IMG/VR virus record: IMGVR_UViG_3300046512_000087
Span: 1 to 64,000 of that record
DNA from: a virus
DNA length: 64,000 nucleotides
Direction: 5' to 3' (one strand)
Part shown: in pieces, positions 1 through 64,000 of the stretch
Layout of the letters: each line of letters starts with the position of its first letter
Position numbering within the stretch: position 1 is the first letter of the stretch
The notes under the pieces: generated by a model
What the model was told of the DNA's origin: nothing
The model's input: the letters and a program-made list of their open reading frames with translations, nothing else
Databases searched by the model: none
Position numbers and translations under genes: made by a program

Positions 1-567
1 TGACTGCTCGATTTCCTTGGCTGCAATCACACAAGCCAGCGAGTCAACAACCAGTAGGGCTACTTCCTCGGCATGGATTAAGGCGTCGATCATGTCGGCG
101 GCTTCTTCACCATAACCCGGTTTCACCACAAGGAGCTTATCAACATCGACACCGAAGAATGCTGCCCAGTGAGGATCGAACGTGCCTTCCAGGTCTACCC
201 ACACAACTACGTTGCAGGGTGCGGGCTGGCGCTGGGCCTGGGCGGCTGCGCAATAGCAGATGTTGGTCTTGCCACTGGACTCAGGGCCATAGACGATGCT
301 GTAGCGGCTCTTAGGGAAACCACCCCCGGTAGCCAAGTCAAATTCGAACACCCCGGTAGCCAGTCGCTCTACCTGGGGAATAGTGTTGCCAGTGACGACC
401 ATCTGCTCGCCCTTGGATTTCTTGATACCTGCCAGGATCTGATTGATTTCACTGGCTTTCGAGGGAGTTACGCCAACTTTTACTTCCGGCGTTTTCGCTT
501 CTGGTTTTGCAATCAATTGCACGGGCTCCCCGGCCTTCTGTGTCTTGTCCCCAATCTTGAGCCCCAT
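1..567 (-). CDS. RecA-like recombinase (partial, C-terminus outside window)
   Basis: Strand-exchange ATPase of the RecA/UvsX type, expected to act in phage recombination and recombination-dependent replication. The visible 189 residues hold a Walker A motif GPESSGKT at residues 94-101 and a Walker B strand LLVVDS at 171-176, in the order and spacing of the RecA core. The first 60 residues are a lysine- and proline-rich linker. The gene runs off the left edge, so the DNA-binding loops and C-terminal domain cannot be seen. The ATG at 567 opens an MGLKIG N-terminus shared with two neighbours. A copy of the 14-bp inverted repeat (508-521) is read here as QLIA. It lies downstream of the 130-aa gene and the SF2 helicase in the replication block. 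Confidence 0.9.
   Translation of the reverse strand, partial: MGLKIGDKTQKAGEPVQLIAKPEAKTPEVKVGVTPSKASEINQILAGIKKSKGEQMVVTGNTIPQVERLATGVFEFDLATGGGFPKSRYSIVYGPESSGKTNICYCAAAQAQRQPAPCNVVVWVDLEGTFDPHWAAFFGVDVDKLLVVKPGYGEEAADMIDALIHAEEVALLVVDSLACVIAAKEIEQS
508..521 (-). repeat. 14-bp inverted repeat, copy 1
   Basis: TGCAATTGATTGCA on the minus strand, inside the RecA-like gene, read as QLIA. Confidence 0.95.
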
Positions 568-574
568 AAATCTA

Positions 575-967
575 CTACCCCTTCAGACTTGCAACGATTT
601 CAGTCATTTTTGCGGACACCCAGTCAGAGGCGTATTCATACGTTTCTTCGATATCGTTCACATGACTGGGCAGGGAAATGTTGACGTTGAATTTTACATT
701 TTCGTAATTGCCAGTGCTGATAGTCTGGCCACCGCCTACGTTGATGATCGCCATCTGGTCTGCCGGGATCAGGACGCCGGGGCTCAGTACCAGGGACTGG
801 TCAATCAGGGTGGTCTCCCCCTTGTTCTGGCCCTTCAGTACAGTCTTGACGGCTTCTACAGTCGCGGTAGTAGCCACGGCCTTGCCCTTGGGTGTACCCG
901 GCGCTAGATGCTCGCTGTAGTCAGCTCCGGCCTTGGCCGGGTCCTTACCAATGATCTTCAAGCCCAT
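575..967 (-). CDS. hypothetical protein beside recA, 130 aa
   Basis: Function unknown. The product opens with MGLKIIGKD, a start it nearly shares with the RecA-like protein 8 bp downstream and with the 155-aa protein at 5043-5510. The C-terminal third has a pattern (NYENVKFNVNISLP, then an acidic helix) that I associate with small phage proteins encoded next to recombination genes, but I cannot name the family. No membrane segment or catalytic motif is seen. The ribosome-binding site is GGAGT. Because it sits directly upstream of recA, a recombination or single-strand DNA accessory role is an inference only. Confidence 0.75.
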   Translation of the reverse strand: MGLKIIGKDPAKAGADYSEHLAPGTPKGKAVATTATVEAVKTVLKGQNKGETTLIDQSLVLSPGVLIPADQMAIINVGGGQTISTGNYENVKFNVNISLPSHVNDIEETYEYASDWVSAKMTEIVASLKG

Positions 968-971
968 GACG

Positions 972-1397
972 TTACTCCTGAATCCAGTTAGCCCGGATCA
1001 TGTCAGCCGTGCTTTGCAGCGCCTTCTCCTGGTCTGGAGACAGCGGCTTTGGGTTGTGTTCGAAAAAGTTGACCAGAGTGTTCAGCAGCGACACCTGATT
1101 GTCCGTGAAGAAGCGCCCCAGTGGATGCTTCAGAGGTTCCGGGAAGTAATCAGCCTCCCACCAGCTGCGCAGGGTGTACAACGACACGCCGAGGGCCTGT
1201 GACGCCTCAGTAAAGTTCTGGGTGTAGTGTGCGGGCAGCGCGGCTTTATTCTTCGCAGTCTGCTGAGCTTTACGCTCCAGGCAGGCTTGGCGATACGCAG
1301 GGTCATTCTTGTAGCGCTCTTTACGCTTTTCACTGTAGGTCTGCTTGTTCTTTGCATACCAGCGGGCATAAGCCGTCGTTTCTTGTTCGTCGCTCAT
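972..1397 (-). CDS. putative MerR-like helix-turn-helix protein, 141 aa
   Basis: Likely DNA-binding protein. Residues about 62-100 (TEASQALGVSLYTLRSWW, then PLGRFFTDNQV) follow the MerR/excisionase helix-turn-helix layout: helix, turn, recognition helix with RSWW, then a wing. The first 55 residues are highly charged with many Lys, Arg and Gln, which may add nonspecific DNA contacts. No effector-binding domain follows, so it is shorter than true MerR regulators. It sits between the SF2 helicase and the recA-adjacent gene with gaps under 10 bp. It is one of several candidate binders for the dispersed 14-bp repeat, without direct evidence. Confidence 0.7.
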   Translation of the reverse strand: MSDEQETTAYARWYAKNKQTYSEKRKERYKNDPAYRQACLERKAQQTAKNKAALPAHYTQNFTEASQALGVSLYTLRSWWEADYFPEPLKHPLGRFFTDNQVSLLNTLVNFFEHNPKPLSPDQEKALQSTADMIRANWIQE

Positions 1398-1400
1398 GTC

Positions 1401-2732
1401 TTAAACCTTTACCTGTTCAGCGGAAATTTCAAAATACTGTTTTTGGCGGCTGGAGGCATAGCCTTCCAACAAGCCGGAATCGTCTACCAAGTCAAAGATG
1501 ACCGGTGTCTTCTTGCCTTCCATGGTACGCATCACCCGGCCACATGCCTGCTTCACATCGGCCCGGGGTGACAGATACACCAGGGTGTCCCAGCGCGGGG
1601 CGTCGGTGCCTTCGGCGCACATTTTGTAGGTCGCGAAGATAACGCGCTTGGTCTCTTTCGCGGCCTTCTTGTCAGTCTCGGAACTCTTGCCGATGTAGTA
1701 GCCCATTTCGGCTGCCGGGACTTTCTTCAAGCAGAGGGCGTACATGACAGTCAGATGCTCAATCAGGTCTGACATCACAACGATCACACGCCCGGCAGCG
1801 TAGGCCTGGAAGATGAACTCCAGCAGCAAATGGTTGCGCTGAATGTCGTTAGCCATGGCCTTGTAGACCCCCATCAACCGGCCAGCGCTATGCGGGATGG
1901 GCTCAGTGACATACACGCCGTTCTTGAAGCGCTTGACCTTCGGAATCTTCCACCCGGACTTCTTGATCAGCACCTTAGGGCTCATGGGTACTGTCACGCC
2001 TACTACCATCACCCGGCCAATATGGGCTTCGATCAAACGCCACTTGCCATCAGAGCGGTTGCAGGTTGCGGACAGGGCCAGACGGTACAGAGCCGGGACC
2101 TTATGGCAAATCACCACGAAGGTGTCAGCACCCATACGGTGGGCCTCATCCACTATCATGGCGCCGAAGTACGAATACACCTCTGGCGGGTATCGGTCTG
2201 GGATCACCAGGGAGTGGACCATGCCAATGACAAACTTCTTGCCCTTGTAGTCACACACGTCCTGTTGAATGGTCCCGATATCCTGTGGGTCAATGCCGAT
2301 CAGGTTGATCAGGGTCTTGCGCCACTCATGGATCAGATCTTCTTTCGGGACCACGATCAGAGTGGGCTGACCCAGCCGGGCCATGATGGCGCACCCGCAG
2401 TAGGTCTTGCCGAAGCCTGTCGGGGCTTCCAAAGTGTGGTTAATACCCTTCTTTTGCAGCTCATAAGACTCAGCAATCAGCTGGGCCTGTTCCAAAGTCT
2501 TTGCACCGACTTTGCAATTGATTGCAAACGGCGTCTTCTGCACTCGCCAATCTTCGATCCCAACTGGAGCCAGCTGGCGGGGGATTCGGATGGTATTGCC
2601 TACCCGAACTGACATATTCACTTCATCGCCAAACTTGGTGATGAACTTGCACTTGGCTTCCAGCTCTGGAGTCCAGGGGAAGACGGCCATGCCATCAGTT
2701 CTGAGGGGTTGCTGTTGAATTAGGTAGGCCAT
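1401..2732 (-). CDS. SF2 DNA helicase (UvsW-like)
   Basis: Superfamily 2 helicase, probably unwinding or remodelling recombination and fork intermediates as T4 UvsW does. Motifs appear in order: Walker A EAPTGFGKT (102-110), DEAH box (195-198), SAT (221-223) and motif VI QACGRVMR (395-402). Two RecA-like lobes are therefore complete at 443 aa. The N-terminal 90 residues are a small domain without obvious homology. A 14-bp repeat copy (2513-2526) is read as AINCK at residues 70-74. The gene starts 8 bp after a GC-rich hairpin that separates it from the SSB gene. Helicase function is secure; the UvsW comparison is by fold and neighbourhood. Confidence 0.9.
   Translation of the reverse strand: MAYLIQQQPLRTDGMAVFPWTPELEAKCKFITKFGDEVNMSVRVGNTIRIPRQLAPVGIEDWRVQKTPFAINCKVGAKTLEQAQLIAESYELQKKGINHTLEAPTGFGKTYCGCAIMARLGQPTLIVVPKEDLIHEWRKTLINLIGIDPQDIGTIQQDVCDYKGKKFVIGMVHSLVIPDRYPPEVYSYFGAMIVDEAHRMGADTFVVICHKVPALYRLALSATCNRSDGKWRLIEAHIGRVMVVGVTVPMSPKVLIKKSGWKIPKVKRFKNGVYVTEPIPHSAGRLMGVYKAMANDIQRNHLLLEFIFQAYAAGRVIVVMSDLIEHLTVMYALCLKKVPAAEMGYYIGKSSETDKKAAKETKRVIFATYKMCAEGTDAPRWDTLVYLSPRADVKQACGRVMRTMEGKKTPVIFDLVDDSGLLEGYASSRQKQYFEISAEQVKV
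2513..2526 (+). repeat. 14-bp inverted repeat, copy 2
   Basis: TGCAATTGATTGCA inside the SF2 helicase gene, read as AINCK. Confidence 0.95.
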
Positions 2733-2739
2733 GAAAGTC

Positions 2740-2760
2740 GCCCCACGTCTTAGGTGGGGC
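2740..2760. terminator. GC-rich hairpin between SSB and helicase genes
   Basis: A 7-bp perfect stem, GCCCCAC/GTGGGGC, with a 7-nt loop. The clear T-run (cttttct) lies on the plus-strand side, so it looks like a terminator for plus-strand RNA. On the minus strand it is followed by the helicase start and may instead act as an RNA-processing or attenuation hairpin. Confidence 0.5.
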
Positions 2761-2768
2761 TTTTCTCC

Positions 2769-3551
2769 TTAGAGCTGGTTGGAGTAGTCGGCTTTCTCAC
2801 CGGTGGTTGGCTGCGTCGAGGACTGGGTATTCCCCTTCGGAGCGCCACCGAGGCCACCCTTGCCGAAGCCCATGCTCAGCAGCTCGTCAGCGGTGCGGTA
2901 CACGATTTCGGTCTCGTAGTCAGCAGGTTTGAAAACAGTGACAATCTCGCCAGTTTCCTTGCCCTTGTCGTCTTTGACCTTGCGAACGAATTCTTTCTTC
3001 AGCGCGTCCAGGTCCTCATGCTTCTCAATGAAGTCGAACATGGAGCCGACCGATGCAGCCTTGTCGCCCATGCGGGACACGTCGAAGGAGCAACCGGCCA
3101 GACCGCCACGCTTCAGCGCGATCTTGTTCAGCAGCTCGAAAGTAGCGGACTTGGCCACCAGGAGTTTAGGGGTGTCGCGATGCAAGACATCGTTCTTACC
3201 CTTGAATTCGCGGTGGTCGATGATGGTAAACAAAGCCACCAGGGCTGGGCGGTCACCACCGGCACAGATAGGACATTTGTCGCCGGACTCGGGGTTGGTC
3301 TTTTCCGGGCAGACAAAGATGTTGCCCCAAGAGCCGTTCAGGAACAGGTTGTGCTCGTAGTAGCGCGGCGGCATCAGGAAACCTTCAGCGGAGAGTTCAC
3401 CGTCTACAAACGTGATGCGGGCATCTTCGCCTTCCTTGATCCAGAAGCGGAACATCTTGCCCTGTTCTTCCTTGCGCTTCTCAGCAGCCAACTCTTCCTG
3501 TTTTGCCAGGGCTACAGAGTCTTCGCCTTTCTTCATCCACTTAAGTGCCAT
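2769..3551 (-). CDS. single-stranded DNA-binding protein, gp32-like
   Basis: Probable phage SSB coating single-stranded DNA during replication. His67, Cys81, Cys93 and Cys96 match the spacing style of the zinc site of T4 gp32 (one His, then three Cys, the last two as CPIC). The N-terminal 30 residues are basic, Lys/Glu-rich and helical, fitting the cooperativity arm of gp32. The C-terminus is a Gly/Thr/Ser-rich flexible tail but is less acidic than that of gp32. It is 260 aa; gp32 is about 300. It opens with MALK, similar to the MGLK starts of nearby replication proteins. A promoter at 3618-3646 lies upstream and the primase gene precedes it. Confidence 0.8.
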   Translation of the reverse strand: MALKWMKKGEDSVALAKQEELAAEKRKEEQGKMFRFWIKEGEDARITFVDGELSAEGFLMPPRYYEHNLFLNGSWGNIFVCPEKTNPESGDKCPICAGGDRPALVALFTIIDHREFKGKNDVLHRDTPKLLVAKSATFELLNKIALKRGGLAGCSFDVSRMGDKAASVGSMFDFIEKHEDLDALKKEFVRKVKDDKGKETGEIVTVFKPADYETEIVYRTADELLSMGFGKGGLGGAPKGNTQSSTQPTTGEKADYSNQL

Positions 3552-3617
3552 TTTACTACTTCCTCTAATAAGCTCCGGTCTTTAGGAGCGACAGCCCTCT
3601 CCACTGAGAGCAAGTTG

Positions 3618-3646
3618 ATTGTGTACCAGTTACAGCGGTTTGTCAA
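3618..3646 (-). promoter_or_regulatory. early promoter upstream of SSB gene
   Basis: Minus-strand TTTGACAAACC with the -35 at 3641-3646 and a weak -10 (CACAAT) about 17 bp on. The -35 lies inside the last codons of the primase gene. The -35 block is identical to the other early promoters; the -10 is the poorest of the set. Confidence 0.6.
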
Positions 3647-4644
3647 AGGTCTACGAGATCTTTCAGCTGTTCTCGTATCCAGTCTGGGCCCATTTTATCC
3701 GGGTCCATTTTCACCAGCTCCCCCTTGTAATCGAACTCTTCCGGGTAGCTGATGATGGTCCAAGGCGTACCGGCGTGCTCCAGGTACTCAACATACCTTT
3801 TGTTCGCCGCCTGCCCGGCTACATCGTTGTCATTCATCAAAATCACATGAGGCGCCTGGGCCAGCTTTTTCATTTTGGCTGGAGTCGGCTTGGCAGTCAG
3901 GTTACCTACCACTGTGGGATACACCTTGTCCACGGCAAAGACGTCGAACTGGCCTTCCACCACAACCACGGTGTCCCCGTGATTCAACACTTTCTCGTTG
4001 TACCAGACCAGGGCCGCGTTGTTGCGGTTGTTCCAGGTGTAGTCAAAGTGCCCAGCATGCCCCTTGCCGCCAACTACTGCACGCCCTCGGGCCCCGGCCA
4101 GCTTGCCATACACGTTGGCGTACGGCGCCACGATCATTTCTTTACTGGTGTCATAGCGCAGGTCGAATCGCTCAGCCTGATCACTGGTGACACCCCGGCT
4201 TTTCAGGTACTCGAAGGCAGGCTTGCAATACTTCCACGGCATGAAGCTGTTGATGTAGTGCTGGGGCCATTCTTCGAACTGGTGGGTGTGGTGAGTCGAG
4301 AACTCCGTGTACTCCGGCAGGGCGATCAGATCCACCTCGGAGTTCATCAGAATCTCCCTGGCGGTCTTCAGGTCGTAATGGAGACCCTTGGTGGTCCCTT
4401 TCTGCCGGTACATCTCCAGGGTGCCCACCAGCTCGTCAAGAGAGCCACCGCAGCAGGAGAAGCAGTTGAAGTACGGAGCCTCCCCTGGCGGCAAGTGGAT
4501 AGCGAAGCTGGGGTTATTGTCAGTCCCCTTTTTATGGGTCCAGGGGGCCAACGGGCATTTCGCGGTAATCCACTCGTCGTGGTCGTCAGCGTGAGCCTCA
4601 GACCCGAGAGCATTCAACATTGCCGCTGCCTGCTTGGGGGTCAT
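3643..4644 (-). CDS. DNA primase (zinc-binding plus TOPRIM)
   Basis: DnaG-type primase that makes RNA primers for lagging-strand synthesis. Zinc-binding residues Cys30, His37, Cys61 and Cys64 form a CHC2-type finger. The TOPRIM core follows, with EGQFD at 230-234 and the acidic NDND at 271-274. At 333 aa it is shorter than bacterial DnaG (about 580) because it lacks the C-terminal helicase-binding domain, as is common for phage primases. Start ATG overlaps the upstream stop as TAATG. With the DnaB-like helicase at 5570-6844 it would make up the phage primosome. Confidence 0.9.
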   Translation of the reverse strand: MTPKQAAAMLNALGSEAHADDHDEWITAKCPLAPWTHKKGTDNNPSFAIHLPPGEAPYFNCFSCCGGSLDELVGTLEMYRQKGTTKGLHYDLKTAREILMNSEVDLIALPEYTEFSTHHTHQFEEWPQHYINSFMPWKYCKPAFEYLKSRGVTSDQAERFDLRYDTSKEMIVAPYANVYGKLAGARGRAVVGGKGHAGHFDYTWNNRNNAALVWYNEKVLNHGDTVVVVEGQFDVFAVDKVYPTVVGNLTAKPTPAKMKKLAQAPHVILMNDNDVAGQAANKRYVEYLEHAGTPWTIISYPEEFDYKGELVKMDPDKMGPDWIREQLKDLVDL

Positions 4645-4991
4645 TACTTGGACTCCGGCACCGGTTGAGTCTTGGAGCCCAGAACGATCTTCTCGAAAAG
4701 GCTACGGTCAACCAGCATCTTGCCTTCAGAGCGGATCAACTCAGGGTTCGGAGTATGGTCGAACATTTCGCTGGCTTTCGGAACGGCCACCCACAGGCCG
4801 GTAGGGAACATCCCGATAGCACCATCGGTGATCGAAGGCTGGCCGTCAAAGATCGGGGTCTCCGAACATTCGATGATTGCTACCCGGCCTTCCCACAGGG
4901 CGCGGATTTCCTCGCAGGGCTCATAGCCTGCAAAGACGACGTGTTCTGGGTCTTGCTTACCAGCCCACCAGCAGTGTTCTGTCAGAGTCAT
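4644..4991 (-). CDS. hypothetical protein, 115 aa
   Basis: Not recognised. It is acidic and soluble, with a Cys/Trp-rich N-terminus (MTLTEHCWWAGK) and no membrane segment. A strong GGGAGAA ribosome-binding site precedes the ATG. The stop overlaps the primase start as TAATG, so the two are likely translationally coupled and a primosome accessory role is possible but unproven. It follows a terminator at 5007-5031, so its own transcription must come from read-through or an unseen promoter. Confidence 0.7.
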   Translation of the reverse strand: MTLTEHCWWAGKQDPEHVVFAGYEPCEEIRALWEGRVAIIECSETPIFDGQPSITDGAIGMFPTGLWVAVPKASEMFDHTPNPELIRSEGKMLVDRSLFEKIVLGSKTQPVPESK

Positions 4992-5006
4992 TTCTTTTCT
5001 CCCATA

Positions 5007-5031
5007 AAGAAAGGCCCCCTTGGGAGCCCTT
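5007..5031 (-). terminator. rho-independent terminator
   Basis: Read on the minus strand, AAGG-GCTCCC pairs with GGGGG-CCTT and is followed by TTTCTTT. It sits 12 bp after the stop of the 155-aa gene and before the next start. Confidence 0.7.
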
Positions 5032-5042
5032 CGGTGATCGGT

Positions 5043-5510
5043 TTAGAACAGTTCAGCGACCTTCAGTGACCGGGACCCGTAAACCTTTTCGGTGAAGGTC
5101 TGGATCTCGCCATCAGTGAGGTACTTGCGAATGTCGGTGAGACCAACCTTGCCCACGGCGACGAAGACTTCGGGGGTCAGCTTCTTGATCATCAAGTCGC
5201 GGTCCACGATGTTGGTTTCCTCTCGGCACTTGCTGAACACCACTTGCCCGACCGTGCCCACGATGGTGACTTCCTGGTCGTGCTGGGTTTCGTTTGCAAT
5301 TGATTGCAAGCGCGACTTCAGTTCAGCCACCCGCTTGGTCATCGCATCCACTTCCAGCTTGACCAGTTGATCGGAGAGCGTAACCAGCTCGTCCACCAGC
5401 GCCTGGGTCTCGGTGATCACCTTGGTCTTCGCCGTAGGCTTCACAACCGGTTTGGCTTTCGCCGCTGGCTTCGTCTCCTGGGAGGACTTACTGCCAATTT
5501 TCAAGCCCAT
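5043..5510 (-). CDS. coiled-coil protein with MGLKIG start, 155 aa
   Basis: Function unknown. After MGLKIG comes a Lys/Ala/Pro-rich linker (about residues 7-35), then a long predicted coiled coil (about 37-80) and a compact C-terminal domain. The ATG at 5510 is preferred over the in-frame GTG at 5519 because AAAGGG is properly spaced before it and it restores the MGLKIG start shared with two recombination-region proteins. A 14-bp repeat copy (5295-5308) is read as LQSIA inside the coiled coil. It is the first gene after the promoter at 5545-5573 and is closed by its own terminator, so it is a monocistronic early unit. The coiled coil recalls Gam-type exonuclease inhibitors, but I cannot support that name. 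Confidence 0.75.
   Translation of the reverse strand: MGLKIGSKSSQETKPAAKAKPVVKPTAKTKVITETQALVDELVTLSDQLVKLEVDAMTKRVAELKSRLQSIANETQHDQEVTIVGTVGQVVFSKCREETNIVDRDLMIKKLTPEVFVAVGKVGLTDIRKYLTDGEIQTFTEKVYGSRSLKVAELF
5295..5308 (+). repeat. 14-bp inverted repeat, copy 3
   Basis: Exact copy inside the MGLKIG coiled-coil gene, read as LQSIA. Confidence 0.95.
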
Positions 5511-5544
5511 TTTGTACACCCTTTGAATAAGTTATGGAATTTGA

Positions 5545-5573
5545 ACGATAGGGTAATGCACTTGGTTTGTCAA
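5545..5573 (-). promoter_or_regulatory. early promoter for the 155-aa MGLKIG gene
   Basis: TTTGACAAACC with the -35 at 5568-5573 and TATCGT at 5545-5550, spacer 17 bp. It overlaps the last codons of the DnaB-like gene. Confidence 0.7.
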
Positions 5574-6844
5574 ATATAGTTCAACAAACCAGAGTTCTGG
5601 TCTGGGTTACCTTCCGTGCCAACTTGATTGAAGTCCATTGTCTGGAATCCCCAGTTGATACCGAATTTCCCAATCTCGCCGCTACGGCCTTTCAGCACGT
5701 CTACTGAGCGTTGGTTCAGGGTTTCGACACCCTCTTCTTGCAGCAGGGCCAGGACGATAGAGCTGATCTGGCCTATGGCGTCGGAGTAGCCAATGTCTTC
5801 CAGCCCGGCTGATTGCCCGGTCTTCTTCTGGGCCTTGGCCGCTTCCCGGTTCAGCTGCCAAGAGGCAAAGGTCGGAATCTCAAGCTCCGTGGTAGCGCCC
5901 TTCATCAGCTCCACGTTCTCAGCCACCCTGGTGAACCGGTCGAGTCGGGGGTTGGAGTGCTTCAGCAGATAGGCGCCGTCGATGTACACGGAGCTGACAC
6001 CCAGCTGGCTTGCCAGGAGGTAGACGTCTTCGGCGCTGGCTGCGAGGTTGCCATCCACGACATAAAACTTGCCCGTTTCTTGGCCCATTTCAAGGAGGCC
6101 ACCAGCAAACGTCTTGTAGGTCGAGCTGGAAAAGCCGCCCATTTTCAGCTGGCTGATCGGAGTCTTGGAGTACATGGCGGTCAAGCGCTGGGCTATGGCG
6201 AGGATGTTCATTTCCATGGAGGTCAGCATGACACTACGGCCCTTGCGCCAGTTCAACAGGGCGGAGAACAGAATCAGCCATGTCTTACCCATTGCCGGTC
6301 GGCCCACGTAGCTGATGACGTCCCCCGGCAGTGCACCCCCGGTCATCTCGTCCAAATACGGCCATCCGAACTCAGCCAGCAAATCGTTCTGCAACGTGTT
6401 GTGGTACTGGGCCAGGACCAACTTACCGGACTCTTTGCCCACGTCCATGATCTTGGTCCGGTACTCCTGACCCTTGATCAGCCCAATGGTCTTTTCCATC
6501 AGGGCCACGGCAGGCTTGATCGCGTTCTTGTCCTCTTTCAGCATCTTCTGGCTTTCGAGGTTTGAATTATTGATCAGCCGGTAGGCATAGCGGTCTTGCA
6601 GGTGGTCCAGGTAATACGCGAAGGGCTCCGGCGTATCCAGCTCCTTGACCTCGGGGAACTGTGAACACAGGGTCTCCAGTTGCGGTAGCTGGTGAAACTT
6701 GGTCAGGTGGGCGTTAACCCACGTAAACACTTCCACTTCCCCGCTGATAAACAGGCTCTCGCTGACTTTATGCTTGTGCCAGTCGAGAGCCTTTTGATCT
6801 TCCACGATGCGGCGCAGGGCACGAAGCCCCAGGTTATAAATCAT
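5570..6844 (-). CDS. replicative DNA helicase, DnaB-like
   Basis: Hexameric 5'-3' replicative helicase of the RecA-fold SF4 family. Walker A GRPAMGKT lies at 181-188, and a hydrophobic strand ending in Asp (SSVYIDG, 284-290) supplies Walker B. The first 130 residues form a helical N-terminal domain like that of DnaB. At 424 aa it is close to the usual 450. It directly follows the gene at 6845-7372 (stop TAA then ATG), and with the initiator gene upstream gives the order initiator, possible loader, helicase. The start at 6844 is the only suitable ATG. Confidence 0.88.
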   Translation of the reverse strand: MIYNLGLRALRRIVEDQKALDWHKHKVSESLFISGEVEVFTWVNAHLTKFHQLPQLETLCSQFPEVKELDTPEPFAYYLDHLQDRYAYRLINNSNLESQKMLKEDKNAIKPAVALMEKTIGLIKGQEYRTKIMDVGKESGKLVLAQYHNTLQNDLLAEFGWPYLDEMTGGALPGDVISYVGRPAMGKTWLILFSALLNWRKGRSVMLTSMEMNILAIAQRLTAMYSKTPISQLKMGGFSSSTYKTFAGGLLEMGQETGKFYVVDGNLAASAEDVYLLASQLGVSSVYIDGAYLLKHSNPRLDRFTRVAENVELMKGATTELEIPTFASWQLNREAAKAQKKTGQSAGLEDIGYSDAIGQISSIVLALLQEEGVETLNQRSVDVLKGRSGEIGKFGINWGFQTMDFNQVGTEGNPDQNSGLLNYI

Positions 6845-7372
6845 TTAAGCCACCGTGATGTAGTGTTTGGTCAAGTGATCTGCGAACACCCGGCCATATT
6901 CAGCGGCCAGCGCAACCATGTCCTCGACGTAAACCACGGTGGGTTTATTGGAAGTCAAGCGGTGCAGCAGGATGTCGTAGACGATCTGCACCTTCCACGC
7001 GGGGAGGGCCTTACCGACAGAACGGAGAAACAGGTTTGGAATCAGCATTACGGTCGGGTCCGGCAGGGCCTTCATATCCTTGAGGTCCAACACGGTAGTC
7101 AGCGACATGACCCGAGCATCCACGAAGTTGCGCAGGAAGGCACCAGCAATTGCCATCATGCGTTCTTCGGGGGAGGCCGTGCCAGTGAGCACAAGTCCGG
7201 TGCCCTGGGCTTGGTAGTCGCGGAAGTTCACCACCCAGTCAATTTCTGCTGGGGTGCAGTAGTCCTTCATGCTGTGGTGAACGTACATCGGCAGCACGTT
7301 GGCAACCTGACAGATACCCGGCAGGTCCAGCAACAAGCGCTTGTGATGCTCGGGATCAAGAATAGAGTTCAT
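6845..7372 (-). CDS. hypothetical protein in helicase-loader position, 175 aa
   Basis: Lies between a winged-helix initiator and the DnaB-like helicase, where many phages carry a helicase loader. The sequence has alternating helices and one hydrophobic strand ending in acidic residues (VVYVEDM) but no Walker A motif, so it is not a DnaC-type ATPase. The start at 7372 (MNSILDPEHH) is preferred over the in-frame ATG at 7396 because GAAAGGTG is well spaced before it. A promoter at 7461-7489 can serve it separately from the initiator. The loader role is inferred only from gene order. Confidence 0.6.
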   Translation of the reverse strand: MNSILDPEHHKRLLLDLPGICQVANVLPMYVHHSMKDYCTPAEIDWVVNFRDYQAQGTGLVLTGTASPEERMMAIAGAFLRNFVDARVMSLTTVLDLKDMKALPDPTVMLIPNLFLRSVGKALPAWKVQIVYDILLHRLTSNKPTVVYVEDMVALAAEYGRVFADHLTKHYITVA

Positions 7373-7385
7373 GGCAACACACCTT

Positions 7386-8351
7386 TCAGCTTCCACTCAT
7401 TTGGTTTAGGAGTGCCATGGTTGCTGCAATCTCATCAGCACCCACTTTTTCCGTAGATGAAGTATCTTTTACCAGAGTGGGTTTGTCAAATAAAGGTGCA
7501 GACGCCTTGACTGGTTTAACGGGGGCAGGGATTGCAATCAATTGCACGGCGACGTCGTGGTACTGGACCAGGAACCCAATCACCGGCTGCTCAGGTGCAG
7601 TCGTCAACCCCTTCTTCGCTTTCACTTCCCAGGCAAACGCTGACCAATTCTGGAGGGCCCAGTCAAGCACCTCAAAGCAACGGTCTCCCAGAGGCTTGAT
7701 CAGGTGCTTGAGTTGACCCACCTCCTTGGAAGTCAATTCCTTCTGGTAGTTCCCGTCATTCAACAGAGACATGCGGCTTTTCCACAGCATAGCCATACCA
7801 GATGCTGTTACTTTGCCAGTAGGTACGGCTGATTTTTTGGCTTCTAATTTCGCCATGACGTCATTGAGTTTCATGTCCCCATCCCCTGCAACTTCAGTTG
7901 CGTAAAGAGTCTCTGTTGTAGTCTGTGTTGTAGTCTCTGTTATAGTTTTGCCCTCAGGGGCAAATGGAAGTTTACAAAAAGACAAATGGAATACTTCAGA
8001 AGGGCAATTCAGGACCTTCTTTCCCTCCACACAAACCAGCCTGCAATGCTGCGTTGGGCTCCCGTCAAAGCGCATGATCTCCGCTTCGATAATCCCCTTG
8101 CTGATTAAAACGTCCATGCAGCGACGGGCCTGTTTCAGCGTCATCCCCAGCTCTGCATTCCAATCCTTTGTAGACTTGGCCAGCCACCACTTCCCCTGGC
8201 GCAGTACACGGAGTTTAGACCCTCCGTTTTTGGCTGGCTGATACCAGTAGAAAATCTGACTCAGCATCAGCGCAGCCATCACATCCCCATCCAACAAATC
8301 AACATATGACCTTTGAAAGGCCACAACTTCGTTAGTTGGCTCTTCAGTCAT
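7386..8351 (-). CDS. replication initiation protein, winged-helix (lambda O / replisome-organizer type)
   Basis: Probable origin-binding protein. Residues about 10-110 fit a winged helix found in phage replisome organizers (LMLSQIFYWYQPAKNGG, then STKDWNAELGMTLKQARRCMDVLISKGII). A Thr-rich linker (TITETTTQTTTETLY, about 135-150) separates this from a C-terminal helical domain. The linker DNA is a tandem array of three 12-bp repeats (7908-7943), recalling lambda, where the origin iterons lie inside gene O. A 14-bp repeat copy (7533-7546) is read as VQLIA. The start overlaps the upstream stop as ATGA. The family call rests on pattern and on the helicase next door. Confidence 0.72.
   Translation of the reverse strand: MTEEPTNEVVAFQRSYVDLLDGDVMAALMLSQIFYWYQPAKNGGSKLRVLRQGKWWLAKSTKDWNAELGMTLKQARRCMDVLISKGIIEAEIMRFDGSPTQHCRLVCVEGKKVLNCPSEVFHLSFCKLPFAPEGKTITETTTQTTTETLYATEVAGDGDMKLNDVMAKLEAKKSAVPTGKVTASGMAMLWKSRMSLLNDGNYQKELTSKEVGQLKHLIKPLGDRCFEVLDWALQNWSAFAWEVKAKKGLTTAPEQPVIGFLVQYHDVAVQLIAIPAPVKPVKASAPLFDKPTLVKDTSSTEKVGADEIAATMALLNQMSGS
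7461..7489 (-). promoter_or_regulatory. early promoter inside the initiator gene
   Basis: TTTGACAAACCC with the -35 at 7484-7489 and GATACT at 7461-7466, 17-bp spacer. It would transcribe the possible loader and the helicase independently of the initiator. Confidence 0.65.
7533..7546 (-). repeat. 14-bp inverted repeat, copy 4
   Basis: Exact copy inside the initiator gene, read as QLIA; 44 bp upstream of an early promoter -35. Confidence 0.95.
7908..7943. repeat. three tandem 12-bp repeats in the initiator gene (candidate origin iterons)
   Basis: Plus-strand units AGTCTCTGTTGT, AGTCTGTGTTGT and AGTCTCTGTTAT follow one another without spacer, with a partial fourth (AGTTTT) after them. They encode the Thr-rich linker of the initiator. 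Position and structure resemble the lambda origin inside gene O; origin function is inferred. Confidence 0.55.
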
Positions 8352-8557
8352 TTGAAGTATTCCATGTCGATCTGGTTGACCATGCGGGGATGGCGGGATT
8401 CCAACGTACGGCGGGCGATGGCCTCCAGTTCCAGCTCTGAATGGCTCAGATGGATCTTCATTTGCTTGGCCAGGGCTACGATGTTACTGGTGGGCACAAG
8501 CAGGCCTTGTTGGTCTACCAGCACCCCATACTCTTCGTCGAATTGCAGGATATCCAT
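8348..8557 (-). CDS. hypothetical protein, 69 aa
   Basis: Small soluble protein, mixed charge, no recognised family. It starts after a good GGAGAAG ribosome-binding site and its stop overlaps the initiator start as ATGA, so it is the leading gene of the initiator operon. A strong terminator (8572-8605) lies just upstream of its start, so an unseen promoter or partial read-through must supply its transcript. Confidence 0.65.
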   Translation of the reverse strand: MDILQFDEEYGVLVDQQGLLVPTSNIVALAKQMKIHLSHSELELEAIARRTLESRHPRMVNQIDMEYFK

Positions 8558-8571
8558 GTTTCTTCTCCGAA

Positions 8572-8605
8572 AGAAAAAGGAGCCCCTGTGTTAGCGGGCT
8601 CCTTT
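8572..8605 (-). terminator. strong rho-independent terminator
   Basis: On the minus strand AAAGGAGCCC pairs with GGGGCTCCTTT across a loop of about 10 nt and is followed by TTTTTCTTT. It closes the operon of the 136-aa gene ending at 8615. Confidence 0.9.
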
Positions 8606-8614
8606 GGCATTGCA

Positions 8615-9025
8615 TTACGCCGTGAAGTGGCGCTTGGACGAGAAGCCTTGGGCCAGAGTTTCCTGAACCTTGTCTTTCGGAGCTACCGAAGTGCCCTCGA
8701 AAGTCGCCAGGGTTTCCAGCAGTTCACCGAGGGTTTCGGTGTTGCACACAGCGCCCTGGTACGGGCCGTTGCTCTCGCCCTTTTGACCCCGCGCATAGAG
8801 GTTCAGGCCCAGGTCTCCGTCCTTGATACCGAAGGTAGCGGCGTTAGGCCAGAAGTGCAGCTTGTACTCGTCACTGCCTACCCGGCGCACGCCTACAGCG
8901 TTGTAGTCTTCTTCGCCATTACGCACGCCGATGACCAGATAGGTGTTGTGGGTGGTCAGGCCGTTGACGAAGACTGGTGCCTTGCCACGGGTCGGGACCT
9001 GTACATGCGGTTTATCTTGACTCAT
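8615..9025 (-). CDS. hypothetical protein, 136 aa
   Basis: Not recognised. Predicted soluble and beta-rich in the first 90 residues (alternating short strands such as TYLVIGVRNGEEDYNAVGVRRV), with a helical C-terminus. The gene is closed by a strong terminator and is last in the transcript beginning at the promoter 10156-10183. It lies 21 bp after the 359-aa gene with only a modest ribosome-binding site. Confidence 0.7.
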   Translation of the reverse strand: MSQDKPHVQVPTRGKAPVFVNGLTTHNTYLVIGVRNGEEDYNAVGVRRVGSDEYKLHFWPNAATFGIKDGDLGLNLYARGQKGESNGPYQGAVCNTETLGELLETLATFEGTSVAPKDKVQETLAQGFSSKRHFTA

Positions 9026-9046
9026 TTTGTATCTCCGATGGTTGAC

Positions 9047-10126
9047 TTACAGTTTGCCCGGCGAGTTCTCGTCCAGGTTTTGCCAATACAGCTCGGGGGT
9101 TTCCGGCAGCTGGTCAAGGCGGATGAAAAGATCAGACATCATCTCCTGATCTGTCTTGCAATCAATTGCACAACCCGACTGCTCCAGAAGCCGCCAGATG
9201 AACGCAATGACCTGATCCTTGACACCGGCCTCAAGATGGCTCCGAACCTCCCAGGCGCTCACACGGACGCTACAGAGGGGCATCACGAACTTGGTCAGCA
9301 TGTACACGTCAGTCTTCTCGCCCTCGACCAGATACGGGCGAGTTTGGCCGGGATTTTCGAACTGACTACCGACGCCATCAGGCACTTCCAGGAAGCGGAT
9401 AAACAGACAGAGCTTTCCAGCTTCCGGGGCCAGGGTTACCGACACGGCAATCCGGCTGCCGTTTTTGTGGGCGATGACCGTGTAGACGTTTTCAGAGCCA
9501 CTGCTCTTTACCGTCTGCTTGACCGATAGGGAGGGCATGAACTGGTTCAGGTCGAAGGAGTGTTCTTCCTTCTGCTGCTCACCATTTGCAATAGGACCAC
9601 TGGCATATCCACCCTCCACCTTCTGCTCCATCAGCATGCTGGGGATGGGCTCGGGGTAACCAGGAACGAGGGTCACCAGCTTGTCGAGTGAGGAATTCAT
9701 ACTGGTCAGAGACTGGGATATAGCGAACTGGACCAGATCCAGCCCCTTTTTATCCTTTTTAGCGAGAGGCAGTCCATCACCCTGTAACCAATCGTCGTAA
9801 GCGTATTCAACTTGGTCTTTGCCCAAACAATTCTTTTCCAACAGTTTGAACATGGACTCCTTTCCAACACCTGCATCCAGAGCGGCCTTGAACTGTGACT
9901 TCAGGATATGCAACACCCCTGGAGTCACTGGGGCCTTCAGGTTCTTGAAGAAGTCCGGGTTTTCTGCCTTGAAGTTTTCAAAGTAGGCCTTCGCAGACTC
10001 TGCGGTAATACCGGCCTGACCCGCGATCTTTTTCATCAGCTCAAGAGGACCCATGCCGTATTGCAGGCCCAGCTTTATCTCTTTCTCGATCTGCTGTTTC
10101 GGGGAATTTTCAGGTAAATCAGACAT
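9047..10126 (-). CDS. hypothetical early protein, 359 aa
   Basis: Function unknown. The N-terminal 130 residues are helical and Lys/Glu-rich. The middle is Ser/Gly-rich, and the C-terminal 150 residues look like a compact alpha/beta domain (VYTVIAHKNGSRIAVSVTL, then LCLFIRFLEVPDG). The ATG at 10126 is chosen over the GTG at 10135 because the latter lies inside the CCAATGGAGTG leader. A 14-bp repeat copy (9157-9170) is read as AIDCK near the C-terminus. The gene is first after a near-consensus early promoter, so strong early expression is expected. Confidence 0.75.
   Translation of the reverse strand: MSDLPENSPKQQIEKEIKLGLQYGMGPLELMKKIAGQAGITAESAKAYFENFKAENPDFFKNLKAPVTPGVLHILKSQFKAALDAGVGKESMFKLLEKNCLGKDQVEYAYDDWLQGDGLPLAKKDKKGLDLVQFAISQSLTSMNSSLDKLVTLVPGYPEPIPSMLMEQKVEGGYASGPIANGEQQKEEHSFDLNQFMPSLSVKQTVKSSGSENVYTVIAHKNGSRIAVSVTLAPEAGKLCLFIRFLEVPDGVGSQFENPGQTRPYLVEGEKTDVYMLTKFVMPLCSVRVSAWEVRSHLEAGVKDQVIAFIWRLLEQSGCAIDCKTDQEMMSDLFIRLDQLPETPELYWQNLDENSPGKL
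9157..9170 (-). repeat. 14-bp inverted repeat, copy 5
   Basis: Exact copy inside the 359-aa early gene, read as AIDCK. Confidence 0.95.
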
Positions 10127-10155
10127 TGCGACCACTCCATTGTTTTGTTACCCGT

Positions 10156-10183
10156 ATCTTACCAAATACGGGTAGTTTGTCAA
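10156..10183 (-). promoter_or_regulatory. strong early promoter with overlapping inverted repeat
   Basis: TTTGACAAAC (-35 at 10178-10183), 16-bp spacer, TAAGAT (-10 at 10156-10161). Arms ACCCGTAT and ATACGGGT form an 8-bp inverted repeat enclosing the -10, a likely operator. The leader downstream carries CAATGGAGTG at 10133-10142. Confidence 0.85.
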
Positions 10184-10187
10184 ATGA

Positions 10188-11366
10188 TTAAAGCCAGTTG
10201 TGCTGCTTAATCAGCGTGTAAACCAGCTCTGAAACCTCGGCATGGCTGTAGTCATCACCGGCAGTTTTCAAGGCTGTAGTGATAGCCATCAGGTGCGATC
10301 CAGCTGGAGCCTTTCCCATCAGCGTCTGGTACACGCGCATAGCGAAGGTGCGGCCATCCGTGAAGCCCATGCGCGGGATCTTCAGCACCAGATCAATGCG
10401 GCCTTCCCGATACAGCTCAGACGGGATGACAGCCACGGCGTTAGTAGTCATGACAGTAATGATCCGGCCCTGGTGCTCTGCCAGCCACCACAACAGCTGG
10501 CTCATGATGCGCTGGGTTACCCCGCCGTCATCCTTGTCATTGAAGACCTTCTCGATCTCGTCCAGCAGCAACACGCAGGGAGATTCCCGCTCCAGCAAGG
10601 CCAGGGCTCTCGACACCCGAGCCTCGGACTCACCAATGTATCTGTTCAGCGTAGACGCGATGTCCAGACGGAACAACGGGCAGCCAAAGAACTTGGCAAT
10701 AGCCTTGGCCGACATGGATTTGCCCACGCCAGGAGGGCCATCCAGCAGTACGCCACGGGGAACCAGCTTGGGCGGCGTGTTGGGGTTCACGAAGTATTTC
10801 TTGTTCAGCTCCAACCACTTCGTCAGCTTTTCTGGGAAGTCGTAGAAGTCGTAGTCAGTTTCAATCGGGATCAAGCCCTGAACCTGTTCCCCCAGCTGGG
10901 CGCGGGTACGGCGCAGCGCCACCGAGGACATCTCGCCCTTGGCCTGGGTCAGCCGCAGCACCTCGTCGGACTTCTTCAGGCTCAAACCCTTCAGGACTGG
11001 GTACAGGGTCAGCGCTTGCCCGGCTTCCACGAAGTCTTCCAGCAACTGGTAGACCATTTCCTTCGGCGTGGAAAGCACCCCGCAGTCCATGATCAGGTCA
11101 GAGCCAGCGTGCGGAGGATTGAACACCACCAGCGTGTGTTCCTCCTTTCGAAACAGCAGGTAGAGAGCTTCGGTCACCAGATCCGCGTCGTCTGTCCAGT
11201 AGACACCGGGCCCCAGAGATTTCACATTGGCTGCCAGCTTCAGCATCTTGTGTGTGGACTCGAACACCGTGTCTGCAATTGATTGCAAAACCCGGATGCG
11301 GTTAACCGGGTCATCGGTATGCACGCCAACCACGGGAATCTGGGCTTTTAATGCCAGTTCTAACAT
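10188..11366 (-). CDS. AAA+ ATPase
   Basis: ATP-driven remodelling protein of the classic AAA type. Walker A DGPPGVGKS lies at 209-217, Walker B LLLDE ends at Asp269-Glu270, and a sensor-1 strand with TTNA is at 307-310. The first 190 residues are a separate alpha/beta domain with no known fold. No protease domain follows, so it is not an FtsH. The start ATG at 11366 has AGAGG correctly spaced. A 14-bp repeat copy (11274-11287) is read as LQSIA. It lies just upstream of an early promoter and shares its operon with the 128-aa gene. Its substrate is unknown; clamp-loader or moxR-like roles are possible but unsupported. Confidence 0.85.
   Translation of the reverse strand: MLELALKAQIPVVGVHTDDPVNRIRVLQSIADTVFESTHKMLKLAANVKSLGPGVYWTDDADLVTEALYLLFRKEEHTLVVFNPPHAGSDLIMDCGVLSTPKEMVYQLLEDFVEAGQALTLYPVLKGLSLKKSDEVLRLTQAKGEMSSVALRRTRAQLGEQVQGLIPIETDYDFYDFPEKLTKWLELNKKYFVNPNTPPKLVPRGVLLDGPPGVGKSMSAKAIAKFFGCPLFRLDIASTLNRYIGESEARVSRALALLERESPCVLLLDEIEKVFNDKDDGGVTQRIMSQLLWWLAEHQGRIITVMTTNAVAVIPSELYREGRIDLVLKIPRMGFTDGRTFAMRVYQTLMGKAPAGSHLMAITTALKTAGDDYSHAEVSELVYTLIKQHNWL
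11274..11287 (+). repeat. 14-bp inverted repeat, copy 6
   Basis: Exact copy inside the AAA+ gene, read as LQSIA. Confidence 0.95.
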
Positions 11367-11376
11367 TTCATGCCTC

Positions 11377-11763
11377 TTACAGAGAAGCCAGCATCTGGCC
11401 GTAGGGGGTCACCTGACCGTCTTCTGCAATCAATTGCAAAACAACCGGGCCATTGAAGTCATCGGCGGTCGTGGCGTAAGGGTTGAACAAAGTCTTCGGT
11501 ACTGGCTCCAGGTCTTCCAAGTAGCGGAACTCCACGGGGAGCTTTATGCCGCCGAAGTTGGAGTGGAAGCACACCACGCCATTGGGCTCTTTTAAAACCA
11601 CCCGGACTTTCGTGGATTGCAACCGCTCAGGGAACGCTGTGAACTTTGGAATGGGGCGATTCAGAGCCCGTAATGCCTGGGCTTGTGCAGCGAATACTGC
11701 GTGTGCGGGGGTTACAGCCTCAACGACTTCATAACTACCATTCGAGACGAGCAATACTTTCAT
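11377..11763 (-). CDS. hypothetical early protein, 128 aa
   Basis: Unknown soluble protein. The ATG at 11763 (MKVLLVSNGSY) is preferred over an upstream in-frame ATG at 11826, which lies inside the promoter; the chosen start follows the conserved CCAATGGAGTG leader. A 14-bp repeat copy (11425-11438) is read as QLIA near the C-terminus, only 151 bp from the next copy in the AAA+ gene, one of the closest pairs in the window. It is cotranscribed with the AAA+ ATPase, so it may be its adaptor; that is inference. Confidence 0.72.
   Translation of the reverse strand: MKVLLVSNGSYEVVEAVTPAHAVFAAQAQALRALNRPIPKFTAFPERLQSTKVRVVLKEPNGVVCFHSNFGGIKLPVEFRYLEDLEPVPKTLFNPYATTADDFNGPVVLQLIAEDGQVTPYGQMLASL
11425..11438 (-). 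repeat. 14-bp inverted repeat, copy 7
   Basis: Exact copy inside the 128-aa gene, read as QLIA; opposite orientation to copy 6, 151 bp away. Confidence 0.95.
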
Positions 11764-11797
11764 CCGTGACACTCCATTGGATTTTGCTGGTAGCCGT

Positions 11798-11825
11798 ATG
11801 ATAGCAAATTGACCTGGTTTGTCCA
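11798..11825 (-). promoter_or_regulatory. early promoter for the AAA+ operon
   Basis: TTGGACAAACC variant with -35 TGGACA at 11820-11825, 16-bp spacer and TATCAT at 11798-11803. The transcript carries CCAATGGAGTG at 11770-11780 before the start at 11763. Confidence 0.75.
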
Positions 11826-11842
11826 ATAGTTTCCTTCAGGCG

Positions 11843-11880
11843 AAAAAAATCCCGGGCCTCAAGACGGAGATACCGGGATT
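11843..11880 (-). terminator. strong terminator ending the lysis/virion block
   Basis: On the minus strand AATCCCGG pairs with CCGGGATT and is followed by a run of seven T. It lies between the Rz stop and the early promoter of the AAA+ operon and marks the late/early boundary. Confidence 0.9.
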
Positions 11881-11900
11881 CAAAGGGTGTAGCAGGGGAA

Positions 11901-12494
11901 CTATGGTTGGGGAACCACAAGCTGCATTCTTGCAAAGATCCCCTGGTATTTCAAGTACCATTGTTGCCACGCCGCAATCACTTCACCCCTGGCGTTACAT
12001 TCGAGGTTGTTTTCGCTGGTAACGATAGAGATTCCAGAGAGCGTAATGCCGGACGGGGCGTCAACATCTCCGGGCTTACTGGCGGCCATTCCGGTGGCGG
12101 TGGGCAGGCCAATGGACGAGTTGAACACCCACTGAAAGCCAGCAGGGACAGGACAAGCAGCGTCAGCTTTCTGAGTAACATACTTCGTGACCTCTTTGAT
12201 GACTTCTTTCACTGGAAGCTGCCGATTCTGGGCCTCCAGCAGTTGCTTACTCAGGCCATCCTGAATGTCCTTGCTCTCGGCGGCTTGGCGCTTCAGCTCA
12301 CGGTCCCAAGCATCCTTCTGGAGTTCCTTGTCCTTCTTGGTGGTATCAACAAGGGAATCGTACTGCCCTTTCCACTTGGCTGTCCCCTCCATCTCGCCCC
12401 ACTTGAAGACCAGGAACAGCACCAACACTACAACCACAGCTCCGACCACGATCTGGCCAAAGGTAGACTTCAGGAACAGGATGATGCCGTCCAT
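11901..12494 (-). CDS. Rz: i-spanin (Rz)
   Basis: Inner-membrane subunit of the spanin complex that fuses or disrupts the outer membrane at the last step of lysis. An N-terminal membrane anchor of about 18 residues (13-30) is followed by a long charged coiled coil (about 35-95) rich in Lys, Glu and Gln, then a Gly/Ser/Ala-rich C-terminal part. At 197 aa it is longer than lambda Rz (153). The o-spanin gene is entirely contained in it in another frame, as in lambda. The ribosome-binding site is AAGGAGT. It is the last gene of the lysis cassette and ends just before a strong terminator. Confidence 0.85.
   Translation of the reverse strand: MDGIILFLKSTFGQIVVGAVVVVLVLFLVFKWGEMEGTAKWKGQYDSLVDTTKKDKELQKDAWDRELKRQAAESKDIQDGLSKQLLEAQNRQLPVKEVIKEVTKYVTQKADAACPVPAGFQWVFNSSIGLPTATGMAASKPGDVDAPSGITLSGISIVTSENNLECNARGEVIAAWQQWYLKYQGIFARMQLVVPQP
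11978..12181 (-). CDS. Rz1: o-spanin lipoprotein (Rz1), embedded in Rz
   Basis: Outer-membrane lipoprotein partner of Rz. The signal peptide (MLLRKLTLLVLSLLAFSGC) ends in a lipobox with the modified Cys at residue 19, and the mature part is Pro-rich (CPPPPEWPPVSPEM), typical of Rz1. It is 67 aa, within the usual 60-100. The gene lies wholly inside Rz in another reading frame, with its own GAGGT ribosome-binding site. Overlap, lipobox and position together make the call strong. Confidence 0.88.
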   Translation of the reverse strand: MLLRKLTLLVLSLLAFSGCSTRPLACPPPPEWPPVSPEMLTPRPALRSLESLSLPAKTTSNVTPGVK

Positions 12495-12504
12495 TCAGGA
12501 CTCC

Positions 12505-13014
12505 TTAGAAACGGAATTTCAGCTCGCCAGTTGAGAACAGATAGCTTTCGGTGGTACGGCGGCGGGTGAGCCCAGCCAGGGGAACCAGAACCCCCTTGAC
12601 CCGGCCCTTGTTCCAGTCGAGGAACGCCGTAGCTGCCCGGCGCAGGTCACCCTGCTTCCAGTACATGATGATGTCAGAGTCGGCCACATCGCCACGCTTG
12701 CCATCACGGATACCAGCTCCGGTGTTGAAGATCAAGCACACCAGTGCATCGAACTGGTCCTGGGTCGGGGTGATGCCGACTTTGTTCAGCAACGCATTGG
12801 CATCACGCACCTTGGATTCAGCGTCTTTCGTCAGCAGCTCGTCAGCCTGGATACGGCTCATGGGAATTGGGAAGGTTTCGCCAGCCAGGACCTTGTGGCC
12901 CCAGCCGATAGTCCCGTTGCCGGTGTCATCCTGGTACACAGAAGGAGCAAAGCCCCCATTGGGGCCCTGTTCGTATTCCTGGAGTACCGCAAGGCCCTTT
13001 GGACCCAACTTCAT
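12505..13014 (-). CDS. endolysin, lysozyme-type muramidase (GH24)
   Basis: Cleaves peptidoglycan glycan strands during lysis. The N-terminus carries the phage-lysozyme pattern: a helix with LQEYEQG (catalytic Glu candidate at 15), then YQDDTGNGTIGWGH, whose Asp and Thr complete the usual E-D-T triad. The gap between Glu and Asp is about five residues longer than in T4 lysozyme. The ATG at 13014 is chosen over upstream in-frame ATGs because it overlaps the holin-like gene stop and AGGGA lies before it. It is 169 aa with no signal peptide or anchor, so it needs a holin for release, and candidate holins lie directly upstream. Confidence 0.88.
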   Translation of the reverse strand: MKLGPKGLAVLQEYEQGPNGGFAPSVYQDDTGNGTIGWGHKVLAGETFPIPMSRIQADELLTKDAESKVRDANALLNKVGITPTQDQFDALVCLIFNTGAGIRDGKRGDVADSDIIMYWKQGDLRRAATAFLDWNKGRVKGVLVPLAGLTRRRTTESYLFSTGELKFRF

Positions 13015-13015
13015 A

Positions 13016-13468
13016 TTACTGGGCATTTCCCTGATCTCCGACATTTGGGTTGGGTGGGCCCACTGCATCCGTGGCCCGTTTTTCAAAGCGCAGGTAGATA
13101 GCGGTCATGAAGCGGCTGCCACCAAAACCTGCAAGAGAGCACGCTACTGCTTCCAGCGCCGGGCGCACAGCCCAGGTCTCACACACCAGGAACACGATGA
13201 TCGAGGCCAGGGTGGCGTTAACCATGTCGGAGGCGATTACAACTCCAGTTTTACCTGTGGGGAATCCCTCTTTGGCAAATCGTTGAAGGACTGAGGCCAG
13301 CCCTCCCCAGAATGCCATGAGCAGCACGTAGCCAAACTTGGCCAGAGGGATCTCAAAGGCCGTCAACATGTCATCCGCCGCCCATACCGACATTGAGTAC
13401 AGTAGGGTTGCGCCGATCATGGTCAGCTTAATAGAAAGCTGTGAACGGTCGTCTTTTTTCATTCCCAC
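13016..13468 (-). CDS. probable holin
   Basis: Membrane protein expected to permeabilise the inner membrane and let the endolysin out. Three hydrophobic segments are visible (LTMIGATLLYSMSVWAA, FGYVLLMAFWGGLASVL, ASIIVFLVCETWAV), with a charged N-terminus and a polar C-terminal tail, similar to LydA-like holins. The start is uncertain: GTG at 13468 has GGAG at 8 nt, ATG at 13462 is also possible, and an upstream ATG at 13495 is less likely. The 5' end overlaps the previous membrane protein gene by about 40 bp. Its stop sits beside the endolysin start. Confidence 0.75.
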   Translation of the reverse strand: MGMKKDDRSQLSIKLTMIGATLLYSMSVWAADDMLTAFEIPLAKFGYVLLMAFWGGLASVLQRFAKEGFPTGKTGVVIASDMVNATLASIIVFLVCETWAVRPALEAVACSLAGFGGSRFMTAIYLRFEKRATDAVGPPNPNVGDQGNAQ

Positions 13469-13955
13469 AATGCACTCTCCTTTGGGTCTTGGCATCCAGG
13501 TAATACAGCCATGATACGAACCCGACGTACACCGGCCCCAGAAAGTCTACTGAAGTGATAACCCCATCGAACAGACCGGTGTACCAGAGTGCCAACCACA
13601 CACAGCCAGCAAAAGCGTATCCGGGTGTGCGAGCCTTCACCAACATCACTGTCAAAAAGTGAGGCTGGTACTGGGGTCCTTTTACATGAATCCTTTTGAA
13701 GCTCCACACCTCCAGCAGGCAAGGCAGAAGTACGCCAAGGCTGGACAACAGCAGGGCAAGATCCCAGGCCTTCTCGTATCGAGCCAGGGACCAGCTACCA
13801 AACTGGATGGGGTCATAGCTGGTATATGAGGCAAAGACACCAAAACAGAACATTTGGATGCCCAATAAGAGTCTTACTGCTGACTTAGGTGCTTTGTTGG
13901 GCATGCGACGATCCGTTTTGCAATTGATTGCAGCACTGTCCATTTTACGAGTCAT
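13428..13955 (-). CDS. membrane protein of the lysis cassette, 175 aa
   Basis: Four hydrophobic segments are visible (LLLGIQMFCFGVFASY, LALLLSSLGVLLPCLLEVW, FAGCVWLALWYTGLFD, PVYVGFVSWLYYLD), with a basic N-terminus and C-terminus. It overlaps the start of the holin-like gene, a layout seen in holin/antiholin pairs. Whether it is a second holin, an antiholin or unrelated cannot be told. The start is ATG at 13955 after GGAGG. A 14-bp repeat copy (13919-13932) is read as AINCK within its first 15 residues. Confidence 0.72.
   Translation of the reverse strand: MTRKMDSAAINCKTDRRMPNKAPKSAVRLLLGIQMFCFGVFASYTSYDPIQFGSWSLARYEKAWDLALLLSSLGVLLPCLLEVWSFKRIHVKGPQYQPHFLTVMLVKARTPGYAFAGCVWLALWYTGLFDGVITSVDFLGPVYVGFVSWLYYLDAKTQRRVHCGNEKRRPFTAFY
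13919..13932 (+). repeat. 14-bp inverted repeat, copy 8
   Basis: Exact copy inside the lysis-region membrane protein gene, read as AINCK. Confidence 0.95.
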
Positions 13956-13970
13956 GATGCCTCCGAGCCA

Positions 13971-14198
13971 CTACACAATTATATTTTCGAGAGTCAGCGT
14001 TGGAGCCTTGCCGTCGATCTTTCCATCAACAACAAATACTCGCTGGTTCTCGCTATATACCTCGGTGGCAGTCGCTCTAATAGTACCGCCACCTAGGAGT
14101 TGGACCACGTAGTTACCGTTACTGACCGTCAGGACGTCGCCAATTACTTTCGGAGAATCCGGCAGCAGATCAAGGAATTTGTTCCAGATATTCTCCAT
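13971..14198 (-). CDS. small virion-region protein, 75 aa
   Basis: Unknown. The sequence reads like a single small beta-barrel or SH3-like domain (VIGDVLTVSNGNYVVQLLGGGTIRATAT, then QRVFVVDGKIDGKAP). It starts by TAATG overlap with the baseplate/hub-like gene and lies before the lysis cassette, so it is probably a minor tail-tip component. Confidence 0.65.
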   Translation of the reverse strand: MENIWNKFLDLLPDSPKVIGDVLTVSNGNYVVQLLGGGTIRATATEVYSENQRVFVVDGKIDGKAPTLTLENIIV

Positions 14199-16171
14199 TA
14201 GTAATGCCTCTCAAGTTCAATGGTCTGAGTGACCTCCAAAGTATCCGACCAGCGGGAGCCAATAGACACCCCGCGCACCAAGCCCTTCCAGTTTGGAGTG
14301 GAACTGGTGGTCTCATCCACGGTGACCAATTGCCCTGGCAGGAACAACCCCGTGTAGTCAGCCAGGGGTAGCTCGATACTCACTGTAGCCTGCTTACCGG
14401 CAGTGGACAGCTCGCTTCTCACGCGCTCCCTGGCGGCGGCTACGTCGCTGATCATGGCGTCAACCACCATTGGCATCTGGAGGTCTCCAGCAGTGCCATC
14501 ACGCTTACCGAAGGCGGTAACCCCGGTCTTGTCACCGGACACGTACACGCCGTTGTAGTCGGGCTTCTCACCCCAGGTCAGCGACTGGGAAACGATGATG
14601 TCTCGCGGCAGGATGATGTCCGAGTCAGTGGTGTCCCACTCCCATGGCGTTGCTGGGTAGGCGGAACGCACTTGGATGATCTTGTCCCAGGGGTGGGAGT
14701 TCACATAGCCGCCTACACCGTTGGCAATCGACTTGATCACCTGGATAGGCGTCTGGTCCTGGTACTGCCATGTGTTATCCGGCAGCTGCCAGCCGAGGGC
14801 GTCTATCAGGGTCCAGTCCAGAGAGTAACCGGTGATCAAACCAGCGCGGATCAGCTCTTCCTCAGCCATCTGACGGCTGGTGATAGCGTTCACCTGAACC
14901 AGGGAGCGGGTCGGTGCGTACGGGCTGTCGAGATAAGCCGTCAGGCTCCGGCCTGAGATGCTGATATCACGGGTGCCGAAGGTCTGCTTGTCTCCGTAGT
15001 CTTCGACCAGGAACCGGAACGTGAAGCCGTTGATCACGATCTGGATGGCTACTGGCCCGTCAGAGCCCGGCTCAACCTTATCGAAATCCTTGGCCGCAAT
15101 AGTGCCGGAGAAGCCCCAGCACCAGGACTGGCGATCAATCGAGATATCACTGGTCATCAGCTCAATCGGGGTCCCGTCGTCAACTCGGGTACAGACGATG
15201 TTGTTCAACACGAAGTACACCCTTCTTGTTGGGATAATGAAGCCTGGGTGCCCTGGCAATACCGGGCAATAGAGGCTGCCGAAGTTCAGCGGTACGTTAA
15301 GCCCATTGTAGGCCAGGAGCTTACAGACGAAGTTGAGATCCGTGTCACCCTCAAACGGAGGATGCGGCGGCTCAATCGGGGGGATGTACTCCATGCCTGG
15401 AGGTGGACGTCTACCCTCTTCCCACGGCAGTTTCAGGCCACGGCCAAGGGGCACACCAACCTGGGAGGACATGGCAGAGCGGAAGCCAATGGCCTGGGCC
15501 ACCTGCCATGGTAAGCCACGCTCTCGATTGATCTTCACACCGATCTGGAAGAACGAGGTGGCGTAGTCCCCAAGCCCTACGGCCTCTTCCCACAGTGCGT
15601 CAATAATGTACTTGCGCGGGTCCAGCGAGTGGATAGAGAAGCCACCAAACGTGGTCAACTTATCCGTGACTTCCCACGGCAGTACGGTGAACTCAGGCTG
15701 CGGCACCAGCAGGGCATGTGGAGCGGTAGTAGCGGTGCCCATACCCACAGTCTCTTCCCATGGCTCTTGCTTGGGAGCCTGCTGAGGTACTGTGGTTTCA
15801 TGAACCTGCTCGGTCTCTTTCTTGAGCTTGACAGCCTGCTCCCACGGGTCCCTGGAGAGAGGGCCAATAGGGCGGTAGACACGGTTGTCGTAGGTGATGA
15901 CTTTCTGCTGCACACGAGGCAGGGTCGGGGCCTGGATCTGCCCGGAGAAAGCTCTTGCTGGTGGGCGCTCTACTGAGAAAGAGCCCTGGATACCCGGAAA
16001 GATCGCTTTGATCCGTCCGGTGATGTCTTCCACAGGTACATCGAAGCTGAAGTTCAACTTGATATCGTTGGGGTCCTGACTCCCAAGGGTAGTCTTGAAG
16101 TTCAGGTCTACGTTTTGCCCCTGGTCCTCCGGCTGGACATCAGTGGGGTCCAGCTCGGAATTGTCAGCCAC
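14198..16171 (-). CDS. tail tip / baseplate hub-like protein with PWE repeats, 657 aa
   Basis: Virion protein near the distal tail. Residues about 400-657 look like a hub domain (GRSLTAYLDSPYAPTRSLV, QTPIQVIKSIANGVGGYV, LFLPGQLVTVDE, ending ETIELERHY-like), resembling baseplate hubs such as Mu gp44 or P2 gpD. The N-terminal half (about 105-255) holds six copies of a short motif, PWE or near it (DPWEQAV, EPWEETV, LPWEVTD, ALWEEAV, LPWQVAQ, LPWEEGR), spaced 27-30 residues apart. The start is GTG at 16171 in a TAGTG overlap with the upstream stop. The hub assignment is by pattern and position. Confidence 0.68.
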   Translation of the reverse strand: MADNSELDPTDVQPEDQGQNVDLNFKTTLGSQDPNDIKLNFSFDVPVEDITGRIKAIFPGIQGSFSVERPPARAFSGQIQAPTLPRVQQKVITYDNRVYRPIGPLSRDPWEQAVKLKKETEQVHETTVPQQAPKQEPWEETVGMGTATTAPHALLVPQPEFTVLPWEVTDKLTTFGGFSIHSLDPRKYIIDALWEEAVGLGDYATSFFQIGVKINRERGLPWQVAQAIGFRSAMSSQVGVPLGRGLKLPWEEGRRPPPGMEYIPPIEPPHPPFEGDTDLNFVCKLLAYNGLNVPLNFGSLYCPVLPGHPGFIIPTRRVYFVLNNIVCTRVDDGTPIELMTSDISIDRQSWCWGFSGTIAAKDFDKVEPGSDGPVAIQIVINGFTFRFLVEDYGDKQTFGTRDISISGRSLTAYLDSPYAPTRSLVQVNAITSRQMAEEELIRAGLITGYSLDWTLIDALGWQLPDNTWQYQDQTPIQVIKSIANGVGGYVNSHPWDKIIQVRSAYPATPWEWDTTDSDIILPRDIIVSQSLTWGEKPDYNGVYVSGDKTGVTAFGKRDGTAGDLQMPMVVDAMISDVAAARERVRSELSTAGKQATVSIELPLADYTGLFLPGQLVTVDETTSSTPNWKGLVRGVSIGSRWSDTLEVTQTIELERHY

Positions 16172-16578
16172 TAGATCACCAGGGAAATTGAGTTGGTCGT
16201 CACCTCGCCACCTTCATACCAGCGGCCAACGTCAATGATAAGGTCTGCTGTACTACCCGGCAAACTTATCCCAATGTCCAGATCAGCATGGGCCAGTCCA
16301 TTGGCATCTTCCAGCCGGGCCCAGGTCGGGTCACCCGTGTGGGTAATCGTGGTCGGAGACACAAACCGCAGGGGCAAAGCTCCGGTTACGGGGGTGCCCG
16401 CCGAGGGCTTGAGGAAAACCAGGACCACGATAGCCGTCTCAGTGGTGGGGTCCCCGGTATGCATGGGCCGGGTTCCACCGTAGATCCTCATCCGGCCAGG
16501 GCCTGCCCCACTGTCCACAGCGCTTGCAATCAATTGCAAAACCGAGGCCTTGATTGCATCTGAGTATCCTACCGTCAT
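16171..16578 (-). CDS. minor virion protein, 135 aa
   Basis: Not recognised by family. Beta-rich sequence with many Thr, Gly and Val, compatible with a tail-tip or connector beta-sandwich. It overlaps the upstream gene stop (ATGA) and its own stop overlaps the next start (TAGTG), so it is translationally coupled to both tail-tip genes. A 14-bp repeat copy (16525-16538) is read as LQLIA at residues 14-18. Confidence 0.65.
   Translation of the reverse strand: MTVGYSDAIKASVLQLIASAVDSGAGPGRMRIYGGTRPMHTGDPTTETAIVVLVFLKPSAGTPVTGALPLRFVSPTTITHTGDPTWARLEDANGLAHADLDIGISLPGSTADLIIDVGRWYEGGEVTTNSISLVI
16525..16538 (-). repeat. 14-bp inverted repeat, copy 9
   Basis: Exact copy inside the 135-aa virion gene, read as QLIA. 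Confidence 0.95.
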
Positions 16579-17900
16579 GGCACCACCGCCTTAATCTCAT
16601 CCGCTACAACCGCGTTGTACAGCAGGGCACTGTCATCGGACAGGACGAACAACGTCATGTTCTCGTCAACGTTCTCAAACCTGTAGCTGCCGTCAATGCC
16701 ACTGAGTTGCTGGCGCAGTAGAGTGCCAGTGGTCTTGTCGAACAACCGTACTCGGCGCACAGCCGCTACCTCCAGGATCGTCACATGGCCCGCTACTACA
16801 CCCTTGCCGTAGCCAAACACCCGGGGTCCGGCACCACCGTTGGAGATCACTGGGATCAGCGGGCTGAGCATTGGCCTCACGGGCTGGACGTTGAACGCAA
16901 AAGTCCCTGGCAGGAAAGTAGGTGAACGGAACAGAGTCGAGTCCAGTGGCTTGGGGGACCCGTAATTGGAAACAGGCCCTAGTCCCATCTGGCTTACAGG
17001 AGGCCGGGCCCTTGGATCTACATCAAAGTCATTCGACAGAACGAGGTCATTGATGATCCAGTTCTGCACGGTATCAATTGGCACTTTACCCATCTGTAAA
17101 TACTGGAAGAAGCCATTCGCCACGTTACCACGGCAGGTACTTACCTCCAGGTTTTGTCCAGTAGAAGAATCAATGGAGACAGTCACGGCAAAGGGGTTAG
17201 CCCCTGCAACGTTCTTTGCCGCCTCGTAAGCCAGGACTGTAAGGGTGGACTGCACGGCAGGAGTGAAGGCGTCCAGGGCTGCCCCACGGGAACTCCACCA
17301 GTGTGTTTTCAGCTGGTAGGTCACACCGTCCAGAACGAAGTCCTTGGTGACAAAGCCCCCGTACTTGCCGGTGTCAGCTAGCCCAGTGTACGGCACAACC
17401 ATACGATTACTGATGCTACGGACATCTGCCGACATCTGAGCTTCCAGTACATACAGACTGGGCTGAGGAACACCAGTCCATACCGCCACGCGCTCAAACG
17501 AGTTGCCATAGGCAGGCAGGGTTGCGTCCCCAAGCTCCACGTCCAGCATGGTTCTTGATAGCGCTCCACCGATGGTGTAATTCCCTACATCCCACCAACT
17601 AGCCTGCTGTTCTGGGAGCCCTCTGTCGGGGAAGGTCAACACTGTATTTTTTCTAGCCAACAAGGCGTTTGGGTTTGTATCCCCGGACACAGAGTTGGCA
17701 GGGCTAAGTTTTGGTCCTGTAAAGATCCTCAGCACTTGCTCTGTGGCAGTGCTGGGGGCAAAGGCATTACCGTAATTCGGTTTATCAAGGCCGATATTAG
17801 TGTACCCAGTAGAGTTAAACGGGATATTCGAAGGGCTTACACCACTATCCAAAGCTGCGGGGGTATACCCCACCCCGAACCGGGGCAGGATCATTTTCAT
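16575..17900 (-). CDS. virion structural protein with C-terminal carboxypeptidase-regulatory-like domain, 441 aa
   Basis: Probable tail-tip protein. The last 90 residues (VVAGHVTILEVAAVRRVRLFD, then GTLLRQQLSGIDGSYRFENV) match the beta-sandwich pattern of carboxypeptidase-regulatory-like or transthyretin-like domains often found on phage tail proteins. The rest is Pro/Gly/Asn-rich and beta-like without a recognised family. Start ATG overlaps the upstream stop (ATGA). It lies in a run of coupled tail-tip genes between the 461-aa structural gene and the hub-like gene. Confidence 0.65.
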   Translation of the reverse strand: MKMILPRFGVGYTPAALDSGVSPSNIPFNSTGYTNIGLDKPNYGNAFAPSTATEQVLRIFTGPKLSPANSVSGDTNPNALLARKNTVLTFPDRGLPEQQASWWDVGNYTIGGALSRTMLDVELGDATLPAYGNSFERVAVWTGVPQPSLYVLEAQMSADVRSISNRMVVPYTGLADTGKYGGFVTKDFVLDGVTYQLKTHWWSSRGAALDAFTPAVQSTLTVLAYEAAKNVAGANPFAVTVSIDSSTGQNLEVSTCRGNVANGFFQYLQMGKVPIDTVQNWIINDLVLSNDFDVDPRARPPVSQMGLGPVSNYGSPKPLDSTLFRSPTFLPGTFAFNVQPVRPMLSPLIPVISNGGAGPRVFGYGKGVVAGHVTILEVAAVRRVRLFDKTTGTLLRQQLSGIDGSYRFENVDENMTLFVLSDDSALLYNAVVADEIKAVVP

Positions 17901-19279
17901 TTGAACCAGTCCCCGCTAATGGAGAAGCAGTTGTAGGTCACCCCTCTCACGTTATCTTGGGAGTTAACCACGATCATGAACTCCTGGCCTGGAAAGTTCG
18001 GGATATCACGGAGGATCTGCCCACTGGAGAAGGGCTGTGAAGTGGTCCCGTTGTTCTGTGGGATCTTGTTCAGGATCGGCACATAGCCGGGCAGGATTCC
18101 CCGCAGGGTCTTACCAAGGTCCGTGCTCTGCAAGATGTAACTCGGGTGCAACACCAGAGCCTGATCAGCAGGGTTAGGGTATTGCAAGGACAGCGCTGTA
18201 CCTATGCCCTGTGGGTTGCCACTGTAGTTACTCGAACCCTGGTTAATCCCTAGGGTGCAGAACAGGGGCTTAACAGGGCCACTGAGGACATTCACGTCCT
18301 TCAACAAAATCTGACCACCCCAAATATCTCCGCCGCCCAGGGGGATATTACCTCCTTGAGCCATTACGTTTGGCTGACTGAAGTAATACCCAGCGTTGGG
18401 GTCAGTCACCGTACCTGTGGTGCCAAGATAGTTTTCATGGGCTAGCAACAGAGCATTGAAAGGGTCCCCCTGCTTGTAACTGTCGAACTCCCCGAAGGCG
18501 TAGGTAGAGTGGTCCCTGAAGGTGGCATCAAGCGGTTGGATGCTGGAGTCCACATGGGCTCGGGTACACATCAGATAGAACATCCGGTCGGTGCCGATGA
18601 TGTACCAGGACCTTGGGCCAGCCGGTGGATCTGGTTGGGTATGCAAGTCGTAGTTGGCGACACCAGAGTGATACCACTTGAACCAGCCCCCGGAACAGTA
18701 GCTCTTATTCGGGAGTACAGGATCAAAGGGAGCCACGTTCGAGCCATGGGTATCGATATCAATCATGGTGTCAGACATGGATACCCGCCCGAAGGCCGAC
18801 TTGATGCCCCAGCCTGCTTGGCCAACACCATTATCTACCCGCAGGAAAGGCCTGTTGCCCTTGGTGTTCGGGGACCGGTAAACCTGCTTGGTTGCTGTTC
18901 CGGTGAAAGGACGCTCGAAGCCCAGGGGAGCTACCTTGGCTGCAATGGTGCTCGCCGTGGTGGCAGGCGACACAGTTACCGGGTCCACCGCAAAAGTGAA
19001 GGTCGTGGTTGTGACTGTGAGGATCTTCTGCTCACCGTTGTAGTTGGTCTGGTCACAGCCGGTGATGTTGATGATCTGGCTGCGCTCATAACCGTGGCCC
19101 GCACTTACCGTCGCGGTGGCGATGCCTCCTACCTGTACCAGGGAGTCCAGGCTGCGCAGGTTGAAGCCGTCTACCAGCACGGCATTCAAAACAGTAATTA
19201 GGTCACCCCACTGGTTGCTGAGGGTAGGAGCCCCACCCTGGCTCCACTTGAAAAACTTCACTGGGTACTTAGCGGCCAT
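17897..19279 (-). CDS. virion structural protein, 460 aa
   Basis: Unknown tail-region protein, beta-rich with long Gly/Asn/Pro stretches and no membrane segment or catalytic motif. Residues about 45-110 include a segment with repeated short strands (VGGIATATVSAGHGYERSQIIN) as found in Ig-like or adhesin modules. ATG at 19279 follows AGGAGATTTTTG; the first G of that ribosome-binding site directly abuts a 14-bp inverted repeat (19291-19304). It is coupled to the next gene by an ATGA overlap. A distal tail or receptor-contact role is inferred from position. Confidence 0.62.
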   Translation of the reverse strand: MAAKYPVKFFKWSQGGAPTLSNQWGDLITVLNAVLVDGFNLRSLDSLVQVGGIATATVSAGHGYERSQIINITGCDQTNYNGEQKILTVTTTTFTFAVDPVTVSPATTASTIAAKVAPLGFERPFTGTATKQVYRSPNTKGNRPFLRVDNGVGQAGWGIKSAFGRVSMSDTMIDIDTHGSNVAPFDPVLPNKSYCSGGWFKWYHSGVANYDLHTQPDPPAGPRSWYIIGTDRMFYLMCTRAHVDSSIQPLDATFRDHSTYAFGEFDSYKQGDPFNALLLAHENYLGTTGTVTDPNAGYYFSQPNVMAQGGNIPLGGGDIWGGQILLKDVNVLSGPVKPLFCTLGINQGSSNYSGNPQGIGTALSLQYPNPADQALVLHPSYILQSTDLGKTLRGILPGYVPILNKIPQNNGTTSQPFSSGQILRDIPNFPGQEFMIVVNSQDNVRGVTYNCFSISGDWFK

Positions 19280-19290
19280 CAAAAATCTCC

Positions 19291-19304
19291 TGCAATTGAT
19301 TGCA
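19291..19304 (+). repeat. 14-bp inverted repeat, copy 10
   Basis: Exact copy in the gap before the 460-aa virion gene; on the coding strand it is followed at once by GGAGATTTTTG, the ribosome-binding site. Confidence 0.95.
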
Positions 19305-19329
19305 CGGGCCGGAGCCCGCGTCTTGAAAT

Positions 19330-22300
19330 TTAAACCCGGTCAATATCGCCACGGATCTGGAGGCTGAAACTGTCGGAATCCTCAGTTGCAGGGCCTTGAA
19401 GCACTGTTCTTGCAGCCCAGATAGGGTAGTTACAGGCAGCGGTGTTGAACCTTAGCACGTTGCCCGCCGCCCAACCAGAACCCCACCCCAGCGCGTCCAG
19501 CTCGAAATACGGGGCATTGGTGGCCGGGTTTACCGGGGCCAGGGTGGTGTTGGTGTCTCCTACCCCGATCTGGCCAACCTGCTCACCGACGATACGGAAC
19601 GATGTGGAGCTGGTGAAGATCAGGGCCCAGCGTTCTTCCAGAGCACCTTTGTTGGTGGTCCGTGGTGGGTACTGCACACCGTTGTAGTTGGCAATCGGCG
19701 CCGTGCCAATCAGGGAGTCAGACCACTCATTCGTCCAGGACGTCTGGGCCATCCGGTTGTACACCCGGGCCTGGATGTCACTGATGATCAGCGCCGAACT
19801 CACCTTGCTGCCGGACGGGAAGGCATGGGTCAGCGTACGGGTCAGCTGCATCTGGCCGTTGATCTGCACATCACTGCACAGCGCCATGTCTTCAATCCGG
19901 TGCTCGGCATAGATGGGCGCGGTGTAACCGGTCATGCTGAAAGTCGGCAACAGGGTCAGGGTCCCGGCATCGGGGTTGTTTGTGTACATGGTGCTCGGGA
20001 AATACTTGCCGGTGACATCCACCAACCGGATTGAAGCCACACGGGTACGGCCAACGTTTACGGTCTGGCCAATCGCTGGGCTTGAGAACACGGTCTGGTC
20101 AGTGTGGTGGACTACAACGGTGTCACCTACCCGGAAGATCGGCACACGGCCATCAGACGGCAAGCGCACAGCGTCCAGGCCAAGGATGTCAGCGTCCAGC
20201 GGGATGTAGGTATAGCCCACTGCGTTGTACAGGATGCTGTCGGCATACACCGGGCGGGGGGCCAGGAAGTATCGGGCCTGAGCGTTACCAGTGCCCTCCA
20301 CGAAGGAGAGGCTTTCGTCATACCAAGGCTCAGCCCGCACATCGTCAGTAACGAGAACTTTTTCCTGGAAGAACACCCGGACGACACCACTGGCGTAGTC
20401 GATGTATCCAGAGATGCCTGGGTGCTCAATTTTACCGGTGCTGTCAGCAGTCACAATAACCTGTCCGGTAGTGCTTCCCAGTTGCAGAACCCGGATCTGG
20501 AAGCTGGAAGGGCGTACTGGGGCCACCGGGCAGCGGAACACAACCTGATCTACAGGGGCGGGAGTGGTCTCGGTAGACAGGCCCTGCATGGTGATGGTGT
20601 TGCTGCTACCAGGGTTCCAGTCGGTCAGGATTACCTTGCCACTTGCGTAGTCAACGGTGCCACCTACGATCCCGGCGCCGTTTTGTGCGTTAACCGCGTG
20701 ATACAGGGTGCCCAGGCCCAGCAGGTCAACATAGGTCTCAGTGCCTACGACCATACGGACAGACCCCGGGACAATCGACTCTGCATAGCCAAAGGTCAGA
20801 TCGAACACGATGTTCGGCAGGGTGTAGGTCTCTTCGTTAGAGTCCAGAGCCCCAACCTCACGCCACTTCAGGGTTACTGTGCCGCTGTTGTCAAATGGGT
20901 AGGTGGCGTTAACCGCAGCCAAGTCCCAGCGGGTCATCTGGTAGCGCAGGACAGGGCTGGTTTTCACAGTCGTGCCGATCCCTACACCGCCACCGGTATT
21001 CACCGTGACTGTAGTCTTCTCACCAGTATCTACCCACTCAAAGAACGGGATGTAGATCTGGGTAGGGACTTCAGGGGTGAAGCCCACCAGACCGGAGTCG
21101 TAGTTGACGAAGCCAGCCTGGAACACGCCATCCCGGCGCCACATGCCAGTACCCACGCCATTACCGGCACCACCGTTTGGCACGTCGTAGGCATAGGCCT
21201 CAGCAGCGGTGCCAGTAGGGGGGCTGATCAGTGGAGTACCCAAACCAGCGCCTACCTCGGTGTTGTAGTTCGGGATGGCGAGATCCCACCGCAGTTCAAC
21301 ACTCCCGGGGATGATGTCGGCATTGCCGTTGTCATTCGGGATATACAGCTGAATTGAGCCATCCACCTGCCGCAGGGGATTGGTAGAGAACTCCTTTGCC
21401 ACACCCACATCGTAGGTCACGGTGAAGACAGTGCCTTTCTGTGGCAGAACACCTGGGGTCATCTTGATAGTGCCCTGGGTGTAGTTCACGGTCCCGGTAG
21501 CCCGGCCAACAATGCCGCCAGTACCGTTGTCGTGTGCCTCAAAATCCAGGTCACCCTCTTTCCAGGTGATGTGCAACGAGTTGGCTGCGATGTTTGGCTT
21601 GGCTGTAGTCAGCCGGATTTCAACACCTGGAACCGGGATCGAAGTGCGGACAAAGGTGGAGACCTTCTTGCCCCAGGCGAAGATGATTTCCGACCCGGCG
21701 TCAGGCAGGGCGCCACAGGTCATGACGATAGTGCCGGTGCCGTAGTTGACCACACCAGAACCGAAAGCCGAATCAGTGCCCTTGATGGCCCCGGCGCCTT
21801 GGTCATACAGGTAGTAGTTCTTGCCCTGGGCGGTGTAGCTCACGTTCAGAGAGCCAGGGACCGGAGGCGGGAACACCGTCACAACGTAGTTGTAGCCACG
21901 GTTTTCCTGGCCCACGGCAATCGACGCAGTGTCAGCCAGACGAGTTGGGTTTGCCCCCGGCACAAACGTTACGGGGATCATGCCCTGGTAGTTGCCGGTG
22001 TAGTTCGGGTTGAAGGTCAGGATGCCCTTATCGTATTCGATAGAGCCCACCTGGAGCCCGGACTGATACAAGCTGCCGTTGCTGTCATCAGTGATTGCGC
22101 TGCCAGCCAGTACCGACATGGTGCCCGGCTGCACAGGGGAGCCCACATACATTTTCTTACCCTGGGAGATCAGGGCGTTCAGGCTCACTGTCACCGAAGT
22201 AGAAGCTGCCGCAATCCCGATGAACACAAGGCTGCCCGCCGACAAGTCACCCATAGGGATCTCGGACTGGGAGCTTGGAACCAGCTGGGTAAAGATCGAC

Positions 22301-23073
22301 TCAGCCTGGATGGTGCTGTCCCCGATGTTGCGTGGGGTTTGCAGGTTGGAGATCCCGTAGTACACAGCGGCGTTGGCCACAACGGTATCCCGGACGAATG
22401 CGGTACTTGCGGGCAGGGCTACTTGAGAGTTCTCAAAAGCCTGAACAGTTGGACCGGCAAAGGTGTAGCGCAGGGGTTCGCTGATTTCTACCGTGCAGAC
22501 CCGGCGCAGCAGATCCTGTGACCCAGAGCCAACAATCACAGTGAAATACCGGTCAACCGAACTCACCTTGGTCACCCGGACGTACTGCTCTACCTCGGTG
22601 CTCAGGCCTTCGTTGGACAACAGGACAAGGCCCTGGCCCACATTGGGCTCGGCATCAGTAGGGCGCAGTGCCAGTTGGATTGCTCGCTGCCCAGTGATCT
22701 GGGTTTCCAGCAAATGGCCGGACCAGCGCGGGCCGCGAGCCAGATAGGCTTCGATACGGTCACGGGCATCAGTGCGGCGGTCGCTCCAGCTCTTGGTGGT
22801 GAACAGCGTCACCGAGACATTCGGGTCCACTGGCGACTTGCTGACAATCGCGTTCACACCGTAGTAGCTGTCGGTATTGGTGGTCAGTACCGCTGCATAG
22901 CATTTGCGCAACGACACCCGGCCATAGGTACGGTCCAGCTCCGAGATGTCGGGGAACATGTTGTTCGACACCCCGTCAACGATCTCGTTGGAGGTCAGGT
23001 AACCGCCGCCGTCGTCGGTGTCGAGCATCACCTCGGATTTCAGCAGCTTGATATCGCCTTCAGCAATTGCCAT
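19330..23073 (-). CDS. large virion structural protein with repeated beta domains, 1247 aa
   Basis: Second-largest protein of the window, between the tape measure region and the tail tip. At least five segments follow a common pattern, G-x-V/I-N/D-Y-x-S/T-G-x-V/I then a Thr-rich strand (for example TGTVNYTQGTIKMT, SGVVNYGTGTIVMT, GGTVDYASGKVILT, SGYIDYASGVVRVF, AGFVNYDSGLVGFT). This suggests tandem beta-sandwich domains. No enzyme motif is seen. Start ATG overlaps the upstream stop in TAATG. By position it could be a tail-tip or side-fibre protein, but the family is not recognised. Confidence 0.72.
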   Translation of the reverse strand: MAIAEGDIKLLKSEVMLDTDDGGGYLTSNEIVDGVSNNMFPDISELDRTYGRVSLRKCYAAVLTTNTDSYYGVNAIVSKSPVDPNVSVTLFTTKSWSDRRTDARDRIEAYLARGPRWSGHLLETQITGQRAIQLALRPTDAEPNVGQGLVLLSNEGLSTEVEQYVRVTKVSSVDRYFTVIVGSGSQDLLRRVCTVEISEPLRYTFAGPTVQAFENSQVALPASTAFVRDTVVANAAVYYGISNLQTPRNIGDSTIQAESIFTQLVPSSQSEIPMGDLSAGSLVFIGIAAASTSVTVSLNALISQGKKMYVGSPVQPGTMSVLAGSAITDDSNGSLYQSGLQVGSIEYDKGILTFNPNYTGNYQGMIPVTFVPGANPTRLADTASIAVGQENRGYNYVVTVFPPPVPGSLNVSYTAQGKNYYLYDQGAGAIKGTDSAFGSGVVNYGTGTIVMTCGALPDAGSEIIFAWGKKVSTFVRTSIPVPGVEIRLTTAKPNIAANSLHITWKEGDLDFEAHDNGTGGIVGRATGTVNYTQGTIKMTPGVLPQKGTVFTVTYDVGVAKEFSTNPLRQVDGSIQLYIPNDNGNADIIPGSVELRWDLAIPNYNTEVGAGLGTPLISPPTGTAAEAYAYDVPNGGAGNGVGTGMWRRDGVFQAGFVNYDSGLVGFTPEVPTQIYIPFFEWVDTGEKTTVTVNTGGGVGIGTTVKTSPVLRYQMTRWDLAAVNATYPFDNSGTVTLKWREVGALDSNEETYTLPNIVFDLTFGYAESIVPGSVRMVVGTETYVDLLGLGTLYHAVNAQNGAGIVGGTVDYASGKVILTDWNPGSSNTITMQGLSTETTPAPVDQVVFRCPVAPVRPSSFQIRVLQLGSTTGQVIVTADSTGKIEHPGISGYIDYASGVVRVFFQEKVLVTDDVRAEPWYDESLSFVEGTGNAQARYFLAPRPVYADSILYNAVGYTYIPLDADILGLDAVRLPSDGRVPIFRVGDTVVVHHTDQTVFSSPAIGQTVNVGRTRVASIRLVDVTGKYFPSTMYTNNPDAGTLTLLPTFSMTGYTAPIYAEHRIEDMALCSDVQINGQMQLTRTLTHAFPSGSKVSSALIISDIQARVYNRMAQTSWTNEWSDSLIGTAPIANYNGVQYPPRTTNKGALEERWALIFTSSTSFRIVGEQVGQIGVGDTNTTLAPVNPATNAPYFELDALGWGSGWAAGNVLRFNTAACNYPIWAARTVLQGPATEDSDSFSLQIRGDIDRV

Positions 23074-23486
23074 TACTCGATCTCCATCAATTTAATAGTC
23101 ACGCGATACCATGCGTTTGCATCATTGGCTTGCCAACGGTAAACGGGTACTGCCTGCACAGGGTTGTCTTCGTGGCGAAAACGGACAATAAACTCCCGAT
23201 CCGCCGAATCGTCGTACTGTATCACGAGCTTCAGCCTCCGATCTGGCGTATTGGCCCACTCCCGCAGCAGCAACAGGCCCGGGCGCTGAATCCAGGACAT
23301 CTCATCATCGGCAGGCTCCAGGTCAATCTCCCGGCCCAACACCTTGGCTGCCGACTGGATAATCAGAGCGCCTGTCAGGGACCGGTCCACCTTGGCAGTG
23401 GCGTTGATCCAGTCCAGCTCATTGGTCCACAGCAGGTTGGTCGGCAGAGCCATGGACGTGCCGGAGGTGAGGTCAATCAGGTTCAT
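23073..23486 (-). CDS. tail protein, 137 aa
   Basis: Small protein coupled to both the tape measure gene upstream (ATGA overlap) and the 1247-aa gene downstream (TAATG overlap). It has short strands and helices with a conserved-looking beta-hairpin (RLKLVIQYDDSADREFIVRFRHED). Genes in this place in siphoviruses usually encode the distal tail or a tail-tip connector, so that is the best guess; no motif decides it. Confidence 0.65.
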   Translation of the reverse strand: MNLIDLTSGTSMALPTNLLWTNELDWINATAKVDRSLTGALIIQSAAKVLGREIDLEPADDEMSWIQRPGLLLLREWANTPDRRLKLVIQYDDSADREFIVRFRHEDNPVQAVPVYRWQANDANAWYRVTIKLMEIE

Positions 23487-26400
23487 GAACGTTTCCTTGC
23501 TTGGCTGAGCATGTCCAGCAGGTTATTAGCATCGTTTTCCGGCACTTTCAATGAGGCTTTCGAATCCCCGTTGGTGAAATCTACCTGAACGATCCGGTCT
23601 GGTATCAGCACCGTGGAGTTTGCAATTGATTGCACGGGAGCCTGGGCAGCAGTCGTGCTCGGCAGGTCGGCCACCAAGTTCGTGGTGAACTGGCTCTGGA
23701 AGGCAGCCCTTTCACTCAGGCGGTCAATCTGGGCCCGCTGGCGCTGTTCATCCGCGTTGCTGCCTGCCTCCTTCTGGTTTTGCAGGGAGTCCTGAGCCTG
23801 GGACTGCATGTCAGCCAGATCAGTGACACCCTTCTTATCCGCCTCAAGCTGAGCTTTCTTGGCAGCAGCATCTTTCTTCGCCGCATCCTCAGAAGTCTTG
23901 GCCTTTTTGACGTCAATCGCTTCCAGCTGGTCCAGGTAGCCCTTGGAACGCTCGTAGGCAGAGGCAGCAGTAGACAGAGACTGTTCCAGCGCCTGGGTAG
24001 GCAGGCCAGCAGCCTGGGCCGTGACGATAGCCCCCTGGATCTTCAGTTGCAGCAACTGGTATTCCAGAGCCAAGTCCTGTTTCCGTGCCTCGTACTGGAG
24101 GCGGGTGGCCTCGGTCTGTTTGCCCTGGGCATTCAGCAGCTCGATTTGCAGGTTGTTGGCCGAGGTCAGGAAGCTGGTAGCCGCATCATTGGCCGACTTG
24201 GCAACCTGGGCAGCCTGGATCTGAACCTGTTGCAGGGCCAGAGACACCGCATCAGTTTTACCACTGAAGATCTCCTGGGCCTGGGCAGCAGTGAGCACAC
24301 CAGTAGCGATCAGGTCAGCCTTGGAAGCGATATCAGAGTAGTCACTGGAGATCTTCGCTGCCTTGTCCTGCTGGGCCTGCTGGCTCTTGGTGATTCGGTC
24401 AATGCTCTTGGAGATCCGGTCGTACTGGGCAACACCTTCGGCACCGAAGGCAGCCACAGCCTCCTGGCCCTGCAACAACTGCTTGGCGGTAGCGTTGGCA
24501 TCGGACAAGGAGAGCCCGGCCTGTTGCAGTTGCTCAACAATAGACTTCACGTCCCATGTAGCAATGGACTTGCCAACCAGGGTGGATTGGACCACGACCT
24601 GGGCGATAGCGGTGGAAGCCTTGCCGATGTCTCCTACAGCCACACCCATCTCGTCGGCATAGGCCTTGGCCTGTTCTACCGCCTGCTTGGTGGACTCAAC
24701 GAGGTTGTCTGTCTCAGCCACAGCCTCTTTGGCCTGCTCTACAGCCAGCTCTTTTTGGTCAGACTCCTGCTTAGCGAGGTCTGCCGCTTTCTGAGCACCT
24801 TCGTCATTCGGGTTCAGCTCTACCTTTTTCTCGGCATTCAGCTCGCGCTGCTTGGCAATCAAGGCGTTGATCTCAGTCAGCTCCAGGCGATACCGGGCCT
24901 GGGCCGCGTTCTTCTCAGCTTCAGCCTCGGCAACTACAGCCTTCTGGTAGGTCAGCTGGATCTGGATTTCCTTCGAGTTATCCGTCCGGGCCTTCTTGGT
25001 CAAGTCCACCAGCTTGCGTTGCTCGGTCTCCAGGTTGTTGCTGGCAGCCTGCACGGCGGTGTTGGCCTTACCGGCGTTGGCCTGGGCCTGTGCCAGTTCG
25101 GTAGCCTGCTGTGCCAGGGTCATGATCGAAGCCTTGGCGCCTGTGGCCTTCTCTTTGATCTGATCCAGGGCAATGTTGAGTTGGGTGCCCGAGATAACCC
25201 CAGCAGCCCCCATGGACCTCACAGTGGCGGTGAGGGCATCAAACTCGGTGCGGGTGTTGGCTGACTTCAACTGGGTGTCGAACAGGTCCTGGAATTTGGC
25301 CTGGGCCTCACTCAAGGCATCCTTGTAGGTCTGGCCGAACACTGCCCCGGCGTCCTTCGCTTTATTCAACTCGGTGATCAACGACTGCACATCTTGCAGG
25401 GTCTGGGTTTGCCCCAAGCTGGAGTTGAACACCTTCAGGAACTCTTCACCAGTCAAGCGCGCAGAGCCACCGGTCTTCTCCAGGGCAGCGGCGATATCAG
25501 CGAAGGCTTGCACACCTTCCTTGCCCGCCTGGGACAGACCCGACTGAAGGTTCTCCAACGGAAGGTTCAGGGCGCGCAGGGGAGCAGACAAGTCCGAGTT
25601 CTGGAATTCGGTGTTCAGGTCCGAGATCTTCTGGGCGGTGCGGACAAAAGCGGCACTCAGCTCGGTGTTGGTGATCACGCCTTTCTTCTGGAGTTGATCC
25701 AAGCTCTCTTCCAGTACCAGCACGTCGGCCACGGTCTTGGAGCCTTCCAGGCTGGAGTTGAACAGCTCACCGAACTGGATGCGGGCGGCGCTCACCGATT
25801 GGCTGGTGTCGAACAGGCGCAGGTTGGCCTGGACCAGAGCACCAGAAACCTGGTTCAGCTCGTCAATGGTCTTGGTGGCCCCGATGCCTTGAGAGAATGC
25901 CTGGGAGAACTGAGCCCCGGTGGTCTTGGCATTGGTGGCCAAGTCAATCAGGTAGCCGGAGTTGTCCTTGATGTTCTTTGACAGGTTTACGAACAGGGTC
26001 TCGTCACCCAACTTGGCTATCGATACACCCAAAGCCTGGATGGTGGCCGAATACTGTTTCTCCACCCCGGCAAGGCTGGTGCCTACCTTGGCTGCCAGTA
26101 CCGACATTTGGCTCGCGGTGATATCCGCCGAACCTCCTAGGCGCTCGATGCTTGCCCGAATCTTGTTGCCCGCTGCAACGGCCTCCACCGAATTGATGGT
26201 GTTGTTGTTTTGAGCCTCAGTCAGTTTGCGAATATCTTCGATCACGTCGGCATAGCTGCTGCCCTTACCAACATCAGCCAGGGCTTTCTTCGCTTTGTCG
26301 GTGGTGTCGATCAGGCGCTGAACAGCGGTATTGCCATTCGAGAAGTCATTCATGATCGAGTTGAACGAGGTCTGGCTGGCCCCTGCTGCGTCCAGCAGCT

Positions 26401-27742
26401 TGGCACCGATCTTATCGATAGCGGCCCCCAGCTCCTTGTCGAACAAACTCACGATCTGGCCAATGCCAGTGAAGATGATGGCGAACAAGCCTTCCCAGCC
26501 AGCCACGATCAGAGTCACGACAGCGCCAATCAATCGGAAGCCGTCAGCCAGACCTGCCACCAGGAGAGCAATGGACTCCAGGATTGTGGCCAGCAAACTG
26601 GTCTTATCCAGCGCTACGATCAGGTTTGTGACCAGCTCGCCTACGGACTTCACCACCTCGCCCAAGGCTACCGTCACCAGTCCGATTGCCGGGGACAAGT
26701 TTGCAATCAATTGCACGAGCGAGGACAGGGTGGAGGACAAGGCCTGGGCAGCCTGAGTCAGCCCGGCGCCGAAGGTCTTACTGAAGTCCGAGGTCTCGCC
26801 CAGCTTTGTAGCGATAGACGCGATGGTCTTCAGCAACTCAGTAGCTGCAATCACCAGACCGCCGTAGGCAGGCAGCAACAGGTTACCCACCGCGTTGGCG
26901 GCTTCTTCCTGGTAACGGGACATCGACGACAGCTGCTTGCCTACCGTGCCAAGGGCAGCCTCGTAGGACCCACTGAGGGCCGTGGCTTCTTGCAGGGCAG
27001 CGTTCATCACCGCCTGCTGCTTCTGTTGCTGGGTCAAAGAGTCAGCGGACTTGCCAATGGTCTGAGCGAACTTCTCCTGTGCCGCATTCACGTCCACAGA
27101 CAGGCCCAGGTAGCGCAGGCCTTCAGTGTCAAGCTGGCGGATGTTAAGGATCAGAGCACTGAGAGTGTCAGACGAGTTCTGCCCGGTGACTACAGCCAAG
27201 TCCTGGGAAGCCCGGGCCAGTTCAGCAGCCTTGGACACGCCCTGGGCGTTCACCTGATTGAGGTTGATGCCCGCCTGGATCAGCTGGGTCAGGGAACTGC
27301 GAGCGGCACCGGTAGTGATGCCCAGGCTCTTCAGCTGGTTCTCGTACTTGGTCAGCTGTTCAGTCGAGTACCCGGCGTTGGCACCCACTACGCCCAGGGT
27401 CACACCCAGAGTCTCGGTGCGGGCGGCGGTGTCGGCAGCTTCCTTCAAGGTCATGACGCCAGCCAGGGCGATAAAGCCCAGGGCCAGCTTCTTGGCGTTG
27501 GAGGTGAGACTGGCAAGGATGCTGTTGAGGGGGTCGGAGCTGTCGGTCAGATCCTTGATGGTGTCCTTCGCGGCTTTGGAGGCCTCGTCAAGATCACCCA
27601 GGCCACTGGAAGCATCGTCGGCTGAGTCGCCAGTTTTCTTGGCGGCGTCCGAGGTGTCTCCCAGCGCTCCGGCCAGCTTGGCAACGTCGTTCAGGCCGTC
27701 AACCAATGCCTGAATACGAATTGCAAGGGTTGCGTCGGCCAT
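23483..27742 (-). CDS. tape measure protein
   Basis: Sets tail length and passes through the tail tube. It is the largest gene (1419 aa), largely helical with long Ala/Gln/Lys-rich coiled-coil stretches (about residues 500-1350). Hydrophobic segments lie at about 60-80 and in a cluster near 370-440 (LATILESIALLVAGLADGF, LIGAVVTLIVAGWEGLFAII), as is usual for tape measures. Its place right after the G/GT chaperone pair fits. By analogy with lambda H (853 aa, about 150 nm tail), a tail well over 200 nm would be expected. Two 14-bp repeats lie inside (23621-23634, 26702-26715), read as VQSIA and VQLIA. Confidence 0.92.
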   Translation of the reverse strand: MADATLAIRIQALVDGLNDVAKLAGALGDTSDAAKKTGDSADDASSGLGDLDEASKAAKDTIKDLTDSSDPLNSILASLTSNAKKLALGFIALAGVMTLKEAADTAARTETLGVTLGVVGANAGYSTEQLTKYENQLKSLGITTGAARSSLTQLIQAGINLNQVNAQGVSKAAELARASQDLAVVTGQNSSDTLSALILNIRQLDTEGLRYLGLSVDVNAAQEKFAQTIGKSADSLTQQQKQQAVMNAALQEATALSGSYEAALGTVGKQLSSMSRYQEEAANAVGNLLLPAYGGLVIAATELLKTIASIATKLGETSDFSKTFGAGLTQAAQALSSTLSSLVQLIANLSPAIGLVTVALGEVVKSVGELVTNLIVALDKTSLLATILESIALLVAGLADGFRLIGAVVTLIVAGWEGLFAIIFTGIGQIVSLFDKELGAAIDKIGAKLLDAAGASQTSFNSIMNDFSNGNTAVQRLIDTTDKAKKALADVGKGSSYADVIEDIRKLTEAQNNNTINSVEAVAAGNKIRASIERLGGSADITASQMSVLAAKVGTSLAGVEKQYSATIQALGVSIAKLGDETLFVNLSKNIKDNSGYLIDLATNAKTTGAQFSQAFSQGIGATKTIDELNQVSGALVQANLRLFDTSQSVSAARIQFGELFNSSLEGSKTVADVLVLEESLDQLQKKGVITNTELSAAFVRTAQKISDLNTEFQNSDLSAPLRALNLPLENLQSGLSQAGKEGVQAFADIAAALEKTGGSARLTGEEFLKVFNSSLGQTQTLQDVQSLITELNKAKDAGAVFGQTYKDALSEAQAKFQDLFDTQLKSANTRTEFDALTATVRSMGAAGVISGTQLNIALDQIKEKATGAKASIMTLAQQATELAQAQANAGKANTAVQAASNNLETEQRKLVDLTKKARTDNSKEIQIQLTYQKAVVAEAEAEKNAAQARYRLELTEINALIAKQRELNAEKKVELNPNDEGAQKAADLAKQESDQKELAVEQAKEAVAETDNLVESTKQAVEQAKAYADEMGVAVGDIGKASTAIAQVVVQSTLVGKSIATWDVKSIVEQLQQAGLSLSDANATAKQLLQGQEAVAAFGAEGVAQYDRISKSIDRITKSQQAQQDKAAKISSDYSDIASKADLIATGVLTAAQAQEIFSGKTDAVSLALQQVQIQAAQVAKSANDAATSFLTSANNLQIELLNAQGKQTEATRLQYEARKQDLALEYQLLQLKIQGAIVTAQAAGLPTQALEQSLSTAASAYERSKGYLDQLEAIDVKKAKTSEDAAKKDAAAKKAQLEADKKGVTDLADMQSQAQDSLQNQKEAGSNADEQRQRAQIDRLSERAAFQSQFTTNLVADLPSTTAAQAPVQSIANSTVLIPDRIVQVDFTNGDSKASLKVPENDANNLLDMLSQARKRS
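23621..23634 (+). repeat. 14-bp inverted repeat, copy 11
   Basis: Exact copy near the 3' end of the tape measure gene, read as QSIA. Confidence 0.95.
26702..26715 (-). repeat. 14-bp inverted repeat, copy 12
   Basis: Exact copy inside the tape measure gene, read as QLIA. Confidence 0.95.
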
Positions 27743-27750
27743 TTCGTTAC

Positions 27751-27980
27751 CTACTTGAGTTTCGTGAATTCTTCAATGACCTTCTGATCACTGCTTCTGG
27801 AGACCAATACTACGTTCAACAGCTCTACCGAACGATGATGATTGATAACCCGTATGGCCTCCAGATAACCGGTGAATTCAGGATAAGTGTATTCCGGGAG
27901 GTCTTCCCGCTTATGTCCAGCTTGGATCAGCTGGGCAAAGGCATAGAACCACCAAGAAACTTCAACTGAATTCCTTTGTT
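27751..27980 (-). CDS. -1 frameshift extension of the tail assembly chaperone (GT-type)
   Basis: A reading frame in -1 relative to the chaperone overlaps its 3' end and continues about 60 codons past its stop to TAG at 27753-27751, ten bp before the tape measure ATG. The peptide is helical (FAQLIQAGHKREDLPEYTYPEF, later VIEEFTKLK) and has no ATG or GTG start of its own. Lambda G/GT and many other tailed phages make the long chaperone by programmed -1 slippage at this place. The slip site is not obvious, so the left-hand limit given is approximate. Confidence 0.72.
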
Positions 27981-28385
27981 TAGACCCGCCAGAGCCGTTG
28001 ATAACTCGGGGACGACCTTTTGAATAAAAAAATCAAGGTTCACCTCGACTACAGCCTTGGTCAGCTTGATCATCTGGTCGGGTTCCAGGTCGCCAATCCA
28101 TTCTTCGTTCACTGTCGGGTCGGCGGGCGACTGGATCTCGGCAATGAGCAGACACAGGGTGTGGGAGTGGCGCACCACCAGACTGGTGAGGTCGATGGTT
28201 TCTGCAACCTTGGTCTTGTTACGGTCGGGCTTACCCTTGAACAGGATCGACTTCATGGGCTCAACAAGTTCGATCACCTTGGGGAGCTGCTTCATACGGA
28301 TGGTGCGCGGGACAATCGTTTTGCCAGCGACTACCAGGGGCTCAGTGTTTCCTACCAGGGTGTTCAGATCTTGTGCATCAGACAT
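27927..28385 (-). CDS. tail assembly chaperone (gpG-type)
   Basis: Cytosolic chaperone that keeps the tape measure protein soluble and recruits tail tube subunits. It is 152 aa, close to lambda gpG (140), and helical, lying between the tail tube gene and the tape measure with a -1 frame extension at its end. The central part (IDLTSLVVRHSHTLCLLIAEI) resembles the tail-chaperone helical bundle. The ribosome-binding site TGGAGT is well placed. The call rests chiefly on order and on the frameshift architecture. Confidence 0.8.
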   Translation of the reverse strand: MSDAQDLNTLVGNTEPLVVAGKTIVPRTIRMKQLPKVIELVEPMKSILFKGKPDRNKTKVAETIDLTSLVVRHSHTLCLLIAEIQSPADPTVNEEWIGDLEPDQMIKLTKAVVEVNLDFFIQKVVPELSTALAGLNKGIQLKFLGGSMPLPS

Positions 28386-28400
28386 GTTAATACTCCATTA

Positions 28401-28427
28401 AAAGAAAAGGCCCCCTAAGGAGCCTTC
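28401..28427 (-). terminator. terminator between tail tube and chaperone genes
   Basis: AAGGCTCC pairs with GGGGGCCTT on the minus strand and is followed by TTTCTTTT. It would reduce transcription of chaperone and tape measure relative to the abundant tail tube protein. Confidence 0.8.
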
Positions 28428-28443
28428 GCATTCTGTTGCTTCG

Positions 28444-28457
28444 TGCAATCAATTGCA
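28444..28457 (-). repeat. 14-bp inverted repeat, copy 13
   Basis: Exact copy just after the tail tube stop, between it and a terminator. Confidence 0.95.
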
Positions 28458-28460
28458 AGA

Positions 28461-29471
28461 TCAGACGAGCTGACGAGCCTTGAAGTATTTCGAGCCGGTC
28501 AGCTGAGTGCTGTCAGACAGAACCGAACCTTCCAACACGAACTGGCCGATGCCGTCGCCAATCAGAGCCAGCTCTTTCAGCGGGTCGGTGTTGAACTTGA
28601 AGATATCAACCACAACCGGGCTGTTGTCTTCGGCGGTGTTGAGACCTTCGAAGCGCAGGTACAGCTCTTTCGCGCCTTCGGTCAGAGCTTCAACCGATTT
28701 CTGATCCGCGTAGTCGTAGGTCACGACGACAGAACCGCCGTCCAACAGCGCCTTGGTGCCAGCGGCGGTAGTGACGGTCTTGCCGGTGGAGTTCAGGGCG
28801 AAGGTCACATCGGCGTTGGTACGGGCAGTGATGACGAACGACTTGCCGTTCAGGATGTTAGCGTCGGCGCCGGTAGCACCAATGACGGTAACGGTGTCAC
28901 CAACAGCAGCGGTATTCGCCACGGTCAGCTTGGTAGTCGAGCCGACAGTAACGCCGGTAATGACCACGCCCAGACCCGAAGTGGCCTGCAAGGAGCCGTC
29001 GTTGAACTTCAGCGAGCCCGCGTCTTCGTTTACCAGGTAGTCGTAGGCCGAGGTTTCGTCGGTGTAGGCAACCAGGGGAGTAGCGCCCAGATTCACCGAG
29101 ACATTCGAGACCTTGATCTTCGACAGAGCCGAGACCTTGCCCAGGTAGGCCTGGACAGTTTCACTGGCTGCCGAAGCGGCGCTCACGGAGACAGCACTGC
29201 CGCGCAGGGCAGAAGCCAGGTTTGCAGCGATGAAGTTTTCAACGGTCATCGACAGAGTGACCTTGGTCTCAGTGGTGATGCGCTTGTCAGTACCACGTTG
29301 GCCGGTGTGCGATTCCTTGTGCTCCAGAACAGTGGTAGCAATCGAAACCTTCAGGTCCGAAACGTTACCAAAGCCGGTGAAGCCCTTCGGTTTGCCGAGA
29401 GCATTACGCTCAGCAGCCATCACCACACCCTGACCCGAGTAGTAGTGGTCCTGCACGTCCCAAGTAGACAT
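28461..29471 (-). CDS. major tail tube protein
   Basis: Likely subunit of the tail tube. At 336 aa it has a tube-like N-terminal half (VLEHKESHTGQRGTDKRITTETKVTLSMTVENF) and an inserted or appended Ig-like domain around residues 170-250 (VVITGVTVGSTTKLTVANTAAVGDTVTVIGATG, then VTFALNSTGKTVTT), as in lambda gpV and many siphovirus tube proteins. It is followed by a terminator and then the chaperone and tape measure genes, the usual tail order. The ribosome-binding site AGAGGAAC is strong, as expected for an abundant protein. Confidence 0.82.
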   Translation of the reverse strand: MSTWDVQDHYYSGQGVVMAAERNALGKPKGFTGFGNVSDLKVSIATTVLEHKESHTGQRGTDKRITTETKVTLSMTVENFIAANLASALRGSAVSVSAASAASETVQAYLGKVSALSKIKVSNVSVNLGATPLVAYTDETSAYDYLVNEDAGSLKFNDGSLQATSGLGVVITGVTVGSTTKLTVANTAAVGDTVTVIGATGADANILNGKSFVITARTNADVTFALNSTGKTVTTAAGTKALLDGGSVVVTYDYADQKSVEALTEGAKELYLRFEGLNTAEDNSPVVVDIFKFNTDPLKELALIGDGIGQFVLEGSVLSDSTQLTGSKYFKARQLV

Positions 29472-29514
29472 ATTGTGTTCCTCTTCAAAAACAGTTCAGG
29501 GTGTAGGTTTGAGA

Positions 29515-29820
29515 TCAAGCCGTTGCAGGCGCCCAGTCTACCAGGAGTTTTTTGCCGGTGGTGTCAGTCGAGACACGGATTTGACCGGCTGCCGAGATGG
29601 TCACGGTGTTCAGCGCCACGTCCACGCCGTCAGTCAGATTGACCACGCTCAGGATAGTGGAGCCGGTAGTGACACCCGCCAGGGCGATGTTGGTTGCAGC
29701 CGCAGCACCGGCAACAGCGTTGTGCTTGCGAAGTTGCAATTGACGGATTGCTTGACCCAGCTGGCGATTGAAGCCGCTGCCGCCGTCACCGAGGGTCTTT
29801 GGAACAGTAATGAGTGGCAT
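29515..29820 (-). CDS. small virion protein, 101 aa
   Basis: Basic N-terminus (GFNRQLGQAIRQLQLRKHN) followed by a beta-rich half (ALAGVTTGSTILSVVNLTDGVDVALNTVTI) like a small Ig-like or decoration domain. It lies between the tail terminator gene and the tail tube. A capsid-decorating or tail-completion role is possible. The DNA near 29734-29750 holds a broken version of the 14-bp repeat with arms 4 bp further apart. Confidence 0.62.
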   Translation of the reverse strand: MPLITVPKTLGDGGSGFNRQLGQAIRQLQLRKHNAVAGAAAATNIALAGVTTGSTILSVVNLTDGVDVALNTVTISAAGQIRVSTDTTGKKLLVDWAPATA

Positions 29821-29892
29821 GTTGAATCCTCTGAAAGCTGAATCAAGGGTAGTCAGGACCTGATTCTATGCTGTGGGGTACTACCTAACAAA

Positions 29893-30342
29893 TCAGATAA
29901 CGGGGATCGGTACTGCCCAGCGCTGAGCCCACATCACCGTACCGTTCTTTTCATCCTCCGGGGTCTCCAGCAAAAAGCGGTAGAGGTGCCCGGATGGCGA
30001 GCGTTTAGCGCGCATGGCCTTGCGGATCTCACCCATGATTCTCAGGTTACTGGCCTTGGCCTGGGGCGTGTTCAGGCTCTGACCTTCAGCAATGATCAGG
30101 ACTGTGAAGATGGCCTCGCCAGACGTGCCTGTACGGTTGGTGTCCTTGCCGGGCTCTGCTATAGCACGCATGCCCTCATAAATGACACCAGCACACGGCT
30201 TCACCGCTGCCTTGGATTTATCCATGAGTTCTTCGTAGCTCAGGACCGGGATCACTTTGTCGGTGAGTTTTGCAATTGATTGCAAGATCTCCTTCAGCTC
30301 ATCCATTACCCTGATGACCACATCGGTGTTGTCGGTAATCAT
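29893..30342 (-). CDS. putative tail terminator protein
   Basis: Expected to cap the tail tube and join it to the head. It is 149 aa with an alpha/beta layout (N-terminal helices, then VIPVLSYEEL, AVKPCAGVIYEGM, EAIFTVLIIAEG) as in lambda gpU-type and Gp37-like terminators. It lies between the virion-morphogenesis gene and the tail tube, the normal place for it. A 14-bp repeat copy (30271-30284) is read as LQSIA. ATGA-type coupling joins it to the upstream gene. Confidence 0.7.
   Translation of the reverse strand: MITDNTDVVIRVMDELKEILQSIAKLTDKVIPVLSYEELMDKSKAAVKPCAGVIYEGMRAIAEPGKDTNRTGTSGEAIFTVLIIAEGQSLNTPQAKASNLRIMGEIRKAMRAKRSPSGHLYRFLLETPEDEKNGTVMWAQRWAVPIPVI
30271..30284 (+). repeat. 14-bp inverted repeat, copy 14
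   Basis: Exact copy inside the tail terminator gene, read as LQSIA. Confidence 0.95.
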
Positions 30343-30776
30343 GCCAATGCCTTCTTGATACGTTTGATCAGCAGACTGGTCACCAGAGTGGCGTCCTGTT
30401 CACTGAAGCCCAGGAAGACCCGCTGGAGCTGGCCGTCCGTTCCGTTGTTGTGCCTTGCAGCGTAGGGGACATCTGTGGAGATGATACGGGCATCAGGGCC
30501 GTCTGCCGCCAGCTGGAGCGACCTGAACAGCCTGCCAGTGTCGAACAGTGTCCCACCGCCTCTACCAGTGCGCGCACGTTTCTTTGCGGCGCCAGACTGC
30601 ACCCAGGGCGTCCCATCGGGATTCACCTGTTGCAGGTAGCGGGTACGGATGCGGTTAAAAAGAAAAGCCCCTGCCTCGTCAAGAATCTGAACGGTGTCAA
30701 GGGCTTGTTCCAGGTTCTTCAGGACAGCATCTACACCTGCTTGCCCTATAACGGTAACGCTGAGTCTTGTGGTCAT
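30339..30776 (-). CDS. tail completion / virion morphogenesis protein (HK97 gp10-like)
   Basis: Neck or tail-completion protein. The sequence has the PF05069-like pattern: an N-terminal helix pair, then a basic segment (PWVQSGAAKKRARTGRG), GTLFDTGRLFRSL, and VPYAARHNNGTDG near the end. It is 145 aa, the usual size. It is coupled to the connector gene upstream and the tail terminator downstream, as in HK97-like head-tail joining blocks. Confidence 0.75.
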   Translation of the reverse strand: MTTRLSVTVIGQAGVDAVLKNLEQALDTVQILDEAGAFLFNRIRTRYLQQVNPDGTPWVQSGAAKKRARTGRGGGTLFDTGRLFRSLQLAADGPDARIISTDVPYAARHNNGTDGQLQRVFLGFSEQDATLVTSLLIKRIKKALA

Positions 30777-31390
30777 CAGAACACCGGTCGGTAGGTGAAG
30801 CCGATGTTCCTCAGATAAGGGCTCACGATAGCCATGGCATGATCACCCGACATACGAGCGCCCTTCTCGGCTTCGTCATTGCGGTTGGTAGGGGCGCCGA
30901 AGTTCCAGACGACGGGCACATAAGCCAGGATAGCCTCGGTGAGCCAGTCAGGCACGATCTCGATGTCCGAGTCTTCGTAGCCCGAGGAATATGCCACCTT
31001 CACGAACTTGTCGGAGTACATCCGTTGGTCCACGTAGACGATTCCTCGAATGTAATCCACCTTGCCCGCTGTGGTGATATCCAGGGGCTCGTTGCATTCG
31101 TTCCAGGCCCGGCCACTGGTGATAGTCAGGGCGAGGTCTTTGCGTGCGAGGCCAGAACGCAGCTTCAGTCGGAACAAGCCCGCTGGAACTACGTCGTTGA
31201 AGACACCCGGGTCGAGGTGAAAGATATCTTCACTCTCCTGGAACTGGAGATTGGAATCCAGCTCCACGCCGATCCTCAATTGAGCCGCACCGATTGCCGA
31301 CTCAATAAAGGGAGCTACACCCAGGATGTCATCACCGATGGCCATGCGGCTTTTCACTACTTCGTTTGAAATCAGCAAAATGTCAGTCAT
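30776..31390 (-). CDS. head-tail connector (adaptor) protein
   Basis: Probable ring protein joining portal to tail, of the HK97 gp6 / SPP1 gp15 kind. The N-terminus is helical, with beta segments in the middle (DYIRGIVYVDQRMYSDKFVKVAYSSGYED), then PDWLTEAILAYVPVVWNF, a pattern common in this family. It is 204 aa, somewhat longer than gp6 (about 110). Its position between capsid and tail-completion genes supports the call. Confidence 0.72.
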   Translation of the reverse strand: MTDILLISNEVVKSRMAIGDDILGVAPFIESAIGAAQLRIGVELDSNLQFQESEDIFHLDPGVFNDVVPAGLFRLKLRSGLARKDLALTITSGRAWNECNEPLDITTAGKVDYIRGIVYVDQRMYSDKFVKVAYSSGYEDSDIEIVPDWLTEAILAYVPVVWNFGAPTNRNDEAEKGARMSGDHAMAIVSPYLRNIGFTYRPVF

Positions 31391-31404
31391 GGCCTTGCTC
31401 CTGG

Positions 31405-31830
31405 TTAGACCGGTACGCCGTCGCCGTCGTTTTCCGAACCTTCAGGACCGTCTTCATCCAGGTGGTCGAAGAGTTCTGCTTCTTCTTCCTCGGTGGACAG
31501 GCTCAGACGGCCTTTGGAATCAACGGCGCCTTGTTCCAGCAGAGCGGCGTTGGCACTGATCGTTTCTTCACGCTGGAAGTAGTTGTCGATCTTGCCCTGG
31601 CGGTCCTGGGCTTCAGGCTTTTTCCAGCGCTTGAACATCGGTGCGCCGTCCAGTTCCCAGCCCAGCATGACCAGAGCCTGATCCTTGTTGGCGGTGTAGG
31701 TCACGCCCGACTCGTAGAGCTTGCCCTGGCGATGCACACGTTGGACTTTACCGGCCAGGACCAGCTTCACGGTCTCTACTGCCGGTGCGGCGTTTTCATT
31801 TGCGTCTTTGTCGGTGATGTTGATGCCCAT
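31405..31830 (-). CDS. capsid-adjacent protein with acidic tail, 141 aa
   Basis: Unknown. The first 80 residues may form a small beta domain (VKLVLAGKVQRVHRQGKLYESGVTYTANK), while the last 40 are strongly acidic (TEEEEAELFDHLDEDGPEGSEND). It lies directly after the major capsid gene and a terminator. Head-completion or scaffold-like roles are possible. It begins MGINI, loosely like the MGLKIG starts elsewhere. The ribosome-binding site GGAGT is well spaced. Confidence 0.65.
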   Translation of the reverse strand: MGINITDKDANENAAPAVETVKLVLAGKVQRVHRQGKLYESGVTYTANKDQALVMLGWELDGAPMFKRWKKPEAQDRQGKIDNYFQREETISANAALLEQGAVDSKGRLSLSTEEEEAELFDHLDEDGPEGSENDGDGVPV

Positions 31831-31878
31831 TGCCCTGTTACTCCACTGTTTTGGGAAAACCCGATTCTAGGGCCTTCT

Positions 31879-31892
31879 TGCAATTGATTGCA
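31879..31892 (+). repeat. 14-bp inverted repeat, copy 15
   Basis: Exact copy in the gap between capsid terminator and the 141-aa gene. Confidence 0.95.
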
Positions 31893-31901
31893 ACGCCCAA
31901 T

Positions 31902-31935
31902 AAAAAAAGGGCGAAGCCTAAGCCCGCCCTTTTTC
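31902..31935. terminator. terminator after the major capsid gene
   Basis: AAAGGGCG and CGCCCTTT form a strong stem, with T-rich runs on both sides, so it could work in either direction. It would give the capsid message a defined 3' end. A 14-bp inverted repeat lies 10 bp away at 31879-31892. Confidence 0.88.
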
Positions 31936-31951
31936 TTAACCAGCCCGGCTA

Positions 31952-32887
31952 TTACTGGCCGATGTTGGTGTACTTGACTACCGCATTCACTTCTTCGATC
32001 TGGAACGCCACACGGGCGGTCAGCACGATGATGAACTCACGGGTAGTGATGTCCTTATCGTATTCGATGGTGATCTGACGCTGCACGCCGAAGATGAAGT
32101 TCAGTGGGTTACTGAACAGACCGTTGGCAGTAGGCATCAGCGGCACGCCGGTAACCTGGGAACCGAACACGAACAGCGGCAGGTTGCCTTGAACTTGTTG
32201 GTCACCCAGAGCAGTGGCGCGCTGGCCGTAGATGTCGCGCATTTCGGTTTCGTTGTCGGTCGAAACGAAGTGTTTCAGAGCCGAGCGGTTACGCAGGTAC
32301 TTGTCAGGCATGGTTTTGACGCCAGTCTTGATCAAGTCCTTGTTGAACGGTACGCCGCCAGCGTCAACGACGTTAGCAGTGGACAGCTTCAGCCAGCCAT
32401 CTTGCAGAGCCAGATAAGCGTCACCGGAGGTGGTGTCACCACGGATGCCCAGCTCTTCCAGGTCGAGAGCAGCACGCTCGCCCATCATGTCAACCAGGGT
32501 CTGATGCAGGCCACCGGCGCCGGAGGTAGGAGCAGCGTTGATGTTGCCACGCTCGATGTTGTCTTCGATCACGTCGTACGGCAGACGGACTTCGGCAATC
32601 ACTTCCTTGGTGTTCAGGGTCACTTGACCCAGATCAGGCTTGGAGCGCTGGCTTTCGGTCAGAGCAACGCCAGAAGTCGCGGCGCGCAGGATGCGGTTGC
32701 CGAAACCGATTTTGTTGATCTTCATTTCCGGGGTGTTCATGGTCACCGTGCGAACGCTTTGCAGCATGGTGTCCTGGTCGATCAGCGTGCGGATGAAGCG
32801 GTCGGTCTGGTCCGGGTTCAGCTTACCAGCGACGGCCAGATCAGACAGCGCCATGTCGGCCTTTTTGATCAGTTCTGCATTTTCCAT
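31952..32887 (-). CDS. major capsid protein
   Basis: Probable HK97-fold head subunit, 311 aa. Typical features are a helical N-terminus, NKIGFGNRILRAATSG, an extended stretch with RLPYDVIEDNIERGN, the long helix LVDMMGERAALDLEEL, and a C-terminal beta region (RQITIEYDKDITTREFIIVLTARVAFQI). The gene follows a protease and a scaffold-like gene and is followed by a strong terminator, the usual capsid arrangement. I see no clear cleavage site. Confidence 0.85.
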   Translation of the reverse strand: MENAELIKKADMALSDLAVAGKLNPDQTDRFIRTLIDQDTMLQSVRTVTMNTPEMKINKIGFGNRILRAATSGVALTESQRSKPDLGQVTLNTKEVIAEVRLPYDVIEDNIERGNINAAPTSGAGGLHQTLVDMMGERAALDLEELGIRGDTTSGDAYLALQDGWLKLSTANVVDAGGVPFNKDLIKTGVKTMPDKYLRNRSALKHFVSTDNETEMRDIYGQRATALGDQQVQGNLPLFVFGSQVTGVPLMPTANGLFSNPLNFIFGVQRQITIEYDKDITTREFIIVLTARVAFQIEEVNAVVKYTNIGQ

Positions 32888-32920
32888 ATCAATTTCCTCG
32901 GTACTAAGGGTAAGGCCGAC

Positions 32921-34060
32921 TTATTTGTTCCGTTGCTGCCGGGGGATCATGGCGGTATCGAACATCCCGGTGCGTGGATCGGGGTTTTCAGTTTTCTGGA
33001 CCAGCTGGCCGCTTGGGGTGTCGCCACCAGCAGGAGGCGCTGCAACCAGTCCATTCACTGCGGTAACCGCACTCTCAGACTTCCGAGCGATTTCGTCAAC
33101 ACGACCGCCCAGCTCTTTTTGAGTTTCTACCAGGGTGGCCTGACCTTCAGCAGTCTTCTGGACCAGTGCGGTCAGAGAAGTCAGGCTCTTCAGGATTTCT
33201 TCCAGGCCACCTTCGGACTTGACCACAGCTTCTGCAACCGGGGCCGGAGCTGTAACGGGCTCTACAACAGGTTCTACCGCTGGAGCCTCGGGCGCTGCTG
33301 GTACTTCAGGCACAGCCGGAGCTTCTGGAGCCGCTGGCTTTTCACCTTCTTCAACCTTGGCTGGCTCGACCACAGGCTCTTCGGTCTTCTGGATCAGGGT
33401 GAGAGCCTTGGCAACCTCGGCTTCCATCTTGAACGCCTGGGAAGGCAGACCGTTGATCAAACCAGTGACGTAGGTCTGGAAGTCGGTGAACAGCTTGGTC
33501 GCATCGCCAACGGCATCAGTCGGGCTGGACGAGTTGTAAAGCAGGGTGTACAGGGTGTCGGTGAACACACTGGTGGCAGTACGCACCGAGTCGTAGAAAC
33601 CCTGGGCCTTCACGGCGGTAACGAAGTCACTCGAAACCTCATCGGAGTACGGCGCGAAGGATTTCATGACCAGCGCAACATCGGCAGACAGCTTCACCAG
33701 CTGGTACTCGCCACCTTCGACTGGAGTCTCCTGGCGGAACACAGTGGTGCCGTCTTCGCCGGTTTCCATGGCATCGACTTTGAAGCCGTTATCTTCCAGG
33801 GATTTACGGACGGCCTCCAATTCAGGGCCCACCTTTGCAGCCGTAGCCACACCAACAATCACTGGACCGGTGGAGACTGCTTGGGCTTCACCCTTCAGTA
33901 CCCGCGAGATCGCAGTGCTCAAACCATTCAAATTGATCATCAGGTTGCCCCCTTCCTCGGATTTCAGTACACGGAACGGAATCTTGTTCGCTCCACGCTT
34001 GACCAGTGAGATGTAGCCGACATTGGCATCCGTCATCTCAGTAATAACTTTCTTCACCAT
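32921..34060 (-). CDS. scaffold-like head protein with Pro/Ala/Glu-rich linker, 379 aa
   Basis: Likely internal scaffold. The last 100 residues are coiled-coil-like and charged (SLTSLTALVQKTAEGQATLVETQKELGGRVDEIARK). Residues about 230-275 are a low-complexity Pro/Ala/Val/Glu linker (repeats of PEAPAVPEVPAAPEAPA). The N-terminal 90 residues carry a small domain (ANVGYISLVKRGANKIPFRVLK) of the kind fused to prohead proteases and XkdF-like proteins. It lies between the protease and capsid genes, where scaffolds sit. Confidence 0.72.
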   Translation of the reverse strand: MVKKVITEMTDANVGYISLVKRGANKIPFRVLKSEEGGNLMINLNGLSTAISRVLKGEAQAVSTGPVIVGVATAAKVGPELEAVRKSLEDNGFKVDAMETGEDGTTVFRQETPVEGGEYQLVKLSADVALVMKSFAPYSDEVSSDFVTAVKAQGFYDSVRTATSVFTDTLYTLLYNSSSPTDAVGDATKLFTDFQTYVTGLINGLPSQAFKMEAEVAKALTLIQKTEEPVVEPAKVEEGEKPAAPEAPAVPEVPAAPEAPAVEPVVEPVTAPAPVAEAVVKSEGGLEEILKSLTSLTALVQKTAEGQATLVETQKELGGRVDEIARKSESAVTAVNGLVAAPPAGGDTPSGQLVQKTENPDPRTGMFDTAMIPRQQRNK

Positions 34061-34116
34061 GGCGATAGCCTCGTAGCACTGGCGCGAGTGTATACCCGCT
34101 CTGTTCTACCGAACAA

Positions 34117-34719
34117 TTACGCCAGTATGATTTCTGGGATGATGGCCAGCTCGTCTACAGTGGCGAATCGGTGAATGTGCTCTTCAGCAACCTCGGTGAT
34201 GGTGCCTGCAATGATCAGGTGGAAGTGGCCATCCACGACATCGGTTTCTCCACCCAGGAACTTGCCGGTCTCGTCAAAGCGCACATACCAGTTGTGGACG
34301 TGGCCGTCATCTTCAGACGTGGTGCCGGTAGCCATGATTGGGTGATCAATCTCTATTTCCTGCTGTTCCCGGATGACATAGGCCTCCATGCTGAAGCCGT
34401 TCAATTCCTTGTTCAGGATCTTCTGCCAGACATCTGGGTCAGCGATATGCACGCCTACTACCCAGGCTCCTTCGATGAAGGTTGGGTCCCCGGCCTGGGC
34501 AATGAAGGACTCCACTACCTGGGCCTCGATCAGAATATTGTCGTGCATCATGTCGATGCTTCGGGTCTTGTCGGCACCCATGAAGCGCCACGCCATCTTG
34601 CGGATCTCGTCCGCAGTCATGTACTCGTCGTGGGCGTCCAAGCGGTTGGGGGCGTAGACCTCGGAATACACCACTTGCAGGTACTCGGGTGGATCTGGTT
34701 TTACTACCGGCGCGGCCAT
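34117..34719 (-). CDS. XkdF-like prohead serine protease with His-rich C-terminus
   Basis: Probable head maturation protease. The sequence resembles the putative phage serine protease XkdF: VYAPNRLDAHDEYMTADEIRKMAWRF, SIDMMHDN, GAWVVGVHI, and NGFSMEAYV, where the Ser of GFSME is a candidate nucleophile and the His of MMHDN a candidate base. After the core, three His-containing segments (DGHVHNWYV, DGHFHLIIAG, EEHIHRFAT) look like a metal-binding or beta-propped tail. The ATG at 34719 follows GGAGTTCAGTG, and a 14-bp repeat (34731-34744) abuts that ribosome-binding site. Confidence 0.72.
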   Translation of the reverse strand: MAAPVVKPDPPEYLQVVYSEVYAPNRLDAHDEYMTADEIRKMAWRFMGADKTRSIDMMHDNILIEAQVVESFIAQAGDPTFIEGAWVVGVHIADPDVWQKILNKELNGFSMEAYVIREQQEIEIDHPIMATGTTSEDDGHVHNWYVRFDETGKFLGGETDVVDGHFHLIIAGTITEVAEEHIHRFATVDELAIIPEIILA

Positions 34720-34919
34720 CACTGAACTCCTGCAATTGATTGCAAGACTGTGGGGTCTGGCTCGGCACCGAACAACTCCTTCAGTCTTGCATCTGTATAG
34801 CCCAATTGAGACTTGAAAAACTCCCTGGACACGGTGTTATGCGTGATCTTCAGCGCAGCCAACGAGGCGTCTGTCAGGTCGATCTTCCCATCCATTACTT
34901 TCACGGCCTGCTTACGCAT
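34719..34919 (-). CDS. small head-region protein, 66 aa
   Basis: Unknown. A short helical protein (LTDASLAALKITHNTVSREFFKSQLGYTDARLKELFG) with a two-helix pattern. Its ATG at 34919 follows GGGAGAAGGTG and overlaps the upstream stop; its 3' end runs into the protease start. The final residues (LQSIAGVQ) are encoded by a 14-bp repeat copy (34731-34744), so the repeat forms the C-terminus of this gene and the leader of the next. Confidence 0.62.
   Translation of the reverse strand: MRKQAVKVMDGKIDLTDASLAALKITHNTVSREFFKSQLGYTDARLKELFGAEPDPTVLQSIAGVQ
34731..34744 (+). repeat. 14-bp inverted repeat, copy 16
   Basis: Exact copy at the end of the 66-aa gene (read as LQSIA) and directly before the GGAG of the protease gene. 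Confidence 0.95.
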
Positions 34920-36510
34920 CACCTTCTCCCAGGTTCTTCAGCACATCGGGGTCATCCGGCTTCACGCTCAAGGGGCTGCTCTTGCCTGCCAACAGGATCT
35001 TGCCAATAGGCTGACCGTCAATGCGGAAGGGAAGGTCTACAAGCGCCACCAGGGCCTTGGGGTCGCTGCTCTCCAGCAGATCTGTTACAGCCTTCTGCTC
35101 GTTCACTGTCAGGGTCAAGAACTCGTCATGCAGGGCACCACCCTGTAGTAGATCAATCTGGATTTGCTCCTTGAGGCTGTACCAGTCCGCTGATGCCGCT
35201 GTGTATCCGAGCTTGCTGTAGGTGTAGATGCCCAGGCTGCCCCCGGCTCCTACGGTGAAGATCTCGGCCCCCACCAGGGTGGAAGTCTTCATCATGGAGA
35301 CATGCAGGCGCCTGAAGAACAGGGCAGCCAGCTTCGGGTCGGCTGTCTTGAAGTCAATGAAGTTCGCGTACATGGTCCCAGTGAACGGGTCGAACACGGC
35401 ATTGGCGTCGGCCACAATTCGAGGCTCTACGATCCTGGCGCGCATGCTGATTTCACCGTCTTCAGTGAACTTCAACAGGCCCTTGGTCTCGGAATCCAGC
35501 AGGTCTTTTGGAGCAAGGCCGGACAGCTCTGAAAGAACCTTGACAGGGCTCACACCAACATAGGAGTTCCAGTAGTCAAGCTGTGCCTGGGTAACTGGGG
35601 ACTTCAGCTCATCGAAAGCACTCTCGGTGACGATCTCCCTGCTGGACTCTGTAGCGGTGGTCTCTTTCGGCACCAATACCGTGGTCTGTGCCGTACGCAC
35701 ACAAAGAGTCCTGCACCCAGGGTGAAAGGGTGGGATGTGCAAGCCCGCTGCCGTAAGTTGTTCAGCAGTCATCTCCTTGTAGGTCTTCAACGCCTCCGTG
35801 GTCTGCTTAGGCCAGGGCTGCACGGTCTTCAGGTCATCAGGGTTCTCCACCTTCAAGATCCTGGTGATCGACTCATGGGCATCTTCCACCCTGAAAACAT
35901 GACCATTGATGATCCGGCAGAAGGCACTGGTACGGCCATCAAGCACAGCGTCGAGGCGGTAGTCCGAGAACCCGAGTAGGTCTGCCTCCGCAGTGAACCC
36001 CCAGGTGGACAGCCTGCTGGCCTGCAAGGTGGCAAGCATCTGCATGCGCTCGTTACCCGTAGAGGCAAAGGAGACAAATTCGTCGAGGAATCGTGGCTTA
36101 TCAGCCTTCTGGGCTACCCCATACTCGGCTTCCGAGTTTGCAATCAATTGCAAAGCCTTGTCCTGTACAGCTTCTGTCCCATTCAACGCAATGGACTGAA
36201 TCAGAATCGTAGTCGTGTGGTTCAGCGTTTCATCGTACTTCCCGTTGGAAAACAGGGGGCTACGGGTTTGGGAGGCTTGGGCGGCGCCGAACACAGCAAA
36301 GGCCCACAGGGAATACTTCAGGTACTCACGGTTGGCCTCGGCGGCTGGCTTCAGGTCAATGGTGTCTACCAGCGCCCGGGCCGCATCAAAGTTACCACCG
36401 GCAATCTCCTTGGTCATCTTCGCGTAAATGGCTGCCGCCTGTGGCGCCCAGGTCTTGTAGAGCCGGGCCATCATCCCCGACTCGATCTCCAGGTAAGTCC
36501 TGACGTCCAT
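34912..36510 (-). CDS. phage head morphogenesis protein (MuF / SPP1 gp7-like)
   Basis: Minor capsid protein. The middle part shows the MuF signature: DGRTSAFCRIINGHVF, a helical stretch, then IPPFHPGCRTLCVR. About 250 residues follow (to residue 532), longer than plain MuF proteins. That C-terminal extension (for example YTYSKLGYTAASADWYSLKEQIQIDLLQGG) may be an extra domain, as in MuF fusions that carry toxins or enzymes, but I cannot name it. ATG at 36510 overlaps the portal stop (TGATG); an in-frame GTG at 36522 is an alternative. A 14-bp repeat (36139-36152) is read as LQLIA. Confidence 0.78.
   Translation of the reverse strand: MDVRTYLEIESGMMARLYKTWAPQAAAIYAKMTKEIAGGNFDAARALVDTIDLKPAAEANREYLKYSLWAFAVFGAAQASQTRSPLFSNGKYDETLNHTTTILIQSIALNGTEAVQDKALQLIANSEAEYGVAQKADKPRFLDEFVSFASTGNERMQMLATLQASRLSTWGFTAEADLLGFSDYRLDAVLDGRTSAFCRIINGHVFRVEDAHESITRILKVENPDDLKTVQPWPKQTTEALKTYKEMTAEQLTAAGLHIPPFHPGCRTLCVRTAQTTVLVPKETTATESSREIVTESAFDELKSPVTQAQLDYWNSYVGVSPVKVLSELSGLAPKDLLDSETKGLLKFTEDGEISMRARIVEPRIVADANAVFDPFTGTMYANFIDFKTADPKLAALFFRRLHVSMMKTSTLVGAEIFTVGAGGSLGIYTYSKLGYTAASADWYSLKEQIQIDLLQGGALHDEFLTLTVNEQKAVTDLLESSDPKALVALVDLPFRIDGQPIGKILLAGKSSPLSVKPDDPDVLKNLGEGDA
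36139..36152 (-). repeat. 14-bp inverted repeat, copy 17
   Basis: Exact copy inside the MuF-like gene, read as QLIA. Confidence 0.95.
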
Positions 36511-38288
36511 CAGTGGCAGCACCCGGCCAGTTCAATGACCCCTTCTTTAGTCGAGCCGAAAGCCCAGCTGGCAATCAGTAGATTGAACTCAGCCATTTCA
36601 TCGGTGCTCAGGTCCTCGATTTTCGAGTGCATATCCGCGATATCAATGTCGGACAGCTCTGCCTTCACAGCCAACAACCCACGGGTACTGGCGTAGTCAC
36701 GGGCCAGGGTGATCACCCGGCTCTCGGCTTTCTTCACCACCGCCAATTTGGCTGGGGATTGCGTGCCGGTAGGTGGCTTGCCTGCTGCATTCTTCTCAGG
36801 CGCAGTTGGTTGGGCTGGCTGGGCTTTCTGAGCGTCGATAGCGGCCTGGGCGAGTTCCTTGGTGGCGTTTGCAGTTTCCTCGTCGTACACCAGATTGACA
36901 CCACCGACAGACGCCACTTCTTGCACGTAGTCTTCGTCCTTGACCATACCCTTGAGCATTTCCAGGGCCTTGAGCTGGTTGTCCACGTTTTTCAACGTGA
37001 TCGGCTTGCTGACAAAGCGCAGGGACTTGAAGCCCATGGCTTTCAAGATGGTCTTGTTGATGGTCTCGTCGAACTCGATACGCTCGGGGCGGAACACCTG
37101 TTCTTCCGCAACCATGTAGGCCACGACCGCAGTCGCGTAGTTGTAGTCATCAGAGCGCCCGAGGAACAGCTTGGGCAGGCGGAAACCTGCACGTACGTGC
37201 TCTTCAGTGGATACGTCGTACTTCTGGTACATCGAATCGTTGGCTGTCTGCGAGCCAAAACGTTCAACCGTAATCTGCACACCACCCCCCTTTTCAAGGG
37301 TGCCAGAGGTGGATTGGGCTTCTACTACAACGGCGCGCTGGCGGTTCTTCGACTTGCCGGACAGGTAACCCCGCAGCTGATCAGAAGCTGATGCAGCCAG
37401 GGCACCACCCTGCACAAAGATGATCGCCGGGGGCATGCCACCCGCATCAAAGAATTCAAGGTTGGCCTCTTCGGCTTTCCGGCTGCCCAGGACGGAGGGG
37501 AGCTGGTTGATCCACCGTGGGACCGAGTACGGCGACCCAATGTCCGGGTTTACACCGAAGGCAATCAGTTCTGTGCCTCGTTGGTCCGCTGGAAGGGCCT
37601 CTCCATCTTTCACCCAGTCCCCGGTGTTCCGGTTCACTTCGCGGGTAGTGCCGAACTCGCGATAGTAGATGGTCTTCTGACCTACCTTCTGCACGTACCG
37701 GCGCTCGCGATCCCACATGCTCATGTCGATTTCTTTGCCGCCACGCTGCATTTTCTTGGTGACCAGCACCGGATCATCAAGTTTGACGAACCGCATCATG
37801 TGCCCTTCGACACTTCGGATAGCCAGAACGTCACCACTGACAGAGCGCAGCACCTCCAGGAAGCCATAGCCAATGGACTCCAGGTCCCGACGCAGCTTGC
37901 GGCGCAGCTGTAGGAACGACCGGCCAGGGATAGGCTCGTCAAAGAACTCTTTCGCCATCTGTTCTTCGTTGGGATCAACCTTTCCATCGGGGTCAGCAGG
38001 CATGAACTCATGGCCAGTGCCGTCGATGTTCACTTCCATCGCCTCGATACACTGGCTTAGTGTGTTGTTCTGGTTGGGCAGCCGGGCCAGGACCTTGGGA
38101 ACGAAGGGCGGTTGGATGACAACATTGGACGAACTCTGCGTGGTGAAGTACAGGTTCGAAAACTCGTCTTCAATCTGAAGAGCCGAATCAGCCATGACAA
38201 GGTAGGTATCTGCCCCAATAACCTTCTGAACGACGTGTACCTTGGGCTCAGCAATCTTCTTTTCAGTCCCTACAGCTGCCTTTGACAT
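36510..38288 (-). CDS. portal protein
   Basis: Dodecameric portal at the head vertex, of the PBSX/Phage_portal type. Indicators are SNLYFTTQSSSNVVIQPPF near the N-terminus, RRKLRRDLESIGYGFLEVLR, KDGE and ELIAFGVNPDIGSPYSVPRW, then the long helix and FRLPKLFLGRSDDYNYATAVVAYMVAEEQVF near residue 400. ATG at 38288 is preferred over 38333 because GAGGTAGG precedes it. The gene immediately follows a terminator and the HNH/DNA polymerase genes, with no terminase next to it, unlike most tailed phages. Confidence 0.88.
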   Translation of the reverse strand: MSKAAVGTEKKIAEPKVHVVQKVIGADTYLVMADSALQIEDEFSNLYFTTQSSSNVVIQPPFVPKVLARLPNQNNTLSQCIEAMEVNIDGTGHEFMPADPDGKVDPNEEQMAKEFFDEPIPGRSFLQLRRKLRRDLESIGYGFLEVLRSVSGDVLAIRSVEGHMMRFVKLDDPVLVTKKMQRGGKEIDMSMWDRERRYVQKVGQKTIYYREFGTTREVNRNTGDWVKDGEALPADQRGTELIAFGVNPDIGSPYSVPRWINQLPSVLGSRKAEEANLEFFDAGGMPPAIIFVQGGALAASASDQLRGYLSGKSKNRQRAVVVEAQSTSGTLEKGGGVQITVERFGSQTANDSMYQKYDVSTEEHVRAGFRLPKLFLGRSDDYNYATAVVAYMVAEEQVFRPERIEFDETINKTILKAMGFKSLRFVSKPITLKNVDNQLKALEMLKGMVKDEDYVQEVASVGGVNLVYDEETANATKELAQAAIDAQKAQPAQPTAPEKNAAGKPPTGTQSPAKLAVVKKAESRVITLARDYASTRGLLAVKAELSDIDIADMHSKIEDLSTDEMAEFNLLIASWAFGSTKEGVIELAGCCH

Positions 38289-38340
38289 ACCTACCTCATG
38301 CATGAATTCGCGTATGCCGGGAGTGTATGTCACCTAACGT

Positions 38341-38363
38341 AAAAAAGGGAGCACTAGGCTCCC
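38341..38363 (-). terminator. terminator upstream of the portal gene
   Basis: GGGAGC/GCTCCC stem with a 5-nt loop followed by TTTTTT on the minus strand. It ends the DNA polymerase-HNH transcript before the virion block. A 14-bp repeat (38371-38384) lies directly upstream of it. Confidence 0.85.
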
Positions 38364-38370
38364 AGGGTTT

Positions 38371-38384
38371 TGCAATTGATTGCA
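38371..38384 (+). repeat. 14-bp inverted repeat, copy 18
   Basis: Exact copy in the gap between the HNH stop and the terminator before the portal gene. Confidence 0.95.
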
Positions 38385-38389
38385 GGAAA

Positions 38390-38866
38390 TTAGTACGTCT
38401 TGCCAACCCGGGCGTCTACTACACAACCCTTTGAAACCTCAAACTTGGCAGCGTACTCCAAAGGCTTCCATCTGTAGCGCTTGTCGGCCCTGATTTCTGC
38501 AACCTGTTCAGCCGTTAGCCGGGACCTATGACTCTCATGACCCTTCCGATATGTCCCCTGCTCCTTCTTATCCGCGATGTTTTCCTTCTGGGTCCCATAG
38601 CTCAAGTTATCAGGGGTATTGTCTCGATCACCTCCGGGGCCATGACGAACCACCTCGCCATCAGGGCGAATACCGTGAAAGGCCTCAGCCACTAGCACAT
38701 GGACTCTTCGGGTCTGACCCTCTACACAGACCCTGAGATATTTATCGGACGCATCACCTTCGAGAATGCGGGGACCGCCTCTGACTGCGGCTGAAGCACG
38801 AATGCGCCCATGACTGGACGCCTCGTACCTAGGAAAGCTGGGGATCTGTTTCCATATCTCAAGCAA
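38390..38866 (-). CDS. HNH homing endonuclease (NUMOD4-like)
   Basis: Free-standing HNH endonuclease, likely mobile. The N-terminus (EIWKQIPSFPRYEASSHGRIRA) matches a NUMOD4 DNA-binding module, and VHVLVAEAFHG, then VVRHGPGGDRDNTPDNLSYGTQKEN, is the HNH core. The C-terminus (SRLTAEQVAEIRADKRY, then AAKFEVSKGCVVDARVGKTY) is a helix-turn-helix specificity module. It starts with TTG at 38866, inside the last codons of the DNA polymerase gene, after AAAGGAC. It stands between polymerase and portal, fitting insertion at a conserved target in the polymerase gene, which has no visible intron. Confidence 0.85.
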   Translation of the reverse strand: MLEIWKQIPSFPRYEASSHGRIRASAAVRGGPRILEGDASDKYLRVCVEGQTRRVHVLVAEAFHGIRPDGEVVRHGPGGDRDNTPDNLSYGTQKENIADKKEQGTYRKGHESHRSRLTAEQVAEIRADKRYRWKPLEYAAKFEVSKGCVVDARVGKTY

Positions 38867-41234
38867 GTTTGAGGTCCTTTAGGTCTGCCATTGAGGGGCC
38901 GATTTTGCAGTCGGTCACGAACTTCAGCTGCGGGTTCCAGCCCACCTTCTCAAACGGCAGGTTCTCCATCTGATCCTTCTCGCGCTGGGCATAGAACTCG
39001 GCGTTGTCTTCAGGGATGTAGCGATACCCTGCGTCATGGACAAGACCAAAGCACGGGGCGTCCAAGTGGTAGCCCTTTTCCTTACCCTCAGCGATAGCCC
39101 AGATCATCATGTCGGACAGCGTGCCCTGCACAGGGCTGTTGATGGCCCGGCGCTCTTCCTGGGAGCGGATATCCGACATCTTGCTGTTGATCAACGGCAG
39201 GTGGCGCACACGGCCCAGGGGCGAACGGACAAAGCCGTACTTCTTGGCGTGGGCCTTGTATTCCTTGTGGTACTCGGGCAATGCCGGGTAGGTCTCAAAG
39301 AAACCATTACGAAAGGACTCAGATTCGTGGTTGGACAGGTTCACGTTGTAGCTGGTCTTGGCGAAGATCTGGAAGCCAGTGGCGCCCATGCCGTAAATCA
39401 GACCGAAGTTACCTGACTTGCCGATTTGCCGGATGGCCGAGAACTTGTCCGGGTCTGTCAGCTTGAAGCCCATGATCTCTTCGACCGTGTAGCCCACGAA
39501 CTTCGACGGAGTGATGACGTGCAGGTCCAGGTTGTCCCGGTAAACCTGAATCATGGTGGGCTCGTTGGCGATACAGGCGATTACCCTCAGTTCACCCTGG
39601 CTGTAGTCGTTCTCCATTACCAGCATGCCATCCGGGGCTACAAACACCTTGCGCAGCCGCTTAGCCCATTTCGTGTGCTTAGGGATAGTCTGGAACGCCG
39701 GGTCTTTGCAAGACAGACGCCCGGTGTTCGTGCCACCCTCGCCCTCGTCCTTGTTGCCAGCAAAGAGGAAGTAGGTGGGGTGGAACCTGCCGTCACTCCT
39801 GATGTGCTTACGGAAGCCATGTACGTACGTGCCCAGCGTCTTGGTTGCCGTAGAGAAGTCGGACAGCAGGCCCACGAACGGTGCCGCGTCTTCATTGTCG
39901 GCAAACATCATCAGGTGTTCCATGGCCGACGAGATACCACCCTTGGGCGCATACATCTTCGGCGTCAGGTTCAGCCCCATGGGAGAGAACATGAAGTCGA
40001 TCAGCAGGCTGGCTTTCGTCAGGTTCAGGCCACCACGCTTACTGAGGTCCTGGTGCTTGGCAACGATCCTGCCGCCCATGATCTTCTTGGCCTTGTGGAT
40101 CAGCTGGTCAATCTCTTCATTCAGCTCCCCCTCCAGCTTGTTGTACTCGTTCAGGTCCACACAGACCCCGCCCTGCTCAATGAACTCCATTGCCCTGGCG
40201 GCGGGGTGGAGGATGTTGATGTAGAACCGGGTTAACGCTGGATCGGCTAGCAGGTCCTTCTTCTGCTCAATGGACACCCGGAGAGTGGCGTCACCATCAC
40301 CACAGGCGTAGGGCAGCAGGGTTTCTTTGGGGATCAGGTCCATACGGCCCTTGTCCACCGACGAGTTGAACACATCGTCATAGCCACCCATCGTCGTGTA
40401 GATCTTGGCATGGACGTTCAGAGAGTTGCTGCGGTTCTCGTCAAGGATGGAGCCCACCAGGGTGGTATCGAACAGGAAGTTCGTACACTGGATGCCGGTA
40501 TGCACGTACAGCCAGTTCAGGTCGAACTTCAGGTTAGCGCCGCGCAGGGAGATCTTTTCCGACGTCAACAGCTCATGCAGCTGTACTACGAACTCAAGGT
40601 CCGTATTCAACCTGTAGGCCAGCTCTGCCCGGCTCTCAAAGTAAATGGCGTCACCCGTGCCTACCTGTGAGCTGGCCTGGATGGTAACGATGTAGGCGCC
40701 GGGGTGCGATCCATCAGCGGCGGGCTCGCGGTAAGGGTCGAAGCCAATGGTCTCCAGGTCCAGGGCCACGTCTACCCGTTTGCCGCCATTGGCCTTGAAC
40801 TTGGCCCTGACATCGGCCAGCAGGTTGGTGAAGTGCTCCACGTAGTTGTACTTGCCAATCTCAGGCTGTACCACTCCGGTGTTGTGGACCCGGATAGCCA
40901 GATTCACATCGCACAACAGGTCTACGTATTTGCCGTAATCCACCTCGCTGATGCCTGAGGAATAAGACGACAAAACCGGAGCACTGAGCCCCGGTACGGT
41001 AATAGCGTTGTTGCGCAGGCTTGTGATCGTCCTGTTCTTGGGTAGCACCTTCATGTTTTGGAGGTAGGTGATGGGGTCATTACCCAACGTGAGAACAGCC
41101 TTCAGGTCAGGACGATCCGGGAGATACGCGAAGTTGTTGCAGATCTCGTACTCCAGGTCCGGGTACTGCTTCAACCGCCCACCGATTGCTGACAGCACCC
41201 GTGCAGCCGGGTCTTTAGTCCAGATTAAAAGCAT
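38859..41234 (-). CDS. DNA polymerase, family A, with 3'-5' exonuclease
   Basis: Replicative polymerase, 791 aa. The exonuclease domain has DLET at 159-162 (metal-binding Asp and Glu). Polymerase motif A is DYSQGELR (543-550). Motif B is R602-QIG-K606-SGN-F610-GLIYG, the Phe at 610 being the position that sets dideoxynucleotide discrimination in this family. Motif C is VHDAG with catalytic Asp734; the Glu usually following this Asp is Ala here. No 5' nuclease domain is present, as in T7 DNA polymerase. It overlaps the upstream 136-aa gene by 20 bp and the HNH gene by 8 bp. Confidence 0.93.
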   Translation of the reverse strand: MLLIWTKDPAARVLSAIGGRLKQYPDLEYEICNNFAYLPDRPDLKAVLTLGNDPITYLQNMKVLPKNRTITSLRNNAITVPGLSAPVLSSYSSGISEVDYGKYVDLLCDVNLAIRVHNTGVVQPEIGKYNYVEHFTNLLADVRAKFKANGGKRVDVALDLETIGFDPYREPAADGSHPGAYIVTIQASSQVGTGDAIYFESRAELAYRLNTDLEFVVQLHELLTSEKISLRGANLKFDLNWLYVHTGIQCTNFLFDTTLVGSILDENRSNSLNVHAKIYTTMGGYDDVFNSSVDKGRMDLIPKETLLPYACGDGDATLRVSIEQKKDLLADPALTRFYINILHPAARAMEFIEQGGVCVDLNEYNKLEGELNEEIDQLIHKAKKIMGGRIVAKHQDLSKRGGLNLTKASLLIDFMFSPMGLNLTPKMYAPKGGISSAMEHLMMFADNEDAAPFVGLLSDFSTATKTLGTYVHGFRKHIRSDGRFHPTYFLFAGNKDEGEGGTNTGRLSCKDPAFQTIPKHTKWAKRLRKVFVAPDGMLVMENDYSQGELRVIACIANEPTMIQVYRDNLDLHVITPSKFVGYTVEEIMGFKLTDPDKFSAIRQIGKSGNFGLIYGMGATGFQIFAKTSYNVNLSNHESESFRNGFFETYPALPEYHKEYKAHAKKYGFVRSPLGRVRHLPLINSKMSDIRSQEERRAINSPVQGTLSDMMIWAIAEGKEKGYHLDAPCFGLVHDAGYRYIPEDNAEFYAQREKDQMENLPFEKVGWNPQLKFVTDCKIGPSMADLKDLKLA

Positions 41235-41625
41235 TGATTGGTTTCCACTTCGAAGAAGGTTTATCGAACTTCAGGAACTTTACCGCAGCCTTGGTCACTG
41301 CCTCGAAAACTTTCTTCGGGCTGCCTGGGACCACGCCATCTTTCAGACCATCAACCTTGGTGCCGTCGAACAGGATAGCGTTTACGTTGTAGCCCTGGTT
41401 GGTCACGCAGAGGTACAGGTGCAGGTTCTTGCGCAGCTTCATGGTGGCCGACACGCACTCCGAGGTGAAGTTAACGGAGTGGATAGGCCCGCCAAAGTTC
41501 ACTGACCAGTCACCCAGCTTCATCTCCTTGGACATTGCCCCGGTGAAGCCTCGGTCAGTAAGGGTCAAGCGGGCACCCAGGATATCAGCCACGGGGTACA
41601 GCATAGAGTCCATATGATGGCTCAT
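41215..41625 (-). CDS. hypothetical protein overlapping DNA polymerase start, 136 aa
   Basis: Not recognised. It is alpha/beta-like with a beta-rich middle (LGDWSVNFGGPIHSVNFTSECVSATMKLRKNLHLYL). The start overlaps the upstream stop as ATGA, and its own 3' end overlaps the polymerase start by 20 bp, so it is translationally coupled to the polymerase. A polymerase accessory function would fit but has no direct support. Confidence 0.7.
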   Translation of the reverse strand: MSHHMDSMLYPVADILGARLTLTDRGFTGAMSKEMKLGDWSVNFGGPIHSVNFTSECVSATMKLRKNLHLYLCVTNQGYNVNAILFDGTKVDGLKDGVVPGSPKKVFEAVTKAAVKFLKFDKPSSKWKPINAFNLD

Positions 41626-41813
41626 TGGATCACCTTAACAGTAGTGGTTTCGGTCAGGAGTACAAGCTCACTGCCTTGCACCAGGGGTTCAAAGGGTAGG
41701 TTGTCCGTCAGGGCGCCGACATTGGCATGCAGGACCTTGGCGGCATCGGAGGTGGTCATGCCTTCTGGCAACCCTACCTCAATCACCCGAGTAATGATGA
41801 CCTTCAGCTTCAT
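41622..41813 (-). CDS. hypothetical protein, 63 aa
   Basis: Small protein with a beta-alpha-beta-like layout (KLKVIITRVIEVGLPEG, TSDAAKVLHANVGAL, SELVLLTETTTVKVI). Unknown function; coupled by 4-bp overlaps to the genes on both sides in the polymerase operon. Confidence 0.65.
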   Translation of the reverse strand: MKLKVIITRVIEVGLPEGMTTSDAAKVLHANVGALTDNLPFEPLVQGSELVLLTETTTVKVIQ

Positions 41814-42046
41814 ACCTGCTCCAGAACAAGGTTCTTGCCTTGGACACTTGCGGACACGTCACCGATGGACACGCCCATCCAGTAGCAGGCCAGGGTCCAG
41901 TTGTCGTCTTCATGTTCAACCACAAAGGCCTGGACTTCTTCCCCGGCCAGCGCTGGGATTGGGGATGGAAGGTTGAAGGCGGCGCCAACGGGCGTGTCGA
42001 TCAGGAGCTGCAACAGCTTCACAGCTGCCGGGGAATTAATTTTCAA
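41810..42046 (-). CDS. hypothetical protein, 78 aa
   Basis: Small soluble protein, sequence INSPAAVKLLQLLIDTP at its start and strands QAFVVEHEDDNWTLACYWMG later. It overlaps both neighbours by a few bases and belongs to the polymerase operon that begins at the promoter 42934-42962. Function unknown. Confidence 0.65.
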   Translation of the reverse strand: MKINSPAAVKLLQLLIDTPVGAAFNLPSPIPALAGEEVQAFVVEHEDDNWTLACYWMGVSIGDVSASVQGKNLVLEQV

Positions 42047-42899
42047 GTTGGGCTTCCTTCAGGTTCTTGGCCTGCTGGTCAAAGCTGATACCGAGGTCCA
42101 TCAACACCGCGCCAATCACTCGGGGCGATGGGATGCCAGTGCAATCCAGATGAACCGACCAGTAACCGTTGTCAGTGAGACTGGCTGTCTCCGAGAAGCC
42201 CAGAGCCTTCAACTTACCCTTCTCGAAAGCGTTGGGTACGCCTTCAGCTCGCAAGGACACCTCGGAACCGTTGATTCGGGCAGCCACTTTCAGGCGCTGG
42301 GAGATAGCTACAGCCCGGTAGATAGAACCTGGACTGGTGCCCCGAGTCATCTGGCCGACCACTGAGGCTGTGCGCAGCTGCACAACGTCTTTGAGGTTTA
42401 CCTTCTTGGGCCCGGCGTCAAACATAGAGGGAACTGGGGCTGGGCCAATCACTGGCTTGGACGGGCCGAACTCGTTGCTGTAGTCGATTCCCGTTACCTT
42501 GGTCTTGAGATCTTCACCCACCAGTTTTGCAATTGATTGCACAGTCTCGGCAGATGCCTCGGTGACTTCAGGTTTCACCTTGGGCTTTACCAAAGCGTCA
42601 GGGTCATAGGTCAGGACGGCATTACCCTGGAGCCACTGATCAGCGCAGTCAGCCAGCAGCTTCTGCACCAATTTTGCTGAGATAATGAAAGTGGCTTCTG
42701 GCGCGTTTCCCTTTAACAGCGAGCTGGTGGAGACCGAAGTGTTGATCTTCATCACCGAGCCGTTGTTGTTCATCGACACGGAGTAGAAGCCAATCTCCGC
42801 TTTAATCCCAGCACTCACCAGGGCCTTATAAGTCACCGAGTGATCAGGGGCCATCTTCTCGAAAAAATCTACAGGATTCATACTTAACTTGATCCCCAT
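42036..42899 (-). CDS. hypothetical early protein, 287 aa
   Basis: First gene of the polymerase operon, after the leader CCAATGGAGTG. It begins MGIKLS, again loosely like the MGLKIG starts. The first 100 residues are alpha/beta, a Pro/Lys/Val-rich linker lies at about 105-165, and the last 110 residues form a second domain (VAISQRLKVAARINGSEVSLRAEG, then YWSVHLDCTGIPSPRVIGAVLMDLG). A 14-bp repeat (42528-42541) is read as VQSIA in the linker. Function unknown. Confidence 0.72.
   Translation of the reverse strand: MGIKLSMNPVDFFEKMAPDHSVTYKALVSAGIKAEIGFYSVSMNNNGSVMKINTSVSTSSLLKGNAPEATFIISAKLVQKLLADCADQWLQGNAVLTYDPDALVKPKVKPEVTEASAETVQSIAKLVGEDLKTKVTGIDYSNEFGPSKPVIGPAPVPSMFDAGPKKVNLKDVVQLRTASVVGQMTRGTSPGSIYRAVAISQRLKVAARINGSEVSLRAEGVPNAFEKGKLKALGFSETASLTDNGYWSVHLDCTGIPSPRVIGAVLMDLGISFDQQAKNLKEAQLEN
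42528..42541 (+). repeat. 14-bp inverted repeat, copy 19
   Basis: Exact copy inside the 287-aa early gene, read as QSIA; more than 4 kb from the previous copy, so the polymerase gene is free of it. Confidence 0.95.
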
Positions 42900-42933
42900 G
42901 TGGGCTCACTCCATTGGTTTATCCTACCCGTGT

Positions 42934-42962
42934 ATTCTCGCTTTATTTGGTAGGTTTGTCAA
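42934..42962 (-). promoter_or_regulatory. early promoter of the polymerase operon
   Basis: TTTGACAAACC with the -35 at 42957-42962 and GAGAAT at 42934-42939, 17-bp spacer. The leader carries CCAATGGAGTG at 42907-42917. Confidence 0.72.
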
Positions 42963-42969
42963 ATAGGAG

Positions 42970-43665
42970 TCAGGGTTTAACAGCCCAGATAGTCATTTTA
43001 GAGGCTACTGGGTCGATGGTTTTTACACCAGAAGGCTTGCCGGAGAAGCCAGTCCCGAGAGCCGACGTGCTCTTAGGCTTCGAGTGGGTGCTCGGGGAGA
43101 TCGTGGTCTTGGGCCAGGACGTCGTAGCATAGGCCTTGCTGCCCTCTACCTTCGTGATCCCGAAGTGCTTGTTCAGGAACTCGATCTGGTCATGGGTTTC
43201 CACGGCCTTCTTGCAGTAGTGCTTACGGACGTAAGTGATGCTGTCCAACTCGCCGGTCATGAACGTAACCAGCGCCGCCAGGAAGGTTCCGGTGCGGCCA
43301 TGGCCACCAATGCAGCCTGCATGCAGTTTCTTTCCTGCCTGGATCTGCCCAGCGGCCCAACCCACCAGCTGCTTGAACTCAGCGGCATTTGACGGCGCGT
43401 GCATGTCCTTGATCTGGAAATACACTTCTTCCGAGGTCTTGGCCCAGGGCCAGTGACCCTTGCTGAACGACATGCTGTAGTCGAAGCCAATGTAGATGTC
43501 GGCATCCAAAACAACCGGGCTGGAACAGCTGCCACCGAAGACTTCGAACTCACCAATCTTCAGGCCAGGGTGAGTGCTGTAGCACTTTGCAAAGCCTGTG
43601 GGTTTACCACCTGAGGGGCTGCCGCTGGAGAACCCCAGCAAATCGTCATAATGTTTCAAGTTCAC
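42970..43665 (-). CDS. CX5R protein phosphatase-like protein 1 (dual-specificity/tyrosine type), 231 aa
   Basis: Likely Cys-dependent phosphatase. HAGCIGGHGRTG at about 115-126 supplies the loop with Cys118 and Arg124 (C-x5-R), followed by a helix with FLAALVTFM. YVRKHYCKKAVETHDQIEFL comes next, a pattern nearly repeated in the 158-aa protein at 44772-45248. The C-terminal 60 residues are Ser/Lys/Thr/Pro-rich and disordered-looking. Start GTG at 43665 forms a GTGA overlap with the upstream stop; TTG at 43659 is an alternative. Host or phage phosphoprotein substrates are unknown. The paired phosphatases and the nearby PPDK-like protein suggest phosphoregulation. Confidence 0.78.
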   Translation of the reverse strand: MNLKHYDDLLGFSSGSPSGGKPTGFAKCYSTHPGLKIGEFEVFGGSCSSPVVLDADIYIGFDYSMSFSKGHWPWAKTSEEVYFQIKDMHAPSNAAEFKQLVGWAAGQIQAGKKLHAGCIGGHGRTGTFLAALVTFMTGELDSITYVRKHYCKKAVETHDQIEFLNKHFGITKVEGSKAYATTSWPKTTISPSTHSKPKSTSALGTGFSGKPSGVKTIDPVASKMTIWAVKP

Positions 43666-44723
43666 ACTCCATTGGTTTCAAGTTTTTTCTTGCGGATGAA
43701 AATCTTGGCTTGTTTCCCTGGCATGACCGGGAAGGCCCCAGTGACAAGAAAGCCGGACTTCGTTTTTTCTGGCTCTGGCGGTTTCGGCGGAAACTTGGAC
43801 TGCTGTTCCTTGATCTTCGAGTCGTAGTTGTGAAGAGCGCCAAGGTCTTTCACCTGCTGCCAGTTCACTTCCGAACCAAACAGATGCGGTTTCAGCTTGT
43901 TCACCACATCCAGGCAGTAAAACACATCCTGAGAACAAGCAACTGGGCACTCTGAGTTCAGGATCATTTCCGGGATCTGACCAGAGCGCTGTACATCCAG
44001 GATCGTGTACAGGCCCTGCCCAAAATGTTCGTACAGCATGCCCTTGTTGAACATCGGGCCATTGTTGTGGGCCAGGGTGTACGAAGTGTCCAGCATCACT
44101 TCCATGCTGGTCTTCCCATGCAGCATATGCTCCAGGGTCTGAGAGATCAGGCCCCAGGGCTTGCCGCCGTAGCCACCACCAAACTTTCCGTTGTTGAACA
44201 TATAGGTGATGCCAGACGACAGGACGCCAATGCTGGTCTCCATATTAGATTCAACAAAGGCATTGGCCGCTGCATCAGAGCCCTTCCCCCGGATTTCCCG
44301 GTTGAAGTCAAAGGTCTCCATACCGTACAGCTCTTTGTACTTGGCCCAGAATGCATCCGTGCTGTGGTCATGGATATGCCGGGACTCACGCACGGTGATC
44401 AGAATCATGTAGAACAACATCCGAGTACCCTGGCGCTCCAGAACCTGATGGTAAATCTGGGCCACCTTGGCAGCCCATTCAGGAAGTGGTTCGTTCGGCG
44501 TGAACTCGGCTTTCACAACAGCCATCAAATGGTTCATGGCGTAGAAGTCTAGGGCTTCCCTTTCAGGTACGGCTTTATTCAGCCCGCCCTTCTCGACTTT
44601 ACCTTTCCAGAACTCTTTGCAATTGATTGCAAGAACCTTTGATGGCGTGGACATCAGCTTGACGGGTCGGATGTACGGTGACTCCGAATACCAGCTCAAA
44701 GTCTGCGATTTGCCGTGTAACAT
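43662..44723 (-). CDS. unknown protein between the two phosphatases, 353 aa
   Basis: Not recognised. It is helical in its first 150 residues, with a His-rich segment (VRESRHIHDHSTDAFWAKY) and later conserved-looking Gly/Asn runs (GITYMFNNGKFGGGYGGKPWGL; SYTLAHNNGPMFNKGMLYEHFG). The last 45 residues are Lys/Pro-rich. It starts after CCAATGGAGTG and is coupled to phosphatase 1 by a GTGA overlap. A 14-bp repeat (44618-44631) is read as AINCK. Its setting suggests a partner or substrate of the phosphatases; nothing in the sequence shows that. Confidence 0.7.
   Translation of the reverse strand: MLHGKSQTLSWYSESPYIRPVKLMSTPSKVLAINCKEFWKGKVEKGGLNKAVPEREALDFYAMNHLMAVVKAEFTPNEPLPEWAAKVAQIYHQVLERQGTRMLFYMILITVRESRHIHDHSTDAFWAKYKELYGMETFDFNREIRGKGSDAAANAFVESNMETSIGVLSSGITYMFNNGKFGGGYGGKPWGLISQTLEHMLHGKTSMEVMLDTSYTLAHNNGPMFNKGMLYEHFGQGLYTILDVQRSGQIPEMILNSECPVACSQDVFYCLDVVNKLKPHLFGSEVNWQQVKDLGALHNYDSKIKEQQSKFPPKPPEPEKTKSGFLVTGAFPVMPGKQAKIFIRKKKLETNGV
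44618..44631 (+). repeat. 14-bp inverted repeat, copy 20
   Basis: Exact copy inside the 353-aa gene, read as AINCK. Confidence 0.95.
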
Positions 44724-44755
44724 GGCTCACTCCATTGGATTTGTTTCTTAGGCGT

Positions 44756-44783
44756 ATCTTACCAAATTTGGTCAGTTTGTCAA
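44756..44783 (-). promoter_or_regulatory. early promoter for the 353-aa/phosphatase 1 operon
   Basis: TTTGACAAACTG (-35 at 44778-44783), 16-bp spacer, TAAGAT at 44756-44761. It overlaps the end of the phosphatase 2 gene. The leader has CCAATGGAGTG at 44728-44738. Confidence 0.82.
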
Positions 44784-45248
44784 AGATTTACGCCAAAAGA
44801 ACAGCCACGCCCACCGGCGTTTTGCCGCAATACGATCAAGGATCACATCCTGGATCTTGAACTCCATGACGAACTTGTACTGGTCTGCCGTCTCCACGGC
44901 GTGGGGGTAGTAGTTGGCGCGCACGTACTCCACGGGGTTCTCCACCCCGAATGCCCGAGCCAGGACAGCCAGGAACAGCCCGGTGCGGCCTCTGCCTGCC
45001 ATGCAGCCTACGTATACAGGCTTGCCAGCCAGGATGAAGTCAACAGCCTCACGCAGGCCACGGGACAAATCCACCGGATCAGGGACACTGAAGTCCCGAG
45101 TGGGGATGTTGATCGAGCACGGGAGGTTGATCTCCTTGGCCATCTTGACGAATTCCATTTCCGGGTAATCGCGGGCCTCATGGCTCGGGCCACCGGTCAG
45201 GGTGAAGTATTGTTTCGAGTTCAGCGGGATTTGCAATTGACCAAGCAT
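44772..45248 (-). CDS. CX5R protein phosphatase-like protein 2, 158 aa
   Basis: Short paralogue of the phosphatase at 42970-43665. GCMAGRGRTG gives Cys82 and Arg88 of the C-x5-R loop, then FLAVLARAFG, then YVRANYYPHAVETADQYKFV, aligning with its paralogue. The N-terminal part (SKQYFTLTGGPSHEARDYPEME, SINIPTRDFSVPDP) has the loop usually holding the general-acid Asp. The C-terminus is basic and aromatic (RRWAWLFFWRK). It starts after the CAATGGAGTG leader but no promoter is seen just upstream, so it may be read from the PPDK-like promoter. Confidence 0.78.
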   Translation of the reverse strand: MLGQLQIPLNSKQYFTLTGGPSHEARDYPEMEFVKMAKEINLPCSINIPTRDFSVPDPVDLSRGLREAVDFILAGKPVYVGCMAGRGRTGLFLAVLARAFGVENPVEYVRANYYPHAVETADQYKFVMEFKIQDVILDRIAAKRRWAWLFFWRKSLTN

Positions 45249-45252
45249 GTGT

Positions 45253-45262
45253 CACTCCATTG
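45253..45262 (-). promoter_or_regulatory. conserved CAATGGAGTG leader of phosphatase 2
   Basis: Ribosome-binding leader CAATGGAGTG placed 4 nt before the ATG at 45248. Equivalent leaders stand at 10133, 11770, 42907, 44728, 48276, 55109 and 55648. The ATGGA core overlaps the ribosome-binding site. Confidence 0.7.
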
Positions 45263-45276
45263 TTTCAAACGGGACT

Positions 45277-45579
45277 TCAGGAATATTCGACTTTGACCTC
45301 TCCGGCCCAGCCACATTTTGCACAACTCAGACCTAAGCAGTCTGGGCATTCTTCATGCACCGTCAGAGCCTGGGAGCCCTTTCGGTATACAACAACGTCG
45401 TCCAGCTGGCTCATGCGGGAAACCCGGTCGCCCTTTACCTCGAAGATCCAGCCGTGGAATCTCCGGTTGCCACGCTCATGAGTCAGGACAGCAGCCTTCT
45501 TCACCATATCGCTCACGTCTTCAACCTTCAGGCTTAGGGACAGGCAGACATGGGTTACCTGGGGGCTGAATTCAAGCAT
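45277..45579 (-). CDS. Zn-knuckle protein, 100 aa
   Basis: Small protein with a C-terminal zinc-binding pair of CxxC motifs (CPDCLGLSCAKCGW) as in DnaJ-type or rubredoxin-like knuckles. The N-terminal 60 residues are alpha/beta (THVCLSLSLKVEDVSDMV, RRFHGWIFEVKGDRVSRMS). Start ATG at 45579 overlaps the CsrA-like gene by 8 bp; the longer open frame upstream of it is a shadow of that gene. Function unknown. Confidence 0.7.
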   Translation of the reverse strand: MLEFSPQVTHVCLSLSLKVEDVSDMVKKAAVLTHERGNRRFHGWIFEVKGDRVSRMSQLDDVVVYRKGSQALTVHEECPDCLGLSCAKCGWAGEVKVEYS

Positions 45580-45844
45580 GACGGCCTGCCCGGTCAATCT
45601 GGATGCTCCTGGGAGCTTCGATAGCGAGGCGGCTGGTCCGGTGACCCCTGGTAGGGGAAGACACACCGCAACTGATGAAGACGTCAGGCAGGACCTCCTG
45701 GCGCTCTTGATCGTTGATGGTGTATTCGGCGTCAGCGTTGATCTGGATCTTGATCTTCGTGCCGTCTTCGATGTCCAGGACATGAAGGGCATTAGTGCCG
45801 ATGGTGATCATGCTACCTACGGATACGCCAAGTGAAAGTGCCAT
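45572..45844 (-). CDS. CsrA/RsmA-like RNA-binding protein, 90 aa
   Basis: Resembles the post-transcriptional regulator CsrA/RsmA. The first 15 residues (ALSLGVSVGSMITIG) line up with the CsrA start pattern L-x-L-x3-VGE-x-L-x-IG. VLDIEDGTKIKIQINADAEYTI then follows CsrA strands 3-5 ([21 protein letters not shown]). A further stretch, RLAIEAPRSIQIDR, near the end repeats the strand 4-5 pattern and may supply the RNA-binding Arg. Length is 90 versus about 61 for CsrA, because of an insertion of about 25 residues. Csr proteins bind ANGGA at ribosome-binding sites, which many leaders here contain. The homology is by eye and needs a profile test. Confidence 0.6.
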   Translation of the reverse strand: MALSLGVSVGSMITIGTNALHVLDIEDGTKIKIQINADAEYTINDQERQEVLPDVFISCGVSSPTRGHRTSRLAIEAPRSIQIDRAGRHA

Positions 45845-45848
45845 GATT

Positions 45849-46262
45849 CTATACTCCTAATAGACCCTTAGCCGCTGATGTCAGGTTCCAGGTACTGCCA
45901 CCCTGAACTCCGCGCCTGGACTCCGGTGCTTCCACCAGACCCTTCGCTCTCAGGATTGTCAGGTAACTGGACACATCCGAAACAGAAAATATGTTTCCAA
46001 GATCCGCCAGGGTCTGAGTGACCTCGGCAGAACTCGCAATTTCCAACGCTGTGAGAACCTTCAGGGTGTTCCACAGCTTCGTGTCTCTCTTGGGTAACTT
46101 GATGTCCTCGCGGGTGTCCGTGCGCAGGATCTTCATGTTTTCCAACTGTGTGTACACCACTTTCTGGAATCCACACATACACTGAAGGGTCAAATCCACT
46201 CCATTGCTTGTGGTGTACCGCGCGTTTGGCGACCCACACTTTGGACACTCCGTTCTGACCAT
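45849..46262 (-). CDS. Zn-ribbon plus winged-helix transcription factor-like protein, 137 aa
   Basis: Two parts are visible. Residues 1-40 hold a zinc ribbon (CPKCGSPNARY, then LQCMCGFQ), recalling TFIIS/TFB-type or phage late regulator ribbons. Residues about 65-137 read as a winged helix (LKVLTALEIASSAEVTQTLADLG, then VSDVSSYLTILRAKGLVEAPESRRG). This makes it a probable DNA- or RNA-polymerase-binding regulator. It lies just downstream of the PPDK-like gene and upstream of the CsrA-like gene. It is a candidate binder of the dispersed 14-bp repeat or of early promoters, without direct evidence. Confidence 0.75.
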   Translation of the reverse strand: MVRTECPKCGSPNARYTTSNGVDLTLQCMCGFQKVVYTQLENMKILRTDTREDIKLPKRDTKLWNTLKVLTALEIASSAEVTQTLADLGNIFSVSDVSSYLTILRAKGLVEAPESRRGVQGGSTWNLTSAAKGLLGV

Positions 46263-46301
46263 GTGCTTTCTGCCGGTTAGATATTTCCGGCATTATAGGC
46301 A

Positions 46302-48269
46302 TCATGCCAGCAACTCAGCAATCAGCTGGCGCTCGGTAATGTAGCCATGTTCAGTCACTACCCCGAAGCTCACGATCTTGATCCCCTGGCTTAGCTTCCA
46401 TTCCAGCACCTTAGTCACGGCTTCTGTCGGTTTACCCGTCCAGACCACATCCTGTTCTGCCATTACCAGCTGCTCAAGATCTTTGGCGGAGGCCACGGTT
46501 TTGAGTTTGGTTTTCCATGGGGTCAGCACCCTTAGCTTTTTCTTTTGGTCTTCAGTGAGGCTGGACTCCAACATTTCAATCAGGGCTATATCCTTGGACT
46601 TGTCGTGATCCTCCGAGCGGAAGGGAGCAAAGAACTGCTGTTCCTCATGCCCAAGGGCTCTCGACAAGTCCAGGGTCAGGTCGAAGCTCTCATTGAGGGC
46701 CTTCTTCACGTAGTCCACGGCTTCGAGTACCGGCATGAACAGCAGCTCTGGCATCCGCAACAGCACCCCGTTGGTGACCAGCTTGTGTTCACGGGTGATC
46801 TCGTTGCAATTGATTGCAGCCCACATCATGGCCTTGAACTGCTGGATGTACGGGTCGGCACTGCCGTCAATAACGGGTACTTCGTGCATCCATACCCTGC
46901 CGGTGGCTCCATCAATGGAGACGGTGTTGCCCTCGACAAAGAAGCTGATGTCGGCACCGAGCCCAACCACACAAGGCTTGTTCATGCCCCTGGCAACTAC
47001 CGCTGCGTGGGAGGTGGCGCCGCCAGTCATGGTCAGCACACCCTTGGCAGCATTCATTCCCCCAATGTCATCCGGGGTAGTTTCAGCGGTCACCAAGATG
47101 CACGGGGTTTTGCAATTGATTGCAGCTTTCGATGAGGTGACGATCACTCCGCTTACAACACCAGAACAGGCGGGAATTCCCACGTAATCAGCCACGTTCA
47201 GGTAGTTAGGGTCCAGGATCGCCATCTGAGCCGTGTCGAACTGCTTGGCTGTAACCCGCTTCAGCGCCGCCTTGTAGGTCAGGGAGTAATCCTGGCACAG
47301 ATCCAAGGCCAGTCTCACCGCCGCCCTGGCGCTACGCTTGGCATTCCGGGTTTGCAGGATGTAGAGCTGGCCGGACTGTACAGTGAATTCAACATCCTGC
47401 ACGTCCTTGCGCTGCTCTTCCAGCTGGGCCACGGTATGCATCAACTGGTGGTACGCCTGAGGGTTCCAGGCTTCCATTTGCTGCAACGGGTCTGGGGTGC
47501 GGATGCCAGCCACCACGTCCTCGCCTTGAGCCTTGATCAGGTACTCACCCAGGATATACGGCTCGCCGCTGTCAGGGTTACGGGTGAACAGGACACCAGT
47601 GCAGGACTTGTCATCCATGTTGCCGAAGACCATGGCCTGGACTGTCACGGCTGTGCCCCACTCTTCAGGGATGCCATTCAGGTCCCGGTAGATCTTGGCC
47701 CGAGGATTCTGCCAGCTTTCGAACACTGCCTTGATAGAGCCCAGGATCTGTTCCTCGGCATCCGGGAATTCTTCCTCGGCGTGTGCTTCGTACAGGTCCG
47801 ACCGTTTATTCAGGTCCAGGCCTTCGAAGTGTTCACGGGGAATACCGGCCACTACACTGCCGTACATTTCAATCAACCGACAGGCGCTGTCGTTGGTGCA
47901 TTCCTCGCCAATGCGCTTGGACCATTCTTCATAAGTGCCGGTGTCCAGACCCACGTTCAGGATCGTATCCATCATCCCGGGACAACTCACGCGAGCCCCC
48001 GAGCGCACCGACACCAGAGGCATGTAGCCAAAGTGCTTCTGGAGAGCCTTCAGATAAGGCTTGATCTCCTTCCGCACTTTAGTCATGAACTTGTCGGGGT
48101 TTTTGCAGAACTCTGCGTAGTTGGTCGTCGGGATCACGAAGCCAGGAGGAATGGGCAGACCTTCTTGGGTCATCTTCACCAACCCGGCGCCTTTACCCCC
48201 CAGGACCTCTACCGATTCTTCTTCAACGCTGTAGCCTTTGAGACCAAAAGCCTGGATATTTAAAGACAT
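46302..48269 (-). CDS. pyruvate-phosphate-dikinase-like phosphotransferase lacking the PEP/pyruvate barrel, 655 aa
   Basis: PPDK makes PEP from pyruvate, ATP and phosphate through a swivelling phosphohistidine. Residues 1-340 match the PPDK ATP-grasp domain very well: GGKGAGL (24-30), SVRSGARVSCPGMMDTILN (87-105), VQAMVFGNM, TGVLFTRNP, GEYLIKAQGEDVVAGIRTP (241-259) and LQTRN (305-309). The His domain follows, with GGATSHAAVVAR (416-427), His421 being the phosphoryl carrier. After residue 470 the usual 350-residue TIM barrel is absent; about 185 residues of unrecognised sequence replace it. The acceptor is therefore unknown, as in rifampin phosphotransferase-like variants. Two 14-bp repeats (46805, 47111) are read as AINC. 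It is first after an early promoter. Confidence 0.85.
   Translation of the reverse strand: MSLNIQAFGLKGYSVEEESVEVLGGKGAGLVKMTQEGLPIPPGFVIPTTNYAEFCKNPDKFMTKVRKEIKPYLKALQKHFGYMPLVSVRSGARVSCPGMMDTILNVGLDTGTYEEWSKRIGEECTNDSACRLIEMYGSVVAGIPREHFEGLDLNKRSDLYEAHAEEEFPDAEEQILGSIKAVFESWQNPRAKIYRDLNGIPEEWGTAVTVQAMVFGNMDDKSCTGVLFTRNPDSGEPYILGEYLIKAQGEDVVAGIRTPDPLQQMEAWNPQAYHQLMHTVAQLEEQRKDVQDVEFTVQSGQLYILQTRNAKRSARAAVRLALDLCQDYSLTYKAALKRVTAKQFDTAQMAILDPNYLNVADYVGIPACSGVVSGVIVTSSKAAINCKTPCILVTAETTPDDIGGMNAAKGVLTMTGGATSHAAVVARGMNKPCVVGLGADISFFVEGNTVSIDGATGRVWMHEVPVIDGSADPYIQQFKAMMWAAINCNEITREHKLVTNGVLLRMPELLFMPVLEAVDYVKKALNESFDLTLDLSRALGHEEQQFFAPFRSEDHDKSKDIALIEMLESSLTEDQKKKLRVLTPWKTKLKTVASAKDLEQLVMAEQDVVWTGKPTEAVTKVLEWKLSQGIKIVSFGVVTEHGYITERQLIAELLA
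46805..46818 (+). repeat. 14-bp inverted repeat, copy 21
   Basis: Exact copy inside the PPDK-like gene, read as AINC. Confidence 0.95.
47111..47124 (+). repeat. 14-bp inverted repeat, copy 22
   Basis: Second exact copy inside the PPDK-like gene, same orientation, 306 bp from copy 21, read as AINCK. Confidence 0.95.
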
Positions 48270-48302
48270 TTACCGCACTCCATTGGGTTTTTCCTTACCC
48301 GT

Positions 48303-48330
48303 ATGATCTCATATTTACAGGGTTTGTCAA
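48303..48330 (-). promoter_or_regulatory. early promoter of the PPDK-like operon
   Basis: TTTGACAAACCC (-35 at 48325-48330), 16-bp spacer, GATCAT at 48303-48308. The leader has CCAATGGAGTG at 48276-48286. Confidence 0.75.
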
Positions 48331-48334
48331 ATGA

Positions 48335-48508
48335 TTAGCCCCAGCGATTGCCCTTATTACGCTTGCGCTCACCTTTGCCTTTCTTGACTCGGATTCCCAG
48401 GTCAATACTCAGAGGTGGAGGCGCCTCGATTTCGAGAGTGGCGATAGAGCCGTACAGCATGCAAAACAAGGCAACCCGTTCAGCTCCCAGAATCCGTATT
48501 CTGCTCAT
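48335..48508 (-). CDS. small basic protein, 57 aa
   Basis: Starts ATG at 48508 in an ATGA overlap with the ligase stop and ends just upstream of the PPDK-like promoter. The first 30 residues are hydrophobic/amphipathic (RVALFCMLYGSIATLEIEAPPP). The last 18 are highly basic (RVKKGKGERKRNKGNRWG), a possible nucleic-acid-binding tail. Unknown function; coupling with the ligase supports its reality. Confidence 0.6.
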   Translation of the reverse strand: MSRIRILGAERVALFCMLYGSIATLEIEAPPPLSIDLGIRVKKGKGERKRNKGNRWG

Positions 48509-49467
48509 TCGTCCACCAGATCGTAGTCGTCACGGATGCAAACCCAGGTCGGGAACCGAGGCTTGGTTTTGATCCCTTTGGGGAAGAACTTGAACTTGAT
48601 GACCTTCTCGACAATCTTGCCGGGGTTCTGCCAGAAGTCCAGGGCTTCCTTCTCGGTCATGTTACCCGGAGACACCGTGATCTTGTCCCCTTTCTTCAGC
48701 AACAGTTTCTTCGAGTGGGCGTCGAACACGTCTTCCATCAGGGTGCAGAGCATGTTGCCAAGCATGCCATTCGGGATCATGTTCTCCTGGTGGCTGGTGC
48801 GAAAGGTCTTGCCCAGCTCATTCTTCTGAGCCACGTTCCCGTTCTTATTGCCTTCGGTGATTTCGTTCACCATGGCGTTGGCTTCCATGAAACCCTTGAT
48901 GCGCAGGTAGCCACCTTCTCGCACGGTGCTACGGCCTTCCTTGTGTGGCAGGTCGAGTGCTCGCATGATCGAGCCCTCGTAGCCTTCAGAGAGCCACAGG
49001 TCATCCATTGCCAGCACTTCTTCCTTGGTCTTGGCGATGATCCAGGGAACGAGGCGCAGGTTGTCTGCAAGACCTTTATCTTTCAGCTCGTTGTAGCGGA
49101 TGTCTCGCAGGGCCAAGCGGTCGATATAGGGCAGGCTCCGGGATTCAGGAGTCAGGTAGTCGAACAGCCACCAGTCCAGGGCGTTCGTCTTGTCCTTGCT
49201 ACTGGTCACCGAGGTTGTGCCTCGGCACAAGTCCGGGTGGGTGGACATACCCTTGAGAGCCAGCTCACCATCGAAGCCGTTGTACTCAAAGCGGTCAAAG
49301 CAACGGTTCACGAAGACGTTGGGGAAGCGCTTCAACGACCGGCCTGTCAATGGCCCGTCCAGAGCCAGGGCCCGCACGCCGTCAATCTTCGGCATCAAAA
49401 TTACGGGGAATTTCTGTTTATCCAGGTCAGCGTCACAGGCGAGATACGGCTTCGTCATGGTTTGCAC
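48505..49467 (-). CDS. ATP-dependent DNA ligase
   Basis: Joins nicks during replication. The adenylation motif K-x-DG is MPKIDGVRA with Lys27 as AMP acceptor. Later motifs are NGFDGELAL (motif III), EGSIMRALD region (motif IIIa/IV) and YLRIKGFMEANA (motif V). At 320 aa it matches the T7-type minimal ligase (359 aa) with an adenylation domain and an OB domain. A 14-bp repeat variant (49463-49476) lies across the start codon region. The start at 49467 yields MQTMTKPYL; M4 is a possible alternative. Confidence 0.92.
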   Translation of the reverse strand: MQTMTKPYLACDADLDKQKFPVILMPKIDGVRALALDGPLTGRSLKRFPNVFVNRCFDRFEYNGFDGELALKGMSTHPDLCRGTTSVTSSKDKTNALDWWLFDYLTPESRSLPYIDRLALRDIRYNELKDKGLADNLRLVPWIIAKTKEEVLAMDDLWLSEGYEGSIMRALDLPHKEGRSTVREGGYLRIKGFMEANAMVNEITEGNKNGNVAQKNELGKTFRTSHQENMIPNGMLGNMLCTLMEDVFDAHSKKLLLKKGDKITVSPGNMTEKEALDFWQNPGKIVEKVIKFKFFPKGIKTKPRFPTWVCIRDDYDLVDE

Positions 49468-49476
49468 TCAATTGCA
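49463..49476. repeat. 14-bp repeat variant a
   Basis: TGCACTCAATTGCA, one base from the consensus, across the ligase start region. Confidence 0.8.
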
Positions 49477-49479
49477 AAG

Positions 49480-49638
49480 TTAGGAGTTGTACCAGCAGGG
49501 CAGCGAGAAATACTCGGTACTCCAGCGGGTCTTGGACTGCATGGCGCGGCACAACCACCGCACCTGTTGACTATCACCAACTACCACCCAACGGGGCAGC
49601 CATAAGAACACGATCTTTTGGGACTCGGAATGCTTCAT
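49480..49638 (-). CDS. small Trp-rich protein, 52 aa
   Basis: ATG at 49638 follows an excellent ribosome-binding site (GGAGGCAGAT). The peptide is short and aromatic (VFLWLPRWVVVGDSQQVRWLCRAM), with seven Trp or Tyr residues and no clear membrane segment. It lies between the early promoter at 49673-49700 and the ligase gene. Function unknown. Confidence 0.6.
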   Translation of the reverse strand: MKHSESQKIVFLWLPRWVVVGDSQQVRWLCRAMQSKTRWSTEYFSLPCWYNS

Positions 49639-49672
49639 ATCTGCCTCCGGGGTGGATTTGGTTTGAAGTTGT

Positions 49673-49700
49673 ATCGTACTTTAGGTACTAGGTTTGTCCA
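49673..49700 (-). promoter_or_regulatory. early promoter for the ligase operon
   Basis: TTGGACAAACC variant (-35 at 49695-49700), 16-bp spacer, TACGAT at 49673-49678. A 14-bp inverted repeat (49708-49721) ends up 8 bp upstream of the -35. Confidence 0.75.
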
Positions 49701-50016
49701 ATGATTTTGCAATTGATTGCACGCGAGCATCCCGCAGGCGTACACGGCGCTTCAGGGTCTGAAGGCTGTAATACACCATCTTCTCTGCGTCGTATACGCC
49801 GTCCTTGTCCATGCCCGGCTTGAACAAGTCCTGCTCCCTGGCAGCGCAAGAACGCCAGATAGCCTTGAACTGGTTGCCCTCGGCAAACGTCATGTTCAAA
49901 GCGTTGATGATGTCCTCACACTCACAGGTGTAGGGCTCTGGCAAGTTGGCAGGCTCGGGCACAAACAGCTTGTAGTACCCAACTGACCCACCAGTAGCCT
50001 TCTGTTCTTCACTCAC
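49681..50016 (-). CDS. hypothetical protein, 111 aa
   Basis: Unknown soluble protein. Two Cys (CECED) near residue 30, then a helical body (NALNMTFAEGNQFKAIWRSCAAREQDLF, KMVYYSLQTLKRRVRLRDAR). Its last residues (VQSIAKSLD) are encoded by the 14-bp repeat at 49708-49721, and its 3' end carries the promoter of the ligase operon. It overlaps the upstream HTH-like gene by 8 bp. Confidence 0.65.
   Translation of the reverse strand: MSEEQKATGGSVGYYKLFVPEPANLPEPYTCECEDIINALNMTFAEGNQFKAIWRSCAAREQDLFKPGMDKDGVYDAEKMVYYSLQTLKRRVRLRDARVQSIAKSLDKPST
49708..49721 (+). repeat. 14-bp inverted repeat, copy 23
   Basis: Exact copy 8 bp upstream of an early promoter -35; also read as QSIA at the end of the 111-aa gene. 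Confidence 0.95.
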
Positions 50017-50200
50017 GTTTCATACCCTCCAGGATCTTCTGGGCTTTCGGACCCGGGAATCGGCGCCATTTGATGTGTGGGTAGTCAGCTGCCACTTGCC
50101 TGAACGTGTGCCAGCTGCACCCAAACTCTTTGAAGGCTGAGGTCCTACTATGCCCCTTTGCGGCCAGGGCCATCAGAACAGCCTCCACTGACTCAGACAT
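50009..50200 (-). CDS. small helix-turn-helix-like protein, 63 aa
   Basis: Compact helical protein with a possible helix-turn-helix (AKGHSRTSAFKEFGCSWHTFRQVAADYP) and a basic C-terminus (KWRRFPGPKAQKILEGMKRE). It overlaps the HNH gene stop by 8 bp, so it may be the regulator or specificity partner of the DUF262/HNH pair. Function not shown. Confidence 0.65.
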   Translation of the reverse strand: MSESVEAVLMALAAKGHSRTSAFKEFGCSWHTFRQVAADYPHIKWRRFPGPKAQKILEGMKRE

Positions 50201-51134
50201 TCTCTCGGGCCATCCGGCGTTTATGCTCTGTCATCAGAGCCCGGTAAGTATCAGGTGGCAACATGTCCTTGGCTACAGTTTTGAGCAACGTGCCGTAGGC
50301 GAAGTCTTCTTCCTTGTGTATAGCAATGTTCACCAGTTTCAAATACACCCGGACTTTCGCCAGCTCCTTGCGGGCCTTCGACTTGGCCGACAGCCAGTAA
50401 TTCTTCCGGGACTTTTCCAGCATCATCCGGGCTTCAGCATCCATGTACCGGCCAGCAGCGTCAGCCTCCCGCAACTGGAGGATCACCTTCTGCTCAATCA
50501 ATGGCAGGCGGGACACCGCCGCGTAGTCGATGATTGGCGGGTCCTCGGCAAACACCATCGGAGTGAAAGGGATCTCTTCACGCGGTATCAACACGGCTGG
50601 TTTCTCCACCACCGGCAACTCCACTGGAGCCTCCAGAAACTTAGGCGGTGATTGCACTACCGTAAGCTCTGGCATGTCATGGGAGCGGGAGACATTGCAG
50701 GGCTGGCAGGCCAGGGTCATGTTGTTCCTACCATCCAGTCCTCCCCTGGCAAGGGGGATGATGTGCTCCAGTGTCGAGGTGTTGATAGTCACCTCACAGT
50801 TGCACCACCGACAGGTATTTACACCCTTGTCCAACAGGGCCTGCCGGTGGCCTCTGCTCTCTTTGCTCCGGCGCCGAGCACGGTCCATCTTCGGAACAAT
50901 AGCTGGAGCCCGGTTAGCCATCTCCACGGCCTCCAGGGGCGACACGTCATGCTTGCCTCTCACCGTGCCTGCAACATAGGCCGTGCGTTTGCTGCTGAAC
51001 GGGTAGTAGTTGACCAGCAGCTGGCCTTTGATTTGGAAGTGGCCTGGGGCGGGTTCCGAAAAGTCCAGTTCTCTATCTTTGCACAGCTGATACAACGTAG
51101 CGTACATCGCGTTCTGGGCCGTCCGTGTGCTCAT
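50193..51134 (-). CDS. HNH endonuclease, partner of DUF262 protein, 313 aa
   Basis: Residues about 108-147 form a zinc-type HNH nuclease: CRWC, LEHIIPLARGGLDGRNNMTLACQPCN, with His124 as the catalytic base candidate and the Cys pairs binding structural zinc. The N-terminal 100 residues form a separate alpha/beta part. The C-terminal half (about 190-313) is helical and charged. Start ATG overlaps the DUF262 stop by 4 bp (ATGA), so the two are cotranslated. This echoes GmrS/GmrD systems, where a DUF262 NTPase works with an HNH nuclease, but the HNH here is not clearly a DUF1524. Confidence 0.8.
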   Translation of the reverse strand: MSTRTAQNAMYATLYQLCKDRELDFSEPAPGHFQIKGQLLVNYYPFSSKRTAYVAGTVRGKHDVSPLEAVEMANRAPAIVPKMDRARRRSKESRGHRQALLDKGVNTCRWCNCEVTINTSTLEHIIPLARGGLDGRNNMTLACQPCNVSRSHDMPELTVVQSPPKFLEAPVELPVVEKPAVLIPREEIPFTPMVFAEDPPIIDYAAVSRLPLIEQKVILQLREADAAGRYMDAEARMMLEKSRKNYWLSAKSKARKELAKVRVYLKLVNIAIHKEEDFAYGTLLKTVAKDMLPPDTYRALMTEHKRRMARENV

Positions 51135-51943
51135 GCCTGCTTCTCCAGCTCAGCCTTGTACAGGGCTTCTACGTGGGCGATGTGTTCCTGGGTCTGAGCC
51201 ACACCGGCAGCGTTACAGGCCAGGAACATCTTCAGGCAATCAGCCCGGCTGGCATTCTCCGGCAGAGTGCAAACGGCTACAGCCCTGTCCTCGAAGTTGT
51301 GGCGGTCCATATAGGACAGCTGATACCAGAACTTGCCGCGCCAGGACCAACGCCCCTCCATGAAGTCCAGGATGGCGTTGATGCGCTGCTTACCGTCGAT
51401 GATTTCAGTACGGTTTTCAGGCCACTTGTGGTGTTTGAAGATGAAACTGCCAATCGGGTAACCAGCAGCGATGTTATCCATCAAGGCCACCCGGTCTTCT
51501 TCAGTCCAGACATAGCCACGCTGGTAGTCGGGATTGTCGATGTAGCCCCAGCGCTGGATGCTGCTCAAGGCGCTACCAACGTGCTGGTTGGAGAACGGCC
51601 ACATCCAGCTACGGCCAATCATGGTGGTGTCTTCCCTGGTATCCAGCGGGATCACATCAGTCCAAGGCCACGCCCCGTACTTGATTCCGTCGTCAAATGG
51701 TCTCCCGTACTTCTCACCTTTGTCCAAGCACTTGATCACAATCACCTTGCCATCGTGGGCAGTGGCCACTACTTCAGGCTCCACCAGATTACCAACTTCC
51801 ACTTTCATGCCCGGCCACAGAGTCCAGGTGGGCTCTGATAACGATGCTGGGTCTGTAAGGCGGGTGCTTTCAAAGTTACTGAGGCAGAGCTTGATCCACT
51901 CTTCTTCAGTTTCTGGGAGTTTCACTACTGCTTTCTTCGCCAT
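51131..51943 (-). CDS. DUF262 (GmrS/ParB-like NTPase) protein, 270 aa
   Basis: The DUF262 core is plain: NPDYQRGYVWTEEDRVALMDNIAAGYPIGSFIF (137-169), with DxQR-type DYQR at 139-142, and EIIDGKQRINAILDF (180-194), where DGKQR is the DGQQR nucleotide-binding motif. The first 130 residues are a beta-rich domain with Trp-rich segments (EPTWTLWPGMKVEVGNLV), perhaps an SH3-like DNA reader. In GmrSD and BrxU enzymes DUF262 uses NTP to license an HNH nuclease against modified DNA. A 40-aa gene runs into it by TAATG overlap and the HNH gene follows by ATGA. Confidence 0.8.
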   Translation of the reverse strand: MAKKAVVKLPETEEEWIKLCLSNFESTRLTDPASLSEPTWTLWPGMKVEVGNLVEPEVVATAHDGKVIVIKCLDKGEKYGRPFDDGIKYGAWPWTDVIPLDTREDTTMIGRSWMWPFSNQHVGSALSSIQRWGYIDNPDYQRGYVWTEEDRVALMDNIAAGYPIGSFIFKHHKWPENRTEIIDGKQRINAILDFMEGRWSWRGKFWYQLSYMDRHNFEDRAVAVCTLPENASRADCLKMFLACNAAGVAQTQEHIAHVEALYKAELEKQA

Positions 51944-52065
51944 TATTCTTCTTCCTGGTCAGGGTAATCGGGATCACGCGGGTCTGGGTGTTGGGCCATC
52001 TCCCGCTCTTGCCTACGTTGCCACAGTACCTGCTGGCGCAACTCATCTTCGTCTTCAGAGTACAT
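51943..52065 (-). CDS. small acidic protein, 40 aa
   Basis: Highly charged peptide, acidic at both ends (YSEDEDELRQQ; DPDYPDQEEE). Its stop overlaps the DUF262 start as TAATG, indicating coupling. Too short for family assignment. Possibly an inhibitor or mimic that controls the DUF262/HNH pair; that is speculation. Confidence 0.5.
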   Translation of the reverse strand: MYSEDEDELRQQVLWQRRQEREMAQHPDPRDPDYPDQEEE

Positions 52066-52066
52066 C

Positions 52067-52588
52067 TCAGCCCCCTAAGATTTCTTTCTTCAACCTCGCA
52101 GCCATATTACGGTGATAGAACCGTGTTGCCGCGAGGACATTGAGGGATTCTAGGTCCCCAGGCATCTCCGCCATGCCGTTGATGGATACCTCGGACATTT
52201 TCAGGTCATGCCGGGTTTTCTCCAGCGCATTCTTATCCAAGGAGTCAGGGTACTCTGCCAGAGCAAGCAGGATGAAGTCTGCAAGCTGCATGGGAGTAGC
52301 CTGCCCACCGAACTCTTTCTCTGCGTCTACCAAGATACTGGCCAACCGTTTTCTGGTCGGGATCATTGATACGTTCTCCAGCATCTTGCCCAGGTAGGTG
52401 TCCAGGGCCTGAATGTTTATGACCTTCTTTACGTAGTCAGGTGGGGTTTGGTCCATGTCCTTCAGGGATGGCAACTGCATTCCGACTTTGTAATGCTGGA
52501 GAGGCAACCCAAAGGCCGGTGGCACCTCCACATCGACAATCAGGGACGTAGCCATCTGGCCCGGTAGTTTCAGGGCCAGGGGTGTCAT
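52067..52588 (-). CDS. hypothetical protein, 173 aa
   Basis: Mostly helical after the first 40 residues, with no recognised motif. ATG at 52588 is chosen because it directly follows the upstream stop (TAAGATG) with GGGAAG before it; an upstream in-frame ATG at 52645 lies inside the preceding gene. It is part of a run of small early genes leading to the DUF262/HNH pair. Confidence 0.65.
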   Translation of the reverse strand: MTPLALKLPGQMATSLIVDVEVPPAFGLPLQHYKVGMQLPSLKDMDQTPPDYVKKVINIQALDTYLGKMLENVSMIPTRKRLASILVDAEKEFGGQATPMQLADFILLALAEYPDSLDKNALEKTRHDLKMSEVSINGMAEMPGDLESLNVLAATRFYHRNMAARLKKEILGG

Positions 52589-52589
52589 C

Positions 52590-52880
52590 TTACTTCCCGG
52601 AGGCAACTTCACGTTCAATCTCCACCAGTTGGATATCCAAGACACAGTGCAGCACCAGACCTTGCTTGCCAGCTTCTTTCACAGCGGCGATTTCAGCAAC
52701 GGTACGGGACAGCGTGTGTTCTTCATGCAGGAATTTCAGGATCATCCCAGTGCCACCCCTACGGACTGACAACTCTACGCGGGTGACTACCTTGGGTGGG
52801 AGGTCCAGGACTGGGCGCTTGTTTGCCAGCTTGGATTTGTGACGGTTCAGGGCTCTGCGAATATCGGCTTCCAGACTCAT
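52590..52880 (-). CDS. hypothetical protein, 96 aa
   Basis: Basic at the N-terminus (IRRALNRHKSKLANKRP), then a beta-alpha-beta pattern (VVTRVELSVRRGGTGMILKFLHEEH, VLHCVLDIQLVEIEREV). It is the first gene after the promoter at 52912-52939, with AAGGAGTAGATA before its ATG. Function unknown. Confidence 0.65.
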   Translation of the reverse strand: MSLEADIRRALNRHKSKLANKRPVLDLPPKVVTRVELSVRRGGTGMILKFLHEEHTLSRTVAEIAAVKEAGKQGLVLHCVLDIQLVEIEREVASGK

Positions 52881-52911
52881 TATCTACTCCTTAGATTTTG
52901 TCTATACCGGT

Positions 52912-52939
52912 ATCTTACCTTATGCCTAGGGTTTGTCCA
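52912..52939 (-). promoter_or_regulatory. early promoter for the DUF262/HNH operon
   Basis: TTGGACAAACCC (-35 at 52934-52939), 16-bp spacer, TAAGAT at 52912-52917. A repeat variant (52946-52959) stands 7 bp upstream of the -35, as at 49708 and 55170. Confidence 0.8.
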
Positions 52940-52945
52940 ATGTTT

Positions 52946-52959
52946 TGCAATTGAGTGCA
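52946..52959. repeat. 14-bp repeat variant b
   Basis: TGCAATTGAGTGCA, one base from consensus, 7 bp upstream of an early promoter -35 in a gap. Confidence 0.8.
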
Positions 52960-52971
52960 AACCCTCACAGG

Positions 52972-53241
52972 CTATTTCACCAACAGACTGGCGATCTTCA
53001 CGGGCACACCACGATAGGTGACACCGTGCTCCAGGATGAACCGCACCAGACTCATGTCGCTGACGCGCATCAACGCTACTGGCAGTTGACCACAAGCTTT
53101 CATTTCCCGCGCCATCTGGGCCAGTTCAGGCTCGGAAACAGTGTGGCTTTCCAGGCGCTTGCCAGTCTCTTTGAAGCAGGCAGCCTGGGCCTGATCGAAG
53201 CTGTACAGCAGCGGGGTCTTTTGCTGGGTGATAGGGTTCAT
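52972..53241 (-). CDS. hypothetical protein, 89 aa
   Basis: Small helical protein (FDQAQAACFKETGKRLESHTVSEPELAQMAREMKACG) with a C-terminal beta/alpha stretch (VALMRVSDMSLVRFILEHGVTYRG). Start overlaps the upstream stop (ATGA). Function unknown. Confidence 0.62.
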   Translation of the reverse strand: MNPITQQKTPLLYSFDQAQAACFKETGKRLESHTVSEPELAQMAREMKACGQLPVALMRVSDMSLVRFILEHGVTYRGVPVKIASLLVK

Positions 53242-53414
53242 TCTGCATCCTTAATCTGCTGGGGAGTGGTGCCGCCAAAGACAGCAGGTTCACCGTCTTC
53301 TACGTGCCATGGGATGTCATGCTCAGAATGGTCTGGGCACAACTTGATGTTCTGGCTGCCAATATGCACCAGATCCGTGTTACCGCAAATCGGGCAGACT
53401 TTACTGGTCGGCAT
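53238..53414 (-). CDS. small zinc-ribbon protein, 58 aa
   Basis: Contains CPICGN followed by LCPDHSEH, a C-x2-C / C-x2-H style zinc site in its first 30 residues, with a Pro/Gly-rich tail. ATG at 53414 is preferred; the longer open frame upstream overlaps another small gene. It overlaps the next gene by 4 bp. Function unknown; may be a nucleic-acid or protein adaptor. Confidence 0.6.
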   Translation of the reverse strand: MPTSKVCPICGNTDLVHIGSQNIKLCPDHSEHDIPWHVEDGEPAVFGGTTPQQIKDAE

Positions 53415-53559
53415 GTGAGTTCCGTTTCTTGCAATTGATTGCACGCTCTTGCTCGACCCGTTCCCGGAATTCTGCAAGGGCAGCTCGTTGTTCTGGGGTG
53501 GCCAGTTCATAGGCCCGGCGCTGGCGGGGAGCCAGTCGTCTTTCTTTTCTGTTTTCCAT
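53401..53559 (-). CDS. small basic coiled protein, 52 aa
   Basis: Arg/Glu/Ala-rich helix (RKERRLAPRQRRAYELATPEQRAALAEFRERVEQE) with a basic end. ATG at 53559 follows a GGAGTGAATCCC leader similar to the early consensus. A 14-bp repeat (53430-53443) is read as AINCK near the C-terminus. It overlaps the zinc-ribbon gene by 14 bp. A weak promoter with GATAAT near 53585-53590 may precede it. Confidence 0.6.
   Translation of the reverse strand: MENRKERRLAPRQRRAYELATPEQRAALAEFRERVEQERAINCKKRNSHADQ
53430..53443 (+). repeat. 14-bp inverted repeat, copy 24
   Basis: Exact copy inside the 52-aa basic gene, read as AINCK. Confidence 0.95.
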
Positions 53560-53597
53560 GGGATTCACTCCGTTGTATATCCAAATTATCTCTCATT

Positions 53598-53777
53598 TCA
53601 GCGAGCATTGCCAGGTCTGGAGTACGGCTTCAGCTTGTTGACTTCAGCAAAAGCCTTCGCATTCCTGAGTTTCTGGTAGGCCAGAGCCCGGCGCAATTGA
53701 CGCTTGGACAAATGGCTCCAAAGTGCATGGACGACCAGTAGGCCAATAAGGATCACAGCTTTATCAAAATCGTCCAC
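53598..53777 (-). CDS. small membrane protein, 59 aa
   Basis: Start GTG at 53777 with GGAGAGTGAA before it. One hydrophobic segment (AVILIGLLVVHALW, about residues 7-20) with acidic residues before and a basic helix after it (SKRQLRRALAYQKLRNAK) gives a single-span inner-membrane topology. It follows the promoter at 53813-53840. Early single-span phage proteins often act in superinfection exclusion or host takeover, but nothing here decides that. Confidence 0.6.
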   Translation of the reverse strand: MDDFDKAVILIGLLVVHALWSHLSKRQLRRALAYQKLRNAKAFAEVNKLKPYSRPGNAR

Positions 53778-53812
53778 TTCACTCTCCTTCCATTGGAGGT
53801 ATTTAAGTCTTT

Positions 53813-53840
53813 ATCGTACCTGTAGACTGCTAAAAGTCAA
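53813..53840 (-). promoter_or_regulatory. early promoter for the small membrane protein
   Basis: TTTGACTTTT (-35 at 53835-53840), 16-bp spacer, TACGAT at 53813-53818. It overlaps the T-run of a terminator whose loop contains a 14-bp repeat. Confidence 0.65.
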
Positions 53841-53870
53841 AAGGCCCGTGCAATTGATTGCAAAGGCCTT
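53841..53870 (-). terminator. terminator with a 14-bp repeat in its loop
   Basis: AAGGCC/GGCCTT stem enclosing the inverted repeat at 53849-53862, followed by TTTTGACTTTT on the minus strand. The internal repeat can pair with itself, giving a longer cruciform. Confidence 0.7.
53849..53862 (+). repeat. 14-bp inverted repeat, copy 25
   Basis: Exact copy forming the loop of a terminator, next to an early promoter. Confidence 0.95.
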
Positions 53871-54020
53871 CTATTTCACCTTGACCCAGCGGATGGAGCA
53901 GTACAGCAGTTCTCCCTGGCTACGGGTCTTTGGAGTCGTCAGCTTCTGCCGCACTGACTTCACTGTCCTCCAGGTTTCAGCTCCGTTACTCTTGCACAGG
54001 ACTTGCAGACTCAGAGCCAT
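53871..54020 (-). CDS. small protein, 49 aa
   Basis: Short basic protein (MALSLQVLCKSNGAETWRTVKSVRQKL). ATG at 54020 with AAGG upstream is likeliest; it overlaps the end of the upstream HTH-like gene by 35 bp. An earlier in-frame ATG at 54053 would add 11 residues. Closed by a terminator. Function unknown; the least certain of the small genes here. Confidence 0.45.
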   Translation of the reverse strand: MALSLQVLCKSNGAETWRTVKSVRQKLTTPKTRSQGELLYCSIRWVKVK

Positions 54021-54408
54021 GACTGAACGCCTTCTGTTGTGCTTTGCCGCCAAACAACATATTGGGAGACTTGTCGTAATACAACTCCCCGGTTTTGCGG
54101 AAATATTTGTCGAAGTGTTTTCCGTCCTGCACTACCAGACCGAAAGTCATCATCCTTGACAGGACAGCGCCGACTGTACGTTCATGCTTGCGGGCAATAG
54201 TCTCAGCGTCATCCCCGCTGTTGAAGCATTCCACCAGGAATTCATTCTCGTCTCCCGCCCAAATTACCCCAGAGCGGGCGGGTGCCCCTGGCTTTGGCTT
54301 GCTGTACTTGGGGTGGACCTTTAATTCCGTCGTGGACTTCAGCTCTTTAGCAACCTTCTCTTCGAAGTCTTTGCCCTGTACTACTTTCTTGGCAAACTTC
54401 CTCACCAT
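53986..54408 (-). CDS. helix-turn-helix DNA-binding protein, 140 aa
   Basis: Central part (NEFLVECFNSGDDAETIARKHERTVGAVLSRMMTFGLVV) follows a Myb/SANT-like or Trp-repressor-like helix-turn-helix: charged first helix, turn, recognition helix with RTVGAVLSRM. The N-terminal 60 residues are Lys-rich. ATG at 54408 with GGAGGTTGAG is a textbook start. It is a further candidate regulator of early genes or binder of the dispersed repeat. Confidence 0.72.
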   Translation of the reverse strand: MVRKFAKKVVQGKDFEEKVAKELKSTTELKVHPKYSKPKPGAPARSGVIWAGDENEFLVECFNSGDDAETIARKHERTVGAVLSRMMTFGLVVQDGKHFDKYFRKTGELYYDKSPNMLFGGKAQQKAFSHGSESASPVQE

Positions 54409-54409
54409 C

Positions 54410-54856
54410 TCAACCTCCGATTGGCTGCCAGCCCGCACCGATGTGGACTTCAACGCCTTCGATCTCACTCAGGTGGTCATCCTTGACGATCAACCGGCGC
54501 TCACCCACGCACTCGTTATGTGGCCTGATGTTGCCTATGGCACAGAACAAGTAGTAGTCGAACTCATAGCAGCGCCCGTCGATACAGACGATGTACATAC
54601 GGTCCTTGAGCTTGCCCCCTCCCAGGCGATAGAGCTTGATGTCACGGGGCTCTAGGGTTGGGTATAGGCCCTGAGCCTTGTAGCCCGCTGTGCAGCGTTT
54701 GCAGGGCTGGGCACCCAGTTCCTCGGGCCCTTGTACCGAGTGGGTAGCATCGAATGCATTGGTGCCACACAGGGCCTCACCGTTACGGAGGATGTGAGCT
54801 ACCCGGCTTTGGTCGCCCCATTTGTTCTTGGCACAGAACCACCATACCCCGTTCAC
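54410..54856 (-). CDS. hypothetical Cys-rich protein, 148 aa
   Basis: N-terminal half shows a Cys/His/Trp-rich pattern (WWFCAKNKW, RVAHILRNGEALCGT, AQPCKRCTAGYKAQG) that could bind zinc, as in small restriction-alleviation or zinc-finger phage proteins. The C-terminal half is alpha/beta (RMYIVCIDGRCYEFDYYLFCAIG, ERRLIVKDDHLSEIEGVEVHI). Start is GTG in a GTGA overlap with the upstream gene. Function unknown. Confidence 0.65.
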   Translation of the reverse strand: MNGVWWFCAKNKWGDQSRVAHILRNGEALCGTNAFDATHSVQGPEELGAQPCKRCTAGYKAQGLYPTLEPRDIKLYRLGGGKLKDRMYIVCIDGRCYEFDYYLFCAIGNIRPHNECVGERRLIVKDDHLSEIEGVEVHIGAGWQPIGG

Positions 54857-55104
54857 TCTCCGGGTCTCCGGTGGGCCATGGATTTTGCCAGATCTTCCAG
54901 CCTCTGTTCTTCCTTCCAGAGCCGTTCCTCTTGGGCAGTGAGAACTTTCACCTTCAATTGCCCTGGCTGAGACAGGTGACCAAAGAACGGGTGATCAGGG
55001 TGACAGCCCCCAGCCCAAGAGCGCACGGCTACACGCACGTAGTCTTCGGCGTTCTTTTTAGTCATGCCATTTAGGTCAGGGATTTCAACAAGGAATACAG
55101 CCAT
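54853..55104 (-). CDS. hypothetical protein, 83 aa
   Basis: First gene after a near-consensus early promoter and a CCAATGGAGTG leader. ATG at 55104 lies 5 nt after the leader; an upstream in-frame start overlaps the leader and is rejected. The protein is short and alpha/beta (VFLVEIPDLNGMTKKNAEDYVRVAVRSWAGG), ending in a charged helix. Function unknown. Confidence 0.68.
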   Translation of the reverse strand: MAVFLVEIPDLNGMTKKNAEDYVRVAVRSWAGGCHPDHPFFGHLSQPGQLKVKVLTAQEERLWKEEQRLEDLAKSMAHRRPGE

Positions 55105-55137
55105 TTCACACTCCATTGGGTTTTGATGCCTTTGGTT

Positions 55138-55165
55138 ATCTTACCTTAGGCATCTGGTTTGTCAA
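55138..55165 (-). promoter_or_regulatory. strong early promoter with overlapping inverted repeat
   Basis: TTTGACAAACC (-35 at 55160-55165), 16-bp spacer, TAAGAT at 55138-55143. Arms GATGCCT (55125-55131) and AGGCATC (55148-55154) enclose the -10. A 14-bp repeat (55170-55183) lies 4 bp upstream of the -35, and CCAATGGAGTG is at 55109-55119. Confidence 0.88.
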
Positions 55166-55169
55166 ACCT

Positions 55170-55183
55170 TGCAATTGATTGCA
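55170..55183 (+). repeat. 14-bp inverted repeat, copy 26
   Basis: Exact copy in a gap, 4 bp upstream of a strong early promoter -35. Confidence 0.95.
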
Positions 55184-55186
55184 GGA

Positions 55187-55345
55187 TTATTTCACCGGCT
55201 CCAGCGACTTGTCTTTCACCATGGTCAGCGGTGGGCTTCCCGCGTCTTTCTCCAACATGACGATGAAGAACACTGATACAACGAGGACAAACACCAAGGC
55301 AAACAAGACCCGGATCTTCAACGGTATTACTCGACGAGATTTCAT
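55187..55345 (-). CDS. small membrane protein, 52 aa
   Basis: N-terminal basic residues (MKSRRVIPLKIR) are followed by a long hydrophobic helix (VLFALVFVLVVSVFFIVML, about residues 13-31) and a charged periplasmic tail: a single-span, N-in protein. ATG at 55345 overlaps the upstream stop (ATGA). A role at the host membrane is likely but not specified by sequence. Confidence 0.65.
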   Translation of the reverse strand: MKSRRVIPLKIRVLFALVFVLVVSVFFIVMLEKDAGSPPLTMVKDKSLEPVK

Positions 55346-55641
55346 GTGGCTTCCTTAAAGACCTTGGTCGTGGTCTGTAGCTGTGCGAATAACCGGCACG
55401 CTGCCTTCCTGGCCAGTAGCTGTGCGCCTGGAGAATGATGGAACCGGTACAGAGTACCCGGCAACTGAACGACGTAGGGCGGGGCTGACAAGGGCTCTAC
55501 CAACATCAGGCCCCGCTCTTTATCACTTTCGTAACCGTAACACCCTGAGACCATCAACTCCAAGTCTAGTGCCTGCTCCACATGTAATATCTGTGGCTCA
55601 GTTAACTTTTCCAACTTTATTTCAACTTCTGGACAACCCAT
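55342..55641 (-). CDS. hypothetical protein, 99 aa
   Basis: Alpha/beta protein with N-terminal VEIKLEKLTEPQILHVEQAL and a later strand-rich stretch (LMLVEPLSAPPYVVQLPGTLYRFHH). ATG at 55641 is 8 nt after GGAG of the leader at 55648-55657; the GTG at 55650 lies in the leader itself. It is the first gene of a two-gene early unit with the small membrane protein. Confidence 0.65.
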   Translation of the reverse strand: MGCPEVEIKLEKLTEPQILHVEQALDLELMVSGCYGYESDKERGLMLVEPLSAPPYVVQLPGTLYRFHHSPGAQLLARKAACRLFAQLQTTTKVFKEAT

Positions 55642-55674
55642 AACATGCACTCCATTGTTGGGTTAGTTCCCGTT

Positions 55675-55702
55675 AGTCTATCTAGTTGCCCTAGTTTGTC
55701 AA
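55675..55702 (-). promoter_or_regulatory. early promoter for the 99-aa gene
   Basis: TTTGACAAACTA (-35 at 55697-55702), 16-bp spacer, TAGACT at 55675-55680. It overlaps the last codons of the DUF1353-like gene and drives the CAATGGAGTG leader at 55648-55657. Confidence 0.72.
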
Positions 55703-56200
55703 ATTGGGCTTAGTTTGGTTGTAGCTCCAGTGCCCGCCAATACGCACGCCCGCCCAGAACAACCCCAGTGACCTCCACCGAGCTGTGCCATCACCGGTAT
55801 GCAGGGCTCGCTCAAATAGGGCATCACAGTCCCGCCTGGACAGCTGGGCTAGGTCGTACTCCCAGTCATGGATAAAGGCCGGACCCATCCCGTACCCTAC
55901 AACCATGGCGTACAGGGCCAGGAACACTACAGAAGCAATCCCGAAACAGCTCACCAGCCATTCCCATTTGCGGGCGGCAAGAACAAAGATCAGAACAGCT
56001 GCTACCACTGCCAGGGAGGCGGTCCACTGACAGAGCCTGCGTAGTATTCGGATGGAGGCCAAGTCACTGACATAGCCAGCCGGGCAGGTACGAAGACCAT
56101 GCACTGGATCATTGAAGGTCAGGTCCTCATTCAGGCGGAAAGTCCAGCGACTGATCTGCTGAACATTCGGTCTCCCTGAAAACTTCCCGACCGGGGTCAC
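55691..56200 (-). CDS. DUF1353-like protein with two inserted membrane segments, 169 aa
   Basis: The ends match the phage DUF1353 pattern: FRLNEDLTFNDPVHGLRTCPAGYVSDLASIRILRRL, and after an interruption GPAFIHDWEYDLAQLSRRDCDALFERAL, then GLFWAGVRIGG. Between them two membrane spans appear (TASLAVVAAVLIFVLAA and CFGIASVVFLALYAMVV), unlike the soluble family norm as I know it. Start GTG at 56200 is in a GTGA overlap with the fibre assembly gene. DUF1353 genes are common in phage tail or lysis regions; their function is unknown. Confidence 0.7.
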   Translation of the reverse strand: MTPVGKFSGRPNVQQISRWTFRLNEDLTFNDPVHGLRTCPAGYVSDLASIRILRRLCQWTASLAVVAAVLIFVLAARKWEWLVSCFGIASVVFLALYAMVVGYGMGPAFIHDWEYDLAQLSRRDCDALFERALHTGDGTARWRSLGLFWAGVRIGGHWSYNQTKPNLTN

Positions 56201-56670
56201 GATGGCAGTACCAAGGCAGGCAACTCGGCCAGGAACTCTTCCACGGTTGGCTGGGTGCGTTGTCCGCTCAGGACCTTGGCAAGCTGGTCATAAGCATACG
56301 CCCACACCAGGGAACGCCACTCCCTGAAAGCCTTACCGTCCTCCTGGAACTTCGGTACTGCTGGCTCTTCCGCATAGCTCACGGCGGTAGAGATACTGTC
56401 GTAGCGGGCCTCCTGGGCAGCACCATCCAGCTTGGCCTGCACAGCTTGCTCGTACTGGGCGGTGATGTCTTCCGTGGTTGGGGGAACAGGCTGTGCAGGT
56501 GCTGGAGCTTCTGGCAAGACAACCCATTCACCGTACCAGATTGCTACCTCAGTGCCGGTCGTCTCAGGAGGGGAGGTAGAGGTGCTTCCCAGCGGCAAAG
56601 GCCCAAACTCGTCTACCTCTACAGTTCCTTTGTAGAGAAAATCAGCACCCCATAGGTACAAAGTAATCAT
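56197..56670 (-). CDS. probable tail fibre assembly protein, 157 aa
   Basis: Small helical protein with a Pro/Thr-rich linker (PEAPAPAQPVPPTTEDI) and a C-terminal helical part (AAQEARYDSISTAVSYAEEPAVPKFQEDGKAFREWRSLVWAYAYDQLAKV). This wording, with an alanine-rich helix followed by EG-x-A-x2-W-x3-W, is typical of phage tail fibre assembly/chaperone proteins. Its start overlaps the fibre gene stop (ATGA), the usual place for a fibre chaperone. Confidence 0.72.
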   Translation of the reverse strand: MITLYLWGADFLYKGTVEVDEFGPLPLGSTSTSPPETTGTEVAIWYGEWVVLPEAPAPAQPVPPTTEDITAQYEQAVQAKLDGAAQEARYDSISTAVSYAEEPAVPKFQEDGKAFREWRSLVWAYAYDQLAKVLSGQRTQPTVEEFLAELPALVLPS

Positions 56671-58739
56671 GATAGTACCTTCGCTTTGATATAAGCCTGC
56701 GTGTTTACGTTAACCGTAACTTCTGGAGTTACGAATTGAGTGGCTACGTCATACGGAACCCGTAAGAAGGTAGCGGCAATGGCAGTACCGTACGCCAGCT
56801 CTACAAAAACCCCGGCGCCATACGCACCGACCTGCCAAGGAGCAGCCACGGGCAGCACTCGCTGTAACCAGGTCGCCCCATCTACCGAAGTTGCCGCCAC
56901 GGCAGTACCATTGACTGCTGCGACAAATACACCATTACCAAACGCAAGGGTATACCAGTCGTCGCTAACCGGCATAGTCGCCCTGTTCCAGCCTCCTGTG
57001 CCGGACGATGAGTAATAAACGCCATCTGTGTACTCGCAGGTTACGACAAATACACCATTGCCATAGGCGATGGAAAGGATGGTATCCCCGGCAGTACCAG
57101 AGATAGTCCGCTGCGTCCAAGTTATCCCGTCTGGAGAAGTTAAATAGAGGGGTACTCCGTAGGCTATCGCTACAAATAAGCCGTTACCGAAGATAACCTG
57201 AGTCCAGGAATAGACGGGTGTGGGAAGGGTGCGCTGCACCCATGTAATGCCATCCGTGGACGTAGCCGCAATAGTGGAGTCTTGGGCAATGGCTACAAAC
57301 GTTCCGTTACCGTACGTGACAGATTTCCAAGTAGTCGTAGTTGGCAGAGTGCGTTGTGTCCAGGACGCCCCAAGGTTTGTGGAGGTGGCAGCAATAGCCG
57401 AGCCCGAGGCTACTGCAACAAAGACCCCAGCACCATACGCAATGGCTGCCCAGTTCGCGGAAACAGGAAGCGCTCGTTGCACCCACGCGCTGCCGTCTTG
57501 GGAGGTGGCAGCGATAGCCGAGCCGTACGCAATAGCTACAAACGACCCGGCATTAGAGGTTGACCTGCCATAGGTAGCGGCAATCCAATTTGCGCTAACT
57601 GGCAGCGCGCGCTGGGTAGTTAATGAATTGTACAGAATGCCTAGTACAGAAAATAACTCGGGGTAGCTACTCTGCAAGTACACAGTGTTGGCGGGCAGGT
57701 ACTCAAGATTGGGTACGATGTCCAGCGTGATGCAGTTGCCAGGGGCGTTACTGTTGGTGCTGACCACTAAGAAAGTAGCGCCGCCGAATACGATAACACC
57801 CGTGTTATTCGCAGTAGGCATAGCCACGGATACCCAATTTACCCCGTCCGAGGTCATGGCTGTATTACCGCCAGTTTGGCTGGACGTCAGAAACACACCC
57901 CCGCCAAAGGCTATCTTATACCAACTGGACTGTATGGGCAGCACACGCTGTACCCAACTAATACCGTCAGTAGATGAAGCTACGATAGTCGAGCCCGAGG
58001 CTACCGCCATAAACAGACCATTACCATAGGCTACAGCAGACCAAGCCGCAGACAGGGGCATACTTTGCTGCACCCAGGTGATTCCGTCTACAGAGGTGTA
58101 CGAGACCGCGCTATTGGCAAGAATTGCCAGGAATTTCCCCCCACCGTACGTAATAGCTGCAATGCTGATGCTCGCTGGGAAGGCTCTTTGCACCCAAGTA
58201 ATGCCGTCCGTAGAGGTAGCAAAAACAGTAGATGAGGTGTTATATGCCGAGGGGGTCGCTACAAACAGGCCCCCACCGTACACCAAGGTCGCCCAATATT
58301 GAGTAGATGGAAGGGTGCGCTGTACCCAAGTGATGCCATCCGTGGACGTAGCCGCTACGGCTGTATTGTTGCTAAGGGAGACAAAGACCCCTGCTCCGTA
58401 CGCGATACAGGCCCACACACCAGACACTGGTAGTGCTTGTTGGGTCCACGTTAGTCCGTCCACAGAGCGTAAAGCTGTCGTGCTAGCGGTTCCAACTGTC
58501 AAGACGTATGCCCCTGCGCCGTACGCCCCTCCTGTCCAGGCTGCACCAAGCCCGGTGGTTCTTGCTGTCGCTTTAAGCTGGGACGGTAGCTTACGAGTGG
58601 TGAGCAGAATATCGCCAATGGCTTGTCCCCCCGAAACTACGGGCACCCAACTATTGGCCGCGACACTCCAGGCGTACTGCTTTGTGGTATCTGCTGGCAG
58701 GTTCGCAAGGTTAGCCAGATTTCGTGATTGTCCAGGCAT
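56667..58739 (-). CDS. tail fibre / adhesin with fourteen propeller-like repeats, 690 aa
   Basis: Receptor-binding candidate. About 14 repeats of some 40 residues carry the pattern S-x-DG-I-T-W-V-Q-R-x-LP then W-x-x-I-A-Y-G-x-G-x-FVA, a beta-propeller (BNR-like) signature. Seven precede and seven follow a short segment (LPANTVYLQSSYPELFSVLG) that matches a tail-collar-like piece of the paralogous fibre upstream. The N-terminus (QAIGDILLTT) is also collar-like, so the first propeller interrupts a collar module. The C-terminus ends ATQFVTPEVTVNVNTQAYIKAKV, like that of the other fibre. RBS is GGAGAAAG. Confidence 0.8.
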   Translation of the reverse strand: MPGQSRNLANLANLPADTTKQYAWSVAANSWVPVVSGGQAIGDILLTTRKLPSQLKATARTTGLGAAWTGGAYGAGAYVLTVGTASTTALRSVDGLTWTQQALPVSGVWACIAYGAGVFVSLSNNTAVAATSTDGITWVQRTLPSTQYWATLVYGGGLFVATPSAYNTSSTVFATSTDGITWVQRAFPASISIAAITYGGGKFLAILANSAVSYTSVDGITWVQQSMPLSAAWSAVAYGNGLFMAVASGSTIVASSTDGISWVQRVLPIQSSWYKIAFGGGVFLTSSQTGGNTAMTSDGVNWVSVAMPTANNTGVIVFGGATFLVVSTNSNAPGNCITLDIVPNLEYLPANTVYLQSSYPELFSVLGILYNSLTTQRALPVSANWIAATYGRSTSNAGSFVAIAYGSAIAATSQDGSAWVQRALPVSANWAAIAYGAGVFVAVASGSAIAATSTNLGASWTQRTLPTTTTWKSVTYGNGTFVAIAQDSTIAATSTDGITWVQRTLPTPVYSWTQVIFGNGLFVAIAYGVPLYLTSPDGITWTQRTISGTAGDTILSIAYGNGVFVVTCEYTDGVYYSSSGTGGWNRATMPVSDDWYTLAFGNGVFVAAVNGTAVAATSVDGATWLQRVLPVAAPWQVGAYGAGVFVELAYGTAIAATFLRVPYDVATQFVTPEVTVNVNTQAYIKAKVLS

Positions 58740-58760
58740 GTCTTTCTCCGAAAGCGGTTT

Positions 58761-58774
58761 TGCAATTGATTGCA
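58761..58774 (+). repeat. 14-bp inverted repeat, copy 27
   Basis: Exact copy in the gap between the two fibre genes. Confidence 0.95.
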
Positions 58775-58783
58775 GGAATCTGG

Positions 58784-61105
58784 TTACAGCTTGGCCCGGA
58801 TATAGGCGTTGAGGCCCTTGGTAGCTTTCACTGCCGGTGTCTTGAACTGCGTGGACGTGGTGTAGTTTGTGCTACGAGTCAGGCGGTAGTACACGGCAGT
58901 GTCAGCAGTAGTCTTGTCGTTACGCGCAATGCAGTTACCATCGGAATCAAACGTGTGCGAGATAGGGAACATCGCCCCGTAAGTGGTAACTCGGCTGCCT
59001 GTCCAGGTCTCGCCCTTGTCATAACTGACCCGGAGGTACGGGCCGGTGTAGATGACTATGGTGCCTTCGGGGGTGATGACGATGCTGTGACCGCCCCCGC
59101 GAGAGCCCTCCAGGTTGAGGGACTTCCAATTGATACCAGCATCGGTAGTGAGAAGTGTGCCAAGTCCTGGGCACACTGCGATAGTCATGCCTTGAGCGCT
59201 GTACACCGTGGTTGCTGGCGCTGCACAGGAAATAGTCATGGTCCAACTGGTGCCGTTATCGTACGAGCCGCCAATGCCTGCAAAGCTCGGAGACACAGTA
59301 AACCACGCGGAGATTCCGTCAGAGACGATCAAGTCTACGGGAACACCACCCGGTGTAGCGCCTACCGCAGTCCAGGTCGCGCCATTATCAGTGGAGCGAT
59401 ACCCTTGGCCGCCCGTGTCGCTACAGGCTACCCATACGCCCTTCTTGTCCGTATCGATGGCCCGGCAGGGTGCAAAAGTAGTAGGGTAGATGGCGGTAAA
59501 AGTAACTCCGTTATCGGTACTGCGATACACCCGAGCCCCGCCCGGAACCGTAACAACCCACACCCCTGCGCCATCAGTGGCTACTTGACCAAGGGCTGGT
59601 ATCCCGGTGCCAGTGAGGGTGGCGATGTTGGTCCAAGTAACCCCGCCATCCGTGCTACGCCTCCCCACGCCCAAACCTGAACTCGTCGTGGTTCCTACAG
59701 CAACCAGCACTTTGCTTTGCCCGGAGGCCATGGAATTTACGCCAGACTGGGTAGCTGTAGCCCAGGGAGTAATCGTAGTCCGCGCTGCATACTCGGCATT
59801 CGCTTCGATGTTGCCGACGATTGCAAAAAGTTCTGGGTAGGCAGCCTGGGTGTAAACCGTGCTCGGCAATACGTGGTTGGTCGGCGTAGTAGGGGAGGCG
59901 CTATACAGCACATCGCCAATGGCTGCGGAAGACCCGGCTGTAGCGAAGGTCCCATCACCTCTCAAGAACTTAACCTGATCTCCCGCCACGGGGGTGGGCA
60001 CAAGACCAGCCACACCGGCAGCACTGGCAGACGATCCGACCATCGCTGTAGCCAGCATAGACAACGTGGTGAAGGACATCACCGTCATCTTGTCAGCCAG
60101 CGAAGTTGATGCCGTGGTAAGGACAACTGTCGTGCCGTTGGTGGCCGTGTACTCGGATTTTTCCAGCAGGGCGCCAGACAACCAGACAATTGGGCTGGCT
60201 GTCCCAACAATATAACCCCCTGGGATGGTGAAGCTGGTCTGGCTGGCAGCAGTGGCCTGTACCTCAACCACACTCACGGCAGTAGAAGACGGGCTACCGG
60301 CTTTCTGGTAGTTGAACAGCCGCCATACGTTGGAACCCAAGTACACAGCCTCTACGGTGTCTCCCGAGGCGGTAGTGAGGGCGGCATTGCCTGGGACAAG
60401 CAGGGTGGAACTCGGTGTCAGGGCATATGCACCCTGGAAAATCAGCAGGCGGCGGATGCCGGTAGTGGGTGGCACGGCCATAGAACTGAACACGCCCCCG
60501 GCACCGCTGGCATGAGAAACCAAAACCGTGTTGGCCAGGGTGTTGTAGCCAAGAACTCCGCTGGCGTCTACAGACAGGCCTACGGGTGGAGCCTCACCCA
60601 ACGCAGAGGTCAGAGTACCCCCGGCAAACCCGATGATGCCTGTACCGTCAGCATGGATCGCCCCATCTACCTTCCACACTCCTGAGCCCAGGGAATGGAG
60701 GATCACAGAGGCTCCAGCCAAGCACTGAAAGTCAATGGAGCCTGGGATGACGATGTTGGCGCTACTGGTCAACACCCGAGCAGAGCCCGCTCCAGTGAAT
60801 TGAAGAATTCGGGTAGTGCCTTCCGGCATGGTCCCGAAAGAGGCAATGGCTACGTTGCCCGACAGACTCACCACGTTGGTGGTAGTGGTGCTCAGGTCTA
60901 CGGCGCCCCCGGCAGGGATGGTAAGCACGGTGATCCCGTACCCAGCCAGATTTGCCAGCTTTGTCTTTTCAGTGGTCGTGTAGTCATTGGAAGACAGGCC
61001 GAAGCCTGTCGCCTTGTCCACTTTCCCGCTGAGCCCTGAAAGCAGGGACTTGATGTCTGCCCCAACGGACTGAGCCAGCGCAGTAACTCGGGTCGTCAGG
61101 CTCAT
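58784..61105 (-). CDS. tail fibre protein, 773 aa
   Basis: Paralogue of the neighbouring adhesin. The N-terminus (MSLTTRVTALAQSVGADIKSLL, later LSSNDYTTTEKTKLANL) is of the common phage fibre type. The middle is beta-rich with a tail-collar-like segment (GDVLYSASP, then LPSTVYTQAAYPELFAIVG). The C-terminal 300 residues hold at least four BNR/sialidase-type repeats (YRSTDNGVTFTA, YRSTDNGATWTA, YDNGTSWTMT, YDKGETWTG), ending in TQFKTPAVKATKGLNAYIRAKL. Such repeats are typical of glycan-binding fibres. A terminal repeat-containing gap (58761-58774) separates it from the next fibre. Confidence 0.8.
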   Translation of the reverse strand: MSLTTRVTALAQSVGADIKSLLSGLSGKVDKATGFGLSSNDYTTTEKTKLANLAGYGITVLTIPAGGAVDLSTTTTNVVSLSGNVAIASFGTMPEGTTRILQFTGAGSARVLTSSANIVIPGSIDFQCLAGASVILHSLGSGVWKVDGAIHADGTGIIGFAGGTLTSALGEAPPVGLSVDASGVLGYNTLANTVLVSHASGAGGVFSSMAVPPTTGIRRLLIFQGAYALTPSSTLLVPGNAALTTASGDTVEAVYLGSNVWRLFNYQKAGSPSSTAVSVVEVQATAASQTSFTIPGGYIVGTASPIVWLSGALLEKSEYTATNGTTVVLTTASTSLADKMTVMSFTTLSMLATAMVGSSASAAGVAGLVPTPVAGDQVKFLRGDGTFATAGSSAAIGDVLYSASPTTPTNHVLPSTVYTQAAYPELFAIVGNIEANAEYAARTTITPWATATQSGVNSMASGQSKVLVAVGTTTSSGLGVGRRSTDGGVTWTNIATLTGTGIPALGQVATDGAGVWVVTVPGGARVYRSTDNGVTFTAIYPTTFAPCRAIDTDKKGVWVACSDTGGQGYRSTDNGATWTAVGATPGGVPVDLIVSDGISAWFTVSPSFAGIGGSYDNGTSWTMTISCAAPATTVYSAQGMTIAVCPGLGTLLTTDAGINWKSLNLEGSRGGGHSIVITPEGTIVIYTGPYLRVSYDKGETWTGSRVTTYGAMFPISHTFDSDGNCIARNDKTTADTAVYYRLTRSTNYTTSTQFKTPAVKATKGLNAYIRAKL

Positions 61106-61108
61106 GGG

Positions 61109-61645
61109 TTACGCCTTAGCAGCAGTGTAATCGGCCACGAAGTCGTGGTTGGTGTCGCCAACAGCAGCAGTGATTGCCGAAGTAACGTCGGCTGTAGCCA
61201 CGGCGTCGATGTTGGAGCGAGCCTGGAGCTTCTGGGCAGAAGTCAGGGTCTGCACGTCATCGAAACGTACGCGGTTGTTGATCGCCGAAGCCAGGGTAGC
61301 AAGCTGGGCAGCATCACCCTCCAGCAGGTCCTGGAGTTCTTTCAACGTGTCGTAAGCCGCCGACGCGCCACCCAGAATAGCCGTTTGGATTTCAGTCTTG
61401 GCCAGGGCAATCGAGTCGAAGATCTTGTCGGCAGACCAAGTGACGAGAGTGTCACCGTTACCTGCGTTGTCATTGATCTGGGCACCCGCGCCACCAATGG
61501 CTGCGTACACCTCGTTCAAAGCCGCTACGAGGTTGCCCTTCGCAGTAGTGTTGAGCGCAGTAGTGTCACCGATCTTGTTGATCAGGTTCTTTACATCGCC
61601 GCCGACAGCCTGGGCCAACAGCGTAATTTTAGCGTCCATAGACAT
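61109..61645 (-). CDS. tail fibre-associated protein, 178 aa
   Basis: N-terminus (SMDAKITLLAQAVGGDVKNLINKIGD) is a paralogue of the start of the 773-aa fibre (LTTRVTALAQSVGADIKSLL), so both may bind the same site on the virion. The body is helical and Ala-rich (TTAKGNLVAALNEVYAAIGGAG, KTEIQTAILGGASAAYDTLKELQDLLEGD), typical of fibre shaft connectors. ATG at 61645 with GAGGAT is chosen over 61663. Only 3 bp separate it from the fibre gene. Confidence 0.7.
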   Translation of the reverse strand: MSMDAKITLLAQAVGGDVKNLINKIGDTTALNTTAKGNLVAALNEVYAAIGGAGAQINDNAGNGDTLVTWSADKIFDSIALAKTEIQTAILGGASAAYDTLKELQDLLEGDAAQLATLASAINNRVRFDDVQTLTSAQKLQARSNIDAVATADVTSAITAAVGDTNHDFVADYTAAKA

Positions 61646-61649
61646 GGTT

Positions 61650-61886
61650 TTATCCTCGGGCAAGTAGGTAGGTCATCAGTGGATCGGGGGCAAATGTGTT
61701 GCTTACATACAGACCGCCATCCGTGCCTTCTTCCAGGCGATTATCTTCGTCCTGGCTGATGAACACGTTAGACAGAGGGGGTGGGGTTCCGACAAAGCCG
61801 CCTGTAAACGAGGTTTCAGACACCCCGCCATTGACCACAGTCACACAGGACAGCCCGCCGTGGATGAACCGGGTCTCTACCTTCAT
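61650..61886 (-). CDS. small tail-fibre-region protein, 78 aa
   Basis: Beta-rich small protein with Gly-rich loops (ETRFIHGGLSCVTVVNGGVSETSFTGGFVGTPPP) and an acidic middle. It resembles short fibre-attachment or virion-surface proteins but no family is recognised. It overlaps the upstream gene by 4 bp. Confidence 0.6.
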   Translation of the reverse strand: MKVETRFIHGGLSCVTVVNGGVSETSFTGGFVGTPPPLSNVFISQDEDNRLEEGTDGGLYVSNTFAPDPLMTYLLARG

Positions 61887-62197
61887 TTGGTCACCTCTGC
61901 TACGCAGTGAAAGGTAACGGTTTCAGTAGAAACGATCTGGCCCACGGTGTTGGTGTACTCGACGTCGAAGCACAGGTCTCCCAACGGCCACAGCGCGGTG
62001 CTGGGCGCACTGGTCAGAACATACAGGCCCATGAACTCTTCACTTTTGGTCACGGTCAGCGTTTCTACCAGGAGATCCTTCTTACGGACCTGGGCGCGGA
62101 TAGACCAACCTTGGAGTTCTTGCAGTTTCCCGTCCACGCGAACTTCCCCGGTGAGTACCAGGGTATTTCCGCGCTTGTGGGTGAGTGAGGCAGTCAT
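61883..62197 (-). CDS. virion beta-sandwich protein, 104 aa
   Basis: ATG at 62197 (MTASLTHKRGNTL) is preferred over 62218. The sequence is a regular series of strands (VLTGEVRVDGKLQELQGWSIRAQVRKKDLLVETLTVTKS, then DLCFDVEYTNTVGQIVSTETVTFHCVAEV), the pattern of small Ig-like/BppU-type phage proteins often encoded with fibres. It starts the fibre cluster. Confidence 0.65.
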   Translation of the reverse strand: MTASLTHKRGNTLVLTGEVRVDGKLQELQGWSIRAQVRKKDLLVETLTVTKSEEFMGLYVLTSAPSTALWPLGDLCFDVEYTNTVGQIVSTETVTFHCVAEVTK

Positions 62198-62250
62198 GGT
62201 GGCGTCCCGGCAATTCAACTCAGCAGAGTCTAATCAGGCCGGGGCCACCG

Positions 62251-62264
62251 TGCAATTGATTGCA
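62251..62264 (+). repeat. 14-bp inverted repeat, copy 28
   Basis: Exact copy in the gap between the 59-aa gene and the fibre cluster. Confidence 0.95.
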
Positions 62265-62272
62265 GGAGGGAG

Positions 62273-62452
62273 TTACAGTTGCTCTTTGCAGAAGTAAACG
62301 ATTTTGGCGCGGGGCTTATCTTTTATCAGCTTCTCCACATACCGGTCTTTAGCCTTGCCACATAGTTCTTCCGTGGCCCAATACTGCTTCTTCACCGTAC
62401 ATTGTGGTTCCATGTAGGCGAGACAGGTCCAGACAATAAAAGCCCAATGCAT
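62273..62452 (-). CDS. small Cys-containing protein, 59 aa
   Basis: Begins with a short hydrophobic stretch (HWAFIVWTCLAYM) that may be a signal or membrane anchor, followed by a basic helical part (KKQYWATEELCGKAKDRYVEKLIKDKPR) and a C-terminal Cys. Four Cys could form disulphides if exported. The start overlaps the upstream stop (TAATG). Function unknown. Confidence 0.6.
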   Translation of the reverse strand: MHWAFIVWTCLAYMEPQCTVKKQYWATEELCGKAKDRYVEKLIKDKPRAKIVYFCKEQL

Positions 62453-63153
62453 TACTGCTCTCCGTTCAGTTTACTGATTTCCTGCAAGCGTTGCAGCCAT
62501 ACCGGTGGGGAGGTATGGCGGTACAGCTTGTCGCCGCGCTTCAATGGACTGCCGTCCTCGCCGTAGATGAATTCGGCAAACAGACCTTCGTCACCCTCAT
62601 TGATTATCGCCACCGGCTCGCCACTACGCTCAGCCATCGCATATTCGAGCGCCTGTATCCGCTCCAATTGCTGCTGATTGATGATGTACCGTGTCGGCTC
62701 GCCATCTTCATTGACGGGCTCACTGATGGTGATTTCGTTCGACAGCGTGTGCTCGGCGTTACCGTTGTACCAGCGAGGTACTGCGGGCTCAGGAGTGGAT
62801 GTACTTTCTACCAACACGAAGTCATCGGTGTAGTCCATGCAGTTGCAGTCAACTACGTTCGTTTCGCCTACTGACTCGCACTGGCAGAACAGCGCCGTCA
62901 GTTTCTCGAACAATTCGTCACTCATGGCAGTAGCTACTTCAGCTTTTGTCAGCGTAACGGTTCGGCGCTCTTTGTCTTGTGGGTGTTCGAACTCGAACGA
63001 AAGCGTTTCTGCGGGCTCTGGCGTGGCGGCGAGCGCTGGCGCTTTAAAGGTGTTCAGCTCTGCTACCAGGGCCCGTAGCTCGCCAACCGTTACCTGGAGG
63101 TTGCAGTCAAAACCGACCTTGTAGGTGTCATGCAATTCTGGAGGGATTTTCAT
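62452..63153 (-). CDS. hypothetical protein, 233 aa
   Basis: Acidic, soluble, multi-segment protein. Segments include GELRALVAELNTF, a Glu-rich beta stretch, CQCESVGETNVVDCNCMDY (Cys-rich, perhaps metal-binding), and ERIQALEYAMAERSGEPVAIINEGDEGLFAEFIYGEDGSPLKRGDKLYR. The last part has the look of short regulatory modules repeated in phage nucleotide-pathway proteins. It lies 1 bp after the diphosphohydrolase-like gene. Not assignable. Confidence 0.65.
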   Translation of the reverse strand: MKIPPELHDTYKVGFDCNLQVTVGELRALVAELNTFKAPALAATPEPAETLSFEFEHPQDKERRTVTLTKAEVATAMSDELFEKLTALFCQCESVGETNVVDCNCMDYTDDFVLVESTSTPEPAVPRWYNGNAEHTLSNEITISEPVNEDGEPTRYIINQQQLERIQALEYAMAERSGEPVAIINEGDEGLFAEFIYGEDGSPLKRGDKLYRHTSPPVWLQRLQEISKLNGEQ

Positions 63154-63154
63154 A

Positions 63155-64000
63155 TCAGTTCCCCGGAGCCTTGGGCTTCAGCATGAAGTGGGTGGGGTTG
63201 ATGGTCTTGGTCTCCCACTCGTCGTTGTAACCATTCCACACCGCACCTTGCCAGCCGATGTCGTCAACCCAATGCCCTTCGACCACGCCTTCGGGATTGA
63301 AGTCTGGACATACCAGTTCTGGTCCGTACAGGAACATGCCTGGGATGTACTTGTCTTTGATGTCGGCAATGGGTAGCCATACCAGGGCCGGGTGCTTACC
63401 CTCTTTGACCACCCGGTAGACCCGTTGTACGTCCCAGATCTTACGTCCAAAGGTATCTGGATGCCCCCAGTCGGCTGTGCGGAAATCCTGGTAGTTCTTG
63501 TCAATCCCGTTGTCATGCTCAAAGTCATGACGGTACGAGTAGCCAAACAACTCGAAGTTACCCTGGCCAGCCTCAACCGAGATCGAAGGGTCGAGAGCCA
63601 TCTTGCACTCAATTGCAATCAGATCGGCCAGGGCCTTACGCGGGTCTCGTTCGTGGTTGATGGTCAGGCTATGGTTGATCACCAGGGCATCCAGCACCGC
63701 TTCTTTCCAGCCCTGGGCTTCCTTCAGCTGGTTGAGTGCATCTTGCAGGTTGGCTGTAACTGCCTTGTGCAACTTGATGATGTCTTTGGCTAGAAGCACC
63801 CCTGCCTTGTCGTAGTCCACCCGGGCATCACTGTCTGTCAGGCGTCCGGCTTCCCACACCGTTTCGTGGTACTTGGACAACAGGACTTCGAGGTCCAGGC
63901 TCTCTGCCGGGTTACGGCCAATGCTGGCGCCCAAGAGGTGGATCATCATGGCGAAGTTGGCCACGTCCACCGGGTCACCCTTGTCCATGTGTTCCCACAG
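63155..64000 (-). CDS. dATP/dGTP diphosphohydrolase N-terminal-like protein (partial, 5' end outside window)
   Basis: The visible start, WEHMDKGDPVDVANFAMMIHLLG, matches the end of a conserved phage module annotated as dATP/dGTP diphosphohydrolase N-terminal, in which WEH-x-DKGDPVDVANFAMM is typical. The frame is open through the window edge, so the protein continues upstream. The next 250 residues hold a second domain (GYSYRHDFEHDNGIDKNYQDF, RKIWDVQRVYRVVKEGKHPALVWLPIADIKDKY). The role may be control of the deoxynucleotide pool; that is not demonstrated. A repeat variant (63604-63617) lies inside. Confidence 0.65.
   Translation of the reverse strand: MWEHMDKGDPVDVANFAMMIHLLGASIGRNPAESLDLEVLLSKYHETVWEAGRLTDSDARVDYDKAGVLLAKDIIKLHKAVTANLQDALNQLKEAQGWKEAVLDALVINHSLTINHERDPRKALADLIAIECKMALDPSISVEAGQGNFELFGYSYRHDFEHDNGIDKNYQDFRTADWGHPDTFGRKIWDVQRVYRVVKEGKHPALVWLPIADIKDKYIPGMFLYGPELVCPDFNPEGVVEGHWVDDIGWQGAVWNGYNDEWETKTINPTHFMLKPKAPGN
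63604..63617. repeat. 14-bp repeat variant c
   Basis: TGCACTCAATTGCA inside the partial diphosphohydrolase-like gene; same one-base change as variant a. Confidence 0.8.

Follow-up and report, generated by a model that had tools for sequence, protein, structure and literature searches.

The window analysed here, a stretch of 64,000 nucleotides taken from a viral record of 93,403 bases, carries three adjacent 12-bp repeats inside a gene for an initiator-like protein. The question that this locus raises is whether the phage starts its replication within that gene and, if so, which repeats serve which step. In-gene origins are known from lambda, SPP1 and RepA_N plasmids, and what comes after the iterons is as a rule only said to be AT-rich. 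The features of the window on which the analysis rests are as follows.

3643..4644, minus strand: DnaG-like primase (Toprim) of the same replication block (PHROG and Pfam).
5570..6844, minus strand: DnaB-like replicative helicase, 424 aa (DnaB_C 3e-24, PHROG 2e-44).
6845..7372, minus strand: candidate helicase loader, 175 aa, with a DnaC/IstB-type AAA+ fold (AlphaFold2 pLDDT 96; Foldseek).
7386..8351, minus strand: initiator-like CDS, 321 aa (PHROG O-like 3e-9, DnaD-like 3e-8; AlphaFold2; Delepquintavirus orthologues).
7905..7946, minus strand: module B, the 12-bp array in the register ACAGAGACTACN (TRF rank 1/17, score 64; word common to 24/59 relatives and many other phages).
7947..7964, no strand: 18-bp dyad TTTGCCC-CTGA-GGGCAAA in the last module A unit (sequence; dyads over-represented in module A of relatives).
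7948..8013, minus strand: module A, three degenerate 22-bp iteron-like units at 7992-8013, 7970-7991 and 7948-7969 (lag-22 self-match; place as in relatives).

PHROG profiles matched the window initiator as O-like replication initiation (3e-9) and DnaD-like helicase loader (3e-8) proteins, and phrog_9773 and phrog_6493 (O-like and DnaD-like respectively) were matched by 16 and 23 of the 31 family members. No family was matched in a Pfam search of the window initiator. Among the 31 family members, the lambda-O and RepA_N Pfam models were matched by none; only HTH-type models were found, HTH_36 in 4/31. Foldseek with the initiator model gave weak matches, none with E ≤0.001, and a single-protein search of viral contigs with the window initiator found no relative. 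The closest named phages by initiator protein were the Stenotrophomonas phages DLP5, Summit and DLP3 (32-34% identity), and orthologues were present in Delepquintavirus phages. DLP5 is described as a temperate phage existing as a phagemid (PMC5834331). The AlphaFold2 model (31 sequences) comprised a confident winged-helix domain (residues ~1-105), a disordered linker (~106-161, pLDDT <50 at 118-157) and a separate helical C-terminal domain (~162-273), which together with the PHROG matches is the layout expected of a lambda-type initiator. The array was placed in the disordered linker after the winged-helix domain, between two domains that the earlier note had proposed and that were both seen in the model.

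The 12-bp units AGTCTCTGTTGT, AGTCTGTGTTGT and AGTCTCTGTTAT occupy 7908-7919, 7920-7931 and 7932-7943 (plus strand reading) with two substitutions in total, exactly as first described. TRF carried the array on to 7946 (3.2 copies, score 64). It was the best of the 12 TRF arrays scoring ≥30 within the 64-kb window and ranked first of 17 in the whole 93,403-base record, where all others scored below 45. We rejected a chance tandem repeat in view of this genome-wide rank and of the recurrence in relatives. On the minus strand the array encodes TITETTTQTTTET, inside the 321-aa ORF (7386-8351). In the register of the relatives the unit becomes ACAGAGACTACN, which is exact at 7929-7940, has one mismatch at 7917-7928 and is degenerate at 7905-7916. 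Module B is 62% AT, compared to 45% for the record. The single 12-mer was not over-represented in the window (4 matches with ≤2 mismatches vs. 4.2 expected), and its only unusual feature is tandem clustering.

Module A lies directly 5′ of the 12-mers on the coding strand, and the two modules cover nt 339-447 of the initiator gene. The best lag 20-25 self-match of the ORF was at lag 22 (15/22, P 0.076 taken alone), at the position of the significant arrays in relatives. Module A of the window is weak and would not convince from this phage alone. A 13-bp inverted copy of part of it (7986-7998) lies just before the initiator start codon (8353-8365); its reading as an autoregulatory operator was set aside because comparable pairs exist elsewhere in the genome (several others within 1.5 kb).

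The genes that follow the initiator gene had been read as a possible loader and a DnaB-like helicase, and both readings hold (DnaC/IstB fold; DnaB_C E 3e-24), giving the neighbourhood of a lambda-type origin, with loader and helicase encoded beside the initiator. All seven PDB matches of the loader candidate with E ≤0.001 were IstB or DnaC (IstB 8q4d, 5e-6; DnaC 3ecc, 4e-5). By eye it had no GxxxxGK[ST] motif; the Walker A stretch, LTGTASPEERM, looks degenerate, and the protein may therefore load the helicase without binding ATP in the usual way. A similar-sized ORF stood at the loader position in 38 of the 40 relatives examined. The genes after the initiator vary among carriers of the word: an own helicase in the window, DnaC in Staphylococcus IME1323_01 and a P-like protein in Yong-L1-251. 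This variation favours the initiator itself or a host factor as the binder of module B. DnaB-like helicase ORFs of ~760 aa were observed in two relatives, G001 (31175-33448) and G006 (56996-59284); they align with the window helicase over ~230 aa only and could contain an inserted intein or be fusions. All 123 genes predicted in the record by a simple caller are on the minus strand, as is the initiator. With the same caller, a one-strand layout was also observed in 15 related records (12 of them 93-102 kb or trimmed at 100 kb by us), while the distant carrier G009 was mixed.

Relatives were collected through a helicase alignment, which gave 71 viral loci, 64 with an initiator ORF upstream (7 were dropped). 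These 64 plus five named or own sequences, minus the fragment L259, made 68 initiators, which were collapsed at ≥85% identity to a set of 59; six further loci were left out of the structure alignments. Full-length initiator ORFs carried two adjacent arrays, units of 22-24 bp and then units of 11-13 bp. Module A in relatives consists mostly of 21-26-bp iteron-like repeats, often dyadic, whose sequence varies between phages, and module B of 11-13-bp repeats just downstream. The first ten initiator ORFs compared all had their best 22-nt self-match (lag 20-25) in the linker (ORF nt 351-476, 10/10). Taken individually, P was 0.0033 (the floor with 300 shuffles) in six of them, 0.02 in G007, and 0.066-0.10 in the remaining three (RHph_Y1_11, DLP3 and the window initiator). 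TRF arrays scoring ≥50 were present in 38/59 non-redundant initiators vs. 0/55 helicase stretches of the same loci (40/59 vs. 3/55 at a score ≥45), and the middle half of the initiator arrays lay at 39-49% of the ORF. Classified by period at the cut-offs used, 17 of the 59 initiators had both modules, 14 had module A alone and 13 module B alone, and 15 had no array of either class; no strong TRF array was found in the linkers of DLP3, DLP5 and G007. Module A preceded module B in 17/17 genes with both, with a gap of 0-14 nt in 15 of them. Dyads in module A of relatives reached P ≤0.05 in 13/25 (mean score 6.0 vs. 3.6 in shuffled sequences), and dyadic iteron-like repeats ~20-24 bp apart were seen in the linkers of many relatives. 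Periods were not multiples of three in 25/59 arrays scoring ≥45. Third-position GC skew, analysed in 8 genomes, showed no switch at the initiator gene.

The recurrent word of module B is ACAGAGANTACN. The word ACAGAGACTAC (≤2 mismatches) was present on the coding strand of 24/59 initiators and on the other strand of 2/59, compared to a mean of 6.7 and a maximum of 11 when codons were shuffled. Since 42 of the 47 12-mer matches in the 59-initiator set share one reading frame, part of the constraint may be on the protein. A tandem pattern, ACAGAGANTACNACAGAGANTAC, with 20 fixed bases, matched at least 120 loci in viral contigs; the reversed pattern, used as a control, matched 2. Among the viral matches listed, 114/120 were in ORFs matching the initiator HMM and 120/120 were in the same frame. 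In genomes of bacterial species the pattern matched at least 115 loci, and among the matches listed 92/115 ORFs matched the initiator HMM and 106/115 shared the frame; of the other 23 listed, several were truncated or diverged initiators by eye and at least 7 were unrelated (e.g. L448, L461 and L487). By our own estimate, which assumes equal base frequencies, chance would give ~0.5 matches in the 257 billion bases. The record titles of the HMM-positive loci named Gamma-, Alpha- and Deltaproteobacteria, Campylobacteraceae, Firmicutes, a cyanobacterium, Chloroflexi, Nitrospirae, a Tenacibaculum bin, Chthonomonas and candidate phyla, host labels that are soft because many are metagenome bins. The word-carrying ORFs, a set chosen by the DNA word, span 24-68% G+C. 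A search of the open-access PMC literature, with subscription papers outside its scope, returned no paper in which the 12-mer words, or the 14-mer considered below, act as origin or operator elements; the matches, judged by title, were unrelated. Weigel and Seitz (2006) reviewed phage replication modules and may describe such repeats there.

Iterons beside the word were analysed in loci chosen by the 12-mer only (INDEPENDENTLY). From 206 pattern loci positive for the initiator HMM, 181 were kept after dropping those with too little flank or an identical upstream stretch. In the 98 nt just 5′ of the word, a 16-nt self-match (≥12/16) at lag 18-27 was found in 160/181 listed loci, vs. 10/181 and 5/181 in two control stretches of equal length. 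Among the 128 loci with ≥13/16 matches, the lags were 23 (93 loci), 22 (18), 24 (12), 21 (4) and 27 (1); a 23-bp period cannot be a protein repeat. We also fetched six named phages (Staphylococcus IME1323_01 and TPWB-09, Pseudomonas CF63a, Acinetobacter Ab9, Vibrio IKEMa6-1 and Synechococcus Yong-L1-251), most of them found by protein similarity to the window initiator, IKEMa6-1 and Yong-L1-251 also through DNA. In all six, the initiator gene carried 12-mers spaced 12 bp apart. In four, the best repeat of the stretch that was fetched had a period of 22-23 bp (≥15/16) and lay just upstream of the 12-mers; in Yong-L1-251 (12/16) and TPWB-09 (13/16 at lag 20) it was weak or further off.

Because most 12-mers read TE-x-T in one frame, motifs were selected by protein and their codons were then examined. 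In the 59-initiator set, the motif TE[TSYNIF]T occurred 25 times in 17 genes. Its first Thr was ACA in 24/25 and its Glu GAG in 25/25, and at the third position Ser was AGT in 6/6 and Thr ACT in 12/12; outside the motif, the same linkers used ACA for 36/118 Thr codons and GAG for 41/88 Glu codons. Only ACA and only GAG were used in 16/17 genes of this protein-selected set. A second sample was drawn by PHROG profiles from 81 genomes of one family and 75 of another, those of the Lysinibacillus and Aeromonas genomes used as centres, whose hosts are distant. It gave 46 loci, 27 with an ORF matching the initiator HMM; the motif was present in 8 of these 27 initiators and absent from the other 19. 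In the 8 genes the codons were ACA in 14/14 and GAG in 14/14; codon counts of this kind are inflated by shared descent, and the two samples come from distant hosts. As the same codons are kept in motifs selected by protein, the constraint on module B looks to act on DNA (or RNA), on top of any constraint on the protein. In the samples tested, the word appears to be kept at synonymous sites while the neighbouring iterons change.

These codons bear on the strongest of the alternatives, namely that a low-complexity Thr-rich linker, being disordered, tolerates slippage and gathers repeats that have no DNA role. The disorder of the linker in the AlphaFold model, the single reading frame of 42/47 12-mer matches and the plain low-complexity genes among the pattern matches (e.g. 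L461, L487) are all in its favour. Slippage nevertheless has to contend with a codon lock stronger than regional bias would give, with periods of 23 bp that do not fit whole codons, with a fixed order of A then B and dyads in module A, and with the recurrence of the word over 24-68% G+C in ORFs that were selected by the DNA word. We consider it unlikely. Another possibility is a hinge for recombination: a conserved word in the DNA that joins the DNA-binding half to the C-terminal half would let phages swap initiator domains. The C-terminal parts do differ among initiators with the same word, but a hinge leaves the replicon-specific 23-bp repeats alongside and their fixed spacing unexplained, and one copy would suffice where two to four tandem copies are present, so that this explanation is very improbable. 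Slightly less probable still is a regulatory site (operator, partition or incompatibility) for the initiator or another protein with replication starting elsewhere, to which the inverted 13-mer before the start codon (8353-8365 / 7986-7998) would lend itself as an autoregulatory operator might, although such pairs are unexceptional in this genome (several others within 1.5 kb) and the arrangement fits characterised in-gene origins.

The reading that we prefer is that the linker of the initiator gene is the replication origin of the phage, with the two modules working together. Anatomy, recurrence in relatives and DNA-level conservation of the 12-mer were observed here; binding, melting and loading we infer from sequence, model and analogy, and we regard the whole as likely. 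The winged-helix domain would bind the phage-specific 22-bp units (module A, 7948-8013) as iterons and bend or wrap them, and this binding would open the adjoining 12-mers (module B, 7905-7946). A factor that recognises sequence, whether the initiator or another replication protein, would hold one strand of the opened module B, and the DnaC/IstB-fold protein from the next gene would deliver the phage DnaB-like helicase to the opened DNA. This mechanism is drawn by analogy from lambda O, pSK41 RepA and SPP1 G38P.

The same word at the same place in phage genes of many unrelated bacteria suggests a shared, undescribed step in the start of phage replication. More tentatively, and at a little less than even confidence, ACAGAGANTACN may be a sequence-specific origin-opening element common to phages of very different bacteria and standing beside freely replaced iterons; its reader, at the level of DNA or of a single strand, would be a conserved region of the initiator or a conserved replication factor of the host. 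If true, modules A and B would form a general grammar of in-gene phage origins, and origins and initiators could be found from sequence alone. What recognises melting DNA at a phage origin, and whether it is common across phages, would become directly testable. The word would also make it easy to find origins in the numerous unannotated phages and prophages in which it occurs, and would give a reason why part of the initiator linker cannot drift freely.

A second repeated word, TGCAATTGATTGCA, is found dispersed throughout the genome. It is a 14-bp near-palindrome with arms TGCAAT/ATTGCA and a pyrimidine-purine centre, and it is kept apart from the origin finding because nothing ties it to replication. 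Two further features of the window belong here.

7533..7546, minus strand: one TGCAATTGATTGCA copy in the C-terminal part of the initiator gene (same codons, QLIA, in DLP5, DLP3, Summit, G002 and G007).
10155-10184, 44755-44784, 48302-48331, 49672-49701, 52911-52940 and 55137-55166, minus strand: promoter-like element, TTTGACAAAC, ~17 nt, then a TAAGATA-like motif (repeat families D8, D9 and D14).

The 93.4-kb record has 47 exact and 3 one-mismatch copies of TGCAATTGATTGCA, and none with two mismatches; 28 exact copies lie in the window (508, 2513, 5295, 7533, 9157 ... 62251), where 0.5 would be expected with ≤2 mismatches. The copies are spaced more evenly than at random (P 0.0005 for the largest gap, 4.3 kb; CV P <5e-5). 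Intergenic sites account for 20/50, while non-coding DNA makes up 9%, and several sites are directly upstream of TTGACA-like promoters or over ribosome-binding sites, an array that recalls the stoperators of mycobacteriophages. Related 95-100-kb phages carry the word 20-50 times (exact copies: 26 in DLP5, 24 in DLP3, 26 in Summit; 50 in G007), with 29/30 copies oriented one way in G002 and 21/22 in G011. Some relatives without it have their own variant (GGCAATCAATTGCC 39 times in G021, TGCAATTAATTGCA 25 times in G025, TGCAACAAATTGCA 7 times in a Rhizobium phage), and in G023 neither the word nor a variant was found. In G009 (L183-L187), a low-G+C distant relative of 98 kb, 13 words of the GCCCGAAAGGGC type accompany 9 copies of the 14-mer. 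Tested by co-occurrence, the HTH gene at 972-1397 was not supported as the binder: G006, RcZahn, G025 and G011 lack it, yet the word or a close variant is present in them. None of the genes tested fits every carrier, and the binder may therefore be a host protein. In several places a CAATGGAGTG start region comes after the promoter-like element TTTGACAAAC. The stretch 56766-58405, in the gene 56667-58283 and beyond, contains internal repeats that are 52-97 nt long and 60-77% alike (families D3, D5 and D10); this gene possibly encodes a repeat-built tail or adhesion protein.

Compared with known systems, the arrangement is closest to lambda in place and order. The iterons annotated in lambda gene O begin at nt 349, 369, 393 and 416 (spacing 20, 24 and 23 bp), which against nt 339-447 for the modules of the window makes the analogy close. 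Ori-lambda likewise lies in the middle of the initiator gene, with dyadic iterons and then an unwinding segment (PMC7466680, PMC5043065), and the loader gene and helicase recruitment come next. Comparison gives good support to the place, in the linker, of the lambda-O-like origin put forward in the earlier note, but not to its equation of the 12-bp units with the iterons of lambda. The likely iteron counterparts are the 22-24-bp module A units just 5′ of the 12-mers (7948-8013 in the window), and the 12-mers would make up another, better conserved module where lambda has its AT-rich unwinding segment; they are probably the wrong repeats for the predicted binding of the N-terminal domain. The differences are that the AT-rich segment of lambda is strand-asymmetric and lacks tandem 12-mers, that lambda P loads the DnaB of the host while the phage studied here encodes a DnaB-like helicase itself, and that the 31 family members do not match the lambda-O Pfam model. 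One 2-mismatch match to the 12-mer in the lambda stretch fetched was treated as chance.

RepA_N replicons resemble this arrangement: in pSK41 RepA, whose linker is encoded by origin DNA, the N-terminal domain binds Rep boxes central in rep (PMC5703833), and RepA_N iterons are mostly semi-palindromic direct repeats (PMC7145576). The initiator model gave a weak Foldseek match (E >0.001) to 4pt7, termed a plasmid RepA domain (PMC7145576), but the family differs in having no RepA_N Pfam match among its 31 members. SPP1 gene 38 carries oriL, and Staphylococcus 80alpha ORF20 is proposed to carry its origin (PMC5499656); by description, these replisome organisers resemble the initiator studied here, although the loader of SPP1 is of a different type. 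The DUE 13-mers of oriC and plasmid RK2 are likewise short repeats in tandem next to initiator sites, and both their sequence and their number are important for opening (PMC5043065). Those 13-mers are AT-rich; ACAGAGANTACN, by contrast, is AT-rich only to a moderate degree, is part of coding sequence and is found again in many phages.
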